This document shows positions 1 to 64,000 of a DNA stretch of 64,000 nt, in pieces (the stretch's first letter is position 1; every line of letters starts with the position of its first letter). Under the pieces are notes generated by a model, which saw nothing but the letters and a program-made list of their open reading frames with translations, was not told the DNA's origin and did no database searches. The position numbers were made by a program, and so were the translations under genes. Source of the DNA: Streptomyces venezuelae. Its GTDB lineage: Bacteria > Actinomycetota > Actinomycetes > Streptomycetales > Streptomycetaceae. Location: contig NZ_CP029192.1 of the NCBI RefSeq assembly GCF_008642315.1, positions 3,038,001-3,102,000 of the forward strand. Reading direction: 5' to 3'.

Positions 1-1622
1 GCGCTCTCGTCCAGGACCACCTCGTCCTTGTCGAGGCCCGCGCGCTCCAGCTGGCGCGGGAGCAGGTGGTCGCGGGCGATGACGACCTTCTCGTCCTCGG
101 TGTATCCGTCGAGGCGGACGAGTTCCATGCGGTCGAGCAGGGCCTCGGGGATGGCTTCGAGGACGTTGGCGGTGGCGAGGAAGACGACGTCGCTGAGGTC
201 GAGTTCCACTTCCAGGTAGTGGTCGCGGAAGGTGTGGTTCTGGGCCGGGTCGAGGACTTCGAGGAGGGCGGCGGCCGGGTCGCCCCGGAAGTCCGAGCCG
301 ACCTTGTCGATCTCGTCGAGGAGCACCACGGGGTTCATCGACCCGGCCTCCTTGATGGCCCGCACGATGCGTCCGGGCAGCGCCCCCACGTACGTACGGC
401 GGTGGCCGCGGATCTCCGCCTCGTCGCGTACGCCGCCGAGGGCGACGCGCACGAACTTGCGGCCCATGGCGTGCGCCACGGACTCGCCGAGCGACGTCTT
501 GCCGACGCCGGGCGGGCCGACGAGAGCGAGGACGGCGCCGCCGCGGCGGCCGCCGACGACGCCGAGGCCGCGGTCCGAGCGGCGCTTGCGCACCGCGAGG
601 TACTCGGTGATGCGCTCCTTCACGTCCTGGAGCCCGGCGTGCTCGGCGTCCAGGATCTCCTGGGCGCCCTTGATGTCGTACTCATCCTCGGTGCGCTCGT
701 TCCACGGCAGTTCGAGGACGGTGTCGAGCCAGGTGCGGATCCAGGAGCCCTCGGGCGACTGGTCGCTCGCGCGCTCCAGCTTGTCGACCTCCTTGAGGGC
801 GGCCTCACGGACCTTCTCGGGGAGGTCGGCGGCCTCGACGCGGGCACGGTAGTCGTCGGACTCCTCACCTTCCTGCTCGCCGTTGATCTCGCGCAGCTCC
901 TTGCGGACGGCGTCGAGCTGGCGCCGCAGCAGGAACTCGCGCTGCTGCTTGTCCACGCCTTCCTGCACGTCCTTGGCGATGGACTCGGCGACGTCCTGCT
1001 CGGCGAGGTGCTCGCGCAGCTGCTCGGTGGCGAGCTTGAGGCGGGCGACCGCGTCCTCGGTCTCCAGGAGCTGGATCTTCTGCTGGGTGGTCAGGAACGG
1101 GGAGTACCCGGAGTTGTCGGCGAGCGCGGCGACGTCGTCGATCTGTGTGACGCGGTCCACGACCTGCCAGGCGCCGCGCTTCTTCAGCCAGCTGGTGGCG
1201 AGCGCCTTGTACTCCTTGACGAGCTCGGTGACGGCGCCCGGCAGGGGCTCCGGCACGGCGTCGTCGACCTTCGTGCCCTCGACCCAGAGGGCCGCGCCGG
1301 GCCCGGTCGTGCCCGCGCCGATGCGCACACGGCTCCGGCCGCGGATGAGGGCGCCGGGGTCGCCGTCGGAGAGCCGTCCGACCTGCTCGACGGTGCCGAG
1401 GACGCCGGTCGCGGCGTACGTCCCGTCGATGCGCGGAACAAGCAGCACCTTCGGCTTGCTGTCGCCATCGGAACGGGCGGCGGCCTGTGCGGCCTCCACC
1501 GCGGCCCGTACCTCGGCATCGGACAGGTCGAACGGGACCACCATGCCGGGCAGGACCACCTCGTCGTCGAGCGGCAGCACAGGCAGAGTGAGCGAAATGT
1601 ACGAGGCGGACTCAGTAGCCAT
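1..1622 (-). CDS. lon: ATP-dependent Lon protease, 5' part (3' end outside window)
   Basis: Cytosolic AAA+ serine protease that degrades damaged and regulatory proteins. The ATG at 1622 follows GGGAG with good spacing and gives a protein beginning MATESASYISLTLPVLPL. About 540 residues are visible: the N-terminal LON substrate-binding domain (about 10-210), a coiled-coil segment (about 220-270) and the AAA+ module with Walker A GPPGVGKT near residue 367 and Walker B VVLLDEID near 431. The Ser-Lys protease domain lies beyond position 1, so completeness cannot be judged. A HAIR-like inverted repeat sits 22 bp upstream, fitting the known HspR control of lon in streptomycetes. Identification is secure. 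Confidence 0.96.
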   Translation of the reverse strand, partial: MATESASYISLTLPVLPLDDEVVLPGMVVPFDLSDAEVRAAVEAAQAAARSDGDSKPKVLLVPRIDGTYAATGVLGTVEQVGRLSDGDPGALIRGRSRVRIGAGTTGPGAALWVEGTKVDDAVPEPLPGAVTELVKEYKALATSWLKKRGAWQVVDRVTQIDDVAALADNSGYSPFLTTQQKIQLLETEDAVARLKLATEQLREHLAEQDVAESIAKDVQEGVDKQQREFLLRRQLDAVRKELREINGEQEGEESDDYRARVEAADLPEKVREAALKEVDKLERASDQSPEGSWIRTWLDTVLELPWNERTEDEYDIKGAQEILDAEHAGLQDVKERITEYLAVRKRRSDRGLGVVGGRRGGAVLALVGPPGVGKTSLGESVAHAMGRKFVRVALGGVRDEAEIRGHRRTYVGALPGRIVRAIKEAGSMNPVVLLDEIDKVGSDFRGDPAAALLEVLDPAQNHTFRDHYLEVELDLSDVVFLATANVLEAIPEALLDRMELVRLDGYTEDEKVVIARDHLLPRQLERAGLDKDEVVLDES

Positions 1623-1643
1623 GATCTCCCTTTCGGCATTCAA

Positions 1644-1664
1644 GTTGAGCTGTACCGACTCAAT
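1644..1664 (-). promoter_or_regulatory. HAIR-like HspR operator upstream of lon
   Basis: The plus strand reads G-TTGAGC-N7-ACTCAA-T. The HAIR consensus bound by the heat-shock repressor HspR is CTTGAGT-N7-ACTCAAG, so spacing is exact, the left arm matches 5 of 7 bases and the right arm 6 of 7. It lies just upstream of the lon start, and lon is a known member of the HspR/HAIR regulon in actinomycetes. Binding itself is inferred. Confidence 0.75.
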
Positions 1665-1776
1665 GCTTGTGAGCGCCGAGATGTTCCCAGGGGCATGTTC
1701 GCTGTGAGCGATCATCGGATGGCGTCCTGTCACCCGCCCGGACCCGCCTCCGCCAACCAAGATCATCGAGTGCAGA

Positions 1777-2415
1777 ATGAGCCGCATGTCGATACCCGAT
1801 GCGCAGGAAACGGCACGACCCACTCCGACGGCCGCGACGGCAGACGACGCGGCGGCGATCGGCCGCACGCTGGCCCTGGCCTTCGACGACGATCCGATGA
1901 TGCGCTGGTTCTTCCCGGACGAGGCCGCGCGCGAGGCGGGGCTCGGGCGGTACTTCGCCACGCTCCTCACCCGGCAGTACGTCCGCCACGGCCTCTGCGA
2001 GCACACCTCGGCGGCGGCCTCCTTCTGGGTACCGCCGGGCGCGCAGGACAAGGCCCTGCCCGACGCGGAGACGCTCGCCGAGCTCTCGGAGATCCTGGGC
2101 GACCGGGCCTCGCTCTACCGTGAGTCCGTGGCCGCCGCCGCGGAACACGGGCCCGAGGAGCCGCACTGGTACCTGGCCGTGCTCGGCGCCGACCCCGCCG
2201 TCCAGGGGCAGGGCCACGGATCCGCCCTGCTGCGTTCAGGCCTCGCCCGCGCCGACGAGGCCGGCCTTCCCGTCTACCTGGAGTCGTCCAAGCCGGCCAA
2301 CCTGCCGGTGTACGAGCACTTCGGCTTCACGGTGCTCGGCGAGGCCCGGCTGCCGGACGGCGGGCCGACGCTGTGGCCGATGCGCCGCGCTCCGCGGCCG
2401 CGGACCGACGCCTGA
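1777..2415 (+). CDS. GNAT family N-acetyltransferase
   Basis: Predicted acetyl-CoA-dependent N-acyltransferase of 212 residues; the substrate is unknown. The acetyl-CoA loop appears as VLGADPAVQGQGHGSALL (the Q/RxxGxG/A motif) around residues 134-151, followed by the usual C-terminal strand YLESSKPANLPVYEHFGF. The start at 1777 (MSRMS) is divergent from lon across about 150 bp; a second ATG at 1786 is possible. Its last 89 bases overlap the convergent rhomboid-like gene. A second protein of the same subfamily, also ending in a WPMxRAP-type segment, is encoded at 32841-33482. The family call is firm, the function open. Confidence 0.88.
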   Translation: MSRMSIPDAQETARPTPTAATADDAAAIGRTLALAFDDDPMMRWFFPDEAAREAGLGRYFATLLTRQYVRHGLCEHTSAAASFWVPPGAQDKALPDAETLAELSEILGDRASLYRESVAAAAEHGPEEPHWYLAVLGADPAVQGQGHGSALLRSGLARADEAGLPVYLESSKPANLPVYEHFGFTVLGEARLPDGGPTLWPMRRAPRPRTDA

Positions 2416-3160
2416 GCAGCGGCCAGGTGAGGACGCCGATCGCCAGCGCGAGCAGGTGTCCCCAGTTCGTCATCGGGTCGGCGAACGCGATCAGGTCGTC
2501 GACCAGCATGCCGCCGAAGCAGACCAGTACGGTCCACCGCAGCCACGGCGTGAGGAGTCCCGCGAGCGCGCCGACGCTCGCGGCGACTCCGAAGCTGATG
2601 CCGTAGTCGAGCCGGTGCAGCGAACTGTCGGGCAGATGGCCCGCGAGGACCGAGAAGCCGACCGGGACCTCCGTGGCGAGCGTGGCGACGACGTGCCCGA
2701 GGAGGAAGACGGCGGCGGCGCGCAGCCCACCGATGCGACGCTCCAGCGCGGTGAGCACCAGCAGGAAGACGATCGCGTACGGGGACGTGATGCCGCCCGC
2801 GATCCACAGGGCGCTGGCGACCAGCACGAGGACGGGGCTCTGCGCGAGGTGCGCGACATCGGTGCTGGACCCGTGGAGCAGCGAGTCCACGACGTCCGGG
2901 TCGGCGTACCGGGTCAGGAGCGAGGTGGCGGCGAGCACCAGGGCGTACCCGAAGGTGAAGGGCGTGCCGGTGGGCGTGGGCAGGATCCGCCAGGGGCGCA
3001 GCCGCCGTACGGACGCACCGGCGGGACGGTCCACCGCATTCGCCGCACGGCTCTCCCCCGTTCGGGGTGGCCGGGGCGTCGGCTGCCGCGGTATTCCGTT
3101 CAGGGTGCCCGGCGTCTTCGCGTCGGACACGGCCCCGGCGGGTCGCACGCTCTGGTTCAC
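2327..3160 (-). CDS. Rhomboid-like integral membrane protein
   Basis: Polytopic membrane protein of about 277 residues. I chose the GTG at 3160 because GGAAGGAG lies about 10 bases upstream; the frame stays open to 3247, but that extension is basic and has no obvious structure. Six or so hydrophobic helices start near residue 75. The segment DYGISFGVAASVGALAG carries a GxSxG-like motif and NWGHLLALAIG a helix with a histidine, where rhomboid proteases have Ser and His, so it may be active or a rhomboid-fold relative. The 3' end overlaps the convergent GNAT gene. The substrate is unknown. Confidence 0.75.
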   Translation of the reverse strand: MNQSVRPAGAVSDAKTPGTLNGIPRQPTPRPPRTGESRAANAVDRPAGASVRRLRPWRILPTPTGTPFTFGYALVLAATSLLTRYADPDVVDSLLHGSSTDVAHLAQSPVLVLVASALWIAGGITSPYAIVFLLVLTALERRIGGLRAAAVFLLGHVVATLATEVPVGFSVLAGHLPDSSLHRLDYGISFGVAASVGALAGLLTPWLRWTVLVCFGGMLVDDLIAFADPMTNWGHLLALAIGVLTWPLLRRRSAAAERGASATASARRPAAGPRRAP

Positions 3161-3345
3161 GGGGGTGGCGCTCCTTCCGTCCCACCCCACCCTTTGCCCT
3201 TTTTTCGGGCGCTGTCTATGACGGGCGCCACGTGAGGTGCGTCTCACACGTCAACCAGGCGGGTGACTCCTGCGTCGCACGTCCGCCCCCGGGCACCCCG
3301 AAAACCACCCGCCCGAAGACGTCCCCCGGAAATACGCTGTGGGCC

Positions 3346-4023
3346 ATGCGCACCGACACCACCGCCCCCGTCGTCCTGGACCGGCGCGAGGGTCCTTTCG
3401 GCGAGGTCGTCCTGCGGCGCCACGGTGAGCTGCTGCAGGTCATCGCCAACGGCTGTTTCCTGATGGACACCTCCGACGGCCGCTCCGAGCGCCTGCTCGT
3501 CGACGCGGCCCGCGACGCCCTCGACGACCGCCCTGCCCCCGCCCTGCTCATCGGCGGCCTCGGTGTCGGCTTCTCCCTCGCGCACGCCGTCTCGGACCCC
3601 CGCTGGGGACGCATCGCCGTCGTCGAGCGCGAGCAGGCGATCATCGACTGGCACCACGACGGGCCCCTGGCCGAGCTCTCCGGTCCGGCACTCCGCGACA
3701 CACGTGTGCAGATTCTTCACACCGACCTCGTCTCCTACGTATCCGGAGCCACGGAGTCCTACGACGCGCTCTGTCTCGACATCGACAACGGCCCCGGCTG
3801 GACGGTGACGGAGGGCAACAACTCCCTTTACTCGCCTGCCGGTCTGGCCACCTGCAAAGCCCGTCTGAACCCCGGCGGAGTGCTCGCCGTGTGGTCCGCA
3901 CAGCCCTCGTCCGCTTTCGACGACGCTCTACGGAATGCCGGATTCCAGGGGGTACGAACCGAAGAGATCCCCGTTGCCCGAGGCGTCCCGGACGTGGTCC
4001 ACCTCGGCGTCCGGGCTGCGTAG
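3346..4023 (+). CDS. Spermidine synthase-like methyltransferase-fold protein
   Basis: Soluble protein of 225 residues with the spermidine/spermine synthase Rossmann fold. The nucleotide-binding loop reads LLIGGLGVGFSL (about 65-76), followed by the acidic strand end VVERE and LCLDIDNGPGW, which correspond to the decarboxylated-SAM/SAM-binding and catalytic region of the family. The ATG at 3346 is the start that best matches the family N-terminus, although the frame is open further upstream. It is divergent from the rhomboid-like gene and 65 bp ahead of the response regulator. Such short actinobacterial members are not shown to make polyamines, so the reaction is left open. Confidence 0.82.
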   Translation: MRTDTTAPVVLDRREGPFGEVVLRRHGELLQVIANGCFLMDTSDGRSERLLVDAARDALDDRPAPALLIGGLGVGFSLAHAVSDPRWGRIAVVEREQAIIDWHHDGPLAELSGPALRDTRVQILHTDLVSYVSGATESYDALCLDIDNGPGWTVTEGNNSLYSPAGLATCKARLNPGGVLAVWSAQPSSAFDDALRNAGFQGVRTEEIPVARGVPDVVHLGVRAA

Positions 4024-4088
4024 CCGAGGTGCCTTCACGACCCGTACTCTGCTGACCGAACACAAGCGATCAGTGTCAGGGGCGGGCG

Positions 4089-4826
4089 ATGGAGCAGACA
4101 CACACCTCCCACAACGGCGCCACGGCGATGCCGGGCGCCCAGCGCCGGGTGCTGGTGGTCGAGGACGACCCGACGATCGTCGACGCCATCGCGGCCCGGC
4201 TGCGCGCCGAGGGTTTCGTCGTGCAAACGGCCGGAGACGGTCCCTCGGCGGTCGACACCGCCCAGGCGTGGCAGCCCGACCTGCTGATTCTCGACATCAT
4301 GCTGCCGGGCTTCGACGGCCTGGAGGTGTGCCGCCGGGTGCAGGCCCAGCGGCCCGTCCCGGTCCTCATGCTCACCGCGCGTGACGACGAGACGGACATG
4401 CTGGTCGGGCTCGGCGTCGGCGCGGACGACTACATGACCAAGCCGTTCTCGATGCGCGAGCTCGCGGCCCGCGTGCACGTCCTGCTGCGCCGGGTCGAGC
4501 GTGCCGCGCTCGCCGCGACGACGCCGCGCAGCGGCATCCTGCGCCTGGGCGAGCTGGAGATCGACCACGCCCAGCGCCGAGTGCGGGTGCGCAGCGAGGA
4601 CGTCCACCTGACACCCACGGAGTTCGACCTGCTGGTCTGCCTGGCCAACACCCCGCGCGCCGTCCTGTCGCGCGAGCAGCTGCTGGCCGAGGTGTGGGAC
4701 TGGGCCGACGCGTCCGGCACCCGTACCGTCGACAGCCACATCAAGGCGCTGCGCCGCAAGATCGGTGCCGAGCGGATCCGCACGGTGCACGGCGTGGGAT
4801 ACGCGCTGGAGACCCCCACCCCGTGA
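4089..4826 (+). CDS. OmpR/PhoB-type response regulator
   Basis: DNA-binding response regulator of 245 residues. The receiver domain (about 20-135) has the acidic pair ED at 25-26, the phospho-acceptor D69 in LLILDIMLPG and the conserved lysine in MTKPFS. A winged-helix output domain follows (about 150-240) with LTPTEFDLL and the recognition-helix region SGTRTVDSHIKALRRKIG. It is followed after 16-20 bases by its histidine kinase, so the pair is almost certainly co-transcribed. The stimulus and targets are unknown. There is a 20-residue N-terminal extension before the receiver. Confidence 0.95.
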   Translation: MEQTHTSHNGATAMPGAQRRVLVVEDDPTIVDAIAARLRAEGFVVQTAGDGPSAVDTAQAWQPDLLILDIMLPGFDGLEVCRRVQAQRPVPVLMLTARDDETDMLVGLGVGADDYMTKPFSMRELAARVHVLLRRVERAALAATTPRSGILRLGELEIDHAQRRVRVRSEDVHLTPTEFDLLVCLANTPRAVLSREQLLAEVWDWADASGTRTVDSHIKALRRKIGAERIRTVHGVGYALETPTP

Positions 4827-4845
4827 GGCGGAGGCGCGTGACGTG

Positions 4846-5925
4846 ATGTACGGGCCCTTCGGCGGACTGCGGCCGTTCTCGATCAAGACCAAGCTCGGCG
4901 CCCTGGTCGTCGTCTCGGTGTTCATCACCACAGGCCTGCTCCTCGTGGCCATGAAGACCCAGACCGAGCTGCGCTTCATCACCGTCTTCTCGGTGATCGC
5001 CACGCTCCTGATCACGCAGTTCGTGGCGCACAGCCTCACCGCCCCGCTGGACGAGATGAACGCGGTGGCCCGCGCCGTCTCGCACGGCGACTACACCCGC
5101 CGGGCGCGCGGCGCCGACCGGCGTGACGAGCTGGGCGACGTGGCCGCCACGATCAACGCCATGGCGGACGACCTGGAGGCCCAGGACACCCAGCGCAAGG
5201 AGCTGGTCGCCAACGTCTCGCACGAGCTGCGCACCCCCATCGCGGCGCTCCGTGCCGTCCTGGAGAACGTCGTCGACGGCGTCTCCGCCGCGGACCCCGA
5301 GACGATGCGCACGGCCCTGAAGCAGACCGAGCGGCTGGGACGACTCGTCGAGACGCTCCTCGACCTCTCCCGCCTGGACAACGGCGTCGTGCCGCTCAAG
5401 GCCCGCCGCTTCGAGGTGTGGCCGTATCTGTCGGGCGTCCTGAAGGAGGCCAACATGGTGGCCTCCGCGCGCGCGGGCATCGCGTCGGGCTCCGGCAGCC
5501 ACACGCGTACGGACGTCCATCTGCACCTCGACGTGTCGCCGCCCGAGCTGACGGCCCACGCGGACGCGGAGCGGCTCCACCAGGTCGTGGCGAACCTCAT
5601 CGACAACGCGGTCAAGCACAGCCCGCCGCACGGGCGCGTGACGGTGCGGGCCCGGCGCGGCCTCTACCCCGAGTCCCTGGACCTGGAGGTGCTCGACGAG
5701 GGTCCCGGCATCCCGGAGTCGGAGTGGCACCGCGTCTTCGAGCGCTTCAACCGCGGCAGCCACGCCGGAGCCCCCGTGAAGGGCTCCGGCAACGACGGCG
5801 GCACGGGCCTCGGCCTGGCCATCGCGCGCTGGGCGGTCGATCTCCACGGGGGCCACATCGGAGTGGCCGAATCCCCTCGTGGCTGCCGGATCCAGGTCAC
5901 TCTTCCGGGCCTGCCCGAGGCGTGA
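4846..5925 (+). CDS. Sensor histidine kinase (partner of the OmpR-type regulator)
   Basis: Membrane histidine kinase of about 359 residues. GGCGGAGG upstream fits either the ATG at 4846 or the GTG one codon earlier. Two transmembrane helices (about 17-38 and 44-62) are separated by only a few residues, so there is almost no extracytoplasmic sensor domain and an intramembrane-sensing mode is likely. Next come a HAMP domain, the H-box SHELRTPIAALR, N-box NLIDNAVKHSPP, G1 DEGPGIP and G2 GTGLGLAIA. It stands directly behind the response regulator gene. Confidence 0.94.
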   Translation: MYGPFGGLRPFSIKTKLGALVVVSVFITTGLLLVAMKTQTELRFITVFSVIATLLITQFVAHSLTAPLDEMNAVARAVSHGDYTRRARGADRRDELGDVAATINAMADDLEAQDTQRKELVANVSHELRTPIAALRAVLENVVDGVSAADPETMRTALKQTERLGRLVETLLDLSRLDNGVVPLKARRFEVWPYLSGVLKEANMVASARAGIASGSGSHTRTDVHLHLDVSPPELTAHADAERLHQVVANLIDNAVKHSPPHGRVTVRARRGLYPESLDLEVLDEGPGIPESEWHRVFERFNRGSHAGAPVKGSGNDGGTGLGLAIARWAVDLHGGHIGVAESPRGCRIQVTLPGLPEA

Positions 5926-6000
5926 AGTTGACGTAGGGTTCGAGTCGAAGCGATTCACGGGGGCCTCTTCGGGGCACCCGGTGGGCGCCGCCGCGCGTAG

Positions 6001-6015
6001 ACGTCGTACCGACGT
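6001..6015. promoter_or_regulatory. Perfect inverted repeat in the kgd upstream region
   Basis: ACGTCG-TAC-CGACGT, a 6-bp-arm perfect palindrome, lies 186 bp upstream of the kgd GTG in a 275-bp intergenic stretch (5926-6200). No protein is assigned and no convincing -10/-35 pair was recognised beside it. It may be an operator or chance. Confidence 0.25.
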
Positions 6016-6200
6016 ACCCGCGCGGCCATCTGGCGTTGCAGAACCTCGCTTGTTTCCCGCCATTCACAGCGCCGAAACCACGGATCCAGTGTGACTTACG
6101 CGACGGATGCCGGGCCCGGTCTGCACCTCACGCTCAGGGAGGCGTAGCCTTTATTTCCGCTGTCCATCACCTTGTGAAGCGGAAGAGGGCGGTTACCGCC

Positions 6201-9200
6201 GTGTCGTCACAGTCCCCCAGTAGCTCGAGCATCTCGACCGACCAAGACGGTCAGGGCAAGGACCCTGCTGCTGCCTTCGGTCCCAACGAGTGGCTCGTCG
6301 ACGAGATCTACCAGCAGTACCTCCAGGACCCGAACTCGGTCGACCGAGCCTGGTGGGACTTCTTCGCCGACTACAAGCCAGGAGTGGCCGCCTCCGCGGC
6401 CGCCGCCCCGGCGAAGCCGGCGGGTGACACGGCCGCGGGGGCCGCGTCCACCACTGCTCCCGCCCCTGCCGCGCCCGCCGCTCCGGCGAAGCCCGCGGCC
6501 CAGGCCGCCCCCGCCGCTCCCCAGGCGCAGGCACCGGCCGCCCCCGCGAAGCCCGCGGCCGCCGCTCCGGCTCCCGCCGCTCCGGCTCCCGCCGCGAAGC
6601 CCGCCGCCGCCAAGCCCGCGGCCGCCAAGCCCGCCGCCAAGGCGGAGCCGTCGGCCGAGGCCCCGGCAGGCCCCGAGTTCGTGACGCTGCGCGGCCCCGC
6701 CGCCGCGGTCGCGAAGAACATGAACGCCTCGATCGAGGTCCCGACGGCGACGTCGGTCCGCGCGGTCCCGGTGAAGCTGCTCTTCGACAACCGCATCGTC
6801 ATCAACAACCACCTCAAGCGCGCCCGCGGCGGGAAGATCTCCTTCACGCACCTCATCGGGTACGCGATGGTGCAGGCCATCAAGGCCATGCCGTCGATGA
6901 ACTACTCCTTCCAGGAGAAGGACGGCAAGCCCACCCTGGTCAAGCCGGAGCACGTCAACTTCGGCCTCGCCATCGACCTGGTGAAGCCCAACGGCGACCG
7001 CCAGCTGGTCGTCGCGGGCATCAAGAAGGCCGAGACCCTGAACTTCTTCGAGTTCTGGCAGGCCTACGAGGACATCGTCCGCCGCGCCCGCGACGGCAAG
7101 CTGGGCATGGACGACTTCACCGGCGTGACGGTCTCCCTGACCAACCCCGGCGGCCTCGGCACCGTCCACTCGGTCCCGCGCCTGATGCCCGGCCAGTCGG
7201 TCATCATGGGCGTCGGCTCCATGGACTACCCCGCGGAGTTCCAGGGCACCTCCCAGGACACCCTGAACAAGCTCGGCATCTCGAAGGTCATGACGCTCAC
7301 GTCGACCTACGACCACCGGGTCATCCAGGGCGCCGCCTCCGGCGAGTTCCTGCGGATCGTCGCGAACCTGCTCCTCGGCGACCAGGACTTCTACGACGAG
7401 ATCTTCAAGGCGCTCCGGATCCCCTACGAGCCGGTCCGCTGGCTCAAGGACATCGACGCCTCGCACGACGACGACGTCACGAAGGCCGCCCGCGTCTTCG
7501 AGCTGATCCACTCCTACCGCGTCCGCGGCCACGTCATGGCCGACACGGACCCGCTGGAGTACAAGCAGCGCAAGCACCCCGACCTGGACATCACCGAGCA
7601 CGGCCTCACCCTGTGGGACCTGGAGCGCGAGTTCGCGGTCGGCGGCTTCGCCGGCAAGTCGATGATGAAGCTGCGCGACGTCCTCGGCGTGCTGCGCGAC
7701 TCGTACTGCCGCACCACCGGCGTCGAGTTCATGCACATCCAGGACCCGAAGCAGCGCAAGTGGCTGCAGGACCGCATCGAGCGGACCCACGCCACCAAGC
7801 CCGAGCGCGAGGAGCAGCTGCGCATCCTGCGCCGGCTGAACTCCGCCGAGGCCTTCGAGACCTTCCTGCAGACGAAGTACGTCGGCCAGAAGCGCTTCTC
7901 CCTGGAGGGCGGCGAGTCCGTCATCCCGCTGCTCGACGCCGTGCTCGACAGCGCCGCCGAGTCGCGCCTGGACGAGGTCGTCATCGGCATGGCCCACCGC
8001 GGCCGCCTGAACGTCCTCGCCAACATCGTCGGCAAGTCGTACGCCCAGATCTTCCGCGAGTTCGAGGGCAACATGGACCCCAAGTCCATGCACGGCTCCG
8101 GCGACGTGAAGTACCACCTGGGCGCCGAGGGCACCTTCACCGGCCTGGACGGCGAGCAGATCAAGGTCTCGCTGGCCGCGAACCCGTCCCACCTGGAGAC
8201 GGTCGACCCGGTCATCGAGGGCATCGTCCGCGCCAAGCAGGACATCATCAACAAGGGCGGCACGGACTTCACGGTCCTGCCCGTCGCCCTGCACGGTGAC
8301 GCGGCCTTCGCGGGCCAGGGTGTGGTCGCCGAGACGCTCAACATGTCGCAGCTGCGCGGCTACCGCACGGGCGGCACGGTCCACATCGTCATCAACAACC
8401 AGGTCGGCTTCACCGCCGCCCCGGAGTCGTCGCGCTCCTCCATGTACGCCACCGACGTGGCCCGCATGATCGAGGCGCCGATCTTCCACGTGAACGGCGA
8501 CGACCCCGAGGCCGTCGTCCGCGTCGCCCGCCTCGCCTTCGAGTTCCGCCAGGCGTTCAACAAGGATGTGGTCATCGACCTCATCTGCTACCGCCGCCGC
8601 GGACACAACGAGTCGGACAACCCGGCGTTCACGCAGCCGCTGATGTACGACCTGATCGACAAGAAGCGCTCGGTGCGCAAGCTCTACACCGAGTCCCTCA
8701 TCGGTCGCGGCGACATCACCCTGGAAGAGGCCGAGCAGGCGCTGCAGGACTTCCAGGGCCAGCTGGAGAAGGTCTTCACCGAGGTCCGCGAGGCCGTCTC
8801 GCAGCCCGCGCAGGCCGACGTGCCCGCGCCGCAGGCCGAGTTCCCGGTGCACGTCGAGACCGCGATCTCCCAGGAGGTCGTCAAGCGGATCGCCGAGTCC
8901 CAGGTCAACATCCCCGACCGGGTCACCGTCCACCCGCGTCTGCTGCCGCAGTTGCAGCGCCGCGCGACGATGGTCGAAGAGGGCACCATCGACTGGGGCA
9001 TGGGCGAGACCCTCGCCATCGGCTCGCTGCTCCTGGAGGGCACCCCGGTCCGCCTGTCGGGCCAGGACTCCCGCCGCGGCACGTTCGGCCAGCGCCACGC
9101 GGTCCTCATCGACCGCGCGACGGGCGAGGACTACACGCCGCTGATGTACCTCTCCGAGGAGCAGGCGCGCTACAACGTCTACGACTCGCTGCTCTCCGAG

Positions 9201-10037
9201 TACGCGGTGATGGGCTTCGAGTACGGCTACTCGCTGGCCCGCCCCGAGTCGCTCGTCATGTGGGAAGCGCAGTTCGGTGACTTCGTCAACGGCGCGCAGA
9301 CGGTGGTGGACGAGTACATCTCCGCCGCCGAGCAGAAGTGGAACCAGCACTCCGGTGTCACGCTGCTCCTGCCGCACGGTTACGAGGGCCAGGGCCCGGA
9401 CCACTCGTCCGCCCGCATCGAGCGCTTCCTCCAGCTGTGCGCGCAGAACAACATGACGGTCGCGATGCCGACTCTCCCGTCGAACTACTTCCACCTCCTG
9501 CGGTGGCAGGTGCACAACCCGCACCACAAGCCGCTGGTGGTCTTCACGCCGAAGTCGATGCTCCGCCTCAAGGCGGCGGCCTCGAAGACGGAGGAGTTCA
9601 CGACGGGCGGCTTCCGTCCGGTCATCGGCGACAGCCACGTCGACCCGTCGGCGGTCCGCAAGGTCGTCTTCTGCGCGGGCAAGCTGTACTACGACCTGGA
9701 GGCCGAGCGTCAGAAGCGCGGCGCCACGGACACGGCCCTCATCCGCATCGAGCGCCTGTACCCCCTGCCGGGTGCGGAGCTCCAGGCGGAGATCGCCAAG
9801 TACCCGAACGCCGAGAAGTACCTGTGGGCGCAGGAGGAGCCGGCGAACCAGGGCGCATGGCCCTTCATCGCCCTGAACCTCATCGACCACCTGGACCTGG
9901 CGGTCGGCGCGGACATCCCGCACGGCGAGCGCCTGCGCCGCATCTCGCGGCCGCACGGCTCGTCCCCGGCGGTCGGTTCGGCCAAGCGTCACCAGGCCGA
10001 GCAGGAGCAGCTGATCAGCGAGGTCTTCGAGGCGTAA
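6201..10037 (+). CDS. kgd: Multifunctional 2-oxoglutarate decarboxylase/dehydrogenase (E2-E1 fusion, Kgd)
   Basis: Large TCA-cycle enzyme of 1278 residues that decarboxylates 2-oxoglutarate with thiamine diphosphate and passes succinyl groups on in the actinobacterial complex. The GTG at 6201 follows GAAGAGGG. Order: an N-terminal helix [13 protein letters not shown] (about 29-60); an Ala/Pro/Lys linker (about 57-153); a dihydrolipoamide acyltransferase-like E2 domain (about 165-400) with DHRVIQG near residue 370; then the E1 part with HRGRLN (about 598), the ThDP/Mg region GDDPEAV (about 766) and [13 protein letters not shown] (about 953). There is no lipoyl domain, as in mycobacterial Kgd. 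The catalytic Asp of the acyltransferase HxxxDG motif is Gln here, also a Kgd trait. A strong terminator follows. Confidence 0.96.
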
Positions 10038-10059
10038 CCCTCGACGGTCGTACGCGGGT

Positions 10060-10097
10060 GGGCCCGGCCCCGAGTTCCAGGACTCGGGGCCGGGCCC
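10060..10097 (+). terminator. Intrinsic-type terminator after kgd
   Basis: A perfect 16-bp GC-rich stem (10060-10075 with 10082-10097) closes a 6-base loop, 23 bases after the kgd stop. There is no U-tract, as is usual for streptomycete terminators. Confidence 0.8.
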
Positions 10098-10169
10098 TCC
10101 GGCGTTCCGGGGCACGCCCGGTGCCACCTATCCTGAGGTGGAACGATCCGTCCGCATCAGGAGCCTGAC

Positions 10170-10352
10170 TTGTACTTCACCGACCGTGGCATCGAGGAGC
10201 TGGAGAAGCGGCGCGGCGAGGAGGAGGTCACCTTCGAGTGGCTCGCCGAGCAGCTCCGCACGTTCGTGGACCTCAACCCGGACTTCGAGGTCCCGGTCGA
10301 GCGCCTGGCGACGTGGCTGGCGCGGCTGGACGACGAGGACGAGGACGAGTAG
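10170..10352 (+). CDS. Small acidic DUF6104-type protein
   Basis: A 60-residue protein conserved in streptomycetes, of unknown function. The TTG at 10170 is the start: AGGAG lies about 7 bases upstream and the reading MYFTDRGIEELEKRRGEEEV is the family's usual N-terminus. The sequence is helical with an amphipathic middle (VTFEWLAEQLRTFVDL) and ends in a run of Asp/Glu. It is separated from kgd by that gene's terminator and abuts, tail to tail, the LLM oxidoreductase remnant on the other strand. Confidence 0.85.
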   Translation: MYFTDRGIEELEKRRGEEEVTFEWLAEQLRTFVDLNPDFEVPVERLATWLARLDDEDEDE

Positions 10353-10570
10353 TCACGCGGTGAGGGCGGGGGCGAGCTCCCGCCACTGCGGCAGGGGCAG
10401 GGCGCCGGGGTCGGCGGTCAGCACCTGCACGCAGACATGGTCGGCGCCGGCGTCGAGGTGGTCCCACGCGCGCGTGGAGCGCGTCGACGTCTCCGTAGGC
10501 CACGATCGCGTCGACGAGGCGGCGGCTCGGACGGCCGCCCGCGAGGTCCTCGTCGCCGAATCCGAGCCCG
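10353..10570 (-). pseudogene. Remnant (C-terminal ~72 codons, frameshifted) of an LLM-class F420-dependent oxidoreductase
   Basis: On the reverse strand the reading LGFGDEDLAGGRPSRRLVDA continuing to YGDVDALHARV matches the C-terminal part of LLM-class F420-dependent oxidoreductases. The match continues in another frame as HLDAGADHVCVQVL and LPQWRELAPALTA up to a stop at 10353. The frame changes near 10475-10480, inside a CGCGCG run; an insertion of one or loss of two bases explains it. The N-terminal three quarters of a normal gene (about 300 residues) are absent, because an intact hypothetical gene begins its 3' end at 10580. It is therefore a decayed gene fragment. Confidence 0.75.
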
Positions 10571-10579
10571 CCCCGGGAC

Positions 10580-11413
10580 TCAGAGCCCGTGACCCGAAGC
10601 CCCACCCGTGCTCCGCACACGGTCGTACGCGAGTCCCGCCGCCCCCTGCGCCATCAGAAGCGCCGCCGCCGCGCCCCAGCCCCCGCTGCGCCGCCGTACG
10701 GCCCACACCGCGAGCGGGACGCCCGCGGCGAGCTGGACGGCCGCCAGGGCCCTCGCCCGGGGCCCGCGTACCCAGGGGCCCAGCGGACCCTTCTCGACCG
10801 CCCCGAACTCCGCTCTGACCGCGTCCCGCCATCCGGGCCACTCGACCTCGCGCACGCCTTCCTGGACGCGGGCCACCTCACGCAGGCGGTCCGCCGGTTC
10901 CGAGGGGCCGAGGCCCGGCGGGAGCGTGAGGCCCGCGCGGGTGAGGACGGCGAGGAGACCGAGCATCCTGGCCCGCGCGTCCGCATCCGTGTCGGGGCGG
11001 GCCAGCGCCTCCAGGGACTGCATGTCCAGGACGGGGTCGAGGCCGAGCCGCGCCGCGAACGTGCGCATCGCCTCGTCCTCCCCCACGGGCGTCCCGTTGG
11101 CCAGCCACTCGTACCCGACCGTCCGCCGGAATCCCGAGGCGAGGGTGTAGCCGGAGCGGTCGCCGTCCCACCACAGGGCGAGGACGGGCCATGCCGACCC
11201 GACGGCGAGCGCGGTCGCCCATCCGGTCAGGACGCGGTCGACGGGTTCTTCGCCGTGCAGCCACGGCTTGCCCTCGGGCACGAGCACGCTCCAGTCGCGG
11301 CCGGCCTCCGCGAGCAGCATGCGCTCACGGAGCAGCTGGGCCGCGATCTCCACGACGTCGGGCTCGGCCCGGCAGAGCAGCAGCGCACCTGAGGAGGAAG
11401 CATCGGACGACAT
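10580..11413 (-). CDS. Conserved streptomycete hypothetical protein
   Basis: A 277-residue protein starting at the ATG at 11413. I do not recognise a named domain. The N-terminal half is mixed alpha/beta with a WYDGDRSGYTLASGF-like stretch (ALWWDGDRSGYTLASGFRRT, about 79-98). The C-terminal third holds two weakly hydrophobic segments (about 222-242 and 247-263) that could be membrane helices. It is divergent from the DUF4097/PadR operon across 166 bp, and its 3' end touches the LLM remnant. The coding call rests on codon-position GC and the clean start. Confidence 0.75.
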   Translation of the reverse strand: MSSDASSSGALLLCRAEPDVVEIAAQLLRERMLLAEAGRDWSVLVPEGKPWLHGEEPVDRVLTGWATALAVGSAWPVLALWWDGDRSGYTLASGFRRTVGYEWLANGTPVGEDEAMRTFAARLGLDPVLDMQSLEALARPDTDADARARMLGLLAVLTRAGLTLPPGLGPSEPADRLREVARVQEGVREVEWPGWRDAVRAEFGAVEKGPLGPWVRGPRARALAAVQLAAGVPLAVWAVRRRSGGWGAAAALLMAQGAAGLAYDRVRSTGGASGHGL

Positions 11414-11507
11414 GGCCCCACGCTAGGACAGATCGCCTCAATCAGCGCAATCAGTTCAAAGGTCTCCGCTTGCGCTCACTCGTACGAGTCCTTGACTTCC
11501 CGACACC

Positions 11508-11547
11508 GCGATATATCGTGAGTAGCAGAAGACGCGATATGGCGCGT
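11508..11547. promoter_or_regulatory. Candidate PadR operator upstream of the DUF4097/PadR pair
   Basis: CGATATATCG (11509-11518) is a perfect palindrome. Twelve bases further on, GACGCG-ATATGG-CGCGTC (11531-11546) is a second one with 6-bp arms. Both share the GCGATAT core and lie 33-70 bp upstream of the DUF4097 start. Autoregulation by the PadR protein encoded at 12493-13512 is an inference from position. Confidence 0.5.
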
Positions 11548-11579
11548 CGTGTCCGGCTCGCCGCCCAGGAGGTCAGCTC

Positions 11580-12491
11580 ATGTCGGAGTGGTCCGTCGCC
11601 GAGCCCATGAAGCTCACGTTCGACGCCCCCGTGACCGCACTCCACGTCCGTGTCGTCAATGGGACGGTGAACGTGGTGGGCACGGACGAGGGCTCCGCCC
11701 GTCTGGAGGTCACCGAGATAGAGGGGCCGCCGCTCCGGGTGACCCATGAGGACGGCACGCTGACGGTTGCGTACGAGGACCTGCCCTGGAAGGGCTTCCT
11801 CAAGTGGCTCGACCGCAAGGGCTGGCGCCGCAGCGCGGTCGTCTCCCTGGCCGTGCCCGCCGCCACCCGCGTCGAGGTGGGCGTGGTCGGCGCGGGCGCC
11901 GTGGTCTCGGGCATCGAGGGCCGCGCCGAGGTGAAGGGCGTCACCGGCGACACGACCCTGCTCGGCCTCGCGGGCGCGGTCCGCGCGGACACCGTCTCCG
12001 GCAACGTCGAGGCGCAAGGGGTCACCGGCGACCTCCGCTTCAACTCCGTGTCCGGCGGCCTCACGGTGGTCGAGGCGGCGGGCCCCTCCGTCCGGGCCGA
12101 CTCCGTGAGCGGCTCGATGATCGTGGACCTCGACCCGGCGGGCACCCCGACCGACGTCGCCCTGACGAGCGTCTCCGGCGAGATCGCGATCCGGCTCCCC
12201 CACCCCGCGGACGCGGAGGTCGAGGTGGACACGGCGAGCGGTTCCGTCTCGAACGCCTTCGAGGACCTGCGGGTCGGAGGCCAGTGGGGCGCCAAGCGGA
12301 TCACGGGGCGGCTCGGCGCGGGCCGCGGGCGGCTCAGGGCGACGACGGTCTCCGGATCCATCGCGCTCCTGCGCAGGCCACAGATGGAGGAAGATCCGTA
12401 CGACGACGAGAACGACGGCTCCGCCGAAGGCCCCACCGACGGCCCCCCTCACGGCCCGACCGACGGCCCGACCGACAAGAAGGTGCTCTGA
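11580..12491 (+). CDS. DUF4097-family beta-repeat protein
   Basis: A 303-residue protein made of repeated short beta-strands of the DUF4097 (putative adhesin-like) type; units such as VSGNVEAQGVTGDLRFNSVSGG and VSGSMIVDL recur about every 20-25 residues between residues 90 and 265. No signal peptide or membrane helix is seen, so the protein is probably cytoplasmic. The tail is acidic and Pro/Asp-rich. The ATG at 11580 follows CAGGAGG. The stop is one base from the PadR start, so the two are translationally close and co-transcribed. The molecular role of this family is not known. Confidence 0.88.
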   Translation: MSEWSVAEPMKLTFDAPVTALHVRVVNGTVNVVGTDEGSARLEVTEIEGPPLRVTHEDGTLTVAYEDLPWKGFLKWLDRKGWRRSAVVSLAVPAATRVEVGVVGAGAVVSGIEGRAEVKGVTGDTTLLGLAGAVRADTVSGNVEAQGVTGDLRFNSVSGGLTVVEAAGPSVRADSVSGSMIVDLDPAGTPTDVALTSVSGEIAIRLPHPADAEVEVDTASGSVSNAFEDLRVGGQWGAKRITGRLGAGRGRLRATTVSGSIALLRRPQMEEDPYDDENDGSAEGPTDGPPHGPTDGPTDKKVL

Positions 12492-12492
12492 A

Positions 12493-13512
12493 ATGCCCCC
12501 CGTGTTCGCCCACGGCCGCCTCCGCCTGTACCTGCTCAAGCTGCTCGACGAGGCCCCCCGCCATGGCTACGAAGTGATCAGGCTCCTGGAGGAGCGCTTC
12601 CACGGGCTGTACGCACCCTCCGCCGGCACCGTCTACCCCCGCCTCGCCAAGCTGGAGGCCGAGGGGCTCGTCACACACACCACCGAGGGCGGCCGCAAGG
12701 TCTACGCCATCACGGACGCGGGCCGCGCCGAACTGGCCGGCCGCAGCGGTGAGCTGGCCGACCTGGAGATGGAGATCCGCGAGTCGGTCGCCGAGCTCGC
12801 CGCCGAGATCCGCGACGGGGTGCAGGGCGCCGCGGGCGACCTGCGCCGCGAGATGCGGGCCGCCGCCAAGGAGGCGCTCAGCCCGGACGGTTCGGAGGGC
12901 TGGCACCAGACCAAGGAGGAGTTCAAGCGCGCCAAGCAGGGCTGGAAGGAACAGGCCCGGCGCGCGAAGGACGAGAGCCGCCGGGCCCGCGAGGAGGCGC
13001 AGCGCGCCCGCCGCCAGGCCAAGGACGCCCAGGACCAGGCCAACGCGCAGGCGCGGCAGGCCCAGGCGGAGGCGCAGCGCATCGTCAGGCACGTACAGGA
13101 GCAGGTGCAGGACCACTTCACGCGCGGCGACTGGCCGACGGGCGTGCGGGAGGGCCTCACCGAACTGGCGAAGGAGTTCGGCGAGTTCGGGACGCGGCTC
13201 GGCAAGGACTTCGGCAAGGGGTTCGGCGCCCGGACCGACCCCGGGACCGCCCCGACCGCTCACGAGCCGACGTTCAGCGTCGCCCGCGAGGACCTCCCCG
13301 TGGAGTACGCGCCCGACTGGGCCCAGGAGGACTCGACCGGCGACCCCGGCCGTGACCTGGACCGTCTCCTCGACCGGTTCCGCGACGACATCCGGGACGC
13401 GGCCCGGGACCACGGCGTGACCGAGTCCCAGCTCCGGGAGGCGCGCCGCCACCTGTCGGAGGCGGCGGCACACATCGGCGCGGCCCTCCGCGCTCCCACT
13501 CCCGAAGGCTGA
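12493..13512 (+). CDS. PadR-family regulator with long coiled-coil extension
   Basis: Transcription regulator of 339 residues. The N-terminal 85 residues are a PadR winged helix (LLKLLDEAPRHGYEVIRLLE, then SAGTVYPRLAKLEAEGLV). Then follows an unusually long charged helical region (about 85-205) rich in Lys, Glu, Arg, Gln and Ala that should form a coiled coil, and a C-terminal acidic/helical part. Ordinary PadR proteins are 110-200 residues, so about 150 residues are extra. It is one base behind the DUF4097 gene, an arrangement common in streptomycetes. The candidate operator sits upstream of the pair. Confidence 0.9.
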   Translation: MPPVFAHGRLRLYLLKLLDEAPRHGYEVIRLLEERFHGLYAPSAGTVYPRLAKLEAEGLVTHTTEGGRKVYAITDAGRAELAGRSGELADLEMEIRESVAELAAEIRDGVQGAAGDLRREMRAAAKEALSPDGSEGWHQTKEEFKRAKQGWKEQARRAKDESRRAREEAQRARRQAKDAQDQANAQARQAQAEAQRIVRHVQEQVQDHFTRGDWPTGVREGLTELAKEFGEFGTRLGKDFGKGFGARTDPGTAPTAHEPTFSVAREDLPVEYAPDWAQEDSTGDPGRDLDRLLDRFRDDIRDAARDHGVTESQLREARRHLSEAAAHIGAALRAPTPEG

Positions 13513-13517
13513 GGGGG

Positions 13518-14480
13518 TCAGACCTCCAGGACGATCTTCCCGAACTGCTCGCCCGACTCCAGGCGCTGGAAGCCTTCCCTGGCCCGGTCCAGGGGCAGGA
13601 TCTCGTCGACCACGGGCCGCACACCCGTGGTGGCGCAGAAGGCCAGCAGGTCCTCCAGCTCGTCCTTGGTGCCCATCGTCGAGCCGACGACCTTCAGCTC
13701 GAGGAAGAAGATGCGGGTGAGCTCCGCGTGTGAGGGGCGGTCGCCGCTGGTCGCTCCGGAGATGACCAGCGAGCCGCCCGGCTTCAGCGACTTGACCGAG
13801 TGGGACCAGGTCGCCGCGCCGACGGTCTCGATGACCGCGTCCACGCGCTGCGGCAGGCGCGCACCCGACTCGACGGCCTCCACGGCGCCCAGCTCCAGCG
13901 CCCGCTTCCGCTTGGCCTCGTCGCGGCTGGTCGCGAAGACCCGCAGGCCCGCCGCCTTGCCGAGGACGATGGCGGCCGTGGCGACACCGCCGCCCGCGCC
14001 CTGCACGAGGACCGAGTCGCCGGGCCGTACACCGGCGTTGGTGAACAGCATGCGGTACGCGGTCAGCCACGCGGTCGGCAGGCAGGCGGCCTCCGCGAAG
14101 GAGAGCTCCTTCGGCTTGGGCAGCACGTTCCAGGTGGGGACGGCCACGCGCTCGGCGAAAGTGCCCTGGTACTTCTCGGTGAGGATGGAGCGGCCCTCGT
14201 GCGGCCCGACGCCGTGCCCCGACTGCCCGATGACGGAGTGGAGCACCACCTCGTTCCCGTCCTCGTCGATCCCCGCGGCGTCGCAGCCGAGGATCATGGG
14301 CAGCTTGTCCTCGCCCAGGCCGACGCCGCGCAGCGACCAGAGGTCGTGGTGGTTGAGGGAGGCGGCCTTGACGTTCACGGTCGACCAGCCGGGGCGCGCC
14401 TCGGGGGCGGGCCGCTCCCCCAACTCAAGGCCGTCGAGCGGCTGGTCACGGTCGATACGGGCAGCGTAGGCAGCGAACAT
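13518..14480 (-). CDS. Zinc-independent MDR-family quinone oxidoreductase / alcohol dehydrogenase
   Basis: Medium-chain dehydrogenase/reductase of 320 residues. The N-terminal GroES-like domain contains VNVKAASLNHHDLWSLRG and the NADPH-binding Rossmann domain has VLVQGAGGGVATAAIVLGKA (about 160-180). The structural-zinc cysteines are lacking, which points to the quinone oxidoreductase subgroup. The ATG at 14480 is well defined. It lies between the convergent PadR gene (5 bp away at the 3' end) and the malic enzyme gene on the same strand, whose terminator separates the two units. The substrate is unknown. Confidence 0.88.
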   Translation of the reverse strand: MFAAYAARIDRDQPLDGLELGERPAPEARPGWSTVNVKAASLNHHDLWSLRGVGLGEDKLPMILGCDAAGIDEDGNEVVLHSVIGQSGHGVGPHEGRSILTEKYQGTFAERVAVPTWNVLPKPKELSFAEAACLPTAWLTAYRMLFTNAGVRPGDSVLVQGAGGGVATAAIVLGKAAGLRVFATSRDEAKRKRALELGAVEAVESGARLPQRVDAVIETVGAATWSHSVKSLKPGGSLVISGATSGDRPSHAELTRIFFLELKVVGSTMGTKDELEDLLAFCATTGVRPVVDEILPLDRAREGFQRLESGEQFGKIVLEV

Positions 14481-14540
14481 GAGGCGACCCTAGGCGTGCG
14501 GGGCGCCCCGGCGGAACCACGTACGGCTGTGACACGCACC

Positions 14541-14573
14541 GCGCCCCCTGCCGCACGGAGCGGCAGGGGGCGC
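14541..14573 (-). terminator. Terminator after malic enzyme
   Basis: A perfect 14-bp stem (GCGCCCCCTGCCGC with its complement) encloses a 5-base loop. It begins 32 bases beyond the malic enzyme stop in the reverse direction. No U-tract. Confidence 0.78.
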
Positions 14574-14604
14574 GTCGGTTCGCGTGGGTCCGGACTGGGC
14601 CGGG

Positions 14605-15828
14605 TCAGGCGCGGGCGACACCCTCCGCGCGGGCCGCCGCGGCGACCGCCGCGGTCACGGCCGGAGCGACGCGCTCGTCGAACGGCGACGGGATCACGTA
14701 GTCCGCGGAGAGCTCGTCGCCGACGACGTCCGCGAGGGCGTCGGCCGCGGCGATCTTCATGCCCTCGGTGATGCGGGAGGCCCGCACCTGGAGCGCGCCC
14801 GCGAAGATGCCGGGGAAGGCCAGCACGTTGTTGATCTGGTTCGGGTAGTCCGAGCGGCCGGTCGCCACCACGGCCGCGTACTTGTGCGCGACGTCGGGGT
14901 GGACCTCGGGGTTCGGGTTGGCCATGGCGAACACGAACGCGTTCGGCGCCATCGAGGCGACGGCCGGCTCCGGGACGGTGCCGCCGGAGACGCCGATGAA
15001 CACGTCGGCGCCCTTGAGGGCCGCCTCCAGCGAGCCGCTGATCCCGGCCTTGTTCGTCAGCTCGGCGAGCTCGCGCTTGACCGGGGTGAGGTCGTCCCGG
15101 TCGCGGCTCACGATGCCCTTGCGGTCCGCGACCGCCACGTCGCCGAGGCCCGCCTCGAGGAGGAACTTGGCGATGGCGACACCGGCCGCGCCGGCGCCGG
15201 AGATGACGGCCCGCAGGTCGCCGAGGGTGCGCCCGGTCAGCTTCGCCGCGTTGCGCAGCGCCGCCAGCGTCACGACGGCCGTGCCGTGCTGGTCGTCGTG
15301 GAAGACGGGAATGTCGAGCCGCTCCTGGAGCTTGCGCTCGATCTCGAAGCACCGCGGCGCCGAGATGTCCTCCAGGTTGACGCCGCCGAAGGACGGGGCG
15401 AGGCGCACCACCGTCTCGACGATCTCGTCGGCGTCCGTGGTCGCGAGCGCGATCGGCACCGCGTCCACGCCGCCGAACTGCTTGAACAGGATGGCCTTGC
15501 CCTCCATCACGGGGAGGGAGGCCTCGGCGCCGATGTCGCCGAGACCGAGCACGGCGGTCCCGTCGGTCACCACGGCGACGACATTCGATTTCCACGTGTA
15601 GTCGTGGACGAGTTCCGGACGCTCCGCGATCGCGCTGCACACCTTCGCGACCCCGGGCGTGTACGCCAGGGACAGGTCGTCCTTGTCGCGGACCGGCACG
15701 GTGGCCTGCACGGCCATCTTGCCGCCGCGATGCAGCGCAAACGCCGGATCGAAGGGCTCGGCCGCACCCGCGGGGCCCTCGTGATCCGTACTGCTGTCGC
15801 TGCGAGGATTGACGATCTCCGCTGCCAC
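14605..15828 (-). CDS. NAD(P)-dependent malic enzyme
   Basis: Oxidative decarboxylation of malate to pyruvate, an anaplerotic/NADPH-supplying step that complements Kgd in the same window. The protein has 407 residues, the short bacterial type without a phosphotransacetylase domain. Visible are the malic domain (SLAYTPGVAKVCSAIAE, with the catalytic Tyr, and AILFKQFGGVDAVPI), the metal-binding segment PVFHDDQHGTA and the NAD(P)-binding loop ISGAGAAGVAIAKFLL. The start is a GTG at 15828 with AAGGGG upstream. The terminator at 14541-14573 follows. Confidence 0.94.
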   Translation of the reverse strand: MAAEIVNPRSDSSTDHEGPAGAAEPFDPAFALHRGGKMAVQATVPVRDKDDLSLAYTPGVAKVCSAIAERPELVHDYTWKSNVVAVVTDGTAVLGLGDIGAEASLPVMEGKAILFKQFGGVDAVPIALATTDADEIVETVVRLAPSFGGVNLEDISAPRCFEIERKLQERLDIPVFHDDQHGTAVVTLAALRNAAKLTGRTLGDLRAVISGAGAAGVAIAKFLLEAGLGDVAVADRKGIVSRDRDDLTPVKRELAELTNKAGISGSLEAALKGADVFIGVSGGTVPEPAVASMAPNAFVFAMANPNPEVHPDVAHKYAAVVATGRSDYPNQINNVLAFPGIFAGALQVRASRITEGMKIAAADALADVVGDELSADYVIPSPFDERVAPAVTAAVAAAARAEGVARA

Positions 15829-16384
15829 TTGTCTGACCCCTTAAGTCTTATTCATCAGTTGAGGGTGTCCACTCCCGGTTGGGAAGTGGGCGGGCACCGC
15901 GTCCGTTCCCCGCCTGTCGGCGGGGGGAGGTACGGACACGCGAGCGCGCCGCACACGCGCCCTGGGCCCCGGATGAGGGGTGTAGCCAACCTTTGTACCT
16001 GAAGGCGGTGGGCACGGGCGAGTGACATTGGTTGCAGCATGCTCAGCAGAAGTCCCTGGAGGCCGGGACGAGTGTCACTGGGGAATGCCCGATTCCTGCC
16101 GATTCTCCGAATAGGGCTTTTCGTTACCCACTCACGCGTCAATGGTCCACATCGCGAGATACGCCGGATACCGATTGGTTAACGACCATTCGCTCCCACC
16201 CCATTCCGCCCCCGCCGTACCGGGATGTTGCGTTTCGAGGCACTCCCGTTATCCGATTTTGATATCTCCGGCACCCAGAATCGGACGGTCCGAATGGCAA
16301 GATGCCGTCATCACACGAGGTCGCGACACCCGAAGGTGTGTGCCCGACCGCTCGGCAACTCCCTCATCCGCCGGAGGACCCACC
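15829..16384. other. 556-bp divergent intergenic region (malic enzyme / ABC importer)
   Basis: No convincing gene. It contains the promoters of two divergent units. One clear structure is a CCCCGCC-TGTC-GGCGGGG hairpin at 15908-15925. The right half (about 16060-16300) is distinctly lower in GC than the surroundings, consistent with promoter DNA; TTGCGT near 16228 with an AT-rich TTATCC/TTGATATC stretch at about 16249-16266 is the best promoter candidate for the importer. CGGAGGA just ahead of 16385 is the ribosome binding site. Confidence 0.4.
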
Positions 16385-17341
16385 ATGACCGCCAGCTCCA
16401 TTTGTCGTAGGACCGTCGGCAAGTCCGCGAAGTCCCGGATTGCCGCGGTCGGCACGATCGCGGTCGTCGGCTCGCTGCTGCTCTCCGGCTGCGGCGACCA
16501 GACCAACGACAAGGGGAGCGACTCGGTCAGCAACGCCCCGCTCGCCGACAAGCTGCCCAAGGACATCCGCGACGCGGGCGTCATCAAGGTCGGGTCCGAC
16601 ATCGCCTACCCGCCGGTCGAGTTCAAGGACAAGTCCGGCAGCACCGTCGGCATCGACCCGGACCTGGGCGAGGCACTGGGCAAGCAGCTCGGCGTGGAGT
16701 TCGAGTTCGAGAACGGCACCTTCGACACCCTCCTCGGTGGCCTGCGCTCCAAGCGCTACCAGGTCGCGATGTCGGCCATGACCGACACGAAGAACCGCCA
16801 GGAGGGCGTCGACGAGGAGACCGGGAAGAAGGTCGGCGACGGCGTCGACTTCATCGACTACTTCACGGCGGGCGTCTCGATCTACACCAAGAAGGGCGAC
16901 GACCAGGGAATCAAGACCTGGGCGGACCTCTGCGGCAAGAAGATCGTCGTCCAGCGCGGCACCGTCTCGCACGACCTGGCGAAGGCCGAGTCGAAGAAGT
17001 GCAAGGGCGGCAAGAAGATCGCGATCGAGCAGTTCGACAACGACCAGCAGGCCCAGACCCGGCTGCGCTCCGGCGGCGCCGACGCGGGTTCGTCCGACTT
17101 CCCCGTCGCCGCGTACGCGGTGAAGACCTCGGGCGGCGGCAAGGACTTCGAGCTGGTCGGCGAGCAGGTCGAGGCGGCTCCGTACGGCATCGCCGTCTCC
17201 AAGAAGAACCCCGAGCTGCGCGACGCCATCCAGGCGGCCCTCGACGCGATCATCAAGAACGGCGACTACGAGAAGATCATCAAGAAGTGGGGCGTCGAGG
17301 ACGGCGCGGTCGAGAAGGCCGAGATCAACGGCGGCAAGTGA
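16385..17341 (+). CDS. ABC importer solute-binding lipoprotein, amino-acid (PAAT) type
   Basis: Extracellular lipid-anchored binding protein of 318 residues. The signal peptide ends in the lipobox LLSGC with Cys36. The mature part is a family 3 periplasmic-binding fold: GVIKVGSDIAYPPVEFKDKS, then GIDPDLGEALGKQLGVEF, typical of polar amino-acid receptors. The ATG at 16385 follows CGGAGGA. It leads a three-gene operon with a permease (40-bp gap) and an ATPase. Glutamate/aspartate-like or other polar amino acids are the family's usual ligands; the exact one cannot be read here. Confidence 0.92.
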   Translation: MTASSICRRTVGKSAKSRIAAVGTIAVVGSLLLSGCGDQTNDKGSDSVSNAPLADKLPKDIRDAGVIKVGSDIAYPPVEFKDKSGSTVGIDPDLGEALGKQLGVEFEFENGTFDTLLGGLRSKRYQVAMSAMTDTKNRQEGVDEETGKKVGDGVDFIDYFTAGVSIYTKKGDDQGIKTWADLCGKKIVVQRGTVSHDLAKAESKKCKGGKKIAIEQFDNDQQAQTRLRSGGADAGSSDFPVAAYAVKTSGGGKDFELVGEQVEAAPYGIAVSKKNPELRDAIQAALDAIIKNGDYEKIIKKWGVEDGAVEKAEINGGK

Positions 17342-17381
17342 CCCCCTCCCCCTCCCTCCCAGTCGCTGAAAGGCCACTCAC

Positions 17382-18323
17382 GTGACCACCGACATCTCCA
17401 AGAAGGGCCCGGAGGACGACGTCCCCGCGGCCCGTCCGGCGGAGGCCATCAAGGCCATCCCGGTCCGGCACTTCGGCCGCTACGTCGCCGCGGTCCTCAC
17501 GATCGGCGTGCTCGCCTCGATCGTCTACGCCTTCTCGCAGGGCGACATCAACTGGGGCGCGATCCCCGACAACTTCTTCGACGAGCGCATCCTCAAGGGT
17601 GTCCGCGAGACGCTGATCCTCACCTTCCTCTCGATGCTCATCGGCGTCGTCGGCGGTGTGCTGCTCTCGGTCATGCGTCTGTCGAAGAACCCGGTGACCT
17701 CGTCGATCGCCTGGTTCTACATCTGGTTCTTCCGCGGCACGCCCGTCCTGGTCCAGCTCTTCGTCTGGTTCAACCTCGGCTTCGTCTTCGACTACATCAA
17801 CCTCGGTCCGGTCTACAAGGACGAGTGGTCGGACTTCATGACGCCGTTCCTGACGGCGCTGCTTGGCCTCGGCCTCAACGAGGCGGCGTACATGGCCGAG
17901 ATCTGCCGCGCCGGTCTGCTCTCGGTCGACGAGGGCCAGACCGAGGCGGCGCACGCCCTCGGCATGAGCCACAACAAGACGCTGCGCCGCGTGGTGCTGC
18001 CGCAGGCGATGCGCGTCGTCGTGCCGCCGACCGGCAACGAGTTCATCAACATGCTGAAGACGACGTCCCTGGTGGCCGCCGTCCAGTACTACGAGCTCCT
18101 CAAGTACGCGCAGGACATCGGCACGTCGTCCGGCGCGACCGTCGAGACGCTGCTGCTCGCCGCCTGCTGGTACCTGATCATGACGTCGATCCTCAGCGTC
18201 GGCCAGTACTACCTCGAGCGGTATTACGCCCGTGGCTCGTCCCGCACCCTGCCGGACACCCCCTTCCAGAAGATCAAGGCCAACATGCTGTCGCTGGGCA
18301 ACCGCGCGGGAGGTGTCCGCTGA
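17382..18323 (+). CDS. ABC importer permease, amino-acid (HisM/GlnP) type
   Basis: Inner-membrane permease of 313 residues. A cytosolic N-terminus of about 35 residues precedes roughly six helices. The permease signature lies in [20 protein letters not shown] and the EAA loop in [32 protein letters not shown] is the hallmark of the polar amino-acid family. The start is a GTG at 17382 in the gap after the binding protein. Its TGA overlaps the ATG of the ATPase gene (18323), a translational-coupling arrangement. It serves as a homodimer, since only one permease gene is present. Confidence 0.93.
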
Positions 18324-19084
18324 TGACCGCCATGGTGAAGTCCGAAGGCGTCCACAAGTCCTTCGGCAACGTAGAGGTCCTCAAGGGCATCGATCTCGAG
18401 GTCAAGACGGGTGAGGTCTTCTGCCTGATCGGCCCGTCCGGCTCCGGCAAGTCGACGTTCCTGCGCTGCATCAACCACCTGGAGAAGATCAACGCCGGTC
18501 GGCTGTACGTCGACGGGGAGCTGGTCGGCTACCGGCAGAAGGGGGACAAGCTGTACGAGCTCAAGGACAGCGAAGTGGCCCTGAAGCGCCGTGACATCGG
18601 CATGGTCTTCCAGCGCTTCAACCTCTTCCCGCACATGACGGCGCTCGAGAACGTCATGGAGGCGCCGGTGCAGGTCAAGGGTGTCGCGAAGGCCGAGGCG
18701 CGGGAGCGCGCCGGCCAGCTCCTGGAGCGCGTCGGCCTCGCCGACAAGGCGGGCAACTACCCCTCGCAGCTCTCCGGCGGCCAGCAGCAGCGCGTGGCGA
18801 TCGCCCGTGCGCTCGCGATGGACCCGAAGCTGATGCTGTTCGACGAGCCGACGTCGGCGCTCGACCCCGAGCTGGTCGGCGACGTCCTCGACGTGATGCG
18901 CGACCTCGCCGAGACCGGCATGACGATGGTCGTCGTCACGCACGAGATGGGCTTCGCCCGTGAGGTCGGCGACAGCCTCGTCTTCATGGACGGCGGCGTG
19001 GTGGTCGAGTCCGGCAACCCGCGTGACGTCCTGACGAACCCGCAGCAGGAACGGACCCAGTCCTTCCTGTCGAAGGTGTTGTAG
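18323..19084 (+). CDS. ABC importer ATPase, amino-acid type
   Basis: Energy-coupling ATPase of 253 residues. Walker A is GPSGSGKST, the Q-loop is [12 protein letters not shown], the signature is [16 protein letters not shown], Walker B is [14 protein letters not shown] and the H-switch is [10 protein letters not shown]. All are intact and typical of the polar amino-acid uptake group. It starts at the ATG at 18323, one base inside the permease stop codon, and closes the operon. A strong terminator follows 25 bases later. Confidence 0.96.
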
Positions 19085-19109
19085 CGCTTCGCCGATAGGG
19101 CGATCGCGG

Positions 19110-19140
19110 AGGGGCCGGTACGGATTCCGTACCGGCCCCT
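19110..19140 (+). terminator. Terminator of the amino-acid importer operon
   Basis: AGGGGCCGGTACGG and its exact complement form a 14-bp stem with a 3-base loop, 25 bases after the ATPase stop. A short TT follows. Confidence 0.8.
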
Positions 19141-19210
19141 TCGGCGTGCCCCGTCAGGGGCGCGGAGAACTGCGCGACAAGCCCCCCACCGGCCCGCAGC
19201 CGAGGTTCCG

Positions 19211-19996
19211 CTACTTGAGACCAAGAACCATCGCGTCGGAGGGCGACGCCCACACCGTCCGCGCCTCGCCGAAGCCCGCCTCGCGCAGCGTCCGCGCGTG
19301 CCACTCGGGCGACGGCGTGTCCCCGTCCGCGTGCTCGCCGTAGATCTCGAACCGCCTGGCGGTGGGCTCGGCCAGCACCGGGTCCTTGGCGGCGAGCTGC
19401 CACCACTCCTTCCAGTCCACGGCGCCCTCGGCCTTGGCGCGGTCCATCCGGGCGTGGCGCTGGGCGCGGTCGGCCTCGTTCAGGCGCGGGGTCGCCGGGT
19501 CGGGCATGTGGTCGGCGTTCATGAAGACGCCGCCGTCGCGGACGATGCCGGCGACCTGGCCGTAGAGCACGGCGAGGGGCTCGCTGAAGAGCCAGTGCAG
19601 GGCGGTGGCGGTCAGCACGGCGTCGTACGAGTCGTGGGGCAGCGACGCCGTCCAGTCCGGGTCCTTCAGGTCGGCGGTGACGAAGGTGACCCGGTCGTCC
19701 CCGGCGAAGGTGCCCTCGGCGATGGTGAGCAGCGCGGGATCGAGGTCGACGCCGACGCTCGTCGCGTCCGGGAACCTCTTGAGCAGCCGGTCCGTAATAC
19801 TTCCCGTACCGCACGCGAGATCGAGGATGCGCGGCGCGGTTCCGACCACGGCCTCGACCATGTCGAGCATGATCCGGAACCGCTCCTCGCGGTCGGGCAG
19901 ATACCACTGCTGCTGCCGGTCCCAGCTGTCCTGCCAAGCGCGCCAGTCGGTGCCGAGCGCAGCGCCGGCCTCGGTTCCGGTCCCCGTTTCCGTCAT
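19211..19996 (-). CDS. Class I SAM-dependent methyltransferase
   Basis: Cytosolic methyltransferase of 261 residues. SAM-binding motif I is ILDLACGTGSITDRLL; motif II is SVGVDLDPALL; FVTADLKD and YDAVLTATALHWL follow. The architecture resembles trans-aconitate methyltransferase-like enzymes, but the substrate cannot be told. The ATG at 19996 was chosen because GGAGGGG lies 5 bases upstream, although the frame is open 15 codons further. It is divergent from the CGNR gene, with 91 bp between. Confidence 0.88.
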   Translation of the reverse strand: MTETGTGTEAGAALGTDWRAWQDSWDRQQQWYLPDREERFRIMLDMVEAVVGTAPRILDLACGTGSITDRLLKRFPDATSVGVDLDPALLTIAEGTFAGDDRVTFVTADLKDPDWTASLPHDSYDAVLTATALHWLFSEPLAVLYGQVAGIVRDGGVFMNADHMPDPATPRLNEADRAQRHARMDRAKAEGAVDWKEWWQLAAKDPVLAEPTARRFEIYGEHADGDTPSPEWHARTLREAGFGEARTVWASPSDAMVLGLK

Positions 19997-20087
19997 CAGA
20001 ACCCCTCCACTCCGTAATACCCTGGTACCGCAATCGGCCATTACCGGCCGACGAGATGACCCTAGCCCGCCCTCGTAAGGACTACAA

Positions 20088-20738
20088 GTGGAACTGGCCT
20101 ATTACTCGGACTACGCCGTACGCCTGGTCAACAGCGAGGAGCCGGGCCGCAACAAGGACACGCTGACGTCCGTCGAGGCGATCAGGGAGCTGTTCGGGCC
20201 GAGCACGCAGATGGCGCGCCGCGCCACGGACTCCGACGTCACGCGCTTCCGGTCCGTGCGGGCCAGGCTCCGGGCCGTATTCGAGGCGGCCGACGGCGGC
20301 GACGAGACCCTCGCGGTCGACCTGCTGAACTCACTGCTCCTGGAGTTCCCCGTCAGCCCGCAGATCTCCGGCCACGACCACCGGGACGACGACGACCGCC
20401 CGCTCTGGCACCTGCACCTGGCGGACCACCCCTCCAACGCGACGGCCGGGTACGCCGCGATCGCCGCGATGGGCCTCGCCTTCCACCTCACCGAGCACGG
20501 CGTGGACCGCCTCGGCCTGTGCGAGGCGGCGCCGTGCCGCAACGCCTACCTCGACACGTCGACGAACCGCTCCCGGCGCTACTGCTCGGACCGCTGCGCG
20601 ACCCGCGCCAACGTCGCGGCCTACCGCGCCCGCAAGCGCCTGGAGACGGAGCGCTCGGCGAGCACGGGCCGCACCGCGCCCAGCGCCCAGCGCGCCAGCG
20701 CGAACGGCGAACGGCGGCCCGGCGCGGGCGGACGGTAG
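20088..20738 (+). CDS. CGNR zinc-finger (ABATE-domain) regulator-like protein
   Basis: A 216-residue protein with an N-terminal alpha-helical ABATE (DUF1470) domain (ELAYYSDYAVRLVNSEEP...) and a C-terminal CGNR-type zinc finger: LCEAAPCRNAYLD...RRYCSDRCATRANVAAYRARK, four Cys at about 145, 150, 166 and 170. Such proteins are thought to be stress-linked DNA-binding regulators. The start is a GTG at 20088. The last 118 bases overlap the convergent sodX gene, and the extra tail after the finger (about 35 residues, Ala/Arg/Gly-rich) is poorly conserved-looking. Confidence 0.86.
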   Translation: MELAYYSDYAVRLVNSEEPGRNKDTLTSVEAIRELFGPSTQMARRATDSDVTRFRSVRARLRAVFEAADGGDETLAVDLLNSLLLEFPVSPQISGHDHRDDDDRPLWHLHLADHPSNATAGYAAIAAMGLAFHLTEHGVDRLGLCEAAPCRNAYLDTSTNRSRRYCSDRCATRANVAAYRARKRLETERSASTGRTAPSAQRASANGERRPGAGGR

Positions 20739-21055
20739 CGGAACCGGACCTTTCCGAGGACGAGTTCCTCGGGAACGACGCCGTAGTCCGTGCTGTCCCC
20801 GCCCGCGAACGGATTGTCGCCGAGCACCCACCAGCCGCCCACGCGCCGCTCCTTGGCCCGCTTGACCACCAGGAGGTCCTGCTGGAAGGGATGGCACAGG
20901 ATCACCACGTCACCCGGACGCACCCGCGCCCCCCACCGCACAAGCAGCCGGTCCCCGTGGCGCAGCGTCGGCACCATCGAAGGGCCCGTCACCTCCGCCG
21001 CACCCCACGGCACGAGGGGCCTCCCGCGCTCGCTCTCCTGCGACAGCTCCGGCAT
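20621..21055 (-). CDS. sodX: S26-family signal-peptidase-like protease for nickel SOD maturation (SodX)
   Basis: Small protease of 144 residues expected to remove the N-terminal propeptide of nickel superoxide dismutase. The catalytic Ser is S26 in GPSMVPT and the general base is K65 in LLVVKRAKERR; the C-terminal GDN box GWWVLGDNPFAGGDS is intact. There is no clear membrane anchor, matching the cytosolic SodX group. The ATG at 21055 has GGGGAGG 8 bases upstream. It is divergent from sodN, the classical arrangement, which supports the assignment strongly. Its 3' end overlaps the CGNR gene. Confidence 0.92.
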   Translation of the reverse strand: MPELSQESERGRPLVPWGAAEVTGPSMVPTLRHGDRLLVRWGARVRPGDVVILCHPFQQDLLVVKRAKERRVGGWWVLGDNPFAGGDSTDYGVVPEELVLGKVRFRYRPPAPGRRSPFALARWALGAVRPVLAERSVSRRLRAR

Positions 21056-21199
21056 CACCGGCACCTCCCCGGTCCTATCCTCCACGAGTCCCAGTCTGAC
21101 CCTGGACTTTTGTCCTAAGCCCATGGGGCCCCTCGCGAAAACCCGTCTCTCACGGAGTAATGTCCCACCTGAGAAGACGATCACGAGGAGGACAGCAAC

Positions 21200-21595
21200 A
21201 TGCTCACCCGCCTGTTTGCCCCCAAGGTGAAGGTCAGCGCGCACTGCGACCTGCCCTGCGGCGTGTACGACCCGGCCCAGGCCCGCATCGAGGCGGAGTC
21301 GGTCAAGGCCGTGCAGGAGAAGATGGCCGCCAACGACGACGCGCACTTCCAGGCGCGCGCCATCGTCATCAAGGAGCAGCGCGCCGAGCTCGCCAAGCAC
21401 CACGTCTCGGTGCTGTGGAGCGACTACTTCAAGCCCCCGCACTTCGAGAAGTACCCGGAGCTGCACCAGCTGGTCAACGACACCCTGAAGGCCCTCTCGG
21501 CCGCCAAGGGTTCGACGGACCCGGCGACGGGCCAGAAGGCGCTCGACTACATCGCCCAGATCGACAAGATCTTCTGGGAGACGAAGAAGGCCTGA
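21200..21595 (+). CDS. sodN: Nickel-containing superoxide dismutase
   Basis: Dismutates superoxide with a nickel centre; a cytoplasmic hexamer. The protein has 131 residues: a 14-residue propeptide (MLTRLFAPKVKVSA) is cut before His15, leaving the nickel hook HCDLPCGVYD with His1, Cys2 and Cys6 of the mature form, all present. The mature length of 117 residues equals that of known NiSODs. The ATG at 21200 follows GAGGAGG. It faces sodX, whose protease is required for the cleavage. Nickel-dependent control is known for this gene in streptomycetes, but I did not find an unambiguous operator. Confidence 0.97.
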   Translation: MLTRLFAPKVKVSAHCDLPCGVYDPAQARIEAESVKAVQEKMAANDDAHFQARAIVIKEQRAELAKHHVSVLWSDYFKPPHFEKYPELHQLVNDTLKALSAAKGSTDPATGQKALDYIAQIDKIFWETKKA

Positions 21596-21623
21596 CGCAC
21601 CGCGTCGCTTCTTCACGCGTTCA

Positions 21624-21664
21624 CCGACAGCACCCGGCATCCGCGCGGAGCCGGGTGCTGTCGG
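21624..21664 (+). terminator. Terminator between sodN and the convergent response regulator
   Basis: A perfect 15-bp stem (21624-21638 with 21650-21664) and an 11-base loop, 28 bases after the sodN stop. Because it is symmetrical and only 5 bases from the convergent gene's stop, it can serve both directions. Confidence 0.82.
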
Positions 21665-21668
21665 CGTT

Positions 21669-22370
21669 TCAGACGGCCCTGGGCCTGGCCAGGCCCAGGT
21701 CGTACGCGAGGATCGTGGCCTGCACGCGGTCGCGCAGGCCCAGTTTGCCCAGCACCGCGTTGACGTGGGACTTCACCGTGCCGGTCGTGACGCCGAGCAC
21801 CTCGGCGAGCTCCGCGTTCGTGTGGCCCGCGGCCACCAGCGTCAGGACCTCGCGCTCGCGGGGCGTGAGGGACGCGAGGAGTTCGGGGTCCGGGGCGGCC
21901 GTCGGGGCCGGGACCGTGCCGGCGAAGGCGTCGATGAGGCGGCGCGTGACGGTGGGGGCGAGCATCGCCTCGCCGGCGGCCACGATGCGGATGCCCGCGA
22001 GGAGTTCCTCGGGCAGCGCGTCCTTCAGGAGGAACCCGGAGGCGCCCGCGCGCAGGGCGTCGTGGACGTGGGCGTCCTGGTCGAAGGTGGTCAGGACGAG
22101 GACGCGCGGCGCCCCGGTGGCGGGGGCGGTCGTGAGCAGGCGGGTCGCCGTCAGACCGTCCATGCCGGGCATGCGGATGTCCATGAGGACGACGTCGGGG
22201 GAGAGCTCGGACGCGAGCTGCACGGCACGGGCGCCGTCCGCCGCCTCGGCCACCACCTGCAGGTCCGGTTCCGCGTCGACGATCGCGGCGAATCCGGCGC
22301 GCACGACGGCCTGGTCGTCGACGACCATCACCCGGATGGGGGTGACGGCCGTCGGGTGCTCGGTGGTGAT
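21669..22370 (-). CDS. NarL/LuxR-type response regulator with apparent ATC start
   Basis: DNA-binding response regulator of 233 residues if it starts at 22370. The receiver has VVDDQ, phospho-acceptor Asp in VVLMDIRMPGMDG and the KDAL loop; the LuxR helix-turn-helix reads LTPREREVLTLVAAGHTNAE. The only in-frame ATG/GTG candidates (GTG 22331, ATG 22328) lack a ribosome binding site and would cut into the first strand of the receiver. In contrast AAGGAGG is 6 bases ahead of an in-frame ATC at 22370, giving ITTEHPTAVTPIRVMVVDDQ, the usual N-terminus with ATC in place of ATG. An in-frame TGA lies upstream. It follows its kinase gene by 74 bp. Confidence 0.9.
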   Translation of the reverse strand: MTTEHPTAVTPIRVMVVDDQAVVRAGFAAIVDAEPDLQVVAEAADGARAVQLASELSPDVVLMDIRMPGMDGLTATRLLTTAPATGAPRVLVLTTFDQDAHVHDALRAGASGFLLKDALPEELLAGIRIVAAGEAMLAPTVTRRLIDAFAGTVPAPTAAPDPELLASLTPREREVLTLVAAGHTNAELAEVLGVTTGTVKSHVNAVLGKLGLRDRVQATILAYDLGLARPRAV

Positions 22371-22444
22371 GGGGGGCCTCCTTCTGGGGTGCCTCTTCGG
22401 GGAGTCAGGGAGTCGGGGAGTCGGGGAGCGGGTGGTCCGGGCGG

Positions 22445-24505
22445 TCAGGAAGGCACCGGCACCGGCTGTGGGTGCGGCCGCTGCTCGGGTACGTCGCCGG
22501 GGGCCGTCACCTCTCTCAGCGCGGCCAGCAGCTCACGCATCGCGGACAGGCCCGCCCGCGCCTCCGTGGCGACGCCGCCCAGGTCGCCCGCCTCGGCCCG
22601 CGCGACGACCGCGTCGGCGTGCCGCAGGACTTGGCCGCGCAGTTCCACGGCGATGCGGCGCCGCTCCTCGTGCGCCTCGGCGACCGCCGACCACACCGTG
22701 GCCGTGAGCGCGTGGTCCTCCCAGGCCCTGACGCGTTCGCGCCGGGTCCGTACGGCGGCGCCGAGGCCCCAGAACGCCGCCATCGGCGGCAGGAACGCCA
22801 CGCCGACGACGGCGCCGAGGAACAGCAGGAGCCCGATGCCGCCGCCGTCCTCCGCGAGCTGCGCCATGCCGTCGGCCGCGGCGAGAGCGAGGCAGGACAG
22901 GGAAAGGCCCGCGGCCGCCGCGCCGATCACGGGCCAGGTGACACCCGCCGGACCCGCGAACGCGCCCACCGCGTACACGGCGACGCACTCCGCGACGGCC
23001 CCCGCCACGACCAGGCACAGCGCCACGTCCGGCGAGAGCAGCCCGAACGCGAGGCCGAGCGGCGCGAGCCAGGCCGTGGCGAGGACCGCGCAGAGCACCG
23101 CCCAGGGCGCGCGGCGCCGCCACAGCAGCCCAAGCGCGTGCGCGACGGCGGGACCGCAGGCCAGGGCGACGGCGGTGGGCTCCTCGACGACGACCGCGAA
23201 GACGGGCAGCGTGGCGACGGCGAGCGCGACGGCCCCGTCGGAGAGATCGAGGCCGCGCAGGGCACGGTGGCGCAGGGCCCGTTGTTGCAGGGCCCGCTGA
23301 TGCAGGGGGCCGGGGCCGTGGTGTGCGGACTGTCGGTGCAGAGGGCTCGTCGCGCCCGGCAGGTGGGCGCGGACCGCCCATCCGGCGCCGTCCGGACGCG
23401 GCCCCGCCGCGAGCGTGCCGCCGAGCGCGGTGGCCCGCTCCCGCATCCCGACGGTCCCCCGCCCGCCCCCGAGCCGCTGCCGCGCCGCAGGAACGCCGCC
23501 GGGCACCCCGCCCGCCGCCCCGTCGTCCTCCACGGTGACGTCCACCGTGCCGTCGGCGGTCCCGGCCAGGATGTGGATGCGTACCGTCGAACCCGGGGCG
23601 TAGCGCAGGGCGTTCGTGAGGGCCTCGCGGACGATGGCGAAGGCCGCCTCCGCCGTGGGGCCCGTCAGGGGTGCCGCCTCCGGGGCCACTCGCACGGCGG
23701 GGTGCAGGCCCAGGCGCGCGAAGCCTGCGGAGAGTTCGGCGACGCGTTCGCCGAGAGGGCTCTCCTCGTCCGCCGCCGACGTGCGCATCAGGGCGACCAG
23801 GCGGTGCAGCGCCGCCGACGTCTCGCGGCCCGTGTCCGCCGCGAACTCAAGCGCCTGAGCCGACAGCTCGGGCTTGCGGTCGCCGAGCCGGAGCGCGGCG
23901 TCCGCGGTGACGACCACGGATGTGAGGTGGTGGGCGCTCACGTCGTGCAGTTCGCGGGCGAGCCGCTCGCGTTCGGTGAGCGCGGCCCGCGCCCGCTCGG
24001 ACTCGGCCCGCGCCAGATCCCGCGCCGCGGTCCGCCGCCCCGCGAGCCAGCGGCGGCGGCTGCGGCCGAGCCCCACGACGGTCAGGAACAACACGCAGTT
24101 GACCGCGGCCTCGCCCGCCGCTTCGACCCCCGGCTCGAGCACCAGAACCGACCGGCCCGCCTCACAGACCGCGAGGACGGGTCCCACGACGGCCGCCGTC
24201 CGCCCGGGACACCGCACGGCGACCGAGTACAGGGCGATCAGTACGCCCAGCGCGTGTACGAGCGTCGCGTCCTGCGGGAGCGGCAGACACGCGATCAGGA
24301 CGGCTTCGACGGCGAGCGCCGCGGCGACGGGGCGCCTGCGGCGTGCGGCGAGCGCCGCAGTGAGCGCGGCCGCGGCGGTGAGCGCCGCCACCAGCTGGAC
24401 CGCCCCGACCGCCGGATCGTCCTCGCGCAGGGCGCGCCCCGGCCAGTAGGCCAGTTGCAGGGCCGCCGTCAGGACGGGCAGCAGCCAATTGCGTATTCGC
24501 TCCAT
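22445..24505 (-). CDS. NarL-type sensor histidine kinase with a second membrane module
   Basis: Membrane kinase of about 686 residues from the ATG at 24505 (the frame is open to an ATG at 24613, which has GGGGGAGG further upstream). The first module is standard: about five transmembrane helices, a HisKA_3 segment ERERLARELHDVSAHHLTSV, then HATPase_c with FAIVREALTNALRYAP and GGGRGTVGMRERA. Beyond it (about residues 415-690) comes a His/Gln-rich linker, a second block of about six helices and a cytosolic helix EERRRIAVELRGQVLRHADAV that resembles a degenerate dimerisation segment lacking the phospho-His. No second ATPase domain follows. It is the partner of the regulator at 21669-22370. Confidence 0.88.
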   Translation of the reverse strand: MERIRNWLLPVLTAALQLAYWPGRALREDDPAVGAVQLVAALTAAAALTAALAARRRRPVAAALAVEAVLIACLPLPQDATLVHALGVLIALYSVAVRCPGRTAAVVGPVLAVCEAGRSVLVLEPGVEAAGEAAVNCVLFLTVVGLGRSRRRWLAGRRTAARDLARAESERARAALTERERLARELHDVSAHHLTSVVVTADAALRLGDRKPELSAQALEFAADTGRETSAALHRLVALMRTSAADEESPLGERVAELSAGFARLGLHPAVRVAPEAAPLTGPTAEAAFAIVREALTNALRYAPGSTVRIHILAGTADGTVDVTVEDDGAAGGVPGGVPAARQRLGGGRGTVGMRERATALGGTLAAGPRPDGAGWAVRAHLPGATSPLHRQSAHHGPGPLHQRALQQRALRHRALRGLDLSDGAVALAVATLPVFAVVVEEPTAVALACGPAVAHALGLLWRRRAPWAVLCAVLATAWLAPLGLAFGLLSPDVALCLVVAGAVAECVAVYAVGAFAGPAGVTWPVIGAAAAGLSLSCLALAAADGMAQLAEDGGGIGLLLFLGAVVGVAFLPPMAAFWGLGAAVRTRRERVRAWEDHALTATVWSAVAEAHEERRRIAVELRGQVLRHADAVVARAEAGDLGGVATEARAGLSAMRELLAALREVTAPGDVPEQRPHPQPVPVPS

Positions 24506-24611
24506 ATCGGACTCGATGATACGGAGGGGTGCGTTCTCTATCTCTGGTTGGAGAGCGTGATCGTGCGGGCGGCCGACGTTTCGGCCCGGCGCGGCAGGAA
24601 TGCTGGTGGTC

Positions 24612-25694
24612 ATGACCGCGACACCCTCCCCCGAACATCCCGAACACCCAGCTCGCCCCGCTCGCCCCTCACACCTTGCTCACCCCACCCATCCCCCCTT
24701 CCCCACCCCTCCCCTCCCTCCCGTTCCTCCGCTCCCCTACCACCGCCTCGCCCACGCCACCGGCCGCCACCGCTGGTGGCGCCCCGTGGCCGGGACCGGT
24801 CTGGTGCTCGCCGGTGCGCTCGTCGCGGCGATCGCGGTACTGCTGGTCGGTGAGATCGCGGGAGCGGTCTTGAACCGGCCCGTCGACAAGGACGGCTTCC
24901 ACGTCTGGGGCGGCATCGGCGAGACGGGCAGCGCGCTGCTCTCGCTCGCCCTGCTCACACCGGTGGTGTTCCTCGCCGCGCGCTGGGCCCAGCGACGTCC
25001 GGCGGGCACGCTGTCGTCGGTGACGGGCAGGCTCCGGTGGAGTTGGCTCGGGCGGTGCCTCGTGATCGCGCTGCCGCTGGTCGTGGCGTCGTCGGGGCTC
25101 ATGTTGCTGTTGCCCGAGTCGGCAGGCGGTGGCACGGACGGTACCGGCGGCGGGACGGAGTGGGCGGGGTGGCCGGACTTCCTGCTCGGCCTCGCGATGG
25201 TGTGCGTGCTGGTGCCGTTCCAGGCGTCGGCGGAGGAGTACGTGTTCCGGGGCTGGCTCGTCCAGGCGGTCGGGGCGTGGTGCCGCACGCCGTGGGTGGC
25301 GCTCGTGCCGCAGGCGCTGCTGTTCGCGGCCGCGCACGGCTGGGGCACGCCGTGGGGCTTCGCGGACCTCGTGGTGTTCGGACTCGTGGCGGGGGTCCTC
25401 ACGGTCCGGACGGGCGGACTTGAGGCGGCGATCGGCCTGCACGTGGTCAACAACCTGCTGGCGATGGGCGTCTCCGCGGCGATCGCCGGCGCGCTGGCCT
25501 CCGACGAGACGGCGGCGGACATGGGCTGGATGGCGGTGGGCGTCGACGTGGTGATGCTCTGCGGGTACGCGGCACTCGTCCTGCGCCTGGCGAGCCGCCA
25601 CAAGGTCGAGGCGGTCTCCGCGCCGACGCCCGCACTCGCCCCTGCCCCTGCCCCTGCCCCCGTGTGGGAGCAGTCGGCCTGGCGGCGCGGTTAA
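24612..25694 (+). CDS. CPBP-family intramembrane metalloprotease (CAAX protease-like)
   Basis: Polytopic membrane protein of about 360 residues. After a Pro/His-rich cytosolic N-terminus (about 50 residues), eight or so helices carry the CPBP motifs: EEYVFRG (EExxxR, catalytic Glu pair), LLFAAAHG (FxxxH) and HVVNN. Start options are ATG 24600, GTG 24606 (6 bases after AGGA) and ATG 24612. The gene is divergent from the histidine kinase. Bacterial CPBP proteins process or bind membrane substrates; here the substrate is unknown. The C-terminus ends in an Ala-Pro repeat. Confidence 0.88.
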   Translation: MTATPSPEHPEHPARPARPSHLAHPTHPPFPTPPLPPVPPLPYHRLAHATGRHRWWRPVAGTGLVLAGALVAAIAVLLVGEIAGAVLNRPVDKDGFHVWGGIGETGSALLSLALLTPVVFLAARWAQRRPAGTLSSVTGRLRWSWLGRCLVIALPLVVASSGLMLLLPESAGGGTDGTGGGTEWAGWPDFLLGLAMVCVLVPFQASAEEYVFRGWLVQAVGAWCRTPWVALVPQALLFAAAHGWGTPWGFADLVVFGLVAGVLTVRTGGLEAAIGLHVVNNLLAMGVSAAIAGALASDETAADMGWMAVGVDVVMLCGYAALVLRLASRHKVEAVSAPTPALAPAPAPAPVWEQSAWRRG

Positions 25695-25773
25695 TCGGTT
25701 GCCGCAAGAGGGCGGCTGTTGTTGGACTGGAGTCGTCGGCGGAAGGTCGGCGTCGTCTGCGGAGGAGAAGGAA

Positions 25774-25899
25774 ATGCGGCGTTCGTGCATGTCCCACGCG
25801 AATGGAAATCCCACTTCTCCAAAGGACATGGACGTACGTGCAATCACCCCTTCCGCACACCCTGAACCTGGGCATTCTCGCCCACATCGACGCCGGTAA
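25774..25899 (+). CDS. Possible 41-codon leader ORF overlapping the start of the ribosome-protection GTPase
   Basis: ATG at 25774 stands 6 bases after GGAGGAG, the best ribosome binding site in the region. The ORF reads MRRSCMSHANGNPTSPKDMD and onward for 41 codons, ending at 25899 inside the GTP-binding loop coding region of the downstream gene, in the +2 frame relative to it. Resistance genes of the ribosome-protection type are often controlled by leader translation, which makes this a reasonable candidate. No homolog is known to me, and it may be a chance frame. Confidence 0.35.
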   Translation: MRRSCMSHANGNPTSPKDMDVRAITPSAHPEPGHSRPHRRR

Positions 25900-27961
25900 G
25901 ACCAGCCTGACCGAGCGGTTCCTGCACGCCGCCGGCGTCATCGACGAGGTCGGCCGCGTCGACGACGGGAACACGCAGACCGATTCGCTCGCCCTGGAAC
26001 GGCGGCGCGGCATCACCATCAAGTCCGCCGTCGTCTCCTTCGCCGTCGACGGTACGACCGTCAACCTGATCGACACCCCCGGCCACCCGGACTTCATCGC
26101 CGAGGTGGAGCGCGTGCTCAGCGTGCTCGACGGGGCCGTGCTCGTGGTCTCCGCCGTGGAGGGCGTCCAGGCGCAGACCCGCGTCCTGCTGCGCACGCTG
26201 CGCCGGCTCCGCATCCCCACGCTGGTCTTCGTGAACAAGACCGACCGCCGCGGTGCCCGGTACGAGGGCGTGCTGCGGCACATCGCCGAGCGCCTGACCC
26301 CCGATGCCGTCCCGATGGGGGCCGTCCCCGGCATCGGCACGCGCGACGCGCGCTTCGTCCCGTTCACGGGGGACGACGGCTTCACCGCGCGGCTCACCGA
26401 GCTCCTCGCCGAGCACGACGACACGCTCCTCGCCGCGTACGTCGACGACCCGGCGTCCCTCACGTACGACCGGCTCCGCACCGAACTCGCCCGGCAGACC
26501 CGGCGCGCCCTCGTGCACCCGGTGTTCTTCGGATCGGCGGCCACCGGCGCGGGCATCCCCGAACTGATGCGTGGCGTGCGGGAGTTGCTGCCCGCCCTGC
26601 GCGGTGACGCCGACAGCCCCGTGTCCGGCAGGGTGTTCAAGGTCGAGCGCGGCGCCGCCGGGGAGAAGATCGCCTACGTCCGCATGTTCTCGGGCACCGT
26701 CCGCACGCGCGACCGTCTCGGTGCGGCCAAGGTCACCGGCATCGGCGTCTTCGAGCAGGGCGCGAACGTGCGGCGGCCCGAGGTGCGCGCGGGGCAGATC
26801 GGTACGTTGCGGGGGCTCGCGGACGTCCGGATCGGGGACGTGATCGGCGTACCGCGAGAAGGAGTCCGGGCAGATGCCCACCACTTCGCGCCGCCCACCC
26901 TGGAAACCGTCGTCAGCCCGCTGCGCGCCGCCGACCGCGGTGCCCTGCACCTCGCGCTCACCCAGCTCGCCGAGCAGGATCCGCTGATCGACCTGCGACA
27001 GGACGACGTCCGCCAGGAGGTCTCCGTCTCGCTCTACGGAGAGGTGCAGAAGGAGGTCGTCCAGGCGACGCTCGCCGAGGAGTACGGGCTCGACGTGACG
27101 TTCCGCGAGACCACGACGATCTGCGTGGAGCGGGTCATCGGTACGGGCGCGGCCCACGAGATCATCGACACGGACCCCAATCCGTTCCTGGCCACGGTCG
27201 GGCTGCGGGTGGAGCCCGCGCCGGTCGGGGCGGGGGTGGAGTTCCGGCTGGGGGTCGAGCTCGGGTCCATGCCGTACGCGTTCTTCCGTGCCGTCGAGGA
27301 GACGGTCAGGGAGACGCTTCAGCAGGGCGTACACGGCTGGCGCGTCCCCGACTGCACGGTCACGATGACGCACGCCGGCTACTGGCCCCGGCAGAGTCAC
27401 GCCCACGGCACGTTCGACAAGAGCATGTCGAGCACCGCGGGGGACTTCCGGCACCTGACGCCGCTGGTCCTGATGGACGCGCTGCGGGCGGCGGGCACGG
27501 CGGTGCACGAGCCGATGCACCGCTTCCGGCTCGACGTGCCGGCCGACACGGTCGGGGCGGTCCTGCCCGTGCTCGCCCGGCTGCGCGCCGTCCCGCACAC
27601 GCCGACGACGAGCGGGGCGTCGTCCCGGCTGGCCGGAGACATCCCCGCGGCGCAGGTGCACGCGCTGGAACAGCTCCTGCCCGGACTCACGCGGGGCGAG
27701 GGCGAGTTGGAGTCCGCCTTCGACCACTACCGGCCGGTGCGCGGAGGCACTGTCCCGACGCGCGAGCGGACCGACCACGATCCGCTCCACCGCAAGGACT
27801 ACCTGCTGCGCGTGGTGCGCCGGACCAACGGCGGCGGCAGCAGAAGCGGCGGCAGCGGAGGGGAGGGCGCCGCCGCCACCGCTGCCCGGTGGCCCCTCGG
27901 GCGCCTCAGCCCTCCCTCAGCGGGCGCGTCAGGACCTCCAGCCGCTCGCGGTCCGCGATGA
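25838..27961 (+). CDS. Tet(M)/OtrA-like ribosomal protection GTPase
   Basis: Translational GTPase related to EF-G and to Tet(M), Tet(O) and OtrA, which release tetracycline from the ribosome. The GTG at 25838 gives MQSPLPHTLNLGILAHIDAG, close to the OtrA start; AAAGGA is 11 bases upstream. G1 is AHIDAGKTS (about 15-23), G2 lies in RRRGITIKSA, G3 is DTPGHPD (about 80) and G4 is NKTD (about 132). Domains II-V follow. Relatives end around residue 660; this reading continues about 45 residues (Gly/Ser/Ala/Pro-rich) and overlaps the convergent sigma factor gene by 56 bases. Tetracycline resistance is plausible but unproven, since many streptomycetes carry uncharacterised members. Confidence 0.88.
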   Translation: MQSPLPHTLNLGILAHIDAGKTSLTERFLHAAGVIDEVGRVDDGNTQTDSLALERRRGITIKSAVVSFAVDGTTVNLIDTPGHPDFIAEVERVLSVLDGAVLVVSAVEGVQAQTRVLLRTLRRLRIPTLVFVNKTDRRGARYEGVLRHIAERLTPDAVPMGAVPGIGTRDARFVPFTGDDGFTARLTELLAEHDDTLLAAYVDDPASLTYDRLRTELARQTRRALVHPVFFGSAATGAGIPELMRGVRELLPALRGDADSPVSGRVFKVERGAAGEKIAYVRMFSGTVRTRDRLGAAKVTGIGVFEQGANVRRPEVRAGQIGTLRGLADVRIGDVIGVPREGVRADAHHFAPPTLETVVSPLRAADRGALHLALTQLAEQDPLIDLRQDDVRQEVSVSLYGEVQKEVVQATLAEEYGLDVTFRETTTICVERVIGTGAAHEIIDTDPNPFLATVGLRVEPAPVGAGVEFRLGVELGSMPYAFFRAVEETVRETLQQGVHGWRVPDCTVTMTHAGYWPRQSHAHGTFDKSMSSTAGDFRHLTPLVLMDALRAAGTAVHEPMHRFRLDVPADTVGAVLPVLARLRAVPHTPTTSGASSRLAGDIPAAQVHALEQLLPGLTRGEGELESAFDHYRPVRGGTVPTRERTDHDPLHRKDYLLRVVRRTNGGGSRSGGSGGEGAAATAARWPLGRLSPPSAGASGPPAARGPR

Positions 27962-28838
27962 TGTTGATCTCCACGATCCGGCCGTCCACGACCGTGAGGG
28001 CACCGAGCGAGACCGGCTCGCCGCCGGGCAGGGCGACCAGACCCGGCATGCCGTTGATGAACACCATGCGCTGGTCCGCGGCGACCGCCGCGAACATCGC
28101 GGCCTGCCCGGCCACCGCCGCGGCGCCGCGCACCACCTTGGAGAGCCCGGACGACAGCTCGCCGGTGTCGGCGCGCAACACGACGTCCGGGTCGAGGAGT
28201 TCGAGGAGCGCGTCGAAGTCGCCGGCACGCGTGGCGGCCATCCACGCCTCGACGACCTCGCGCTGCTTGGCGACGTCGGTCTCCGCCGCGGGCGTCGAAC
28301 CCTGCACGCGGCGGCGGGCCCGGCTGGCGAGCTGCCGGGTCGTGGCCGCCGAACGCTCCACGATGGGCGCGATGTCGTCGAACGGCACGGCGAACATGTC
28401 GTGCAGCACGAACGCGAGGCGCTCGGCGGGCGCCAGCGTCTCCAGTACGACGAGGAGCGCGAGGCCCACGGAGTCGGCGAGCAGCACCTCCTGTTCGGGG
28501 TCGGCGATGTCGGCGCGGGTCACGACGGGGTCCGGGACGTGGGTCTCGCCGTGGGCCTGCACGGACGCGTCGAGGGAGTCCTCGCGCCGGGACTGCCGGG
28601 TGCGCAGCAGGTCGAGGCAGATGCGGCCGACGACGGTGGTCAGCCAGCCGCCCAGGTTCCGCACCTCGCCCGCGTCCGGCCCCGCTTCGGTGCGGCTCAG
28701 CCGGAACCACGCCTCCTGCACCGCGTCCTCGGACTCGCTCAGCGAGCCGAGCATGCGGTACGCCACCGCGTTCAGGCGGGGTCTGTGCTCCTCGAACCGT
28801 GCCGCGAGGGCGACTTGAGCCGATCCGTTCTCGATCAT
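27906..28838 (-). CDS. ECF sigma factor of the SigJ (ECF41-like) type with SnoaL-like C-terminus
   Basis: Extracytoplasmic-function sigma factor of 310 residues. Region 2 reads RLNAVAYRMLGSLSESEDAVQEAWFRL, region 4 contains LAPAERLAFVLHDMFAVPFDDIA. A SnoaL/NTF2-like domain (about 190-305) follows, with EVVEAWMAATRAGDFDALLELLDPDVVLRAD; in this ECF group the extension replaces a separate anti-sigma factor. Such sigma factors usually stand next to a carboxymuconolactone decarboxylase or oxidoreductase gene; here the neighbour upstream on the same strand is an SDR dehydrogenase, 33 bp away. Confidence 0.92.
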   Translation of the reverse strand: MIENGSAQVALAARFEEHRPRLNAVAYRMLGSLSESEDAVQEAWFRLSRTEAGPDAGEVRNLGGWLTTVVGRICLDLLRTRQSRREDSLDASVQAHGETHVPDPVVTRADIADPEQEVLLADSVGLALLVVLETLAPAERLAFVLHDMFAVPFDDIAPIVERSAATTRQLASRARRRVQGSTPAAETDVAKQREVVEAWMAATRAGDFDALLELLDPDVVLRADTGELSSGLSKVVRGAAAVAGQAAMFAAVAADQRMVFINGMPGLVALPGGEPVSLGALTVVDGRIVEINIIADRERLEVLTRPLREG

Positions 28839-28871
28839 CCGTCCATTGAACAGGAGAACCGACGGAATGCG

Positions 28872-29810
28872 TCAGCCGGTGGCGCGGAACGCGTAGCGTA
28901 CGGAGGTGAATTCCTCCGACAGGTCCCACAGCCTGCAGCCGCTCTCCGCGTCCGCGGCCCGGGGGGCCAGCTCCACCGTCCTCGGCGCCCCGCGCAACTC
29001 CGCCATGCCGCCGGGGCCGATGAACTGGCCCCCTGTCACTCCCTGTTCCGTCGCCGCGAACAGCGTCGGCAGCGCGCCCTGGTCCGGGCTCTGGGCGAGC
29101 GGCAGCAGCATCCCGCCGAACAGGAACTTCACCATGCCCGCGGGTGACGTCGTCTGGAGATTGGTCGAGGTGTAGCCCGGGTGGTCGAGCAGGCTGCGCA
29201 CCCGGCTCCCCGCCGCGGTCAGCCTGCGGTGGAGCTGCCAGCCGAAGACGGCGTTCGCGAGCTTCGACTGGTTGTAGTGGCCCATCGGCGCGTACTTGCG
29301 GTCGCCGTTGATGTCGTCGAAGAAGAGCTCCGCCTGGCGGTGGTTGGGCGAGCTCACGGTCACCACCCGGGGGTCGTCAGCGGCCTCCAGGAGGTCGAGC
29401 AGCAGCCCGGTGAGCGCGAAGTGGCCGAGGTGGTTGGTGGCGAACTGCACCTCGTGGCCCTGCGGGCTGAGGAGACGCCGCGGCGGCGCCATCAGTCCCG
29501 CGTTGTTGATCAGCACGTCCAGGCGCGCGTGGTCCGCGCGCAGCTCGTCGCAGAAGGCCCGGACGGAGTCCAGGTCCGCCAGGTCGACCCGCCGCACCTC
29601 AAGGGCGGCGCCCGGGATCTCGGCGGTGAGCCGCTCGGCCGCGGCGCGGCCCTTCGCCTCGTCGCGCACGGCGAGAATCACGTGCGCGCCCTTGCGCGCC
29701 AAGGCCCGGGTGGTCGCGAGGCCCAGGCCGCTGTTGGCCCCGGTGACGACGGTGACCCGGTTGCTCTGGTCGGGGATGTGCTCTGCGGTCCAGCCACGTT
29801 GATTGCTCAT
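28872..29810 (-). CDS. Short-chain dehydrogenase/reductase
   Basis: NAD(P)-dependent oxidoreductase of 312 residues from the ATG at 29810. The cofactor loop is VTGANSGLGLATTRAL, followed by NNAGLM and the active site VSS... with YNQSK (YxxxK). It belongs to the retinol dehydrogenase/protochlorophyllide reductase-like SDR branch common in streptomycetes. The gene lies upstream of the SigJ-type sigma gene on the same strand and may be co-transcribed with it. A perfect 15-bp palindrome lies 21 bp ahead of the start. The substrate is unknown. Confidence 0.9.
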   Translation of the reverse strand: MSNQRGWTAEHIPDQSNRVTVVTGANSGLGLATTRALARKGAHVILAVRDEAKGRAAAERLTAEIPGAALEVRRVDLADLDSVRAFCDELRADHARLDVLINNAGLMAPPRRLLSPQGHEVQFATNHLGHFALTGLLLDLLEAADDPRVVTVSSPNHRQAELFFDDINGDRKYAPMGHYNQSKLANAVFGWQLHRRLTAAGSRVRSLLDHPGYTSTNLQTTSPAGMVKFLFGGMLLPLAQSPDQGALPTLFAATEQGVTGGQFIGPGGMAELRGAPRTVELAPRAADAESGCRLWDLSEEFTSVRYAFRATG

Positions 29811-29830
29811 GCGGCACAAACTGCCCCACA

Positions 29831-29845
29831 TGACACTGAGTGTCA
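29831..29845. promoter_or_regulatory. Perfect palindromic operator TGACACT-G-AGTGTCA
   Basis: Fifteen bases with 7-bp arms, 21 bp upstream of the SDR start and within AT-richer DNA. The form is typical of TetR-type operators. No TetR gene is adjacent, so the regulator would be encoded elsewhere. Confidence 0.6.
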
Positions 29846-29902
29846 ATTACTTCCCATGGTGCCTCAAGTGACTCTCGATCGCAGGCGGGTGAGCATGGCT
29901 GA

Positions 29903-30068
29903 GGGCGCGCGGGGGTGAGGACGCGCGTAGGTCGAGGACGCGCGTAGGTGAGGGCACCTGTGGCTCAGGCGAGGGCACCTGTGGTTAAGGGCGCGCACTG
30001 TTGAGAGCGCACGTTGTTATGCGCGCGCTGTAGGGAGCGCGCGCTGGCGGGAGCGCGCGCCGTTGCGA
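29903..30068. repeat. Degenerate 16-bp tandem repeat, about ten units
   Basis: The stretch divides into consecutive units of 16 bases, with one of 17 and one of 21: gggcgcgcgggggtga, ggacgcgcgtaggtcga, ggacgcgcgtaggtga, and so on to gcgcgcgccgttgcga. The loose consensus is GNGCGCGCNGTNGNGA. It fills most of the gap between the SDR and HAD genes and has no coding character. Confidence 0.7.
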
Positions 30069-30091
30069 GCCGCCCCCGGTGGCCGACTCGG

Positions 30092-30721
30092 TCAGACCAG
30101 CGGGGTCAACGCCGCGCGCAGGTCCGCCGGTTCGCGGTAGAGCAGACCGGTCATGCCGAGCTCGACGGCGGCGTCCACGTTCTCCTGCCGGTCGTCCACG
30201 AAGAGACAGCGGGCGGGGGCGACACCGGCGCGCTCCGCGGCCGTCTCGTACATGCGCCGGTCCGGCTTGGTGATGCCGAGGTCGGCGCTGCTGATCACGT
30301 CGTCGAGGCAGCCGTCCGGCCCCGTGAGGCCGAGCAGGGCGAGGTCGTCGGCGAGCCAGGGCGTCGCGTTCGTGACGAGCAGGACGGGCAGCCCGGCCGC
30401 ACGCGCCTGCCGCAGCAGCCCCACCACGGCGTCATCCGCCCGGAACTTGGTCTCGGCGAGCGTCGTGCCGAGCTCGTGCCCGCGCTCCCGGGGCACCCGG
30501 TCGGCGAGCCCGTCGGCGATCGACTCGATCCACCGCTCCTTGGTGATCTCGCCGCGCATCAACGGCATGTCGGTCTCGGGCCGGAAGGCGATCTCGGCGG
30601 TGGCGCCCGCCGGCAGACCCGCCGAACGCTCCGCCTGTTCCAGTTCCGCCATCTCGTAGAAGCGGATCACGCCGTCGAGATCAGTCAGTACGGCGTCGAA
30701 CGCCCGGCCGCGGCTCGTCAT
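30092..30721 (-). CDS. HAD-superfamily hydrolase (phosphatase-like)
   Basis: Soluble HAD-type hydrolase of 209 residues. Motif I LTDLDGV supplies nucleophile Asp14 and acid/base Asp16; motif II is LLVTNAT; motif III is the Lys in GITKPDRRMYETAAER; motif IV is LFVDDRQENVDAA. A small helical cap lies between motifs I and II. The substrate may be a phosphorylated sugar or nucleotide but cannot be deduced. It is the last gene of a long run of reverse-strand genes that begins with the encapsulin at 36234. Confidence 0.9.
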   Translation of the reverse strand: MTSRGRAFDAVLTDLDGVIRFYEMAELEQAERSAGLPAGATAEIAFRPETDMPLMRGEITKERWIESIADGLADRVPRERGHELGTTLAETKFRADDAVVGLLRQARAAGLPVLLVTNATPWLADDLALLGLTGPDGCLDDVISSADLGITKPDRRMYETAAERAGVAPARCLFVDDRQENVDAAVELGMTGLLYREPADLRAALTPLV

Positions 30722-30865
30722 GCCCCGTGTCTATCACGCGCCCGCGCACCACCTGCCACCTCCCTCGGCCCCCTACTGGTCCCCGGTCACCCGCAGGCCG
30801 GCGGGCGGGACGGACGAGGGGGCGCTCGGGACGGCCGACGGGGGCCGCCGCGGAGCCGGACATCG

Positions 30866-31486
30866 TCATCGCGCGTGCCCTTCCGTCACGTCCGCGCCCC
30901 ACGCCGCCAGCCGCTCCGCCATCGGCCCCGTCCCGTCCAGCACGTTCCGTACGTAGGCGTCCCGCTCATGCGCGATCACCGCCGCCTCCCAGACGCACGG
31001 CGCCAGACCGACCCTTCCGGGACGCATCTCGTCCGGCTTGCCCGCGGGTCCGAGGAACACGGCGAGGTCCGACATGGACGCCTCGATCCAGGTCTGTACG
31101 AGGACGTAGTCGCCGTCACCGCCCGCGTGCACGATGAGCACGGCGAGCCCCAGCGAGCCACGGGCGCGGCCGAGCTCCAGATGCGGTCCTGCGACGCGGA
31201 GCGCCGACGCCTCCTCCCGCTCCGTGACGACCCGACCCGGCGCCTCGACCGCGTACACCTTCACGAGGTGCCCGGCGATCTCGCGCGTGCCCAACGGCCT
31301 TGCGGCACGGCCGTGGTGCGTCTGGCTCAGGGCGCTCAGAGCGCGGACGTCGACGGCGCCGGGCAGGGTCGCTGAAGCGGCCCTCGGCACCGCGTCCGAA
31401 GCCGCCACCGCCCCCGATCCGCACCCTGACGCCGACCCCGGACCCGACCCGGATTCCGACTCCCGGGACCCCTTGAGTTCACTCAT
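30866..31486 (-). CDS. Conserved hypothetical protein
   Basis: A 206-residue protein I do not recognise. The first 35 residues are Ser/Gly/Ala-rich and probably disordered; the true start may be internal. The rest looks like a compact alpha/beta domain (GHLVKVYAVEAPGRVVTERE; GDYVLVQTWIEASMSDLAVF) without catalytic signatures. It is 7 bp behind the lipoprotein gene and 144 bp ahead of the HAD gene on the same strand, so co-transcription with the lipoprotein is likely. Confidence 0.72.
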   Translation of the reverse strand: MSELKGSRESESGSGPGSASGCGSGAVAASDAVPRAASATLPGAVDVRALSALSQTHHGRAARPLGTREIAGHLVKVYAVEAPGRVVTEREEASALRVAGPHLELGRARGSLGLAVLIVHAGGDGDYVLVQTWIEASMSDLAVFLGPAGKPDEMRPGRVGLAPCVWEAAVIAHERDAYVRNVLDGTGPMAERLAAWGADVTEGHAR

Positions 31487-31493
31487 GCGCCCA

Positions 31494-32468
31494 TCATCCC
31501 GTCTCGCCGAGCGCCTCGCGGACCGCTGCCCTCAACCGGTCCTGGTCCTCGCGCACGGCTTCGTAACGGGACTTGTCACGGCGCAGGTCTGCGCGCTGCT
31601 TCTCGGCGGTGACGGCCCACCACACGCCCGTGACGTTCAGCCCCCGGTTGCACTCGACGTCGGCGACGGCCGTGCCCAACTCGCGTTCCGTGCGGTGGGT
31701 GTTGCCGTCGTCGCGCCCCTTCGTCCACGCCTTGTCGGTGGACGCTTGCACGGGGTTCGCGTACCGCTTGAAGCCTCTGTCCTCGACACAGCGCGACCAG
31801 TCGCGGAACACCCTGCGGACCCGCTCGTCCTTGGCGACGGCCTTGGCGATCCTCTCCGTCCGCCGGGGTACGTAGCCCCACATGCGCGTCGGGTTGGCCA
31901 CGTCCGCCTCGGTGTGCCGCGCCGCCTCCCCGGAGCAGCCACCCTTCGGGACCTTGCGGCCGTTCACCACGGAGCGGCCGCCCTCCCCCGCCTCCGGCCC
32001 GAACAGCACCTGGCGCTCCCGCCGGGTCACCTTCCGCCCCTTCGGCAGGAAGTCCGCTTCCAGCGCTTCTGCGCGGTCGGGGTCCAAGCCGTAGCCCCAG
32101 CGGCGGGCCCGGTCGAGGTCGAGCGTTCCGTACGGGTCCACGGCCACCAGCGTCGTCTTGAAGGCGGACGCCATGCGGGTCCCGCTCCACGTGTCGGGGT
32201 CGAGCGGGAAGTCCTCGAACCCGAAGCCGCGCATGCACTGCCGCTGCAGCCGGTCGCGCGCCCTGCCCAGACGCCTGTCGTCCTCGCTGCTGAACTCGTA
32301 CTGCTCGAAGGGGAGTTCCGGCATGTCGGCCGCGGTACTCACGCGCGGCACGCCGGGCTCCCTCGCGTAACCGGGCGGTGAGATGCCGTCCGGCTCCGAG
32401 CCGGTTCCGGCTCCGCACCCCGCCAACACCACGCCCACGAGGGCGAGTACGCCCCACCGCACCTTCAC
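31494..32468 (-). CDS. Putative lipoprotein of unknown function
   Basis: A 324-residue secreted lipoprotein. The GTG at 32468 was chosen because GGGAGGGG lies 5 bases upstream, producing a short signal peptide MKVRWGVLALVGVVLAGC with Cys18 as the lipidated residue. The mature part is charged, with Cys at QRQCMRGFGF, GGCSGEAARH, WSRCVEDRGF and VECNRGLN, four cysteines that could pair outside the membrane. No named domain is recognised. It sits between a small zinc-ribbon gene and the hypothetical gene at 30866-31486 on the same strand. Confidence 0.82.
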   Translation of the reverse strand: MKVRWGVLALVGVVLAGCGAGTGSEPDGISPPGYAREPGVPRVSTAADMPELPFEQYEFSSEDDRRLGRARDRLQRQCMRGFGFEDFPLDPDTWSGTRMASAFKTTLVAVDPYGTLDLDRARRWGYGLDPDRAEALEADFLPKGRKVTRRERQVLFGPEAGEGGRSVVNGRKVPKGGCSGEAARHTEADVANPTRMWGYVPRRTERIAKAVAKDERVRRVFRDWSRCVEDRGFKRYANPVQASTDKAWTKGRDDGNTHRTERELGTAVADVECNRGLNVTGVWWAVTAEKQRADLRRDKSRYEAVREDQDRLRAAVREALGETG

Positions 32469-32524
32469 CAGGTCCCCTCCCGTACGGCCGCACCAACCGA
32501 ACCGTGGGACCCTACTCGCTCGCG

Positions 32525-32785
32525 TCACTTGCTCCCGTCACCGGGCGGCACACGCCTTCTGCCGTGCCGTGTGCGGGAGCGCCTGGCGCCCGCCCCCGGC
32601 TTCTCGTCCGTCTCGACGACGCACGCCTCGCACTCCGTGTTGCGGCACGGACCGGGCCCCCACACGGGGACGAACACCCCGAGCACCTTGCGCCGCCTGA
32701 TCGCCGTACCCACCGGCCCTCCGCAGACCCCGCAGACCGTCACGTCCTGCGGGGCCGGGCCGGGCTGTGGCCCATCGCTGCCCAT
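32525..32785 (-). CDS. Small zinc-ribbon-like protein
   Basis: An 86-residue protein. The middle holds CGVCGGPVGT, then after a spacer VWGPGPCRNTECEACVVE, that is, a CxxC and a CxxxxCxxC that could bind one zinc ion. The tail is basic (RRSRTRHGRRR). The ATG at 32785 was taken as start. It is the first gene of the small operon leading into the lipoprotein. The function is unknown; such proteins are found in streptomycetes as uncharacterised ORFs. Confidence 0.62.
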   Translation of the reverse strand: MGSDGPQPGPAPQDVTVCGVCGGPVGTAIRRRKVLGVFVPVWGPGPCRNTECEACVVETDEKPGAGARRSRTRHGRRRVPPGDGSK

Positions 32786-32840
32786 ACATCCAGGTTATTC
32801 CGGTCCCGGCGCGCTGGGCAGCCCTACGACCAGCGCTTCT

Positions 32841-33482
32841 TCAGGCCCGCGGGGCGCGCCACATCGGCCACATGGGCGGCCCGTCCGGCAGGTCGAGCGT
32901 CGTCCCCATGAAGGTGAAGCCGAGGCGCGCGTACAGATCGCGGCTGCGCGCGTTGCTGGCCTCCAGGTAGGCGTGCAGGCCGTCGCGGTCGCACCGGTCG
33001 AGCACCGCCGTGACGAGAGCCGTGCCGAGTCCTTCGCCCTGACGGTCGGGGTGCACGGCTATGAGGTGCAGGTATTCGTGCGCGCGGTCGGTCGGGTGGA
33101 TCGCCTCGGTCAGCCTGCCGATCACCTCGACCCGTTCGTTGTCCGGGTCGACGGCTCGACGCAGCAGCGCGGGCCCGTCCGCCGCACCCGCGTCCGCCGC
33201 TGACCCCGCTTCCGCCGCGTCGTCGGCCTCCCCGTCCCCGTGCGGCCCCGCGGGTACGGACCACCACAGGGCCACCGCCGCGCCGTCCTCGGTGATGTCG
33301 ACGTACCCCTCGTCGAGCGCGATGTCGAGGAAGGCGCCCATCAGCGCCCGGTGCGTGCGCACCCGGTGCGCCACCTCGGGGAAGACCCAGCTGCTCACCG
33401 GGTCGTGCACCAACGCCGCGTCGAGCAGTCGGATCACGTCCTCCCGGTCGTCCGCCCCGGCTCTCCGGATCGCCACACCCAC
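32841..33482 (-). CDS. GNAT family N-acetyltransferase
   Basis: Predicted acetyltransferase of 213 residues with a GTG start at 33482. The acetyl-CoA motif is LIAVHPDRQGEGLGTALV (about 142-159) and the C-terminal strand is AYLEASNARSRDLYARLGF. A low-complexity Ala/Asp/Gly insertion lies at about 83-102. It resembles the acetyltransferase at 1777-2415 in layout and in its WPMWRAP ending. It is encoded 109 bp downstream of the prenyl synthase; whether it belongs to the encapsulin unit is unknown. Confidence 0.87.
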   Translation of the reverse strand: MGVAIRRAGADDREDVIRLLDAALVHDPVSSWVFPEVAHRVRTHRALMGAFLDIALDEGYVDITEDGAAVALWWSVPAGPHGDGEADDAAEAGSAADAGAADGPALLRRAVDPDNERVEVIGRLTEAIHPTDRAHEYLHLIAVHPDRQGEGLGTALVTAVLDRCDRDGLHAYLEASNARSRDLYARLGFTFMGTTLDLPDGPPMWPMWRAPRA

Positions 33483-33591
33483 AGCCCGCCCCTGTCCGTT
33501 CGTCCGCCACGACCGCGCGCCCGTCGACTCCGCGTCAGCGCGCTCTGCACGCCTGCGCGCCGGTCGCAGCGTACGTGGTCGGCTCGGCGGT

Positions 33592-34725
33592 TCAATACGT
33601 ACGTCGCGTCACGAACTCCGCGAGCGCCAGCAGCCCGCCGGCCGCCTCCGGGTCCGGCACCGCCACGGCGAGCTGGCCGATCGCGCGGGACATCCGGTCG
33701 GCTGCGTGCGCCTGCGCCCAGTCGCGGCCGCCCGCCCGCTCGACGGCCAGGGCCGCCCGCGCCGCGTGCTCGGGCGCGCTCTCCGTGCCGCCGGGCGGCC
33801 TGTCGTACAGCTCGGCGAGTTCGGCCGCGGCCGGTGTGCCCGACGCCAGGGCGGCGACGACGGGCAGGGACTTCTTGCGGGCGGCGAGGTCGGCGCCCGC
33901 GGGTTTGCCGGTGCGGTGGGGGTCGCCCCAGATGCCGATGACGTCGTCGATCAGCTGGAAGGCGAGGCCCGCCTCCCGGCCGAAGCCGTCGAGCGAGTCG
34001 ACCTCGTCGAGCTCCGCGCCCGCGTACACCGCCCCGAGCGCGCAGGCGCAGCCGAGCAGCGCCCCCGTCTTGGCCTCGGCCGTGGCGAGGCACTCGTCGA
34101 GCGTGACCTCGTCCGGGCCGCGGCGTTCCAGCGCGCAGTCCGCGTGCTGGCCCGCGCAGAGCTCCATGACGCAGCCGGCGAGGCGGGCGGCGGCCGCCGG
34201 GGCCCCCGGGTGGGGGTCCTCGGCGAGCATCCGCTGCGCCAGCGCCTGCAGGGCGTCGCCGGTGAGGATGGCGTCGGCGTCGCCGAACACGGTCCACGCG
34301 GTGGGGCGGTGCCTGCGCGTGGTGTCGCGGTCCATCACGTCGTCGTGCAGCAGCGTGAAGTTGTGGACCAACTCCACTGCGGCGGCAGCCCGCACCGCGC
34401 CCGCGGGGTCGCCGCCCAGTGCCCGCGCCGCGGTGAGCACGAGCGCGGGCCTGATGGCCTTGCCCGCGCTGCCCGCGGCCGGTGTGCCGTCCGCGTACTC
34501 CCACCCGAAGTGGTAGAGCGCGACCCTGCGCAGGGACCCGGGCAGCGTCTCGATCGCCCTGCGCAGCTCCGGGTCGACGAGCTTGCGGGTCGACGCCAGG
34601 ATGTCCGCGGCCTCCGGCCCCTCACCGGTCCCGCCGGGCCTGCCGGGTTCCAGGATGCGCCCCTCCACGTGCACCGTGCCTGCCGTATCCACCGTGCCTG
34701 CCGTGTCCGTCGTCGCGTCCGTCAT
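33592..34725 (-). CDS. Polyprenyl diphosphate synthase, likely family 2 encapsulin cargo
   Basis: Isoprenyl diphosphate synthase of 377 residues that condenses isopentenyl diphosphate with allylic diphosphates. The substrate Lys/Arg segment is GKAIRPALVL; the first Asp-rich motif is LLHDDVMDRD (DDxxD); the second is LIDDVIGIWGDP, where the last Asp of DDxxD is displaced, as in this cargo group. The first 45 residues (MTDATTDTAGTVDTAGTVHV...) are Thr/Gly/Pro/Ala-rich and likely disordered, a place where encapsulin targeting signals are expected. It is 102 bp downstream of the family 2B shell gene on the same strand. Product chain length cannot be told from sequence alone. Confidence 0.9.
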   Translation of the reverse strand: MTDATTDTAGTVDTAGTVHVEGRILEPGRPGGTGEGPEAADILASTRKLVDPELRRAIETLPGSLRRVALYHFGWEYADGTPAAGSAGKAIRPALVLTAARALGGDPAGAVRAAAAVELVHNFTLLHDDVMDRDTTRRHRPTAWTVFGDADAILTGDALQALAQRMLAEDPHPGAPAAAARLAGCVMELCAGQHADCALERRGPDEVTLDECLATAEAKTGALLGCACALGAVYAGAELDEVDSLDGFGREAGLAFQLIDDVIGIWGDPHRTGKPAGADLAARKKSLPVVAALASGTPAAAELAELYDRPPGGTESAPEHAARAALAVERAGGRDWAQAHAADRMSRAIGQLAVAVPDPEAAGGLLALAEFVTRRTY

Positions 34726-34827
34726 GGACTCACCCCGGGAAGGATGCGGACGGTGGCTGTTCCTCGGCGTGTGGGCGCGTACGGAGGGGGTGTACCCCGT
34801 GCCGCGGCCGGGGACACAGCCCCGGGG

Positions 34828-36234
34828 TCAACTCCAGCGACCGATCTCCACGTTCTCCAGGACGCCGAGCGCGTCGGGCACGAGCACCGCGGCCGAATAG
34901 TAGGTCGACACCAGGTACGAGATGATCGCCTGCTCGCTGATGCCCATGAACCGGACGGACAGGCTCGGCTCGATCTCGTCCGGGATGCCGGTCTGGTGCA
35001 GGCCGACGACGCCCTGCTCCTCCTCGCCCGTACGCATGCAGATGATGGATGTCGTGCTGGCGTCGGTGACCGGGATCTTGTTGCACGGGAAGATCGGCAC
35101 GCCGCGCCAGGTGGGGATCCTGGTGCCGCTCATGTCGATGGTCTCCGGGACGAGTCCGCGCTTGTTGAGCTCACGGCCGAACGCGGCGATCGCGCGCGGG
35201 TGCGCGAGGAAGAGCTTGGATCCGCGCCTGCGGCTCAGCAGTTCGTCCAGGTCGTCCGGGCTGGGCACACCGGCGTGCGGCTGGATCCGCTGGTCGTACT
35301 CACAGTTGTGGAGGAGGCCGAACTCGCGGTTGTTGACGAGCTCGTGCTCCTGGCGCTCCTTGAGCGCCTCGACCGTCAGCCGCAGCTGCTGCTCGGTCTG
35401 GTTCATCGGCTGGTTGTAGAGGTCGGCCACGCGCGTGTGGACGCGCAGGACGGTCTGGGCGACGCTCAGTTCGTACTCGCGCGGCGCCGATTCGTAGTCC
35501 ACGAAGGTGCCGGGGAGCACGGCTTCGCCGACGTGGCCCGCCGACAGGTCGATGGGGGACTCGCCGAAGCCGTTGGTGCGCTGCGCCGGAAGCGCGCGCA
35601 GCCGCTCCAGGTGGTCCCGGAGGGGTGCGCTGCGCTCCGCGATCTGCTCGACGTCCTGGCGGGGCAGGGCCAGGACCGTGCACGCCGTGACCGCACGCGC
35701 GGTGTACTCCCAGATCGTCTCGGAGTCGACGAGCGCCTGGTCGCCGAAGTAGGCACCGTCGGCGAGGGTTTCGAGGACGGTGTCGTCCCCGTAAGGACCC
35801 GTGCCGACCTTCTCGACGCGGCCGTGCGCGAGCAGGAACACCTCGTTCGCCGGGCTGCCGAAGGAGGCCAGGACCTCTCCCGCGGCGAACTCCCGCTGCT
35901 GGCAGCGCTGCGCGAGCTCGCCGAGGACCTCCTGGTCGTCGAAGTCCCGCAGCACGGGCAGCTCGCCGAGCTCCGCGGGGATGACCTGCACGCGGTCGCC
36001 CGTCTTCACGAAGGTCACCCGACCGTCACCGACCGAGTAGCTCAGCCTTCGGTTCACCCGGTACGTGCCACCCTGCACCTGGACCCAGGGCAGCGTACGC
36101 AGCAGCCAGCGTGAGCTGATCTCCTGCATCTGTGGCGCGGACTTGGTGGTGGTGGCCAGATTCCGTGCGGCGGACGTGCCGAGACTCTGCTGCGGCTGCT
36201 CCGACTCGGAACGGATCTCTTCGCCTACCGACAT
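34828..36234 (-). CDS. Family 2B encapsulin shell protein with cyclic-nucleotide-binding-like insertion
   Basis: HK97-fold shell protein of 468 residues that should assemble into a protein nanocompartment. The N-terminal arm and first shell segment (about 1-80: [25 protein letters not shown]) are followed by an inserted cNMP-binding-like domain (about 85-225: [27 protein letters not shown] and [11 protein letters not shown]), then the main HK97 part (about 235-468: [50 protein letters not shown]; the C-terminal [29 protein letters not shown]). The ATG at 36234 has GGGAGGG about 10 bases upstream. The following gene is the prenyl synthase cargo. Confidence 0.93.
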
Positions 36235-36416
36235 TGGCTTTGCCCTCCCGGATACCTGCGGTCATCTGCGCGCCCCACCCTTCCAGCACGGAACGTGTCC
36301 GCGCCATTACACAAACGAGGGGGAATGGATCACCCTCCCGCGGGGCAGGAGGGGCTTTCCACTCGTTCGGCCCAACTCGGGAGGTGTCGGGCTCCGCTCC
36401 CTGGTGGGCTCGGGAA

Positions 36417-39035
36417 ATGACCACCTCCGCGGCCTCCGCCGACCCCGGCGAGCGGGAGCCGGCGGCGCCGCTCGCGCCGCCGGGCGAGCACGGCCCGATG
36501 CGCCTGCTGCGCGCCGTCGGCCGGGCGTTCGAGCCGGTCCGCCGCGCACCGGTGACCGTCTTCGTCGTCGTCGCGCTGTGGTCGGTCAGCGCCTTGACCC
36601 GCAGCCTCGGCTCGGGCCCGTCCGGCACGCTCCTGAACGACGTCGGCGTGGGCGTGCCCGCGCTCGCCGCCGGCCGCTGGTGGACGCCGCTCACCTCGAT
36701 CCTGTGGTGCCCGGGGATCGGCAACTACATCGGTTCGACACTGCTGTTGCTGCTTCTCGGCTCGGCGGCCGAGCAGCGCATGGGTTCCGTGCGCACGGGT
36801 GTCGTCCTCTTCCTCGGCCAGGTGCTGGGTTCGCTGCTCGGCACCGGCATCGTCAAGCTGGGCGCGCTGGCGGGCGAGGACTGGCTGCACGACCTCTCCC
36901 GGAATCTGACGGCGACACCCGGCATCGGCGCGTGTGCCGTCGGCGCCTTCCTGAGCTACCGCCTCGACGCCCTGTGGCGGCGCAGGCTCCAGCTGGGCCT
37001 GATCGTGTTCCCACTGATGCTCGTCCTGTACGTAGGACATCTGCAGGGCGTGCTGCGCCTGTCCGCGGTCGTGGTGGGCCTGGGTCTCGGCGCCCTCGCG
37101 CACGGGGACACGCACCGCATACGGATGCCGCACGCCTCGCACGGCGAGGGACGGGTCCTGGTGGCCCTGGTGGTGGCCGCCTCCGCCGTCGGCCCGCTCA
37201 TCGCCACCCTCTACAAGGACTCGTTCGGCCCGTTCAACGTCCTCGACCTGTACGTGTCCGGCGGGCCGAGCGCGCGGGACATCGCGGACGCCTGCGTGGA
37301 CGCGGGCAGCTCCGACTGCGCCCGCGTCCACGCCCAGGACCACTTCTACGGCTCTCCCGCGATGCTCATGGGGATCGCCATCCCGCTGCTGCTGCTCGTG
37401 CTCGCCGAAGGGCTGCGGCGGGGCCTGCGGCTCTCCTGGCGGATCTCGGTGGCCGCGCAGCTGGTGTGGCTCGGGCTCATGGCGTACCTCCTGAGCGACA
37501 TCGCCTCCCACCCCGACCGGTACGTCCTGGAGGGCAGCGATCTGTCCGACCAGAAGGCGGCGATGATCCAGGCCGTCGTCGAGCAGATGCTGCTCCCGCT
37601 GCTCGTCCTGGTGCTGCTCCTGTTCACCCGGAGACGCTTCGAGCAGGGCCTCTCGCGCGCCACCGTGACGTGGCTCGCGGGGATCGTCGGCGGCTCGCTG
37701 CTCCTGGCCTGCGGCACGTACGTGGGCGTCGGCTACGCGGTGCGCGACCAGTACACGCCCGACGCGACGTTCCCAAGACTCGTCTCGGGCCTGCCGACGC
37801 AGTTCCTGCCGCCGAGTTACGAACCGTTCTTCTTCCGGGGACAGGCCCCCGTCCCGGTCGGCGGCACCGCCCTGGCCCTCTACGAGTACTGCGGCATGCT
37901 CTTCTGGGTGGTCACCCTGATCGCCCTCTTCGTGGCGTTCCGGCGTCCCCTGCTGCACCCGGACCCGGGCGCCGCCGCACGCGCGCGTGCCCTGCTCGCC
38001 GCGCACGGCGGCTCCACGCTCTCCTATCTGACGACGTGGCCGGGCAATCGCTACTGGTTCTCGGCGGACGGCCGGGCGGCGGTCGCCTACCGGGTGCACT
38101 CGACGGTCGCGCTCACCACGGGCGACCCGTTCGGGGAGGAGTCCGCGCGCGGGGACGCGATCGAGGGTTTCGCCGCGTACTGCGACCGGCACGCCCTGAC
38201 GCCCTGCTTCTACAGCGTGACGGCGGACGCCAAGGCCCGCACGGACGCGCTGGGCTGGAGCTCTGTGCAGGTCGCCGAGGACACCGTGGTGCCGCTGCCG
38301 GAGCTGGCCTTCACGGGCAAGAAGTGGCAGGACGTCCGCACCGCCCTGAACAAGGCCAAGAAGGAGGGGATCACGGCGGAGTGGCACACCTTCCCGCGGG
38401 CGCCGATCGCGCTCACCGACCAGATCCGTTCGATCTCCGAGGAGTGGGTCGCCGACAAGGGACTCCCCGAGATGGGCTTCACGCTCGGCGGCCTCGACGA
38501 GCTCGACGACCCGCACGTGCGCTGCCTCGTCGCGGTCGACGGGGACCGCACCGTGCACGGCGTCACCAGCTGGATGCCGGTCTACGGAGACTCCGCACAG
38601 CCGGACGCGCGGGAAGCGGCCGACGGGGCCGCCGCCCGGCCGGTGGGCTGGACCCTGGACTTCATGCGGCGCCGCTCCGACGGGTTCCGCGGCTCCATGG
38701 AGTTCCTGATCGCGTCCGCGGCGCTCGGCTTCAAGGAGGAGGGCGCGCAGTTCCTCAGCCTCTCCGGTGCGCCGCTCGCCCGCTCCGGCACCGGCGAGCC
38801 GCCCGCCGCGCTGCAACGCCTCCTCGACCACGCGGGCCGCGCTCTGGAGCCCGTCTACGGCTTCCGTTCGCTGCTCAACTTCAAGGCGAAGTTCCAGCCC
38901 GAGTACCGGCCCATGTACATGTGCTACCCGGACCCGACGGCCCTCCCCAGCATCACCCGCGCGATCGGCAAGGCCTACCTCCCGCACATGAAGCCGTCGG
39001 AGGGAGTACGCCTCATGCGCAAACTCACCGCCTAG
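36417..39035 (+). CDS. Rhomboid-like membrane domain fused to LPG synthase-type (DUF2156) acyl-transfer domain
   Basis: Large membrane protein of about 872 residues from the ATG at 36417. The N-terminal 200 residues have a rhomboid-like helix arrangement, but the region TATPGIGACAVG lacks the catalytic Ser. More helices extend to about residue 520. The cytosolic C-terminal part (about 535-870) is the lysyl-phosphatidylglycerol synthase C-terminal fold: YLTTWPGNRYWFSADGRAAV, GDPFGEESARGDAIEGFAAYC, SMEFLIASAALGFKEEGAQFLSLSGAPLA and LLNFKAKFQPEYRPMY. MprF-like aminoacylation of lipids, giving resistance to cationic peptides, is the family role; no tRNA-synthetase domain is attached. Divergent from the encapsulin. 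Confidence 0.87.
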   Translation: MTTSAASADPGEREPAAPLAPPGEHGPMRLLRAVGRAFEPVRRAPVTVFVVVALWSVSALTRSLGSGPSGTLLNDVGVGVPALAAGRWWTPLTSILWCPGIGNYIGSTLLLLLLGSAAEQRMGSVRTGVVLFLGQVLGSLLGTGIVKLGALAGEDWLHDLSRNLTATPGIGACAVGAFLSYRLDALWRRRLQLGLIVFPLMLVLYVGHLQGVLRLSAVVVGLGLGALAHGDTHRIRMPHASHGEGRVLVALVVAASAVGPLIATLYKDSFGPFNVLDLYVSGGPSARDIADACVDAGSSDCARVHAQDHFYGSPAMLMGIAIPLLLLVLAEGLRRGLRLSWRISVAAQLVWLGLMAYLLSDIASHPDRYVLEGSDLSDQKAAMIQAVVEQMLLPLLVLVLLLFTRRRFEQGLSRATVTWLAGIVGGSLLLACGTYVGVGYAVRDQYTPDATFPRLVSGLPTQFLPPSYEPFFFRGQAPVPVGGTALALYEYCGMLFWVVTLIALFVAFRRPLLHPDPGAAARARALLAAHGGSTLSYLTTWPGNRYWFSADGRAAVAYRVHSTVALTTGDPFGEESARGDAIEGFAAYCDRHALTPCFYSVTADAKARTDALGWSSVQVAEDTVVPLPELAFTGKKWQDVRTALNKAKKEGITAEWHTFPRAPIALTDQIRSISEEWVADKGLPEMGFTLGGLDELDDPHVRCLVAVDGDRTVHGVTSWMPVYGDSAQPDAREAADGAAARPVGWTLDFMRRRSDGFRGSMEFLIASAALGFKEEGAQFLSLSGAPLARSGTGEPPAALQRLLDHAGRALEPVYGFRSLLNFKAKFQPEYRPMYMCYPDPTALPSITRAIGKAYLPHMKPSEGVRLMRKLTA

Positions 39036-39042
39036 CCACGAC

Positions 39043-39063
39043 CCCCGCCCGACCCCGGCGGGG
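39043..39063 (+). terminator. Possible terminator hairpin
   Basis: CCCCGCC-N7-GGCGGGG, a 7-bp stem 7 bases after the LPG-synthase-like stop. It is short and lacks a U-tract; low confidence. Confidence 0.4.
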
Positions 39064-39138
39064 ACGGGGGAACCACAAGATCCGCGAAACCGTTGGACCC
39101 GATACCGCACCACCCGCACCGACCGGCAGGAGAGAGCG

Positions 39139-39375
39139 ATGGCAGGCTTCCTGGATCGCGCGAAAGAGCAGGCCCAGCAGGCCCTCAACCAGGGCAAGCA
39201 GAAGATCGACGACGTCCAGGAGAAGCGCGCGGGCGACGCCCTCCTGAAGAAGCTCGGCGCGGCGTACTACGCGGAGCGCAGGGGCACCGGCTCCTCGCAG
39301 GACACGCAGCAGGCGCTGCAGGCCCTGGAGTCCCACATCGCGACCCACGGAGACGGTTTCCTGCACGCCAATTGA
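39139..39375 (+). CDS. Small helical conserved actinobacterial protein
   Basis: A 78-residue protein, MAGFLDRAKEQAQQALNQGK and onward, with an ATG at 39139 preceded by CAGGAGAG. It is almost wholly helical; an amphipathic N-terminal helix rich in Lys/Gln/Glu, then ALLKKLGAAYYAERRGTGSS and a Gln-rich second helix. Similar short proteins are common in actinobacteria, without known function. It lies between the LPG synthase-like gene and the amidase, all in the same direction. Confidence 0.82.
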   Translation: MAGFLDRAKEQAQQALNQGKQKIDDVQEKRAGDALLKKLGAAYYAERRGTGSSQDTQQALQALESHIATHGDGFLHAN

Positions 39376-39514
39376 CCGGATCGGCTCGCACGGTGTCCGA
39401 ACAGGCCTCGGATCGGTTCCGAACAGCTGGTCCGGGCACCGGAACTCCGGTACAAGCAGGGCGTACGAGGCGGCCCGCGATCGGCGGCCGTCGCGCCTTG
39501 CAAAGGAGGCGGCC

Positions 39515-40105
39515 ATGGCCTCACCCATGTCCGCGGGCCGGTTCCTCGACATCCTGCGAGACGAAGGCGTGACCGTCGTCGAAGTCGGCGACTGGGAACA
39601 TCACAACCGCAACCACAAGGGCCCCTGGGGGCCCGTCCACGGGGTGGTCATCCACCACACCGTGACCTCCGGCAGCGAGCGCACGGTGGAGATCTGTCGC
39701 GACGGTTCCGCCTCGCTCCCCGGCCCGCTCTGCCACGGCGTCATCACCAAGGACGGCCGCGTCCACCTCGTCGGGTACGGCCGCGCCAACCACGCGGGCC
39801 TCGGCGACGACGACGTGCTCCGCGCGGTCATCGCCGAGAAGCGCCTGCCCCCGGACAACGAGGCGAACACCGACGGCAACCGCCACTTCTACGGCTTCGA
39901 GTGCGAGAACATGGGCGACGGCGAGGACCCGTGGCCCGAGGAGCAGCTGGAGGCCATCGAGAAGGTCTCCGCGGCGATCTGCCGCCACCACGGCTGGACG
40001 GAGCGTTCGGTCATCGGCCACCTGGAGTGGCAGCCCGGCAAGGTCGACCCGCGCGGCTTCACGATGGACTCGATGCGGGAGCGCATCGAGGAACGCCTCA
40101 AGTGA
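39515..40105 (+). CDS. N-acetylmuramoyl-L-alanine amidase domain protein (Amidase_2)
   Basis: A 196-residue protein formed almost entirely by an Amidase_2/PGRP fold. Zinc ligands are visible in GVVIHHTVTSGS (first His) and IGHLEWQPGKVDP (second His), with HFYGFECENMGDGED in the middle. The enzyme would cleave the lactyl-Ala bond in peptidoglycan, but no signal peptide, membrane helix or cell-wall-binding domain is present, so it may work inside the cell, be released by lysis or come from a phage-derived gene. The ATG at 39515 has AAAGGAGG about 7 bases upstream. The next gene begins 10 bases after its stop. Confidence 0.9.
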   Translation: MASPMSAGRFLDILRDEGVTVVEVGDWEHHNRNHKGPWGPVHGVVIHHTVTSGSERTVEICRDGSASLPGPLCHGVITKDGRVHLVGYGRANHAGLGDDDVLRAVIAEKRLPPDNEANTDGNRHFYGFECENMGDGEDPWPEEQLEAIEKVSAAICRHHGWTERSVIGHLEWQPGKVDPRGFTMDSMRERIEERLK

Positions 40106-40115
40106 CAATGGCGGG

Positions 40116-41039
40116 GTGCACCACACCCCGCCCGGCCCGCACCCCCGGCTGCCGTCGCCGCTGCAACGCGTGGAGGACGACCGCTTCGGACGCCACGGCG
40201 TGGAGCTCGCGCTCAAACGGGACGACCTGATCCACCCGGACCTGCCGGGCAACAAGTACCGCAAGCTCGTCCTGAACCTGCGGTCTGCCGCCGACACGGG
40301 CCACGACACCCTGCTCACGTTCGGCGGCGCCTACTCCAACCACCTGCGCGCCACCGCCGCGGCGGGCCGCCTCCTCGGCCTCGCCACGGTCGGCGTCGTC
40401 CGCGGCGACGAGCTCGCAGGGCGCCCGCTGAACCCGTCCCTGGCCCGCTGCGCGGCCGACGGGATGCGGCTGCACTTCGTGGACCGGTCGACGTACCGGA
40501 AGAAGGCGGAACCCGCGACGCTGGCCGCGCTCCTGCGCGAGACGGGCTGCCGGGACGCGTACGTGATCCCGGAGGGCGGCAGCAATCCCCTTGCCGTGCG
40601 GGGCTGCACGGCGCTCGGCGAGGAGCTGCGCGAGCACACCGACGTGGCGGCCGTGGCGTGCGGCACCGGCGGCACCCTGGCGGGTCTCGCCGCGGGGGTC
40701 GGACCCGACCGGCGGGCCCTCGGCATACCGGTCCTCAGAGGCGGCTTCCTGGGCGAGGACATAGCCGCCCTGCAACGGCGGACGTTCGGCGAACCGACCG
40801 CCAACTGGCGCCTGGACGAACGCTTCCACTGGGGCGGCTACGCCCGCACCCCGCCCGGACTCCTCGCCTTCGCCGAGGACTTCGAGCACCGGCACGGGGA
40901 CGCGACCGGCCTCTCGGTGGAGCGCCTCTACGTCGCCAAGTTGCTGTACGCCCTGACCGTCCTCTCGGAAGAGGGCGCTTTCCGGCCCGGGACCCGCCTC
41001 ACCGCGGTCATCACCGGCGCGCCCGAGCCCTCCGAGTAG
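40116..41039 (+). CDS. PLP enzyme of the ACC deaminase / D-cysteine desulfhydrase family
   Basis: Pyridoxal-phosphate fold-type II enzyme of 307 residues. The Schiff-base Lys is in LPGNKYRKLVLN (family motif GNKxRKL); FGGAYSNHLRATAAA binds the cofactor and substrate; EGGSNPLAVRG and AVACGTGGTLAGL form the phosphate cup. Either deamination of 1-aminocyclopropane-1-carboxylate or desulfhydration of D-cysteine is possible; the specificity residues were not resolved. The GTG at 40116 lies 10 bases past the amidase stop, so it is probably translated from the same mRNA, although the ribosome binding site is weak. Confidence 0.87.
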   Translation: MHHTPPGPHPRLPSPLQRVEDDRFGRHGVELALKRDDLIHPDLPGNKYRKLVLNLRSAADTGHDTLLTFGGAYSNHLRATAAAGRLLGLATVGVVRGDELAGRPLNPSLARCAADGMRLHFVDRSTYRKKAEPATLAALLRETGCRDAYVIPEGGSNPLAVRGCTALGEELREHTDVAAVACGTGGTLAGLAAGVGPDRRALGIPVLRGGFLGEDIAALQRRTFGEPTANWRLDERFHWGGYARTPPGLLAFAEDFEHRHGDATGLSVERLYVAKLLYALTVLSEEGAFRPGTRLTAVITGAPEPSE

Positions 41040-41059
41040 GCGGGGCCGGCGGGCAGGCG

Positions 41060-42658
41060 TCAGTCCTCGATCTCCCGGTGCGCGGCCGCCTCTTCCAGGT
41101 CGAGCTTGCGCAGCAGCGTCCGCATCATCTCGTCGTCGATGCGCCGCTCGTCCCGCATCTTCACGAACACCTCGCGCTCCGCGGCGATCGCCTCCCGCGC
41201 GAGGCGCCGGTAGGTGTCGTCCGCCGACTCCCCCGTCACCGGGTTCGCCTGGCCGAGCCGCTCCCACACGGAGTTGCGGCGGCGCTCCAGAACGGTGCGC
41301 AGACGGTCCTGGAGGGGCCGTGGGAGGCTGTTGCGCTCGTCCCGCATGAGTTCCTCCACCCGGGCCTCCGCGGCCTGCGAGGCGGCGTTCTGCGCCTGCG
41401 CCTCCGCGAGCGTCTGCGCCTGCGCGTCCCTGCCCGGCAGTTTCAGGACGCGGATCAGCCACGGCAGCGAGAGTCCCTGCACGACGAGCGTTCCGATCAC
41501 CGTGGTGAACGTCAGAAACAGGACAAGATTGCGCGCGGGGAACGGCTCGCCGTCGTCCGTCACGAGCGGGATCGAGAACGCGATGGCGAGCGAGACCACG
41601 CCCCGCATGCCGGCCCAGCTGACGATCAGCGGCCTGCGCCAGTCCATGTCGTCCTCGCGCTCCTTGATCCGCGCCGAGAGCCCGCGCGGCAGGTACGTCG
41701 CCGGATACGACCACACGAAGCGCGCCACCACGACGAAGACGAAGACCCCGACCGCGTACCAGACGGCCTGCCCCACGCTGTACTCGCCGAGCCCCTTCAG
41801 CACGACGGGCAGCTGCAAACCGATCAGCGCGAAGACCGCCGACTCCAGGATGAACGCGACGACCTTCCACACCGCGGCCTCCTGCAGCCGCGTCTCGAAG
41901 TCGACCTGCCAGGACCGGTGCCCCAGGTAGAGCGCGACGACGACCACGGCGAGCACTCCGGAGGCGTGCACCTGTTCCGCGGCGGCGTACGCCACGAAGG
42001 GGATGAGCAGCGACAGCGTGTTCTGCAGCATCGCCTCCTTGAGGTGGGTGCGCAGCCAGTGGATCGGCACCATGAGGAGCAGCCCGACGCCGACGCCGCC
42101 CACCGCGGCGACCAGGAACTCCTGGACACCGCCGACCCAGCTCATGCCCTCGCCGATCGCCGCCGCGACGGCCACCTTGTAGGCGGTGATCGCGGTCGCG
42201 TCGTTCACCAGGGACTCGCCCTGGAGGATCGTGGTGATCCTCGACGGGAGGCCCACCCTGCGCGCGATGGCCGTGGCGGCGACCGCGTCGGGGGGCGCGA
42301 TCACGGCGCCGAGGACGAGCGCGGCGGTCAGCGGCAGGTCCGGGATGAGCAGATAAGCGAGCCATCCGACGGCGACCGTGGCGAACAGGACGTAACCGAC
42401 CGAGAGGAGCGCGACGGGCCTGATGTTGGCCCGCAGGTCCAGGTAGGAGCTCTCCAGGGCGGCGGTGTGCAGCAGCGGGGGCAGGATCAGCGGCAGCACG
42501 ATGTGCGGGTCGAGGTGGTAGTCGGGCACGCCCGGCAGGTACGAGGCGGCGAGCCCCACGGCGACCAGGAGCAGCGGCGCGGGCACCGGTGTCCTGCGCG
42601 CCGCCCCGGCCACCACCGCGCTCGCCGCGATCAATGCCACCAGTGGCAATGCGTCCAT
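41060..42658 (-). CDS. CPA1-type Na+/H+ antiporter
   Basis: Membrane cation/proton exchanger of 532 residues. About 12 helices occupy the first 410 residues. Key acidic residues lie in VIAPPDAVAATAIARRVGLP and LQGESLVNDATAITAYKVAVA (the ND motif of electroneutral CPA1 exchangers), and WAGMRGVVSLAIAFSIPL is the conserved GMRG-helix. A cytosolic helical tail of about 110 residues follows. The ATG at 42658 has GGAGGGG 9 bases upstream. It is divergent from the small UBP zinc-finger gene, which often accompanies such antiporters in streptomycetes. Confidence 0.93.
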   Translation of the reverse strand: MDALPLVALIAASAVVAGAARRTPVPAPLLLVAVGLAASYLPGVPDYHLDPHIVLPLILPPLLHTAALESSYLDLRANIRPVALLSVGYVLFATVAVGWLAYLLIPDLPLTAALVLGAVIAPPDAVAATAIARRVGLPSRITTILQGESLVNDATAITAYKVAVAAAIGEGMSWVGGVQEFLVAAVGGVGVGLLLMVPIHWLRTHLKEAMLQNTLSLLIPFVAYAAAEQVHASGVLAVVVVALYLGHRSWQVDFETRLQEAAVWKVVAFILESAVFALIGLQLPVVLKGLGEYSVGQAVWYAVGVFVFVVVARFVWSYPATYLPRGLSARIKEREDDMDWRRPLIVSWAGMRGVVSLAIAFSIPLVTDDGEPFPARNLVLFLTFTTVIGTLVVQGLSLPWLIRVLKLPGRDAQAQTLAEAQAQNAASQAAEARVEELMRDERNSLPRPLQDRLRTVLERRRNSVWERLGQANPVTGESADDTYRRLAREAIAAEREVFVKMRDERRIDDEMMRTLLRKLDLEEAAAHREIED

Positions 42659-42704
42659 CGGCAGACCCCTCCGCCCTCCGCGTTCCCGTCGTAACCTGGC
42701 AATC

Positions 42705-42965
42705 ATGAACGAGTGCCCGCACGTCGCAGCGCTGCCGCACCCCGAGCCCGCCCCGATGAGCGAGACGTGTCTCGAATGCCAGGCGGCCGGCAGCCATCCT
42801 GTCCAGTTGCGGCTGTGCCTGCAGTGCGGGCACGTGGGCTGCTGCGACTCCTCGCCCTTCCAGCACGCGACGGCGCACTTCAAGGAGACCTCACACCCTG
42901 TGATGAGGACCTTCGAGCCGGGGGAGAGCTGGCGCTGGTGCTTCGTGGACGGTTCGATCGTCTGA
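42705..42965 (+). CDS. UBP-type zinc-finger protein
   Basis: An 86-residue protein consisting of a ZnF-UBP domain: Cys4/His6, CLEC (22-25), CLQC (38-41), Cys46/Cys47, His54 and His58/His64 give the multi-zinc pattern. In eukaryotes this fold binds the C-terminus of ubiquitin; in actinobacteria its partner is unknown. It is divergent from the antiporter (46 bp between starts). The end of the gene overlaps the candidate stress-sigma promoter for prsH-sigH. Confidence 0.9.
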   Translation: MNECPHVAALPHPEPAPMSETCLECQAAGSHPVQLRLCLQCGHVGCCDSSPFQHATAHFKETSHPVMRTFEPGESWRWCFVDGSIV

Positions 42966-42976
42966 CGTTTGGGTAC
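42951..42976 (+). promoter_or_regulatory. Candidate SigB/SigH-type promoter for prsH-sigH
   Basis: GGTTCG, 14 bases, GGGTAC. Stress sigma factors of the SigB/SigH group recognise GNTT-N14-16-GGGTAC/T. It lies about 237 bp upstream of prsH, with the -35 inside the UBP gene's 3' end. Autoregulation of the SigH operon is known in S. coelicolor; activity here is inferred. Confidence 0.55.
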
Positions 42977-43034
42977 GTCAACCCGGCGCCCGTTCTTTCC
43001 AATTGGGCCTGCGCGACCCCTAGCCACTGTCCGT

Positions 43035-43055
43035 ACTCATAGGCTTACTATGAGT
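43035..43055. promoter_or_regulatory. Inverted repeat with 8-bp arms upstream of prsH
   Basis: ACTCATAG-GCTTA-CTATGAGT is perfect over 8 bp per arm, 158 bp ahead of the prsH start. AGTGA follows at 43053-43057 with TCA a few bases on, resembling a BldD half-site arrangement; BldD is known to act on the sigH promoter region of S. coelicolor. Which protein binds is unknown. Confidence 0.45.
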
Positions 43056-43212
43056 GACAGCATCAGGCCGGGGTCCCCGGGACACGGAGCTGGGGAGCGC
43101 GGTAGCGTCACCGCAGAACGACGTGGGGCGTTACCCGTGTGACGCAGCCCGGACCACCGCTCGACGGCGGTCCCGGAACCCCGAAAGTGCTTGTACCACC
43201 TTGGAGGTGAGG

Positions 43213-43626
43213 GTGTCCCAGATCGCAGGCGAGCCCGGGAATCAGGACTTCGTGGAGGTCCGCCTTCCGGCTGCGGGTGCCTACCTGTCGGTGCTGCGGA
43301 CGGCCACGGCCGGTCTGGCAGCGCGCTTGGACTTCACGCTCGACGAGATCGAGGACCTCCGCATCGCGGTCGACGAGGCCTGCGCGATCCTGCTCCAGCA
43401 GGCCGTGCCCGGCTCGGTGCTCAGCTGCGTCTTCCGGCTCGTCGACGACTCGTTGGAGGTGACGGTCTCGGCGCCCACGACCGACGGCCGGGCCCCGGAG
43501 CGGGACACCTTCGCCTGGACGGTGCTGTCGGCCCTCGCGGGCCAGGTGGACTCGACCGTCGCCGAGGACAACACCGTCTCGATCAGCCTCTACAAGAAGC
43601 GCGGCGCGGGACCCGGGCCGGCGTGA
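43213..43626 (+). CDS. prsH: Anti-sigma factor kinase-like protein (PrsH/UshX/RsbW type)
   Basis: GHKL-fold protein of 137 residues, the presumed antagonist of the SigH-type sigma factor encoded next. The start is the GTG at 43213, 5 bases after GGAGG; another in-frame GTG at 43207 overlaps that site. The domain reads VEVRLPAAGAYLSVLRTATAG, DEIEDLRIAVDEACAILLQQ (N-box region, with the usual E-A in place of E-x-x-x-N) and LVDDSLEVTVSAP. The G boxes are weak, so kinase activity is uncertain and simple sequestration is likely. Its TGA overlaps a possible GTG start of sigH. Confidence 0.9.
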   Translation: MSQIAGEPGNQDFVEVRLPAAGAYLSVLRTATAGLAARLDFTLDEIEDLRIAVDEACAILLQQAVPGSVLSCVFRLVDDSLEVTVSAPTTDGRAPERDTFAWTVLSALAGQVDSTVAEDNTVSISLYKKRGAGPGPA

Positions 43627-43706
43627 GGGACGGGGACGGGCCGGTGCGGGACGAAGAGCGCGGCACACGAGGCCGGCCCGCCGGCGGCAGGGAGGGGTTG
43701 CGCCGT

Positions 43707-44648
43707 ATGACCACCGGAATCCCCGAACAGCAGGCCAAACCGCACCCGGAGGAGCCGGACCAGTCGGGTCCGCTCAGGGTGGCCGATGTGTCGGAGCAGG
43801 CAGAGCCGACCGCCAGGGACGAGCTCGAGCAGCTCTCCGGCCGGGGCGGCGGGCGACGGGCGGGAAACATGAGCGAGCACGTTCGGCACGATCCGCAGGA
43901 CCGCAGCGGCGCACGCGCGATGTTCATCGAGCTGCGCACCCTGGACGGCGGCAGTCGGGAGTACGCGGAGCTGCGCAACCAGCTGGTCCGCATGCACCTG
44001 CCGCTCGTCGAGCACCTGGCCCGCCGCTTCCGCAACCGCGGCGAGCCGCTGGACGACCTGACGCAGGTCGCCACGATCGGCCTGATCAAGTCCGTGGACC
44101 GCTTCGACCCGGAGCGCGGCGTGGAGTTCTCCACGTACGCGACTCCGACGGTCGTCGGCGAGATCAAGCGGCACTTCCGCGACAAGGGGTGGGCGGTCCG
44201 TGTCCCGCGGCGCCTTCAGGAGCTGCGTCTCGCGCTGACGACGGCGACGGCCGAGCTGTCCCAGCTGCACGGCCGCTCCCCCACGGTCCACGAGCTGGCC
44301 GAGAAGCTGGCCATCTCCGAGGAGGAGGTCCTGGAGGGCCTGGAGTCCGCGAACGCGTACTCGACGCTGTCCCTGGACGTCCCCGACACGGACGACGAGT
44401 CCCCGGCCGTCGCGGACACCCTGGGCGCCGAGGACGAGGCTCTGGAGGGTGTCGAGTACCGCGAGTCCCTCAAGCCGCTCCTGGAGGACCTGCCCCCGCG
44501 CGAGAAGCGCATCCTGCTGCTGCGCTTCTTCGGCAACATGACCCAGTCGCAGATCGCGCAGGAGGTCGGCATCTCCCAGATGCACGTCTCCCGTCTGCTC
44601 GCGCGCACGCTGGCGCAGCTGCGGGAGAAGCTCCTCGTCGAGGAGTGA
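43707..44648 (+). CDS. sigH: Stress-response sigma factor of the SigB/SigF family (SigH type)
   Basis: Alternative sigma factor of 313 residues from the ATG at 43707, which has GGAGGGG about 9 bases upstream. A GTG at 43623 overlaps the prsH stop by 4 bases and would add 28 residues; an ATG at 43869 would remove 54. Region 2 includes LVEHLARRFRNRGEPLDDLTQVATIGLIKSVDRFDP and YATPTVVGEIKRHFRDKGW; region 4 is LPPREKRILLLRFFGNMTQS with QIAQEVGISQMHVSRLLART. The acidic, disordered first 60-80 residues are a feature of SigH, which in S. coelicolor occurs as several isoforms. Controls osmotic and general stress genes by analogy. Confidence 0.9.
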   Translation: MTTGIPEQQAKPHPEEPDQSGPLRVADVSEQAEPTARDELEQLSGRGGGRRAGNMSEHVRHDPQDRSGARAMFIELRTLDGGSREYAELRNQLVRMHLPLVEHLARRFRNRGEPLDDLTQVATIGLIKSVDRFDPERGVEFSTYATPTVVGEIKRHFRDKGWAVRVPRRLQELRLALTTATAELSQLHGRSPTVHELAEKLAISEEEVLEGLESANAYSTLSLDVPDTDDESPAVADTLGAEDEALEGVEYRESLKPLLEDLPPREKRILLLRFFGNMTQSQIAQEVGISQMHVSRLLARTLAQLREKLLVEE

Positions 44649-44684
44649 CCACTCTCCGTAGTCGCCGTCGATGACCCTGCGGCG

Positions 44685-45143
44685 TTACTTCTGATCCTGG
44701 ACGTTGCCGGGGCCCTGGATGCCGAGGGCCTCGGTCGTCGCCGGATTGACCAGGAAGACCAGCGAGGCGACGGCGCAGAGCGCGAGCACGATGCCGGCCG
44801 GGATCGCCAGACTGTCGGCCTGCAGCATCTGCCAGGCCACCGGAAGCGCCATGACCTGCGTGATGATCGCGGGTCCGCGGCTCCACCGCCGCAGCTTCAG
44901 CAGGCCCCGCGCGGCGAGCAGCGGAAGCAGCGCGAGGACGATCAGCGTGACGCCGCCCGTCCAGGCCTGCTGCGTGTCGTCGGACGATCCGGAGATGCCC
45001 AGCGCGAGCATGTAGACGCCCCCGGCGAGGAGGGCGAGCCCCTCCAGTGCGACCAGGGCAGCGGCGGCGGTCACCCGCGCGGGTCGCTGGCCCGGCTCGG
45101 GCGACGCCGGGGCTTCGGGGGTGCTTTTCCGCTGATTACTCAC
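44685..45143 (-). CDS. Small integral membrane protein
   Basis: A 152-residue protein with four hydrophobic helices: VTAAAALVALEGLALLAGGVY, TGGVTLIVLALLPLLAARGL, IITQVMALPVAWQML and SLAIPAGIVLALCAVASLVF. The N-terminus is a Pro/Ser-rich cytosolic stretch. A GTG at 45143 with AGGGGT nearby is the chosen start; the frame is open to 45233. It converges on sigH with 36 bp between and is divergent from the lipid kinase. Such proteins are conserved in streptomycetes without known function. Confidence 0.82.
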   Translation of the reverse strand: MSNQRKSTPEAPASPEPGQRPARVTAAAALVALEGLALLAGGVYMLALGISGSSDDTQQAWTGGVTLIVLALLPLLAARGLLKLRRWSRGPAIITQVMALPVAWQMLQADSLAIPAGIVLALCAVASLVFLVNPATTEALGIQGPGNVQDQK

Positions 45144-45223
45144 CCCTGCAGGGTAGCTCCGGGTGCGTCGGCCCCGGCACCTCGGTCTAGGCCGTGTAAA
45201 GAGCGCTAGGTAGTCTGCTTCGC

Positions 45224-46192
45224 ATGCGTGCACTTCTCGTGGTCAACCCGGCGGCAACCACCACCAGTGCGCGTACGCGTGATGTGCTGGTCCACGCGCT
45301 GGCGAGCGAGATGAAGCTCGACGCGGTCACCACCGAGTACCGCGGGCACGCCAGGGACCTCGGCCGGCAGGCCGCGGAGAGCAAGGACATCGAGCTGGTC
45401 GTCGCCCTCGGCGGCGACGGCACCGTCAACGAGGTCGTCAACGGTCTGCTGCACCACGGCCCCGATCCGGACCGCCTGCCCCGCCTTGCCGTCGTGCCCG
45501 GCGGCTCCACCAACGTCTTCGCGCGCGCCCTCGGGCTGCCCAACGACGCCGTGGAGGCCACCGGCGCCCTTCTGGACGCCTTGCGCGAGGGCAGTGAGCG
45601 CACGGTGGGTCTCGGGATCGCGGGCGGCACACCGGGCACCGAGGACGAGGCGGTGCCCTCGCGCTGGTTCACGTTCTGCGCGGGGCTCGGCTTCGACGGC
45701 GGCGTGGTGGGCAGGGTCGAACAGCAGCGCGAGCTCGGCCGGCGCTCGACCCATGCGCTCTACGTGCGTCAGGTGCTGCGCCAGTTCATCGACGAGCCCC
45801 ACCGCAGGCACGGGATGATCACGCTGGAGCGGCCCGGCGAGGACCCGGTGACGGACCTGGTGATGTCGATAGTCTGCAACACCTCTCCGTACTCCTACCT
45901 GGGCAATCGCCCTCTGTACGCATCCCCGCAGGCGTCCTTCGACACGGCTTTGGACGTACTGGGTCTGAAGAAGCTCTCCACGGCCGCAGTGGCCCGGTAC
46001 GGCACTCAGCTTCTGACGTCGACGCCGGAGCGGGGACCGCACGGTAAGCACGCGGTTACGCTCCACGACCTCACAGACTTCACCTTGCATTCAAAGGTTC
46101 CTCTGCCCCTTCAGATGGACGGTGACCACTTGGGGCTCCGGACGAGCGTGACGTTCACAGGCGTACGCCGTGCACTGCGTGTGATTGTGTGA
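45224..46192 (+). CDS. Diacylglycerol/sphingosine kinase-family lipid kinase
   Basis: Soluble or membrane-associated kinase of 322 residues. The nucleotide-binding core is VVNPAATTTSA at the start, the GGDGT motif in VVALGGDGTVNEVVNGL, and PGGSTNVFARALGLP. The C-terminal beta-sandwich contains CNTSPYSYLGNRPL. It would phosphorylate diacylglycerol or a related lipid, linking phospholipid turnover. The ATG at 45224 is the start; it is divergent from the small membrane protein and is followed by the wblE leader region. Confidence 0.93.
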   Translation: MRALLVVNPAATTTSARTRDVLVHALASEMKLDAVTTEYRGHARDLGRQAAESKDIELVVALGGDGTVNEVVNGLLHHGPDPDRLPRLAVVPGGSTNVFARALGLPNDAVEATGALLDALREGSERTVGLGIAGGTPGTEDEAVPSRWFTFCAGLGFDGGVVGRVEQQRELGRRSTHALYVRQVLRQFIDEPHRRHGMITLERPGEDPVTDLVMSIVCNTSPYSYLGNRPLYASPQASFDTALDVLGLKKLSTAAVARYGTQLLTSTPERGPHGKHAVTLHDLTDFTLHSKVPLPLQMDGDHLGLRTSVTFTGVRRALRVIV

Positions 46193-46508
46193 GTAGAAGG
46201 GCCTAAAGTCCTTTCACTCGAACGTTTAAACCAGGGTCCACCCCATGGAAGTACGGCTGTGACCCAGCCGACACTGAGGAATCAAAAAAAACTTTCCTGA
46301 AGGGGTTGTATCCGCCGCCGAGGTTTGCGAATCTCTACATGGCGATCGGGACGGCCCGCAACATCGGCCCCACAGAGAGCCAGAACCCCTCCTCCACCAC
46401 AGGTCCACACCAGGCAACTGGGCGTCGGCCCTTCCCGTGCGGGGGGATTCGTGAAAGCGTTCACATTCACAAGCAACCTGCATGTAATACCAAGGAGAGG
46501 TAGCAGCC
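46193..46508. other. 316-bp leader/promoter region of wblE
   Basis: No gene is seen. AT-richer than its surroundings. It contains a CGGCTG-TGACC-CAGCCG hairpin at 46254-46270, a run of eight A at about 46284-46291, and GTTTAAAC at 46224-46231. CACATTCACAAGCAACC with TAATAC near 46483-46488 lies 20 bp ahead of wblE, with AAGGAGAGG as the ribosome binding site. Long leader regions are usual for whiB-like genes. The exact promoter could not be fixed. Confidence 0.4.
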
Positions 46509-46766
46509 ATGGACTGGCGTCACAACGCCGTTTGCCGCGAGGAAGACCCCGAGCTCTTCTTCCCCATCGGCAACACCGGTCCTGCGCTGCTGCAGATCGA
46601 GGAAGCCAAGGCCGTCTGCCGCCGCTGCCCCGTCATGGAGCAGTGCCTGCAGTGGGCGCTCGAGTCCGGCCAGGACTCCGGCGTCTGGGGTGGCCTCAGC
46701 GAGGACGAGCGCCGCGCAATGAAGCGCCGCGCCGCTCGCAACCGTGCACGCCAGGCCAGCGCCTGA
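46509..46766 (+). CDS. wblE: WhiB-family iron-sulfur regulator (WblE type)
   Basis: A [4Fe-4S]-binding transcription co-regulator of 85 residues. The cluster ligands are Cys9, Cys37, Cys40 and Cys46 (CxxC plus CxxxxxC); the beta-turn motif GVWGG (58-62) and the basic tail RRAMKRRAARNRARQ follow, as in WblE/WhiB1. WhiB proteins bind the primary sigma factor. The start at 46509 follows AAGGAGAGG. The sequence lacks extensions, matching the short WblE group. The terminator at 46874-46915 closes the unit. Confidence 0.95.
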   Translation: MDWRHNAVCREEDPELFFPIGNTGPALLQIEEAKAVCRRCPVMEQCLQWALESGQDSGVWGGLSEDERRAMKRRAARNRARQASA

Positions 46767-46873
46767 CGCCCACACCCCCCACGAGCCTGAGCTTGGCGGC
46801 GCGTACAGCGCGTACGCAACTCCCGCCCCCGAGCCGCAGCCGCGCAGTACCCCCGATGCGCAACGCAACGTGA

Positions 46874-46915
46874 GCAGTGAGCCCCGGACCCATGGGTCCG
46901 GGGCTCACTGCTTTT
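46874..46915 (+). terminator. Strong intrinsic terminator between wblE and pdtaS
   Basis: An 18-bp perfect stem (46874-46891 with 46894-46911) followed by TTTT, 108 bases after the wblE stop. On the opposite strand, the stem also lies 19 bp past the pdtaS stop, so it may end both transcripts. Confidence 0.88.
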
Positions 46916-46933
46916 GCGCGCTGCCTGTACCCG

Positions 46934-48409
46934 CTACTTGTCGCCGCGGACCGGGATGTCCAGGAGCACCTGGGTGCCGCGCTCCGGCGCCCGGACCATG
47001 TCGAACGTGCCGCCCAGCTCCCCCTCGACCAGGGTGCGGACGATCTGCAGACCGAGATTTCCGGAGCGGTGCGGGTCGAAGTCCTCGGGCAGACCGACCC
47101 CGTCGTCCTGGACGGTGATGAGCAGCCGCGCGTCCTTGGTGGTGCCGCCGCGCACCGCCGACACCTCGACCGTGCCGGTGTCCCCCTCGCGGAAGCCGTG
47201 CTCCAGCGCGTTCTGCAGGATCTCCGTGAGCACCATCGACAGCGGCGTCGCGACCTCCGCGTCGAGGATTCCGAAGCGGCCGGTGCGCCGGCCCGTGACC
47301 TTGCCGGGCGAGATCTCGGCGACCATCGCGAGCACCCGGTCGGCGATCTCGTCGAACTCCACGCGCTCGTCGAGGTTCTGGGAGAGCGTCTCGTGGACGA
47401 TGGCGATGGAACCCACGCGCCGTACGGCCTCTTCGAGCGCCTCGCGGCCCTTGGCCGAGTCGATGCGGCGGGCCTGAAGCCGCAGCAGCGCGGCGACCGT
47501 CTGGAGGTTGTTCTTCACCCGGTGGTGGATCTCCCGGATGGTCGCGTCCTTGGTGATCAACTCCCGCTCCCGGCGGCGGAGTTCGGTCACGTCGCGGAGG
47601 AGGACCAGCGAACCGATGCGCGGCCCCTTGGGCTTGAGCGGGATCGCGCGCAGCTGGATCACGCCGTCGCCGCCCTCGATCTCGAACTCGCGCGGCGCCC
47701 AGCCGCTGGCGACCTTGGCGAGCGCCTCGTCCACCGGACCGCGGGACGGGGCGAGTTCCGCCGTCGCCGTGCCCAGGTGGTGGCCGACGAGGTCGGAGGC
47801 CAGACCGAGGCGGTGGTACGCGGAGAGGGCGTTCGGCGACGCGTACTGCACCACGCCGTCGGCGTCGAGCCGCAGCAGACCGTCCCCCACGCGCGGGGAG
47901 GCGTCCATGTCGACCTGCTGCCCCGGGAACGGGAACGACCCCGCCGCGATCATCTGCGCGAGGTCGGACGCCGACTGGAGGTAGGTCAGCTCGAGCCGGG
48001 ACGGCGTGCGGACCGTCAGCAGGTTGGTGTTGCGGGCGATGACGCCGAGGACGCGCCCCTCCCTGCGTACGGGGATGGACTCGACGCGCACCGGCACCTC
48101 TTCGCGCCACTCCGGGTCGCCCTCGCGCACGATGCGCCCCTCGTCCAGGGCGGCGTCCAGGAGGGGCCGGCGGCCGCGTGGGACGAGGTGGCCGACCATG
48201 TCGTCCTGGTAGGAGGTGGGCCCGGTGTTGGGCCGCATCTGCGCCACGGACACATAGCGGGTGCCGTCGAGCGTGGGGACCCAGAGGACCAGATCGGCGA
48301 AGGAGAGGTCGGAGAGCAGTTGCCACTCCGAGACCAGCAGGTGCAGCCACTCGAGATCGGAGTCACCGAGAGCGGTGTGCTGGCGTACGAGGTCGTTCAT
48401 GGAGGGCAC
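46934..48409 (-). CDS. pdtaS: PdtaS-type sensor histidine kinase (GAF-PAS-HisKA_2)
   Basis: Cytosolic histidine kinase of 491 residues, very close in layout to mycobacterial PdtaS. An N-terminal GAF-like domain (LVSEWQLLSDLSFADLVLWVP, AQMRPNTGPTSYQDDMVG), a PAS domain (LRLDADGVVQYASPNALSAYHRLGL) and the HisKA_2 segment KDATIREIHHRVKNNLQTVAALLRLQARR precede an HWE/HisKA_2-type ATPase (EILQNALEHGF, DDGVGLP, GLQIVRTLV). PdtaS partners the ANTAR response regulator PdtaR, which acts on RNA antitermination; no such gene is beside it. The GTG at 48409 is chosen, with an ATG at 48400 as alternative. Confidence 0.93.
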   Translation of the reverse strand: MPSMNDLVRQHTALGDSDLEWLHLLVSEWQLLSDLSFADLVLWVPTLDGTRYVSVAQMRPNTGPTSYQDDMVGHLVPRGRRPLLDAALDEGRIVREGDPEWREEVPVRVESIPVRREGRVLGVIARNTNLLTVRTPSRLELTYLQSASDLAQMIAAGSFPFPGQQVDMDASPRVGDGLLRLDADGVVQYASPNALSAYHRLGLASDLVGHHLGTATAELAPSRGPVDEALAKVASGWAPREFEIEGGDGVIQLRAIPLKPKGPRIGSLVLLRDVTELRRRERELITKDATIREIHHRVKNNLQTVAALLRLQARRIDSAKGREALEEAVRRVGSIAIVHETLSQNLDERVEFDEIADRVLAMVAEISPGKVTGRRTGRFGILDAEVATPLSMVLTEILQNALEHGFREGDTGTVEVSAVRGGTTKDARLLITVQDDGVGLPEDFDPHRSGNLGLQIVRTLVEGELGGTFDMVRAPERGTQVLLDIPVRGDK

Positions 48410-48713
48410 GTGTGGAGCGTACCTTTCGCGTCCGGCGGCTCCCGTCGAGCCGCGGCGCCAGGGCGGGACCCTCAGCCCGCCCACGGCACCGCAGCCCTTC
48501 AGGTGCATCGGCCGCCAGAATGTGCGGTACTGAACAGCCGATCTTGAGGATCCGACACGGTCAGGGCAGAGAGTGCCGGTTCCTCGATCCGCTCTCCTGT
48601 GCGGGGAGGGCGGAGGCTTTACCCACGCATTGTGGACTAGACCATTCTCCTATGTCTATGCGTCGGCAGATGTTTGTTGTTGTCTCTTTCTCCGACAATC
48701 GGAGCCGACTTTC
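48410..48713. other. 304-bp region upstream of pdtaS
   Basis: No gene is seen. It is markedly AT-richer from 48610 to 48715. It holds a dre-like DasR site (48631-48646), an inverted repeat CTCCGA-CAA-TCGGAG (48690-48704), and two copies of TCGGAGCCGAC (48699-48709, 48722-48732), the second reaching into the TetR gene. The pdtaS promoter should be here. Confidence 0.45.
48631..48646. promoter_or_regulatory. dre-like DasR-binding site upstream of pdtaS
   Basis: TGTGGACTAGACCATT; the core TGGACTAGACCA (48633-48644) matches 11 of 12 bases of the DasR consensus core TGGTCTAGACCA. It lies 224 bp upstream of the pdtaS start and 70 bp past the TetR stop. Confidence 0.5.
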
Positions 48714-49352
48714 TCACATCGTCGGAGCCGACGCCGGGGCTTCACCGGAGGCGGACCGGGCCCGCGGCCACGCCGCCATGGCGAGATCGGCCACCGCCTC
48801 CAGATCTTCCCTGGTGGCGCCGTCCCTGGCCTGTTGCGACATCCCCTGGAAGACCGCCGCCGTATAACGCGCGAGGGCCCGGGGGTCGGTGCGGTCGGGC
48901 AGCTCCCCGGCGGCGACGGATGCGCGGATGCGGGACTCGATCTCCGTCACGTTCGCGTTCCGGCGCTCCCGCAGGGCCTTTTCCACCTCCGGCGTCGTGC
49001 AGTTGGTGGCCGCGGTGATGACGAGGCAGCCGCGGGGGTGGCCGGGGTCGGTGAACTCGGCCGCGGCCTCGTGCAGCATCCGCGACACCGCGGCGCGCGC
49101 GGTCGGCTCCTCGTCGAAGGCGCGTGTGCCGAAGGCTCCGTGCGTCGCCCCGTACCGCACCACGACTTCGTCGAAGAGAGTGCGCTTGTCGCCGAAGGCC
49201 GCGTAGAGACTCGGGGCGCCGATGCCCATGACCCGGGTGAGGTCGGAGACGGACGTCCCCTCGTACCCGTTCTCCCAGAACGTGCGGATCGCCTGCTCCA
49301 GGGCCGTCTCGCGGTCGAAGGAGCGGGGGCGTCCGCGCTGTTTCGTCGCCAT
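48714..49352 (-). CDS. TetR-family transcriptional repressor
   Basis: Repressor of 212 residues from the ATG at 49352. The N-terminal helix-turn-helix is ETALEQAIRTFWENGYEGTS with VSDLTRVMGIGAPSLYAAFG; the C-terminal ligand domain is of the TetR_C group often linked to short-chain dehydrogenases. It is divergent from an SDR gene and the 94-bp gap holds two copies of an operator-like sequence, so it very probably represses itself and the SDR. The tail is Ala/Ser-rich. Confidence 0.93.
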   Translation of the reverse strand: MATKQRGRPRSFDRETALEQAIRTFWENGYEGTSVSDLTRVMGIGAPSLYAAFGDKRTLFDEVVVRYGATHGAFGTRAFDEEPTARAAVSRMLHEAAAEFTDPGHPRGCLVITAATNCTTPEVEKALRERRNANVTEIESRIRASVAAGELPDRTDPRALARYTAAVFQGMSQQARDGATREDLEAVADLAMAAWPRARSASGEAPASAPTM

Positions 49353-49365
49353 GGAGTGAATTGTA

Positions 49366-49425
49366 TAGCGGGCACTAGAAAAAGGGGACGGGTGTGGGGT
49401 AGCGTTCTTTCTGTAGCGACCACTA
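49366..49425. promoter_or_regulatory. Twin TetR operator candidates in the TetR/SDR intergenic region
   Basis: TAGCGGGCACTA (49366-49377) and TAGCGACCACTA (49414-49425) are near-identical imperfect palindromes, each followed by GAAAAAG or GAGAAAG, 48 bp apart, one near each promoter. Confidence 0.65.
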
Positions 49426-49446
49426 GAGAAAGAGGGGGCGCCCGTC

Positions 49447-50211
49447 ATGGGTGTGCACACGAACACGAGCCGGCTTGTGGGGAAGACCGCGCTGGTCACG
49501 GGCGGCAGCCGGGGCATCGGGCGGGGCATCGCCGAGCGCCTGGGCCGTGACGGGGCGCGGGTCGCCGTGCACTACGGCAGCAATGAGGTGGCCGCGAAGG
49601 AGACGGTGGCGGCGATCGAGGCGGCGGGCGGCTCCGCCTTCGCGTTCGGCGCCGAGCTGGGGGTGCCGGGCGACGCCGAGGCACTCTGGGCCGAGTTCGA
49701 CCGGCACGCGGACGGCCTGGACATCCTGGTGAACAATGCCGGCATCGGGCTGTACAGCCATGTGGGAGAGGTCCAGGAAGAGGACTACGACCGCGTGTTC
49801 GCGGTGAACACGAAGGCGCTGTTCTTCGTGGTCCAGAAGGGGCTCGACCGGCTGCGCGACGGCGGCCGGATCATCAACATCTCGTCGGGCGTCACGCGCA
49901 TCGCGTTCCCGGTCACGGTGGCGTACTCGATGACGAAGGGCGCGGTGAACGTACTGACGCACACGCTGGCGCAGGAGCTCGGCCCCCGCGGAATCACGGT
50001 GAACGCGGTCGCGCCAGGCATCATCCGGACCGAGATGATGGACGGGATCCCCGAGACCCAGCGCGCGGAGATGGCGGGGTATTCGACCTTCGACCGGATA
50101 GGCCAGCCCGCCGACGTGGCGGACATCGTCTCCTTCGTGGCCTCGGAGGACGCACGGTGGATCACCGGTCAGTACATCGACGCGACGGGAGGTTCGGCGC
50201 TGGGCGTGTGA
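49447..50211 (+). CDS. Short-chain dehydrogenase/reductase (3-oxoacyl-ACP reductase-like)
   Basis: Classical SDR of 254 residues. Cofactor loop VTGGSRGIGRGIAERL, ADHYG-like acidic residue absent (VHYGSNE), NNAGIG, the catalytic Ser in NISSGVTRIAF and YSMTK (YxxxK), then VNAVAPGIIRTEM. NADP(H) is likely. The ATG at 49447 lies behind GAGGGGGCG. It stands divergent to its presumed TetR repressor, an arrangement typical of inducible detoxifying reductases. The substrate is unknown. Confidence 0.92.
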   Translation: MGVHTNTSRLVGKTALVTGGSRGIGRGIAERLGRDGARVAVHYGSNEVAAKETVAAIEAAGGSAFAFGAELGVPGDAEALWAEFDRHADGLDILVNNAGIGLYSHVGEVQEEDYDRVFAVNTKALFFVVQKGLDRLRDGGRIINISSGVTRIAFPVTVAYSMTKGAVNVLTHTLAQELGPRGITVNAVAPGIIRTEMMDGIPETQRAEMAGYSTFDRIGQPADVADIVSFVASEDARWITGQYIDATGGSALGV

Positions 50212-50344
50212 CCGGGCGTTCCCGGCCCTCGGGCACGGTTCGACGGGCGGAGGCGGGGCGGAGAGTCGAGCATGTATCGAAGAGCGGCGGAATCGACTGT
50301 TCTGGCTGTGCAGCACTGCTGTTTCGGCAGCGCAGCTCTGCTAG

Positions 50345-50360
50345 ATTGGTCTATACCACC
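50345..50360. promoter_or_regulatory. dre site (DasR) upstream of nagB
   Basis: ATTGGTCTATACCACC matches 13 of 16 bases of the DasR consensus; the core TGGTCTATACCA has one deviation. It lies 40 bp before the nagB start. DasR control of nagB is established in S. coelicolor. Confidence 0.85.
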
Positions 50361-50399
50361 AGTACTTTTCGAGCCCCTCTCCAGATCGGCAGGCCCAGC

Positions 50400-51185
50400 G
50401 TGGAAGTTGTCATCGTCCCGGACGCCACGGCAGGCGGCGAGCTCATCGCGGAGGCCATGGCCGCCCTGGTGCGTCGTAAGCCTGACGCCCTGCTCGGTGT
50501 CGCCACCGGCTCCACTCCCCTGCCCATCTACGAAGCCCTGGCGGCCAAGGTCGCGGCCGGTTCCGTGGATGCCTCGCGGGCCCGCATCTGCCAGCTCGAC
50601 GAGTACGTGGGGCTGCCCGCCGGGCACCCCGAGTCGTACCGCTCCGTGGTCCTGCGCGAGGTCGTCGAGCCGCTCGGACTGAGCGAGACCTCCTTCATGG
50701 GCCCCGACGGCAGCGCCGAGGACGTGCAGGCGGCGTGCGTGGCGTACGACAAGGCGCTCGCCGAGGCCGGCGGTGTCGACCTCCAGCTGCTCGGCATCGG
50801 CACGGACGGGCACATCGGGTTCAACGAGCCGTGCTCGTCGCTCGCGTCCCGTACGCGCATCAAGACGCTGACGGAGCAGACGCGGGTGGACAACGCGCGC
50901 TTCTTCGACGGGGACATCGAGCAGGTCCCGCACCACGTCATCACCCAGGGGATCGGGACGATCCTGGAGGCGCGGCACCTGGTGCTGCTCGCCACGGGTG
51001 AGGGCAAGGCGGACGCCGTGGCCGCGACGGTGGAGGGGCCTGTCGCCTCGGTCGTGCCCGCCTCCGCGCTGCAGCTGCACCCGCACGCCACGGTCGTCGT
51101 GGACGAGGCCGCAGCCTCCAAGCTGAAGCTGGCGGACTACTTCCGGCACACGTACGCGAACAAGCCGGAGTGGCAGGGCCTGTAG
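50400..51185 (+). CDS. nagB: Glucosamine-6-phosphate deaminase
   Basis: Converts glucosamine-6-phosphate to fructose-6-phosphate and ammonia, feeding imported aminosugars into glycolysis. The protein has 261 residues and all motifs: GVATGSTPLPIYEAL (phosphate loop), CQLDEYVGLP (catalytic Asp) and LGIGTDGHIGFNEP (Asp, His and Glu of the ring-opening triad). The GTG at 50400 is preceded by GGCAGG. DasR is expected to repress it through the site at 50345, and GlcN-6-P, its substrate, is the DasR effector. A strong terminator follows. Confidence 0.96.
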   Translation: MEVVIVPDATAGGELIAEAMAALVRRKPDALLGVATGSTPLPIYEALAAKVAAGSVDASRARICQLDEYVGLPAGHPESYRSVVLREVVEPLGLSETSFMGPDGSAEDVQAACVAYDKALAEAGGVDLQLLGIGTDGHIGFNEPCSSLASRTRIKTLTEQTRVDNARFFDGDIEQVPHHVITQGIGTILEARHLVLLATGEGKADAVAATVEGPVASVVPASALQLHPHATVVVDEAAASKLKLADYFRHTYANKPEWQGL

Positions 51186-51203
51186 GAACAGCGGATACGC
51201 GAG

Positions 51204-51233
51204 AGGGGCGCCCCCGGTGGGGGCGCCCCTTTC
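51204..51233 (+). terminator. Intrinsic terminator of nagB
   Basis: AGGGGCGCCCCC-GGT-GGGGGCGCCCCT, a perfect 12-bp stem with a 3-base loop followed by TTT, 18 bases after the stop. Confidence 0.88.
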
Positions 51234-51261
51234 GTGTGTCGCGCGGTCGTGCGGCGGGTGG

Positions 51262-52767
51262 TCAGCCCCCGACGATGACCTCGGCCGCCGCCTCGCCGCA
51301 CACGCGGGCGGCGCCGCGCGTCGCGATGTGGAGGGCGCCGATCGGGGCGGACTGGGGGACGCCCATCTCGACGACGACCGTGTCGGGCCGGGCCGCGACG
51401 AGGGTCTGGAGGGCGTCGGCCATCCAGGCGTGGCGGTGTGCGTCGCGGACGACGGCCACGATGCGGCGCGTGCCCGCCGCCGCGAGGGCCTGGCTGCCCG
51501 AGCCTTCGCCGGAGTACGTGGCGGACTCGGTGCCGGGGAAGCGGCGCTCCAGCTCGGCGGTGACGCCCCAGGGGGTCTCGTTGCCGACGGCGATGTTGGG
51601 GAGCGGGGAGAACGTGGCGACGTAGGGGGCCTCGGTGACCGGGGCCGTGTACGTCTCGCCGCGGGTGACCGTCAGCGCGCGGCGGGCCCCGATCAGGCCG
51701 ATGCCGGTGTCGGGCGCGCCCCCCGAACGCTCGGCCGCGCCCGACACCTTCGACGCCGCGGCCCAGCCCGCGAGGGCCCGGACGCGGTCGGCCGCGTCGG
51801 CGAGCCGCTCCTCGGGCAGCTCACCCGAGCGCACGGCGGCGACGAACGCGTCCCGCAGCCGCAGCACGGTCCCCTCGTCCGAGGGGCCGCCGCCCGTGCA
51901 GATCGCGTCGGCTCCGGCGGCGATGGCGAGGACACAGCCGCGCTCGAAGCCGTACGTGCCGGCGATGGCCTGCATGTCCATGCCGTCGGTGACGATGAGG
52001 CCCTCGTAGCCGAACTCCTCGCGGAGCAGCCCGGTCAGGATGCGGCGGGAGAGCGTGCCGGGGTTGTCCGGGTCCAGGGCCGGGGCCAGGACGTGGGCGC
52101 TCATCACGGCCCGCGTGCCGGCGGCGAGGGCCGCGCGGAACGGCGCGAGGTCACGGGAGTTCAGGACGTCCCGGTCGACGTCGATGACCGGCACGGAGTG
52201 GTGCGAGTCGATCGCCGTGTCGCCGTGCCCCGGGAAGTGCTTGGCGGAGGTGGCGACGCCCGACGACTGCATGCCCTCGACGTAGGCGGCGGTGTGCCGG
52301 GCCACGAGGTCGGGGTCCGAGCCGAAGGAGCGTACGCCGATGACGGGGTTGTCGGGGTTGGCGTTGACGTCGGCCGACGGCGCCCAGTTGAAGTTGATGC
52401 CGCAGGCGGCGAGGCGGCGGCCGAGGTCGGCGGCGACCGCGCGGGTCAGCGCGGTGTCGTCGACGGCGCCGAGCGCGTGGTTGCCCGGGTAGGAGGAGCC
52501 GGTGCGGACCTCCAGGCGGGTGACGTCGCCGCTCTCCTCGTCGATGGCGATCAGGAGGTCGTCGCGTTCGGCGCGCAGCTGTGCGGTGAGCGCGGTGACC
52601 TGCTCCGCGGTCTGCACGTTGCGGCCGAACAGGCTGACGGAGGCTAGGCCCTCGTCGATCCGGTGGCGTACCCAGTCCGGCACGGTGGTGGTGCCGTCGA
52701 AGCCGGGCTGGAGGACGGCGAGGGCGTTGCGGGTGAGAGTGTCACCGGCGTGCGTGAGTGTCGTCAT
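51262..52767 (-). CDS. dasD: Glycoside hydrolase family 3 beta-N-acetylglucosaminidase (DasD type)
   Basis: Intracellular-type GH3 enzyme of 501 residues that should split imported chitobiose into N-acetylglucosamine. There is no signal peptide. The hexosaminidase signature KHFPGHGDTAIDSHHSVP contains the His of the His-Asp acid/base dyad and the nucleophile Asp is in LIVTDGMDMQAIAG. A C-terminal extra domain (about 370-501) follows the barrel. The ATG at 52767 is 8 bp from the dasC stop, so it is the last gene of the das transport operon on the reverse strand. Confidence 0.92.
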   Translation of the reverse strand: MTTLTHAGDTLTRNALAVLQPGFDGTTTVPDWVRHRIDEGLASVSLFGRNVQTAEQVTALTAQLRAERDDLLIAIDEESGDVTRLEVRTGSSYPGNHALGAVDDTALTRAVAADLGRRLAACGINFNWAPSADVNANPDNPVIGVRSFGSDPDLVARHTAAYVEGMQSSGVATSAKHFPGHGDTAIDSHHSVPVIDVDRDVLNSRDLAPFRAALAAGTRAVMSAHVLAPALDPDNPGTLSRRILTGLLREEFGYEGLIVTDGMDMQAIAGTYGFERGCVLAIAAGADAICTGGGPSDEGTVLRLRDAFVAAVRSGELPEERLADAADRVRALAGWAAASKVSGAAERSGGAPDTGIGLIGARRALTVTRGETYTAPVTEAPYVATFSPLPNIAVGNETPWGVTAELERRFPGTESATYSGEGSGSQALAAAGTRRIVAVVRDAHRHAWMADALQTLVAARPDTVVVEMGVPQSAPIGALHIATRGAARVCGEAAAEVIVGG

Positions 52768-52775
52768 GTGCGGAG

Positions 52776-53606
52776 TTATCCCTTCACTGCGCCGTCGGTC
52801 AGGCCGCTCACGGCCCTGCGCTGCAGGAAGACGAAGAGGATGAGGATCGGGATGGCGAAGAGGGAGGCGGCGGCCATGGTGGCGCCCCAGTCGTCGCCGA
52901 AGGCGGTCTGGAAGCTGGACAGCCAGATCGGGAGGGTCTTGGCGTCCGCTTCCTTGTTGAGCACGAGGGCCAGCGGGAACTCGTTCCAGGCGGTGATGAA
53001 GCCGAAGAGCGAGGTCGACATCAGGCCCGGCGCGAGCAGCGGCAGGATCACCCGGCGGAAGGCCTGCATACGGGTGCAGCCGTCGACCATGGCGGACTCC
53101 TCCAGCTCCTTGGGCACGGCGGCGACGAAGCCGCGGAGCGTGAGGAGGGTGAAGGGCAGGATCATCACCATGTAGAAGAGGGTCAGCGGGATCAGGCTGT
53201 TCAGCATGTCCGCGTCGCGCACGATGATGTAGATCGCGATGACCATGACTTCCCAGGGCGCCATCTGCGCCAGCATGAAGCCGATGATGAAGCCGCGCCG
53301 GCCCTTGAACCGCATGCGGGCGAGGGCGAACGCCGCGGTCACGCCGATGATGAGCGAGAAGACCACCGCGAGGACCGTGACGGTGACGGAGTTGCCGACC
53401 ATCGTCCAGAAGTGGTCGGCGTCGATCGCCTTCTTGAAGTGTTCGAGGGTGGCGTCGGTCGGGAACCAGACCGGGTCCTCGGCGATGATGTCGCCGGTCG
53501 GCTTGAAGGCCGTCGCGAACATCCAGTACACGGGGAAGACGCAGAAGACAAAGATGACGACGGCGACCAGGTTGGGCCACAGCCGGCCCATCAGCGAGCG
53601 CTTCAC
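52776..53606 (-). CDS. dasC: Chitobiose ABC importer permease DasC
   Basis: Membrane permease of 276 residues with six helices. The EAA loop is ELEESAMVDGCTRMQAFRRVILPLLAPG; the MalG-like organisation and context identify it as the second permease of the N,N'-diacetylchitobiose importer. The GTG at 53606 is preceded by GAGGAGGA and overlaps the dasB stop by four bases (GTGA), so translation is coupled. The energy-supplying ATPase, MsiK, is known to be encoded elsewhere in streptomycetes and is not in this operon. Confidence 0.94.
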   Translation of the reverse strand: MKRSLMGRLWPNLVAVVIFVFCVFPVYWMFATAFKPTGDIIAEDPVWFPTDATLEHFKKAIDADHFWTMVGNSVTVTVLAVVFSLIIGVTAAFALARMRFKGRRGFIIGFMLAQMAPWEVMVIAIYIIVRDADMLNSLIPLTLFYMVMILPFTLLTLRGFVAAVPKELEESAMVDGCTRMQAFRRVILPLLAPGLMSTSLFGFITAWNEFPLALVLNKEADAKTLPIWLSSFQTAFGDDWGATMAAASLFAIPILILFVFLQRRAVSGLTDGAVKG

Positions 53607-54592
53607 AGCTCGTCCTCCTCTTGCTTGAGCACGATCCGCAGGTAGAACGAGGTGATGGCGAGCAGGATGACGATGGTGAGCAGCGCGATCGCGGCACCCA
53701 TGCCGAAGTGCTGGTTGCCCATGCCCTCGATGTAGGCGTAGACGGGAAGGATCTCGGTGAGCCGGTCGGGGCCGCCCTCGTTGATCGTGAAGACCTGCAC
53801 GAACGCCTTGAAGACCCAGATGATCTCCAGGAACGTCGTGGCGTAGAGGAAGGGCCGCAGGTACGGGAGCGTCACCTGGGTGAACTGCTTCCAGGCACCG
53901 GCGCCGTCCAGGGCCGCGGCCTCGTACAGCTCCTTGGGAATGGTGGTCGTGGCGGCGTACAGGTTGATCGCCACGAAGGGGATGGACATCCAGACGATCA
54001 GCAGCAGGACGACGAAGAACGTCGAGTACTGCGTGGCGAGCCAGTCGTGGTCGGCCATCGACTCGAAGCCGACCTTGGCGAGCACCCAGTTGATGACGCC
54101 GAAGCGCTGCGCGAACAGCCACTGGTAGACCGTGCTCGCCGCGACGACGGGCATGGCCCAGGCGAGCACGAGGCCGAGCAGGAGGAACGTGCGCATCCGT
54201 CGGCCGAGGCGCGCGAGCAGCAGTCCCACCAGCGTGCCGAGGATCATGATCAGCACGACGTTGACGGCGGTGAAGGCGACCGAGCGGCCGGTGACCCGCC
54301 AGAAGTCCTCGCCGGTGAGGACTTCCTTGTAGTTGTCGAATCCGTTCCACTCCGTGAGGTGCAGAATGAACTGCCTCATGTTGAGGTTCTGGAACGACAG
54401 CATCCCGTTGTTGACCAACGGCCAGCCGAGCAGCAGCAGGGTGGCGATGATCGCGGGGGCCAGGAGCAGATAGGGCGTCAGGCCGGCGAGACGTTTTGAG
54501 GATGTCTTGGGGCCGTCCGACAGTGGACCGCCGTCCGGTGTCTGCACCTCCGTCGGGCCGGAGGGCGGCCGTTCGGTCTTCTGCACGGTCAT
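53603..54592 (-). CDS. dasB: Chitobiose ABC importer permease DasB
   Basis: Membrane permease of 329 residues (MalF-like) from the ATG at 54592; an ATG at 54601 is an alternative. A cytosolic Pro/Thr-rich N-terminus of about 40 residues is followed by six helices; the EAA loop is ELYEAAALDGAGAWKQFTQVTLPYLRP. It lies 189 bp behind dasA, the gap holding tandem repeats and a hairpin, and overlaps dasC by four bases. Pairs with DasC for uptake of N,N'-diacetylchitobiose. Confidence 0.94.
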   Translation of the reverse strand: MTVQKTERPPSGPTEVQTPDGGPLSDGPKTSSKRLAGLTPYLLLAPAIIATLLLLGWPLVNNGMLSFQNLNMRQFILHLTEWNGFDNYKEVLTGEDFWRVTGRSVAFTAVNVVLIMILGTLVGLLLARLGRRMRTFLLLGLVLAWAMPVVAASTVYQWLFAQRFGVINWVLAKVGFESMADHDWLATQYSTFFVVLLLIVWMSIPFVAINLYAATTTIPKELYEAAALDGAGAWKQFTQVTLPYLRPFLYATTFLEIIWVFKAFVQVFTINEGGPDRLTEILPVYAYIEGMGNQHFGMGAAIALLTIVILLAITSFYLRIVLKQEEDEL

Positions 54593-54616
54593 GCTCGCCA
54601 TCTCTTTCGTGGGCAA

Positions 54617-54719
54617 CGCGAAGCGCTCTGGGCAGCGCGGAGAGCGCCTGGGTCGGCGCGGAGAACGCCGGGGTCAGCGCGGAGAGCGCCGGGATCGGCG
54701 CGGAGAACGCGGAGAACTC
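54617..54719. repeat. 21-bp tandem repeats between dasA and dasB
   Basis: Four units of 21 bp start at 54636, 54657, 54678 and 54699, of the form CGCGGAGAgCGCCgGGgTCgG; a degenerate 19-bp unit precedes at 54617. They alternate GAGAGC and GAGAAC. The last unit is altered at its end. Confidence 0.75.
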
Positions 54720-54727
54720 ATGGGTAC

Positions 54728-54767
54728 GCCGGGGGCAGCGGGGTCAACGTCACCCGCCGCCCCCGGC
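54728..54767 (-). terminator. Intra-operon hairpin after dasA
   Basis: Nine-base perfect arms GCCGGGGGC and GCCCCCGGC (54728-54736, 54759-54767), with an inner partly paired GCGGGGT/ACCCGC. It starts 15 bp past the dasA stop. In ABC sugar operons such hairpins favour binding-protein mRNA over permease mRNA, acting as a stabiliser or partial terminator. Confidence 0.65.
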
Positions 54768-54781
54768 AAGAGGACGCGTCT

Positions 54782-56056
54782 TTACTGCTTCTGCGCCAGG
54801 CGCTTGTTGAGCTCGCCCTCGACCTGCTTCGCGGCCGCCTCGGGAGACTTACCGTTGAGCACCGCGGTCATGTAGTTCTTGATCGGGTTCGGCGGGTTCT
54901 CCACCGCGCCCCACTCCGGGATCAGCGGGGTGATGCCGCCGCCGGGCGTGGCGGGCGTCATGGCCTTGGCGGCCGGGTTGCCCGCGAGAGAGGACTCGAG
55001 GGACTGCTTGTTCGGGATCACGCCGCCTTCCTTGGCGAACTGGCCCTCGAACTTGTCGGACAGCGCGATCTTCAGGAACTCCTTGGCGAGCTCCTGCTTC
55101 TTGCTGGTCGCGGCGATGGCGAGGTTGGAGCCGCCGAGGAAGACACCCTCGGGCTTGTCCGCCGTGGCGCCGGGGATCGTGAAGTAGCCGATGTCCTTCT
55201 CGATCTTCTTGTCGGTCTTGATGGCCAGCGCGGCTTCCCACGGCATGGCGATCATCGCGCCGGTCTTGCCCTTGCCGAAGACCTCGCCCTGCTGCGGCGT
55301 GGCCTCGTCCTTGTTCTTGGGGGCCTTGGAGAGCTTCTGGAACTCCTGGTACGTCTTCATGGCCTTGGCGACCTTCGGGTCGCCCAGGTTGGAGACGTAC
55401 TTGTCGCCGTCCTTCTTCACCAGCTCGGCGCCCTCACCGATGGTCAGGCCGACGAAGTGGTACCAGAACTGGCCGGGCATGTAGAGCGGCTCGGCGTCGG
55501 TCTTGGCGCCGATCTGCTTCAGGTCCTTGAGGAACTCGTCGCGCGTCTTGGGGGTGTCCTTGATGCCGGCGTCGGCCCAGATCTTCTTGTTGTAGATCAC
55601 GACGCGGTTGAGGACGAACCACGGGGCGGCGTACTGCTTGCCGTCGATGACCGAGGCCTTGTTCATCGACTCGGTCCAGTCCGCGCCGATGGACTCCTTG
55701 AGGTCGCCGAGCTCGGCGAGGCCGCCGGTCTTGGCGTACGCGGCGGTCTGGGTGTTGCCGATCTCGAAGACGTCCGGCGGGTTCTCCTCGGAGAGGGCCG
55801 TGGTCAGCTTCTGCTGGATACCGTTCCACTGCTGGACTTCGAACTTCAGCTTCGCGCCGGTCTTCTTCTCGAAGGCGGCCGTGACGTCCTTCTGCCACTT
55901 GTCGGGCGTCGAACCGTCCATCGCCCAGAGCGTCAGGGTCTCGCCCTTGAAGCTGTCGGCTCCCCCGGCCTTCTTGTCGTCGTCGTCACTGCCGCAGGCC
56001 GCGACCGAGACCAACATGCCCGCGACACCGATGGCCGCTATGAGCTTGCGCTTCAC
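54782..56056 (-). CDS. dasA: Chitobiose-binding lipoprotein DasA
   Basis: Lipid-anchored binding protein of 424 residues. The GTG at 56056 with AGGAGG 6 bases upstream gives MKRKLIAAIGVAGMLVSVAAC, lipidated at Cys21. The mature part is a family 1 sugar-binding protein (SFKGETLTLWAMDGSTPDKW; NPPDVFEIGNTQTAAYAKTG; WYHFVGLTIGEGAELV). It delivers N,N'-diacetylchitobiose to DasBC. It leads the dasABC(D) operon, divergent from dasR, with two DasR sites in between, so repression by DasR lifted by GlcN-6-P is expected. Confidence 0.95.
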   Translation of the reverse strand: MKRKLIAAIGVAGMLVSVAACGSDDDDKKAGGADSFKGETLTLWAMDGSTPDKWQKDVTAAFEKKTGAKLKFEVQQWNGIQQKLTTALSEENPPDVFEIGNTQTAAYAKTGGLAELGDLKESIGADWTESMNKASVIDGKQYAAPWFVLNRVVIYNKKIWADAGIKDTPKTRDEFLKDLKQIGAKTDAEPLYMPGQFWYHFVGLTIGEGAELVKKDGDKYVSNLGDPKVAKAMKTYQEFQKLSKAPKNKDEATPQQGEVFGKGKTGAMIAMPWEAALAIKTDKKIEKDIGYFTIPGATADKPEGVFLGGSNLAIAATSKKQELAKEFLKIALSDKFEGQFAKEGGVIPNKQSLESSLAGNPAAKAMTPATPGGGITPLIPEWGAVENPPNPIKNYMTAVLNGKSPEAAAKQVEGELNKRLAQKQ

Positions 56057-56146
56057 GTTCACCCTCCTCAAGGGATGCCAGTCAACCCCCCACCCGCAGC
56101 GACCAAATGGACCGAGATCTGCCCGTGGGACTGGAACCTGGTCTTT

Positions 56147-56162
56147 AATGGTGTAGACCAGT
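56147..56162. promoter_or_regulatory. dre site 1 (DasR) in the dasA/dasR intergenic region
   Basis: AATGGTGTAGACCAGT, 13 of 16 bases of the DasR consensus; core TGGTGTAGACCA. It is 91 bp upstream of dasA. Confidence 0.85.
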
Positions 56163-56170
56163 ACGGGGAG

Positions 56171-56186
56171 CTTGGCCTAGACCTTT
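56171..56186. promoter_or_regulatory. dre site 2 (DasR) in the dasA/dasR intergenic region
   Basis: CTTGGCCTAGACCTTT, a weaker match (11 of 16) with the central CTAGACC intact, 24 bp from site 1. The rest of this 326-bp divergent region (56057-56382) holds the promoters, including an AT-rich GTGTATAAG stretch at about 56210. Confidence 0.7.
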
Positions 56187-56244
56187 AGGGGTGTCAAGGG
56201 TGTATAAGAAGGGCTGTCGCGTCCGTTATCGGACCGACACCTGA

Positions 56245-57165
<921 letters not shown>

Positions 57166-57232
57166 CACCCGTCCGAGGTCTGGCGCGGGCCACCGCGCTG
57201 CTCTACGTTCCTCCCGTCACCGCACGACGCAG

Positions 57233-57266
57233 CTCATCGCACGATGAACCTCATCGCATGGTGAAC
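57233..57266. repeat. Two tandem 17-bp direct repeats upstream of cstA
   Basis: CTCATCGCACGATGAAC and CTCATCGCATGGTGAAC abut each other and end 15 bp before the cstA start. The first contains the perfect palindrome TCATCG-CA-CGATGA (57234-57247), so a regulator site is possible. Confidence 0.6.
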
Positions 57267-57280
57267 GGGAGGACGACCCG

Positions 57281-59395
57281 GTGCGCAGAGCGAACCCCCG
57301 ATCCATCGTCATCTGGTCCCTCGTCGCGCTGGTCGGCGCCGCGGGCTGGACCGTCCTGGCCCTCGCGCGCGACGAGGAGGTGTCGGCCGCCTGGATGGTG
57401 GCGGCGGCCCTCGGCTCGTACGCCGTCGCGTACCGCTTCTACTCCAGGTTCATCGCGTACAAGGTCCTGAAGGTCGACAAGAAGCGGGCCACCCCGGCCG
57501 AGCGGCTCGACAACGGCATCGACTTCCACCCGACCGACCGCCGGGTGCTGCTCGGCCACCACTTCGCGGCGATCGCGGGGGCGGGGCCGCTGGTGGGGCC
57601 GGTGCTCGCGGCCCAGATGGGGTACCTGCCCGGCACCATCTGGATCATCGCCGGCGTGATCTTCGCGGGCGCCGTGCAGGACATGGTCGTGCTGTTCTTC
57701 TCGACGCGGCGCGACGGCAAGTCGCTCGGGCAGATGGCGCGCGAGGAGATCGGCCCGGTCGGCGGGGCCGCGGCCCTGCTCGCCACCTTCGCCATCATGA
57801 TCATCCTGCTCGGGGTGCTCGCGCTGGTCGTCGTCAACGCGCTCGCCGAGTCGCCGTGGGGCACCTTCTCCATCGCGATGACCGTCCCGATCGCCCTCCT
57901 GATGGGCTTCTACCTGCGGGTACTGCGACCGGGGCGGGTCAGCGAGGTCTCACTGATCGGCATCGCGCTGCTGCTGCTCGCGCTGGTCGGCGGGCGCTGG
58001 GTCGCCGAGTCGTCCCTCGCGGACACCTTCACGCTGGCGCCGTCGACGCTGGTCATCTGGCTGGTGGCGTACGGGTTCATCGCCTCGATCCTGCCGGTGT
58101 GGATGCTGCTCGCGCCCCGCGACTACCTCTCCACCTTCATGAAGATCGGCACGATCGTGCTGCTCGCCCTCGGCGTCGTCGTCACGCTTCCGACGCTGAA
58201 GATGGACCCGGTGACCGACTTCGCCTCGCGCGGCGACGGTCCCGTCTTCGCGGGCTCGCTCTTCCCCTTCGTCTTCATCACCATCGCCTGCGGAGCCCTC
58301 TCCGGCTTCCACGCGCTGATCTCCTCGGGCACGACGCCGAAGATGATCCAGAAGGAGACGCAGGTCCGGATGATCGGCTACGGCTCCATGCTGATGGAGT
58401 CGTCGGTCGCCGTGATGGCGCTCGTCGCGGCGTCGATCATCGACCCCGGCCTGTACTTCGCGATGAACGCACCGGCGGGAGTCGTCGGCGACACCGTCCA
58501 GGAGGCGTCGAAGGCCGTCGCCGGCTTCGGCTACTCGATCTCGCCGGCCGACCTGGCGCAGGCCGCGAAGAACGTCGAGGAGTCCTCGCTGCTCTCGCGC
58601 ACCGGCGGCGCGCCCACGCTCGCGGTCGGCGTCTCGGAGATCTTCTCGAAGGTCACCGGCGGCTCGATGCGGGCCTTCTGGTACCACTTCGCGATCATGT
58701 TCGAGGCGCTGTTCATCCTGACCGCGCTCGACGCGGGCACGCGCGTGGGCCGCTTCATGCTCCAGGACATGCTCGGGAACCTCTACAAGCCCTTCCGGCG
58801 GATGAGTTGGAAGCCTGGGCTCGTGTTCACGAGCGCCGTCGTCACGGGTCTGTGGGGCTACTTCCTGTGGGTCGGCGTGCACGAGCCGCTCGGCGGGATC
58901 AACCAGCTCTTCCCGATCTTCGGCATCGCCAACCAGCTCCTCGCCGCCGTCGCCCTCGCCGTCTGCACCACGCTGCTCGTGAAGTCCGGACGGCTCAAGT
59001 GGGCCTGGATCACGGGGGTTCCGCTCGTCTGGGACGCGACGGTGACGCTCACCGCGAGCTGGCAGAAGGTGTTCTCCAGCGACCCGCGCGTCGGCTTCTT
59101 CCAGCAGCGCGCGAACTACCGGGACGCCATCGACGAGGGAAGGATCCTGCCGCCCGCCAAGACGATGGACGACATGCACACCGTCGTCACCAACTCCACG
59201 GTGGACGGCGTCCTTTCGGCGGCGCTCGCGCTGCTCATCGTCGTCGTCATCCTGGACGCGGCCCGGGTGTGCATCAAGCACGTCCGCGACCCCGCGGCCT
59301 CGCGGCTGAGCGAAGCACCGTACGTGGAGTCGAAGTTGACCGCTCCGGCCGGGCTCATCGCGACCCGGGAGGAGAGGCGGGAGGTGGCGCAGTGA
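57281..59395 (+). CDS. cstA: Carbon-starvation protein CstA family transporter
   Basis: Large membrane transporter of 704 residues with about 16 helices. The CstA signature is evident: NGIDFHPTDRRVLLGHHFAAIAGAGPLVGPVLAAQMGYLPG, then AGAVQDMVVLFFSTRRDGKSLGQ, and HALISSGTTPKMI in the second half. In enterobacteria the family imports peptides or pyruvate under starvation. The GTG at 57281 has GGGAGG about 10 bases upstream. It overlaps ybdD by 4 bases, the standard cstA-ybdD pairing. It follows dasR in the same direction, with 115 bp between, containing a repeat. Confidence 0.93.
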   Translation: MRRANPRSIVIWSLVALVGAAGWTVLALARDEEVSAAWMVAAALGSYAVAYRFYSRFIAYKVLKVDKKRATPAERLDNGIDFHPTDRRVLLGHHFAAIAGAGPLVGPVLAAQMGYLPGTIWIIAGVIFAGAVQDMVVLFFSTRRDGKSLGQMAREEIGPVGGAAALLATFAIMIILLGVLALVVVNALAESPWGTFSIAMTVPIALLMGFYLRVLRPGRVSEVSLIGIALLLLALVGGRWVAESSLADTFTLAPSTLVIWLVAYGFIASILPVWMLLAPRDYLSTFMKIGTIVLLALGVVVTLPTLKMDPVTDFASRGDGPVFAGSLFPFVFITIACGALSGFHALISSGTTPKMIQKETQVRMIGYGSMLMESSVAVMALVAASIIDPGLYFAMNAPAGVVGDTVQEASKAVAGFGYSISPADLAQAAKNVEESSLLSRTGGAPTLAVGVSEIFSKVTGGSMRAFWYHFAIMFEALFILTALDAGTRVGRFMLQDMLGNLYKPFRRMSWKPGLVFTSAVVTGLWGYFLWVGVHEPLGGINQLFPIFGIANQLLAAVALAVCTTLLVKSGRLKWAWITGVPLVWDATVTLTASWQKVFSSDPRVGFFQQRANYRDAIDEGRILPPAKTMDDMHTVVTNSTVDGVLSAALALLIVVVILDAARVCIKHVRDPAASRLSEAPYVESKLTAPAGLIATREERREVAQ

Positions 59396-59589
59396 CGTGG
59401 CTGCTGCGCGGCATGCGCTGGATGCGGTGGTACGTACGGGAACTGACCGACGAGTCGGCGTACGAGCGGTATGTGGCCCACGTACGGAAGGAGCATCCGG
59501 CGGCAACCGTCCCCAGCCGCCGCGCGTTTGAACGCATGCGGACGGAACGGGAGGAGGCGGACCCGCGCCAGGGGTTCCGCTGCTGCTGA
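59392..59589 (+). CDS. YbdD/YjiX family small protein
   Basis: A 65-residue protein starting at the GTG at 59392, which overlaps the cstA stop (GTGA). It has the family features: WYVRELTDESAYERYVAHVRKEHP, SRRAFERMRTEREE and the C-terminal FRCC. YbdD/YjiX proteins always accompany CstA-type transporters and are thought to assist them, by an unknown mechanism. Confidence 0.92.
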   Translation: MTWLLRGMRWMRWYVRELTDESAYERYVAHVRKEHPAATVPSRRAFERMRTEREEADPRQGFRCC

Positions 59590-59699
59590 GCAGGTAACTT
59601 GCCTCGTCCGTTATCCGGACAGGGGTTCCATACAGCGAGACTGTGGCTTAGATTTCCCGCACGTTAAGCATGGGATAAGTGAGGGAACGGAGCCGCGAT

Positions 59700-59969
59700 A
59701 TGTCAGATGCGCCTGAAGTGAACAGACCGGTGGTGACGCCGGTCCGTGTGGTCATCGCAGCCTGCCTTGTCGCGCCCTTCGTGGCAATGCTCTGGGTGGG
59801 GTCGTACGCGAAGATCGACCCGACCTTCATCGGCATCCCGTTCTTCTACTGGTACCAAATGCTCTGGGTGCTCGTCTCCACGGCGCTCACGATGATCGCG
59901 TACAAGCTGTGGCAGCGTGACCAGCGCGCCCGCAAGGCCGAGCAGGCCCATGGGGGTGCCGGAAAGTGA
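59700..59969 (+). CDS. DUF3311 small membrane subunit
   Basis: An 89-residue protein with two transmembrane helices (VVIAACLVAPFVAMLWVG and FFYWYQMLWVLVSTALTMIAY), the pattern of DUF3311. Such proteins precede sodium/solute symporters of the MctP type and may act as a small subunit. The ATG at 59700 has GGAACGGAG upstream; its stop overlaps the mctP start by 4 bases. TTCCAT-N17-TAGATT (about 59626-59654) is a weak promoter candidate. Confidence 0.9.
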   Translation: MSDAPEVNRPVVTPVRVVIAACLVAPFVAMLWVGSYAKIDPTFIGIPFFYWYQMLWVLVSTALTMIAYKLWQRDQRARKAEQAHGGAGK

Positions 59970-61612
59970 CCACACTCGCATCGGGCGGCGTCAACGGCGT
60001 CGCGCTCGGCGTCTTCATCTTCTTCTTCCTCGCCGTCACCGTCATGGGCTTCCTCGCGGCCCGCTGGCGCAAGGCCGAGAACGAGCAGAGCCTCGACGAA
60101 TGGGGGCTCGGCGGCCGCTCGTTCGGCACCTGGGTCACCTGGTTCCTGCTCGGCGGCGACCTGTACACCGCCTACACGTTCGTGGCCGTCCCCGCGGCGA
60201 TCTACGCGGCGGGCGCGGCCGGCTTCTTCGCCGTGCCGTACACGATCCTCGTCTACCCGCTGATCTTCACCTTCCTGCCGCGCCTGTGGTCGGTCTCGCA
60301 CAAGCACGGCTATGTGACCACCTCGGACTTCGTGCGCGGACGCTTCGGCTCCAAGGGGCTGTCGCTGGCGGTCGCCGTCACCGGCATCCTCGCCACGATG
60401 CCGTACATCGCGCTCCAACTGGTCGGCATCCAGGCGGTCCTCGACGTCATGGGGATCGGCGGCGGCCCGGACACCAACTGGTTCATCAAGGACCTGCCGC
60501 TCCTGATCGCCTTCGCGGTGCTCGCCGCGTACACCTACTCGTCGGGGCTGCGCGCGCCCGCGCTGATCGCGTTCGTGAAGGACGGTCTGATCTACCTCGT
60601 CATCGCCGTCGCGATCATCTACATCCCGATCAAGCTCGGCGGATTCGACGAGATCTTCTCGGCGGCGAACGAGAAGTTCTCCGCGGCGAACGAGGCGGCG
60701 GGCAAGCCCGTCGCCGGCCTCGCACCCGGCGAGGCCGGGCAGTGGACCTACGCCACGCTCGCGCTCGGCTCCGCCCTCGCGCTGTTCATGTACCCGCACT
60801 CGATCACGGCGACGCTCTCCTCCAAGAGCCGCAACGTGATCCGCCGCAACACCACGATCCTGCCCCTCTACTCGCTGATGCTGGGGCTGCTCGCGCTGCT
60901 CGGCTTCATGGCGATCGCGGCCGGGGTCAAGGTCGAGAACGGCCAGCTGGCCATCCCCCAGCTGTTCGAGGACATGTTCCCCGACTGGTTCACCGGCGTC
61001 GCCTTCGCCGCCATCGGCATCGGCGCGCTCGTGCCCGCGGCGATCATGTCGATCGCGGCCGCGAACCTCTTCACGAGGAACATCTACAAGGACTTCATCA
61101 AGCCGGACGCGACACCCGCGCAGGAGACCAGGATCTCCAAGCTGGTCTCGCTCCTGGTGAAGGTGGGTGCGCTCGCGTTCGTCCTGACCATGGACAAGAC
61201 GGTCGCGATCAACTTCCAGCTCCTCGGCGGCATCTGGATCCTGCAGACGATGCCCGCCCTGGTCGGCGGCCTGTTCACGCGGTGGTTCCACCGCTGGGCG
61301 CTGCTCGCGGGCTGGGCGGTCGGCATGGTCTACGGAACGGTCGCCGCGTACGGCGTCGCGTCGCCGACGCAGAAGCACTTCGGCGGCTCGTCCGACGAGA
61401 TCCCCGGCATCGGCGAGATCGGCTACATCGGCCTCACCGCGTTCGTCCTGAACGTCGTCGTGACCGTGGTCATGACCTTCGTCCTGAAGGCGCTGAAGGC
61501 CCCCGAGGGCATCGACGAGACGTCTCCGGAGGACTACACGGCGGACGCCGGCGACCCCGGTGTCATCGAGGAACTGCCGCCGGCCACGGCGGGGGCGCCG
61601 GGCGGGCACTGA
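59966..61612 (+). CDS. mctP: Monocarboxylate uptake symporter MctP (SSS family)
   Basis: Sodium/solute symporter of 548 residues with 13 or so helices. The N-terminus AARWRKAENEQSLDEWGLGGRSFGTWVTWFLLGGDLYTAYTF is characteristic of MctP, which takes up lactate, pyruvate, acetate and alanine in rhizobia. ATGILATMPYIALQLVGIQAV-like and AIGIGALVPAAIMSIAAANLFTRN segments are the SSS core. The GTG at 59966 overlaps the DUF3311 stop. A strong terminator follows 22 bases after the stop. The substrate is inferred from family knowledge. Confidence 0.9.
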   Translation: MTTLASGGVNGVALGVFIFFFLAVTVMGFLAARWRKAENEQSLDEWGLGGRSFGTWVTWFLLGGDLYTAYTFVAVPAAIYAAGAAGFFAVPYTILVYPLIFTFLPRLWSVSHKHGYVTTSDFVRGRFGSKGLSLAVAVTGILATMPYIALQLVGIQAVLDVMGIGGGPDTNWFIKDLPLLIAFAVLAAYTYSSGLRAPALIAFVKDGLIYLVIAVAIIYIPIKLGGFDEIFSAANEKFSAANEAAGKPVAGLAPGEAGQWTYATLALGSALALFMYPHSITATLSSKSRNVIRRNTTILPLYSLMLGLLALLGFMAIAAGVKVENGQLAIPQLFEDMFPDWFTGVAFAAIGIGALVPAAIMSIAAANLFTRNIYKDFIKPDATPAQETRISKLVSLLVKVGALAFVLTMDKTVAINFQLLGGIWILQTMPALVGGLFTRWFHRWALLAGWAVGMVYGTVAAYGVASPTQKHFGGSSDEIPGIGEIGYIGLTAFVLNVVVTVVMTFVLKALKAPEGIDETSPEDYTADAGDPGVIEELPPATAGAPGGH

Positions 61613-61633
61613 CCCTTCCCTGCGTACGACGAG

Positions 61634-61661
61634 CGGGCCGCCGGAGGAATCCGGCGGCCCG
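61634..61661 (+). terminator. Terminator of the mctP unit
   Basis: CGGGCCGCCGGA-GGAA-TCCGGCGGCCCG, a perfect 12-bp stem followed by TTCTCGT. Confidence 0.85.
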
Positions 61662-61697
61662 TTCTCGTACTCCCCGACGCGAGAGACGACGCGAGAG

Positions 61698-61744
61698 ACA
61701 CAAGATATGGGGCTGCCACTCAGAGCCAGCACTAGATGTATGCT
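61698..61744 (+). promoter_or_regulatory. Paired NrdR boxes in the nrdA promoter region
   Basis: ACACAAGATATGGGGC (61698-61713) and GCACTAGATGTATGCT (61729-61744) both resemble the NrdR box (ACACWWWATMTWGTGT-like) and are exactly 31 bp apart, three helical turns, which is the spacing known for NrdR sites in front of ribonucleotide reductase genes. Confidence 0.75.
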
Positions 61745-61860
61745 CGTGCTCGCTGTCGCCGCAGGGGAATCCGGTGCAAGTCCGGAACTGTCCCGCAACG
61801 GTAGACGTGTACGCATTTGTCGTGCGCGGAGTCCGAAGACCTGCCGGCAGTGCACCCGTG
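61738..61860 (+). ncRNA. Cobalamin (B12) riboswitch upstream of nrdA
   Basis: The conserved cobalamin aptamer core is clear: GCAGGGGAATCCGGTGCAAG, TCCGGAACTGTCCCGCAACGG and the B12 box AGTCCGAAGACCTGCCGGCA at 61830-61849. A GC-rich expression platform (about 61860-61985) with complementary GCCCGGGTG blocks follows before the nrdA ribosome binding site. In streptomycetes a B12 riboswitch is known to repress the class I nrdAB operon when cobalamin allows the class II reductase to work. Confidence 0.95.
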
Positions 61861-61992
61861 CCGTCCGGCCCGGGTGCCGACCGTCCGGGCCTCGTGGAAT
61901 GGGCCGGTGGACGCGGTACGCCGCCCTGCCCGGGTGCGCCCGTGTGTGCCATCCCCTCCCCAGGCCCAGAGCCGAGCGAGGGAGAGCTCCAC

Positions 61993-64000
61993 GTGACCAT
62001 CGCGCCTGCCGAACCTGCGACAGCGCCGTCACCGCCGACCGCCGAGAGCACCGCGGGCACCGACGCGCCGGGGATCGCGCTGCTGCGCACCCTGACCGAC
62101 CTCACCGCCGATCTCCCCGACGCCGACCCCGGCCGGGTCGCCGCCGCCGCGCTGCGCGGCCGTTCGGCCCGGGCCGACGAGGCGGAGCTGCGGGAGCTCG
62201 CCACCGAGGCGGCCGCGGGGCTCATCTCGGAGGACCCGGAGTACTCCCGGCTCGCCGCCCGGCTGCTCACCCTCTCCATCGCCGCCGAGGCCGCCTCGCA
62301 GGGCGTGCGCTCCTTCACCGAGTCGATCGCCGTCGGCCACCGCGAAGGCCTGATCGCCGACCGCACCGCCGACTTCGTGGGCGCCCACGCGGCCCGCCTC
62401 GACGCGCTCGTGGACGCCGCGCTCGCCGACGGCGCCGACTTCCGCTTCGGCTACTTCGGCCTGCGCACCCTGCACAGCCGCTACCTGCTGCGCCACCCGA
62501 TCACGCGCCGGGTCATCGAGACCCCGCAGCACTTCATGCTGCGGGTGGCTTCCGGCCTGGCGGAGGACGGAAGCGCCCGCGCGCTCGACGAGGTCGCCGC
62601 GCTGTACGGCCTGATGAGCCGCCTGGACTACCTGCCGTCCTCGCCGACCCTCTTCAACTCGGGCACCCGCCACCCGCAGATGTCGTCCTGCTACCTCCTC
62701 GACTCCCCGCAGGACGAGCTCGACTCCATCTACGACCGCTACCACCAGGTCGCACGGCTCTCCAAGCACGCGGGCGGCATCGGACTCTCGTACTCCCGCA
62801 TCCGCTCCCGCGGCTCGCTGATCCGCGGCACGAACGGGCACTCCAACGGCATCGTGCCGTTCCTGAAGACGCTGGACGCCTCGGTCGCCGCCGTGAACCA
62901 GGGCGGCCGCCGCAAGGGCGCGGCCGCGGTCTACCTGGAGACCTGGCACTCCGACATCGAGGAGTTCCTGGAGCTGCGCGACAACACCGGTGAGGACGCG
63001 CGCCGCACGCACAACCTGAACCTGGCGCACTGGATCCCCGACGAGTTCATGCGCCGGGTCGCCGCCGACCAGGAATGGTCGCTGTTCTCGCCCTCCGACG
63101 TGCCCGAGCTCGTCGACCTGTGGGGCGAGGAGTTCGACGCCGCCTACCGCGAGGCCGAGGCCGCGGGGCTCGCGAAGAAGAAGATGTCGGCCCGGGACCT
63201 GTACGGCCGCATGATGCGCACCCTCGCGCAGACCGGCAACGGCTGGATGACCTTCAAGGACGCCGCCAACCGCACCGCCAACCAGACGGCGGAGCGCGGC
63301 CACACCGTCCACTCCTCCAACCTCTGCACGGAGATCCTGGAGGTGACGGACGACGGGGAGACCGCCGTCTGCAACCTCGGCTCGGTGAACCTCGGCGCGT
63401 TCGTCGAGAACGGCGACATCGACTGGGAGCGCCTGGACGAGACCGTGCGCACGGCCGTCACCTTCCTCGACCGCGTCGTCGACATCAACTTCTACCCGAC
63501 CGAGCAGGCCGGGCGCTCCAACGCCAAGTGGCGCCCGGTGGGCCTCGGCGCGATGGGCCTGCAGGACGTCTTCTTCCAGCTCAAGCTGGCCTTCGACTCC
63601 CCCGAGGCGCGCGCCCTCTCCACGCGCATCGCCGAGCGCATCATGCTCGCGTCGTACGAGGCCTCCGCCGACCTCGCCGAGCGCCACGGACCGCTCCCGG
63701 CCTGGGAGAAGACCCGTACCGCGCGTGGTGTGCTGCACCCCGACCACTACGGCGTCGAGCTGACGTGGCCGGAGCGCTGGGCGGCGCTGCGGGAGCGCAT
63801 CGCCGCGACCGGCATGCGCAACTCGCTGTTGCTCGCCATCGCGCCGACCGCGACCATCGCCTCCATCGCCGGTGTGTACGAGTGCATCGAGCCGCAGGTC
63901 TCCAACCTGTTCAAGCGCGAGACGCTGTCCGGCGAGTTCCTCCAGGTCAACGCCTACCTGGTGGACGAGCTGAAGCGGCTCGGTCTGTGGGACGCCAAGA
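61993..64000 (+). CDS. nrdA: Class I ribonucleoside-diphosphate reductase large subunit (3' end outside window)
   Basis: Reduces ribonucleotides to deoxyribonucleotides. About 669 residues are visible from the GTG at 61993 (GGAGAG upstream). The redox cysteines are Cys233 (PQMSSCYLLD) and Cys460 (TAVCNLGSVN); the radical site is Asn443-x-Cys445-x-Glu447 in SSNLCTEIL. The N-terminus begins with the helical RNR domain and I see no ATP-cone motif. The reading frame is open to the window end, so the C-terminal cysteines are not seen. Preceded by NrdR boxes and a B12 riboswitch. Confidence 0.95.
   Translation, partial: MTIAPAEPATAPSPPTAESTAGTDAPGIALLRTLTDLTADLPDADPGRVAAAALRGRSARADEAELRELATEAAAGLISEDPEYSRLAARLLTLSIAAEAASQGVRSFTESIAVGHREGLIADRTADFVGAHAARLDALVDAALADGADFRFGYFGLRTLHSRYLLRHPITRRVIETPQHFMLRVASGLAEDGSARALDEVAALYGLMSRLDYLPSSPTLFNSGTRHPQMSSCYLLDSPQDELDSIYDRYHQVARLSKHAGGIGLSYSRIRSRGSLIRGTNGHSNGIVPFLKTLDASVAAVNQGGRRKGAAAVYLETWHSDIEEFLELRDNTGEDARRTHNLNLAHWIPDEFMRRVAADQEWSLFSPSDVPELVDLWGEEFDAAYREAEAAGLAKKKMSARDLYGRMMRTLAQTGNGWMTFKDAANRTANQTAERGHTVHSSNLCTEILEVTDDGETAVCNLGSVNLGAFVENGDIDWERLDETVRTAVTFLDRVVDINFYPTEQAGRSNAKWRPVGLGAMGLQDVFFQLKLAFDSPEARALSTRIAERIMLASYEASADLAERHGPLPAWEKTRTARGVLHPDHYGVELTWPERWAALRERIAATGMRNSLLLAIAPTATIASIAGVYECIEPQVSNLFKRETLSGEFLQVNAYLVDELKRLGLWDAK

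Follow-up and report, generated by a model that had tools for sequence, protein, structure and literature searches.

Family 2B encapsulin operons have been surveyed by Andreas and Giessen (2021; PMC8346489), whose accessible text counts 900 operons that contain a polyprenyl transferase (PT), 888 of these being actinobacterial; 904 contain a terpene cyclase, and both enzymes are found in 165 systems. In the same text the PT N-termini are described as disordered over 50-100 residues and as having no conserved tag, and acetyltransferases and deaminases are enriched nearby. The available portion of Dutcher et al. (2025; PMC12407261) lists the same family 2B cargo classes and reports that the Streptomyces lydicus shell pair co-assembles, that identity is 70.3% for all two-component Enc1/Enc2 proteins combined, and that Enc1 is unable to form shells alone. 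In the excerpted text of PMC6428758, eshA is in an operon with two 2-methylisoborneol (2-MIB) genes under BldC and is dispensable for 2-MIB. SCO5249 is eshB, a paralogue of eshA (SCO7699) that is up-regulated during development, and the accessible passages of PMC3878966 treat it as a developmental gene with a cNMP-binding product rather than as part of a prenyl compartment. SCO5249 is also among the possible targets of negative regulation by AtrA (PMC13170358, in its available part) and in a mycelium transcriptome table (PMC3610822, likewise), and an excerpt of PMC7494193 mentions SCO5250 with genes of the MEP/DOXP pathway and gives it as 4.4-fold higher on glucose. No product or function of the operon was found in the open-licence literature, a body that leaves out most subscription papers and bioRxiv preprints.

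The window studied here, the whole 64,000-nucleotide stretch of Streptomyces venezuelae DNA that was analysed, contains a gene pair that we regard with good confidence as a Streptomyces family 2B encapsulin operon of the prenyl-synthase type, situated at the locus of eshB (SCO5249) and working by the mechanism set out below. The shell gene (34828..36234, 468 aa, eshB/SCO5249-type) is first and the gene for a polyprenyl diphosphate synthase, the putative cargo (33592..34725, 377 aa), is second, with 102 bp between them; the original prediction had recognized both proteins and the two-gene unit correctly, leaving the strand, which is minus, unstated. The shell protein scores 779.9 bits against the NCBIfam model NF041163, "family 2B encapsulin nanocompartment shell protein" (cut-off 400), and the synthase scores 489.1 bits against NF041169, "family 2 encapsulin nanocompartment cargo protein polyprenyl transferase" (cut-off 450), and matches PF00348 (polyprenyl_synt) at 2.1e-56. 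The class is known and annotated in NCBIfam and the locus is widespread in the genus, not unusual; the presence of the operon is unsurprising. It was also right that a terpene cyclase and methyltransferase are absent locally, and none of the five PF19086 terpene-cyclase matches of the genome is inside the window. Treating that absence as an anomaly was an over-reading, since with 900 PT operons against 165 systems with both enzymes in the accessible text of PMC8346489, the cyclase-free prenyl-synthase operon is the majority and usual form.

The shell belongs to family 2B by the presence of both an HK97-fold SrpI-like domain (PF19307, 1.1e-137, 457.6 bits, residues 216-466) and an inserted cyclic-nucleotide-binding-like domain (PF00027, 1.3e-18, residues 114-201; 35632..35895, minus strand), the latter being absent in family 2A; the family 2A shell model NF041162 gives 365.4 bits, under its cut-off of 380. 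Canonical cAMP-binding domains, as in CRP, have a phosphate-binding Arg-Ser/Thr. This pair is absent from the shell, where W175-E176 occupies its place in a hand alignment, and W175, E176, and R180 are invariant in 75/75 orthologous shells that were aligned, out of 77 found. According to a preprint cited in the available text of PMC12407261, the inserted domain of the family 2B shell binds no cyclic nucleotide. The closest solved chains, 9bhu, 9bje, and 9bix, match over the whole shell (677 bits to PDB 9bhu_A) and were deposited as "nucleotide-binding protein" or "Crp/Fnr family transcriptional regulator." Because 9bje and 9bix match the diagnostic motifs printed for Enc1 and Enc2, respectively, in the accessible part of PMC12407261, they appear to be the S. 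lydicus shells. The eshA-type (2-MIB) shell of the same genome is 63.5% identical to the window shell, with the HK97 parts (residues 13-90 plus 216-466, bounds of our choosing) 72.3% identical and the insertion domains (residues 91-212) 45.1% identical; both shells have RRR at diagnostic motif 1, as does S. lydicus Enc2. An Rfam match to the "antisense RNA" Sernc350 over the shell gene was discarded as coding-sequence similarity, because it is found opposite the shell gene in 5/5 shell loci tested, including that of the 2-MIB shell.

The catalytic motifs of the synthase are intact. The aspartates of the first aspartate-rich motif, DDVMD (residues 128-132, 34330..34344, minus strand; D128, D129, and D132), and of the second, DDVIG (residues 260-264, 33934..33948, minus strand), are invariant in 24/24 aligned synthases, namely the window protein and 23 of 80 orthologues. 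An AF2 model from the same 24 sequences has a mean pLDDT of 86.8, with high confidence along most of the chain but not at residues 1-34; its best fold match in the PDB is 3nf2 (47% identity, TM 0.84/0.93), followed by archaeal GGPP synthases among others. By a chain-length rule, the residue five positions before the first aspartate motif favours C20 here. It is F in the window synthase, and Y and F in the aligned Pyrococcus and Geoglobus GGPP synthases. No NCBIfam chain-length model is above its cut-off for the window synthase; the second-best NCBIfam model overall is the GGPP synthase IdsB, at 355.5 bits against a cut-off of 475. These features suggest a C20 product, perhaps C15, and point to such lengths rather than to C10.

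Gene order around the pair was compared across 80 loci, the best of 501 related ones (79 from Streptomyces and one from an "Actinobacteria bacterium"; tblastn at 1e-10), some of which end early. Such a comparison of shells with this cargo had been proposed in the original prediction, and these loci are cyclase-free too: the 2-MIB cyclase and the GPP methyltransferase are each found in 0 of the 80 at 1e-10, and epi-isozizaene-, 2-MIB-, and geosmin-type cyclase queries match 0/80 at 1e-4, both 10-kb flanks being available for 59/80. A shell is present in 77 of the 80; of the three loci where none was found, L031 and L072 begin at the end of a contig, and L086 has the upstream DNA and the synthase but no shell. 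The conserved neighbours are a GNAT acetyltransferase downstream of the synthase (32841..33482, minus strand; PF00583, 7.7e-14; 60 loci), an amidase (39515-40105, plus strand; 65 loci), a PLP-dependent enzyme related to ACC deaminase (40116-41039, plus strand; 70 loci), and a Na/H exchanger (41060-43027, minus strand; 70 loci). The GNAT and PLP-dependent genes may represent the enriched acetyltransferases and deaminases noted in the available text of PMC8346489. The neighbours predicted beside the pair were this GNAT gene and a divergent rhomboid/LPG-synthase fusion. The GNAT and LPG_synthase_C domains are both there, the latter in an MprF-like gene on the plus strand (36471..39035, start approximate, stop at 39035; PF09924, 2.5e-83), but the rhomboid part is weak, since both rhomboid models are just below their cut-offs over the N-terminal region; NF033480 gives 177.6 bits, below its cut-off of 600. 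The LPG gene is found in 3/80 loci, between the amidase and the shell, and is, on this distribution, a lineage-specific insert outside the system, probably meaningless for it; functional coupling of the pair to it was rejected on that count.

Farther out, scr5239 sRNA is matched at 48455-48616, and just beyond the window end there is a gene resembling epi-isozizaene synthase (665.2 bits, slightly below the cut-off of 675) with P450-like and ribonucleotide-reductase-like ORFs, recognized by eye, near it. We take scr5239, epi-isozizaene synthase, the P450, and ribonucleotide reductase to be SCO5222-5239 neighbours in S. coelicolor. Because these synteny markers sit among SCO52xx, eshB (SCO5249) and SCO5250 should be the S. 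coelicolor counterparts of the pair, an orthology that we infer from synteny.

The pair is widespread. A shell of the PF19307 family occurs in 147/150 Streptomyces genomes, and an order-wide sample has a shell match in 57/60 genomes, including 12/15 outside the genus. The window shell is matched at E <=1e-205 in 123/150 genomes, 117 of which have an eshB-like match of at least 814 bits, a cut that we chose at a gap in the scores. The synthase (E <=1e-100) is found in 116/150, once in each, and not at that threshold in 34. By coordinates, at least 112 of these 116 genomes have it immediately after an eshB-like shell gene of the same orientation. Among the four exceptions, one shell is adjacent but cut by a contig end (G130), one genome has the genes on separate contigs (G112), one fragmented assembly has a partial synthase and no eshB-like shell (G102), and one has no shell at the locus although the amidase, PLP, and exchanger genes are present (G076). 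The synthase without a shell at the locus is thus represented by G076 and L086.

This tight pairing argues against the strongest alternative, that the synthase shares the shell's transcript without being packaged in the lumen and that the real cargo is something else. That alternative, which we consider unlikely, draws on the four of 117 genomes in which an eshB-like shell is kept without the synthase. In G141 the GNAT gene directly follows the shell; in G101 a C-terminal stretch of synthase still matches, and an N-terminal part is also left, as judged by eye; G006 has the shell without the synthase; and in G051 the eshB-like shell (78%) adjoins a geosmin-synthase-like cyclase, outside the usual flank. 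Among 30 shells from a 17-genome sample, 14 are beside the synthase, 10 are beside a 2-MIB-type cyclase, and six are in other settings: L112 has a geosmin-type cyclase, L125 has a GPP methyltransferase match alone, and L116, L126, L127, and L128 have none of the queried cargo genes within about 1.5 kb of the shell. The synthase-less shell of G006 is L116.

The same alternative also draws on the N-terminus of the synthase, where no conserved cargo tag is seen in 80 orthologues. Residues 1-34 (34624..34725, minus strand) are modelled as disordered (pLDDT < 50) and are a candidate cargo-loading region. This extension contains DTAGTV twice and is unconserved in the 24 aligned orthologues and across the 80; by our start calls, the 80 extensions range from 8 to 268 aa (median 34.5) and are not alignable by eye. 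Six patterns were compared between the 80 extensions and 300 shuffles. GPTGLG is in none, and the other five are commoner than in shuffled sequence: P[ITAS]G in 32 (shuffle mean 15.8), [GRS]P[TSAI]G in 21 (6.0), ER[RHL] in 16 (2.6), an ILER-like pattern in 6 (0.0), and an ERRxPIG-like pattern in 13 (1.0). No cargo motif is claimed from these counts, because the starts are rule-based and some are doubtful (one gives 268 aa), the patterns are post hoc, the rows are related, and none of the six is seen by eye in the extension of the window synthase. However, a disordered N-terminus is common to family 2B cargos, and the accessible text of PMC8346489 gives no motif for the PT class either. The preferred reading is that the prenyl synthase probably sits inside a virus-like protein shell.

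Expression of the two genes may be linked through a conserved block upstream of the shell. The promoter-like block GATCCATTCCC-N10-GTAAT, then ACg.tccGTG (36287..36331, minus strand), begins 97 bp ahead of the start codon of the shell gene; its consensus across loci is GATCCATTCCCgCTC.TTcG.GTAAT.GC, then cACg.tccGTG, at a median of 97 nt before that codon. The core is present in 69/76 regions upstream of the shell, the window included, whereas conservation is lacking in most of the alignment columns around it. Three loci without the synthase (L158, L164, and L165) keep the block with 0-2 substitutions; the geosmin-type loci L159 and L166 gave no match. Upstream of the synthase in G076, which has no shell at the locus, a degenerate form is seen by eye (not matched at <=4 substitutions), as expected if a promoter in the block serves both genes. 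Expression of both genes from a single promoter ahead of the shell gene is the most likely arrangement. Sigma-70 and terminator scans each returned 0, and a palindrome in the block (ACG-N2-5-CGT, 35/68) was not firm enough to retain.

The same genome also contains a complete set of 2-MIB operon genes, including a separate shell gene (2.151-2.155 Mb; L003 6306-9983), about 0.92 Mb from the pair, with shell, cyclase, and methyltransferase at 757.0, 496.6, and 464.6 bits, all above their NCBIfam cut-offs. The original prediction had named a co-regulated cyclase and methyltransferase pair elsewhere in the genome as evidence that would count against its reading; this pair does exist, but a shell gene of its own accompanies it, and searches for the promoter-like block found no copy at that locus, either exact or with one mismatch in the 15-base form (one exact match and three with one mismatch in the genome). 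For these two reasons, the suggestion that the product is used elsewhere is strengthened rather than refuted, though not proved. It is improbable that the synthase makes GPP for this 2-MIB methyltransferase/cyclase operon. Mixed shells of the genome's two shell proteins, in which such feeding could take place, are possible from their sequences, as the HK97 parts, at 72.3% identity, exceed the 70.3% of Enc1/Enc2, which co-assemble in S. lydicus (PMC12407261, available text). The distribution of the genes speaks against such a role: at 1e-70 the GPP methyltransferase is positive in 81/150 genomes, with 63 having both it and the synthase, 18 the methyltransferase only, 53 the synthase only, and 16 neither, a pattern of independent occurrence (Fisher p=1.0, uncorrected for phylogeny) that also led us to reject the pair as a stray piece or satellite of the 2-MIB system. 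The missing block at the 2-MIB locus and a synthase sequence pointing to C20/C15 rather than C10 weigh against it as well. Least probable of all, and very hard to credit, is a supply of FPP to the epi-isozizaene (albaflavenone-type) cyclase and the P450-like ORF (recognized by eye) that lie beyond the window end, at 31-32 kb from the shell and synthase genes: such cyclase/P450 pairs use FPP, but this one is not adjacent, and the genome has 9 polyprenyl-synthase matches including the window synthase (the other eight <=48% identical over their best segments). The cyclase comparison across the 80 loci covered 10-kb flanks, which would not extend to a gene at that distance.

In the mechanism that we favour, that of a prenyl-synthase compartment, a single promoter upstream of the shell gene would give joint transcription of shell and synthase, and the shell protein would self-assemble into a single-component shell. 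The disordered N-terminus would carry a short-chain all-trans prenyl diphosphate synthase into this shell, where IPP and an allylic starter would be converted into a diphosphate of C20, perhaps C15, length. The pores of the shell would let substrates in and product out, and enzymes encoded elsewhere would use the diphosphate. A broader and doubtful extension is that most streptomycetes have a compartment dedicated to prenyl diphosphate, made of EshB and a GGPP-type synthase and under developmental regulation, whose output goes not to a terpene cyclase but to an unrecognised core differentiation process. Under the same extension, EshB and the 2-MIB shell protein could form mixed shells in strains that have both loci, bringing two isoprenoid enzymes from separate loci into a single compartment. 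With the synthase in 116/150 genomes, the operon is a widespread Streptomyces nanocompartment candidate. The new details are the upstream promoter-like block, the unconserved disordered N-terminus of the synthase, and the occasional loss of either partner alone; separation from 2-MIB, the natural single-partner losses, and the conserved block make the function of the operon testable.

Among known systems, eshB/SCO5250 of S. coelicolor is alike in its synteny markers and its cNMP-binding-protein gene. The PT-type family 2B operons of PMC8346489, as far as its accessible text describes them, are alike in the cNMP-like insert in the shell, the adjacent PT gene, and the disordered tagless PT N-terminus; the extension here, at about 34 aa, is shorter than the reported 50-100 residues, and in this lineage an LPG-synthase insert is between the amidase and the shell. 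The eshA-mibA-mibB operon (PMC6428758, excerpted text) also has a family 2B shell, but its partners are a terpene cyclase and a GPP methyltransferase and its upstream region is different. For the synthase, the closest solved structure is 3nf2, an S. coelicolor polyprenyl synthetase with 47% identity, which may correspond to L011, since L011 is a 48% identical paralogue elsewhere in the genome that contains the window. The S. lydicus two-component system (PMC12407261, available portion) has the same shell fold, and both shells of the present genome resemble Enc2 in their RRR; however, S. lydicus has two shell genes in one operon of the xylulose-kinase type, while here there is one shell gene per locus, at two loci.

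The genome that carries the eshB-type shell and polyprenyl diphosphate synthase pair also has a second family 2B shell, with a 2-MIB cyclase and a GPP methyltransferase (G000:C1:2151306-2154983, corresponding to 6306-9983 of locus L003), and these genes are a complete eshA-type operon. An epi-isozizaene-synthase-like gene lies just past the window end (G000:C1:3104848-3105978; L098 4848-5978), and is adjoined by an ORF named by eye as P450-like. The gene at 36471-39035 (plus strand), for an MprF-like LPG synthase whose N-terminal region weakly resembles a rhomboid, is itself a lineage-specific insert, found in three of the best 80 of 501 related loci.

Upstream of the shell gene is a promoter-like block (36287-36331, minus strand). 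Of 76 regions upstream of shell genes, counting the window, 69 contain the core of this block; its 15-base form occurs in the source genome as one exact copy and three copies with one mismatch. The Rfam 'antisense RNA' model Sernc350 has a match opposite the 5' part of the shell gene (35696-36203, plus strand) as well as opposite the 5' part of the shell genes of four other loci tested, and these matches probably reflect coding-sequence similarity. The window also has matches to the scr5239 sRNA (48455-48616, minus strand), which serves as a synteny marker, and to a cobalamin riboswitch (61740-61862, plus strand).

Shell and synthase are not always found together. In Streptomyces genome G101, a synthase remnant remains in place between the shell and the GNAT gene (L165 9604-10295); only a C-terminal stretch was matched, an N-terminal part was seen by eye, and the stretch bearing both aspartate motifs was not detected. 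In G076 the syntenic position still holds the synthase, with no shell found at that locus (L162); a degenerate promoter-like block was noted upstream by eye. In Streptomyces sp. ODS25 the synthase has the PLP enzyme upstream (L086 7823-11000), with no shell between them in a search of this locus only. In G051 an eshB-like shell, 78% identical, adjoins a geosmin-synthase-like two-domain protein (L166 6247-10038), so similar shells can adjoin different enzymes.
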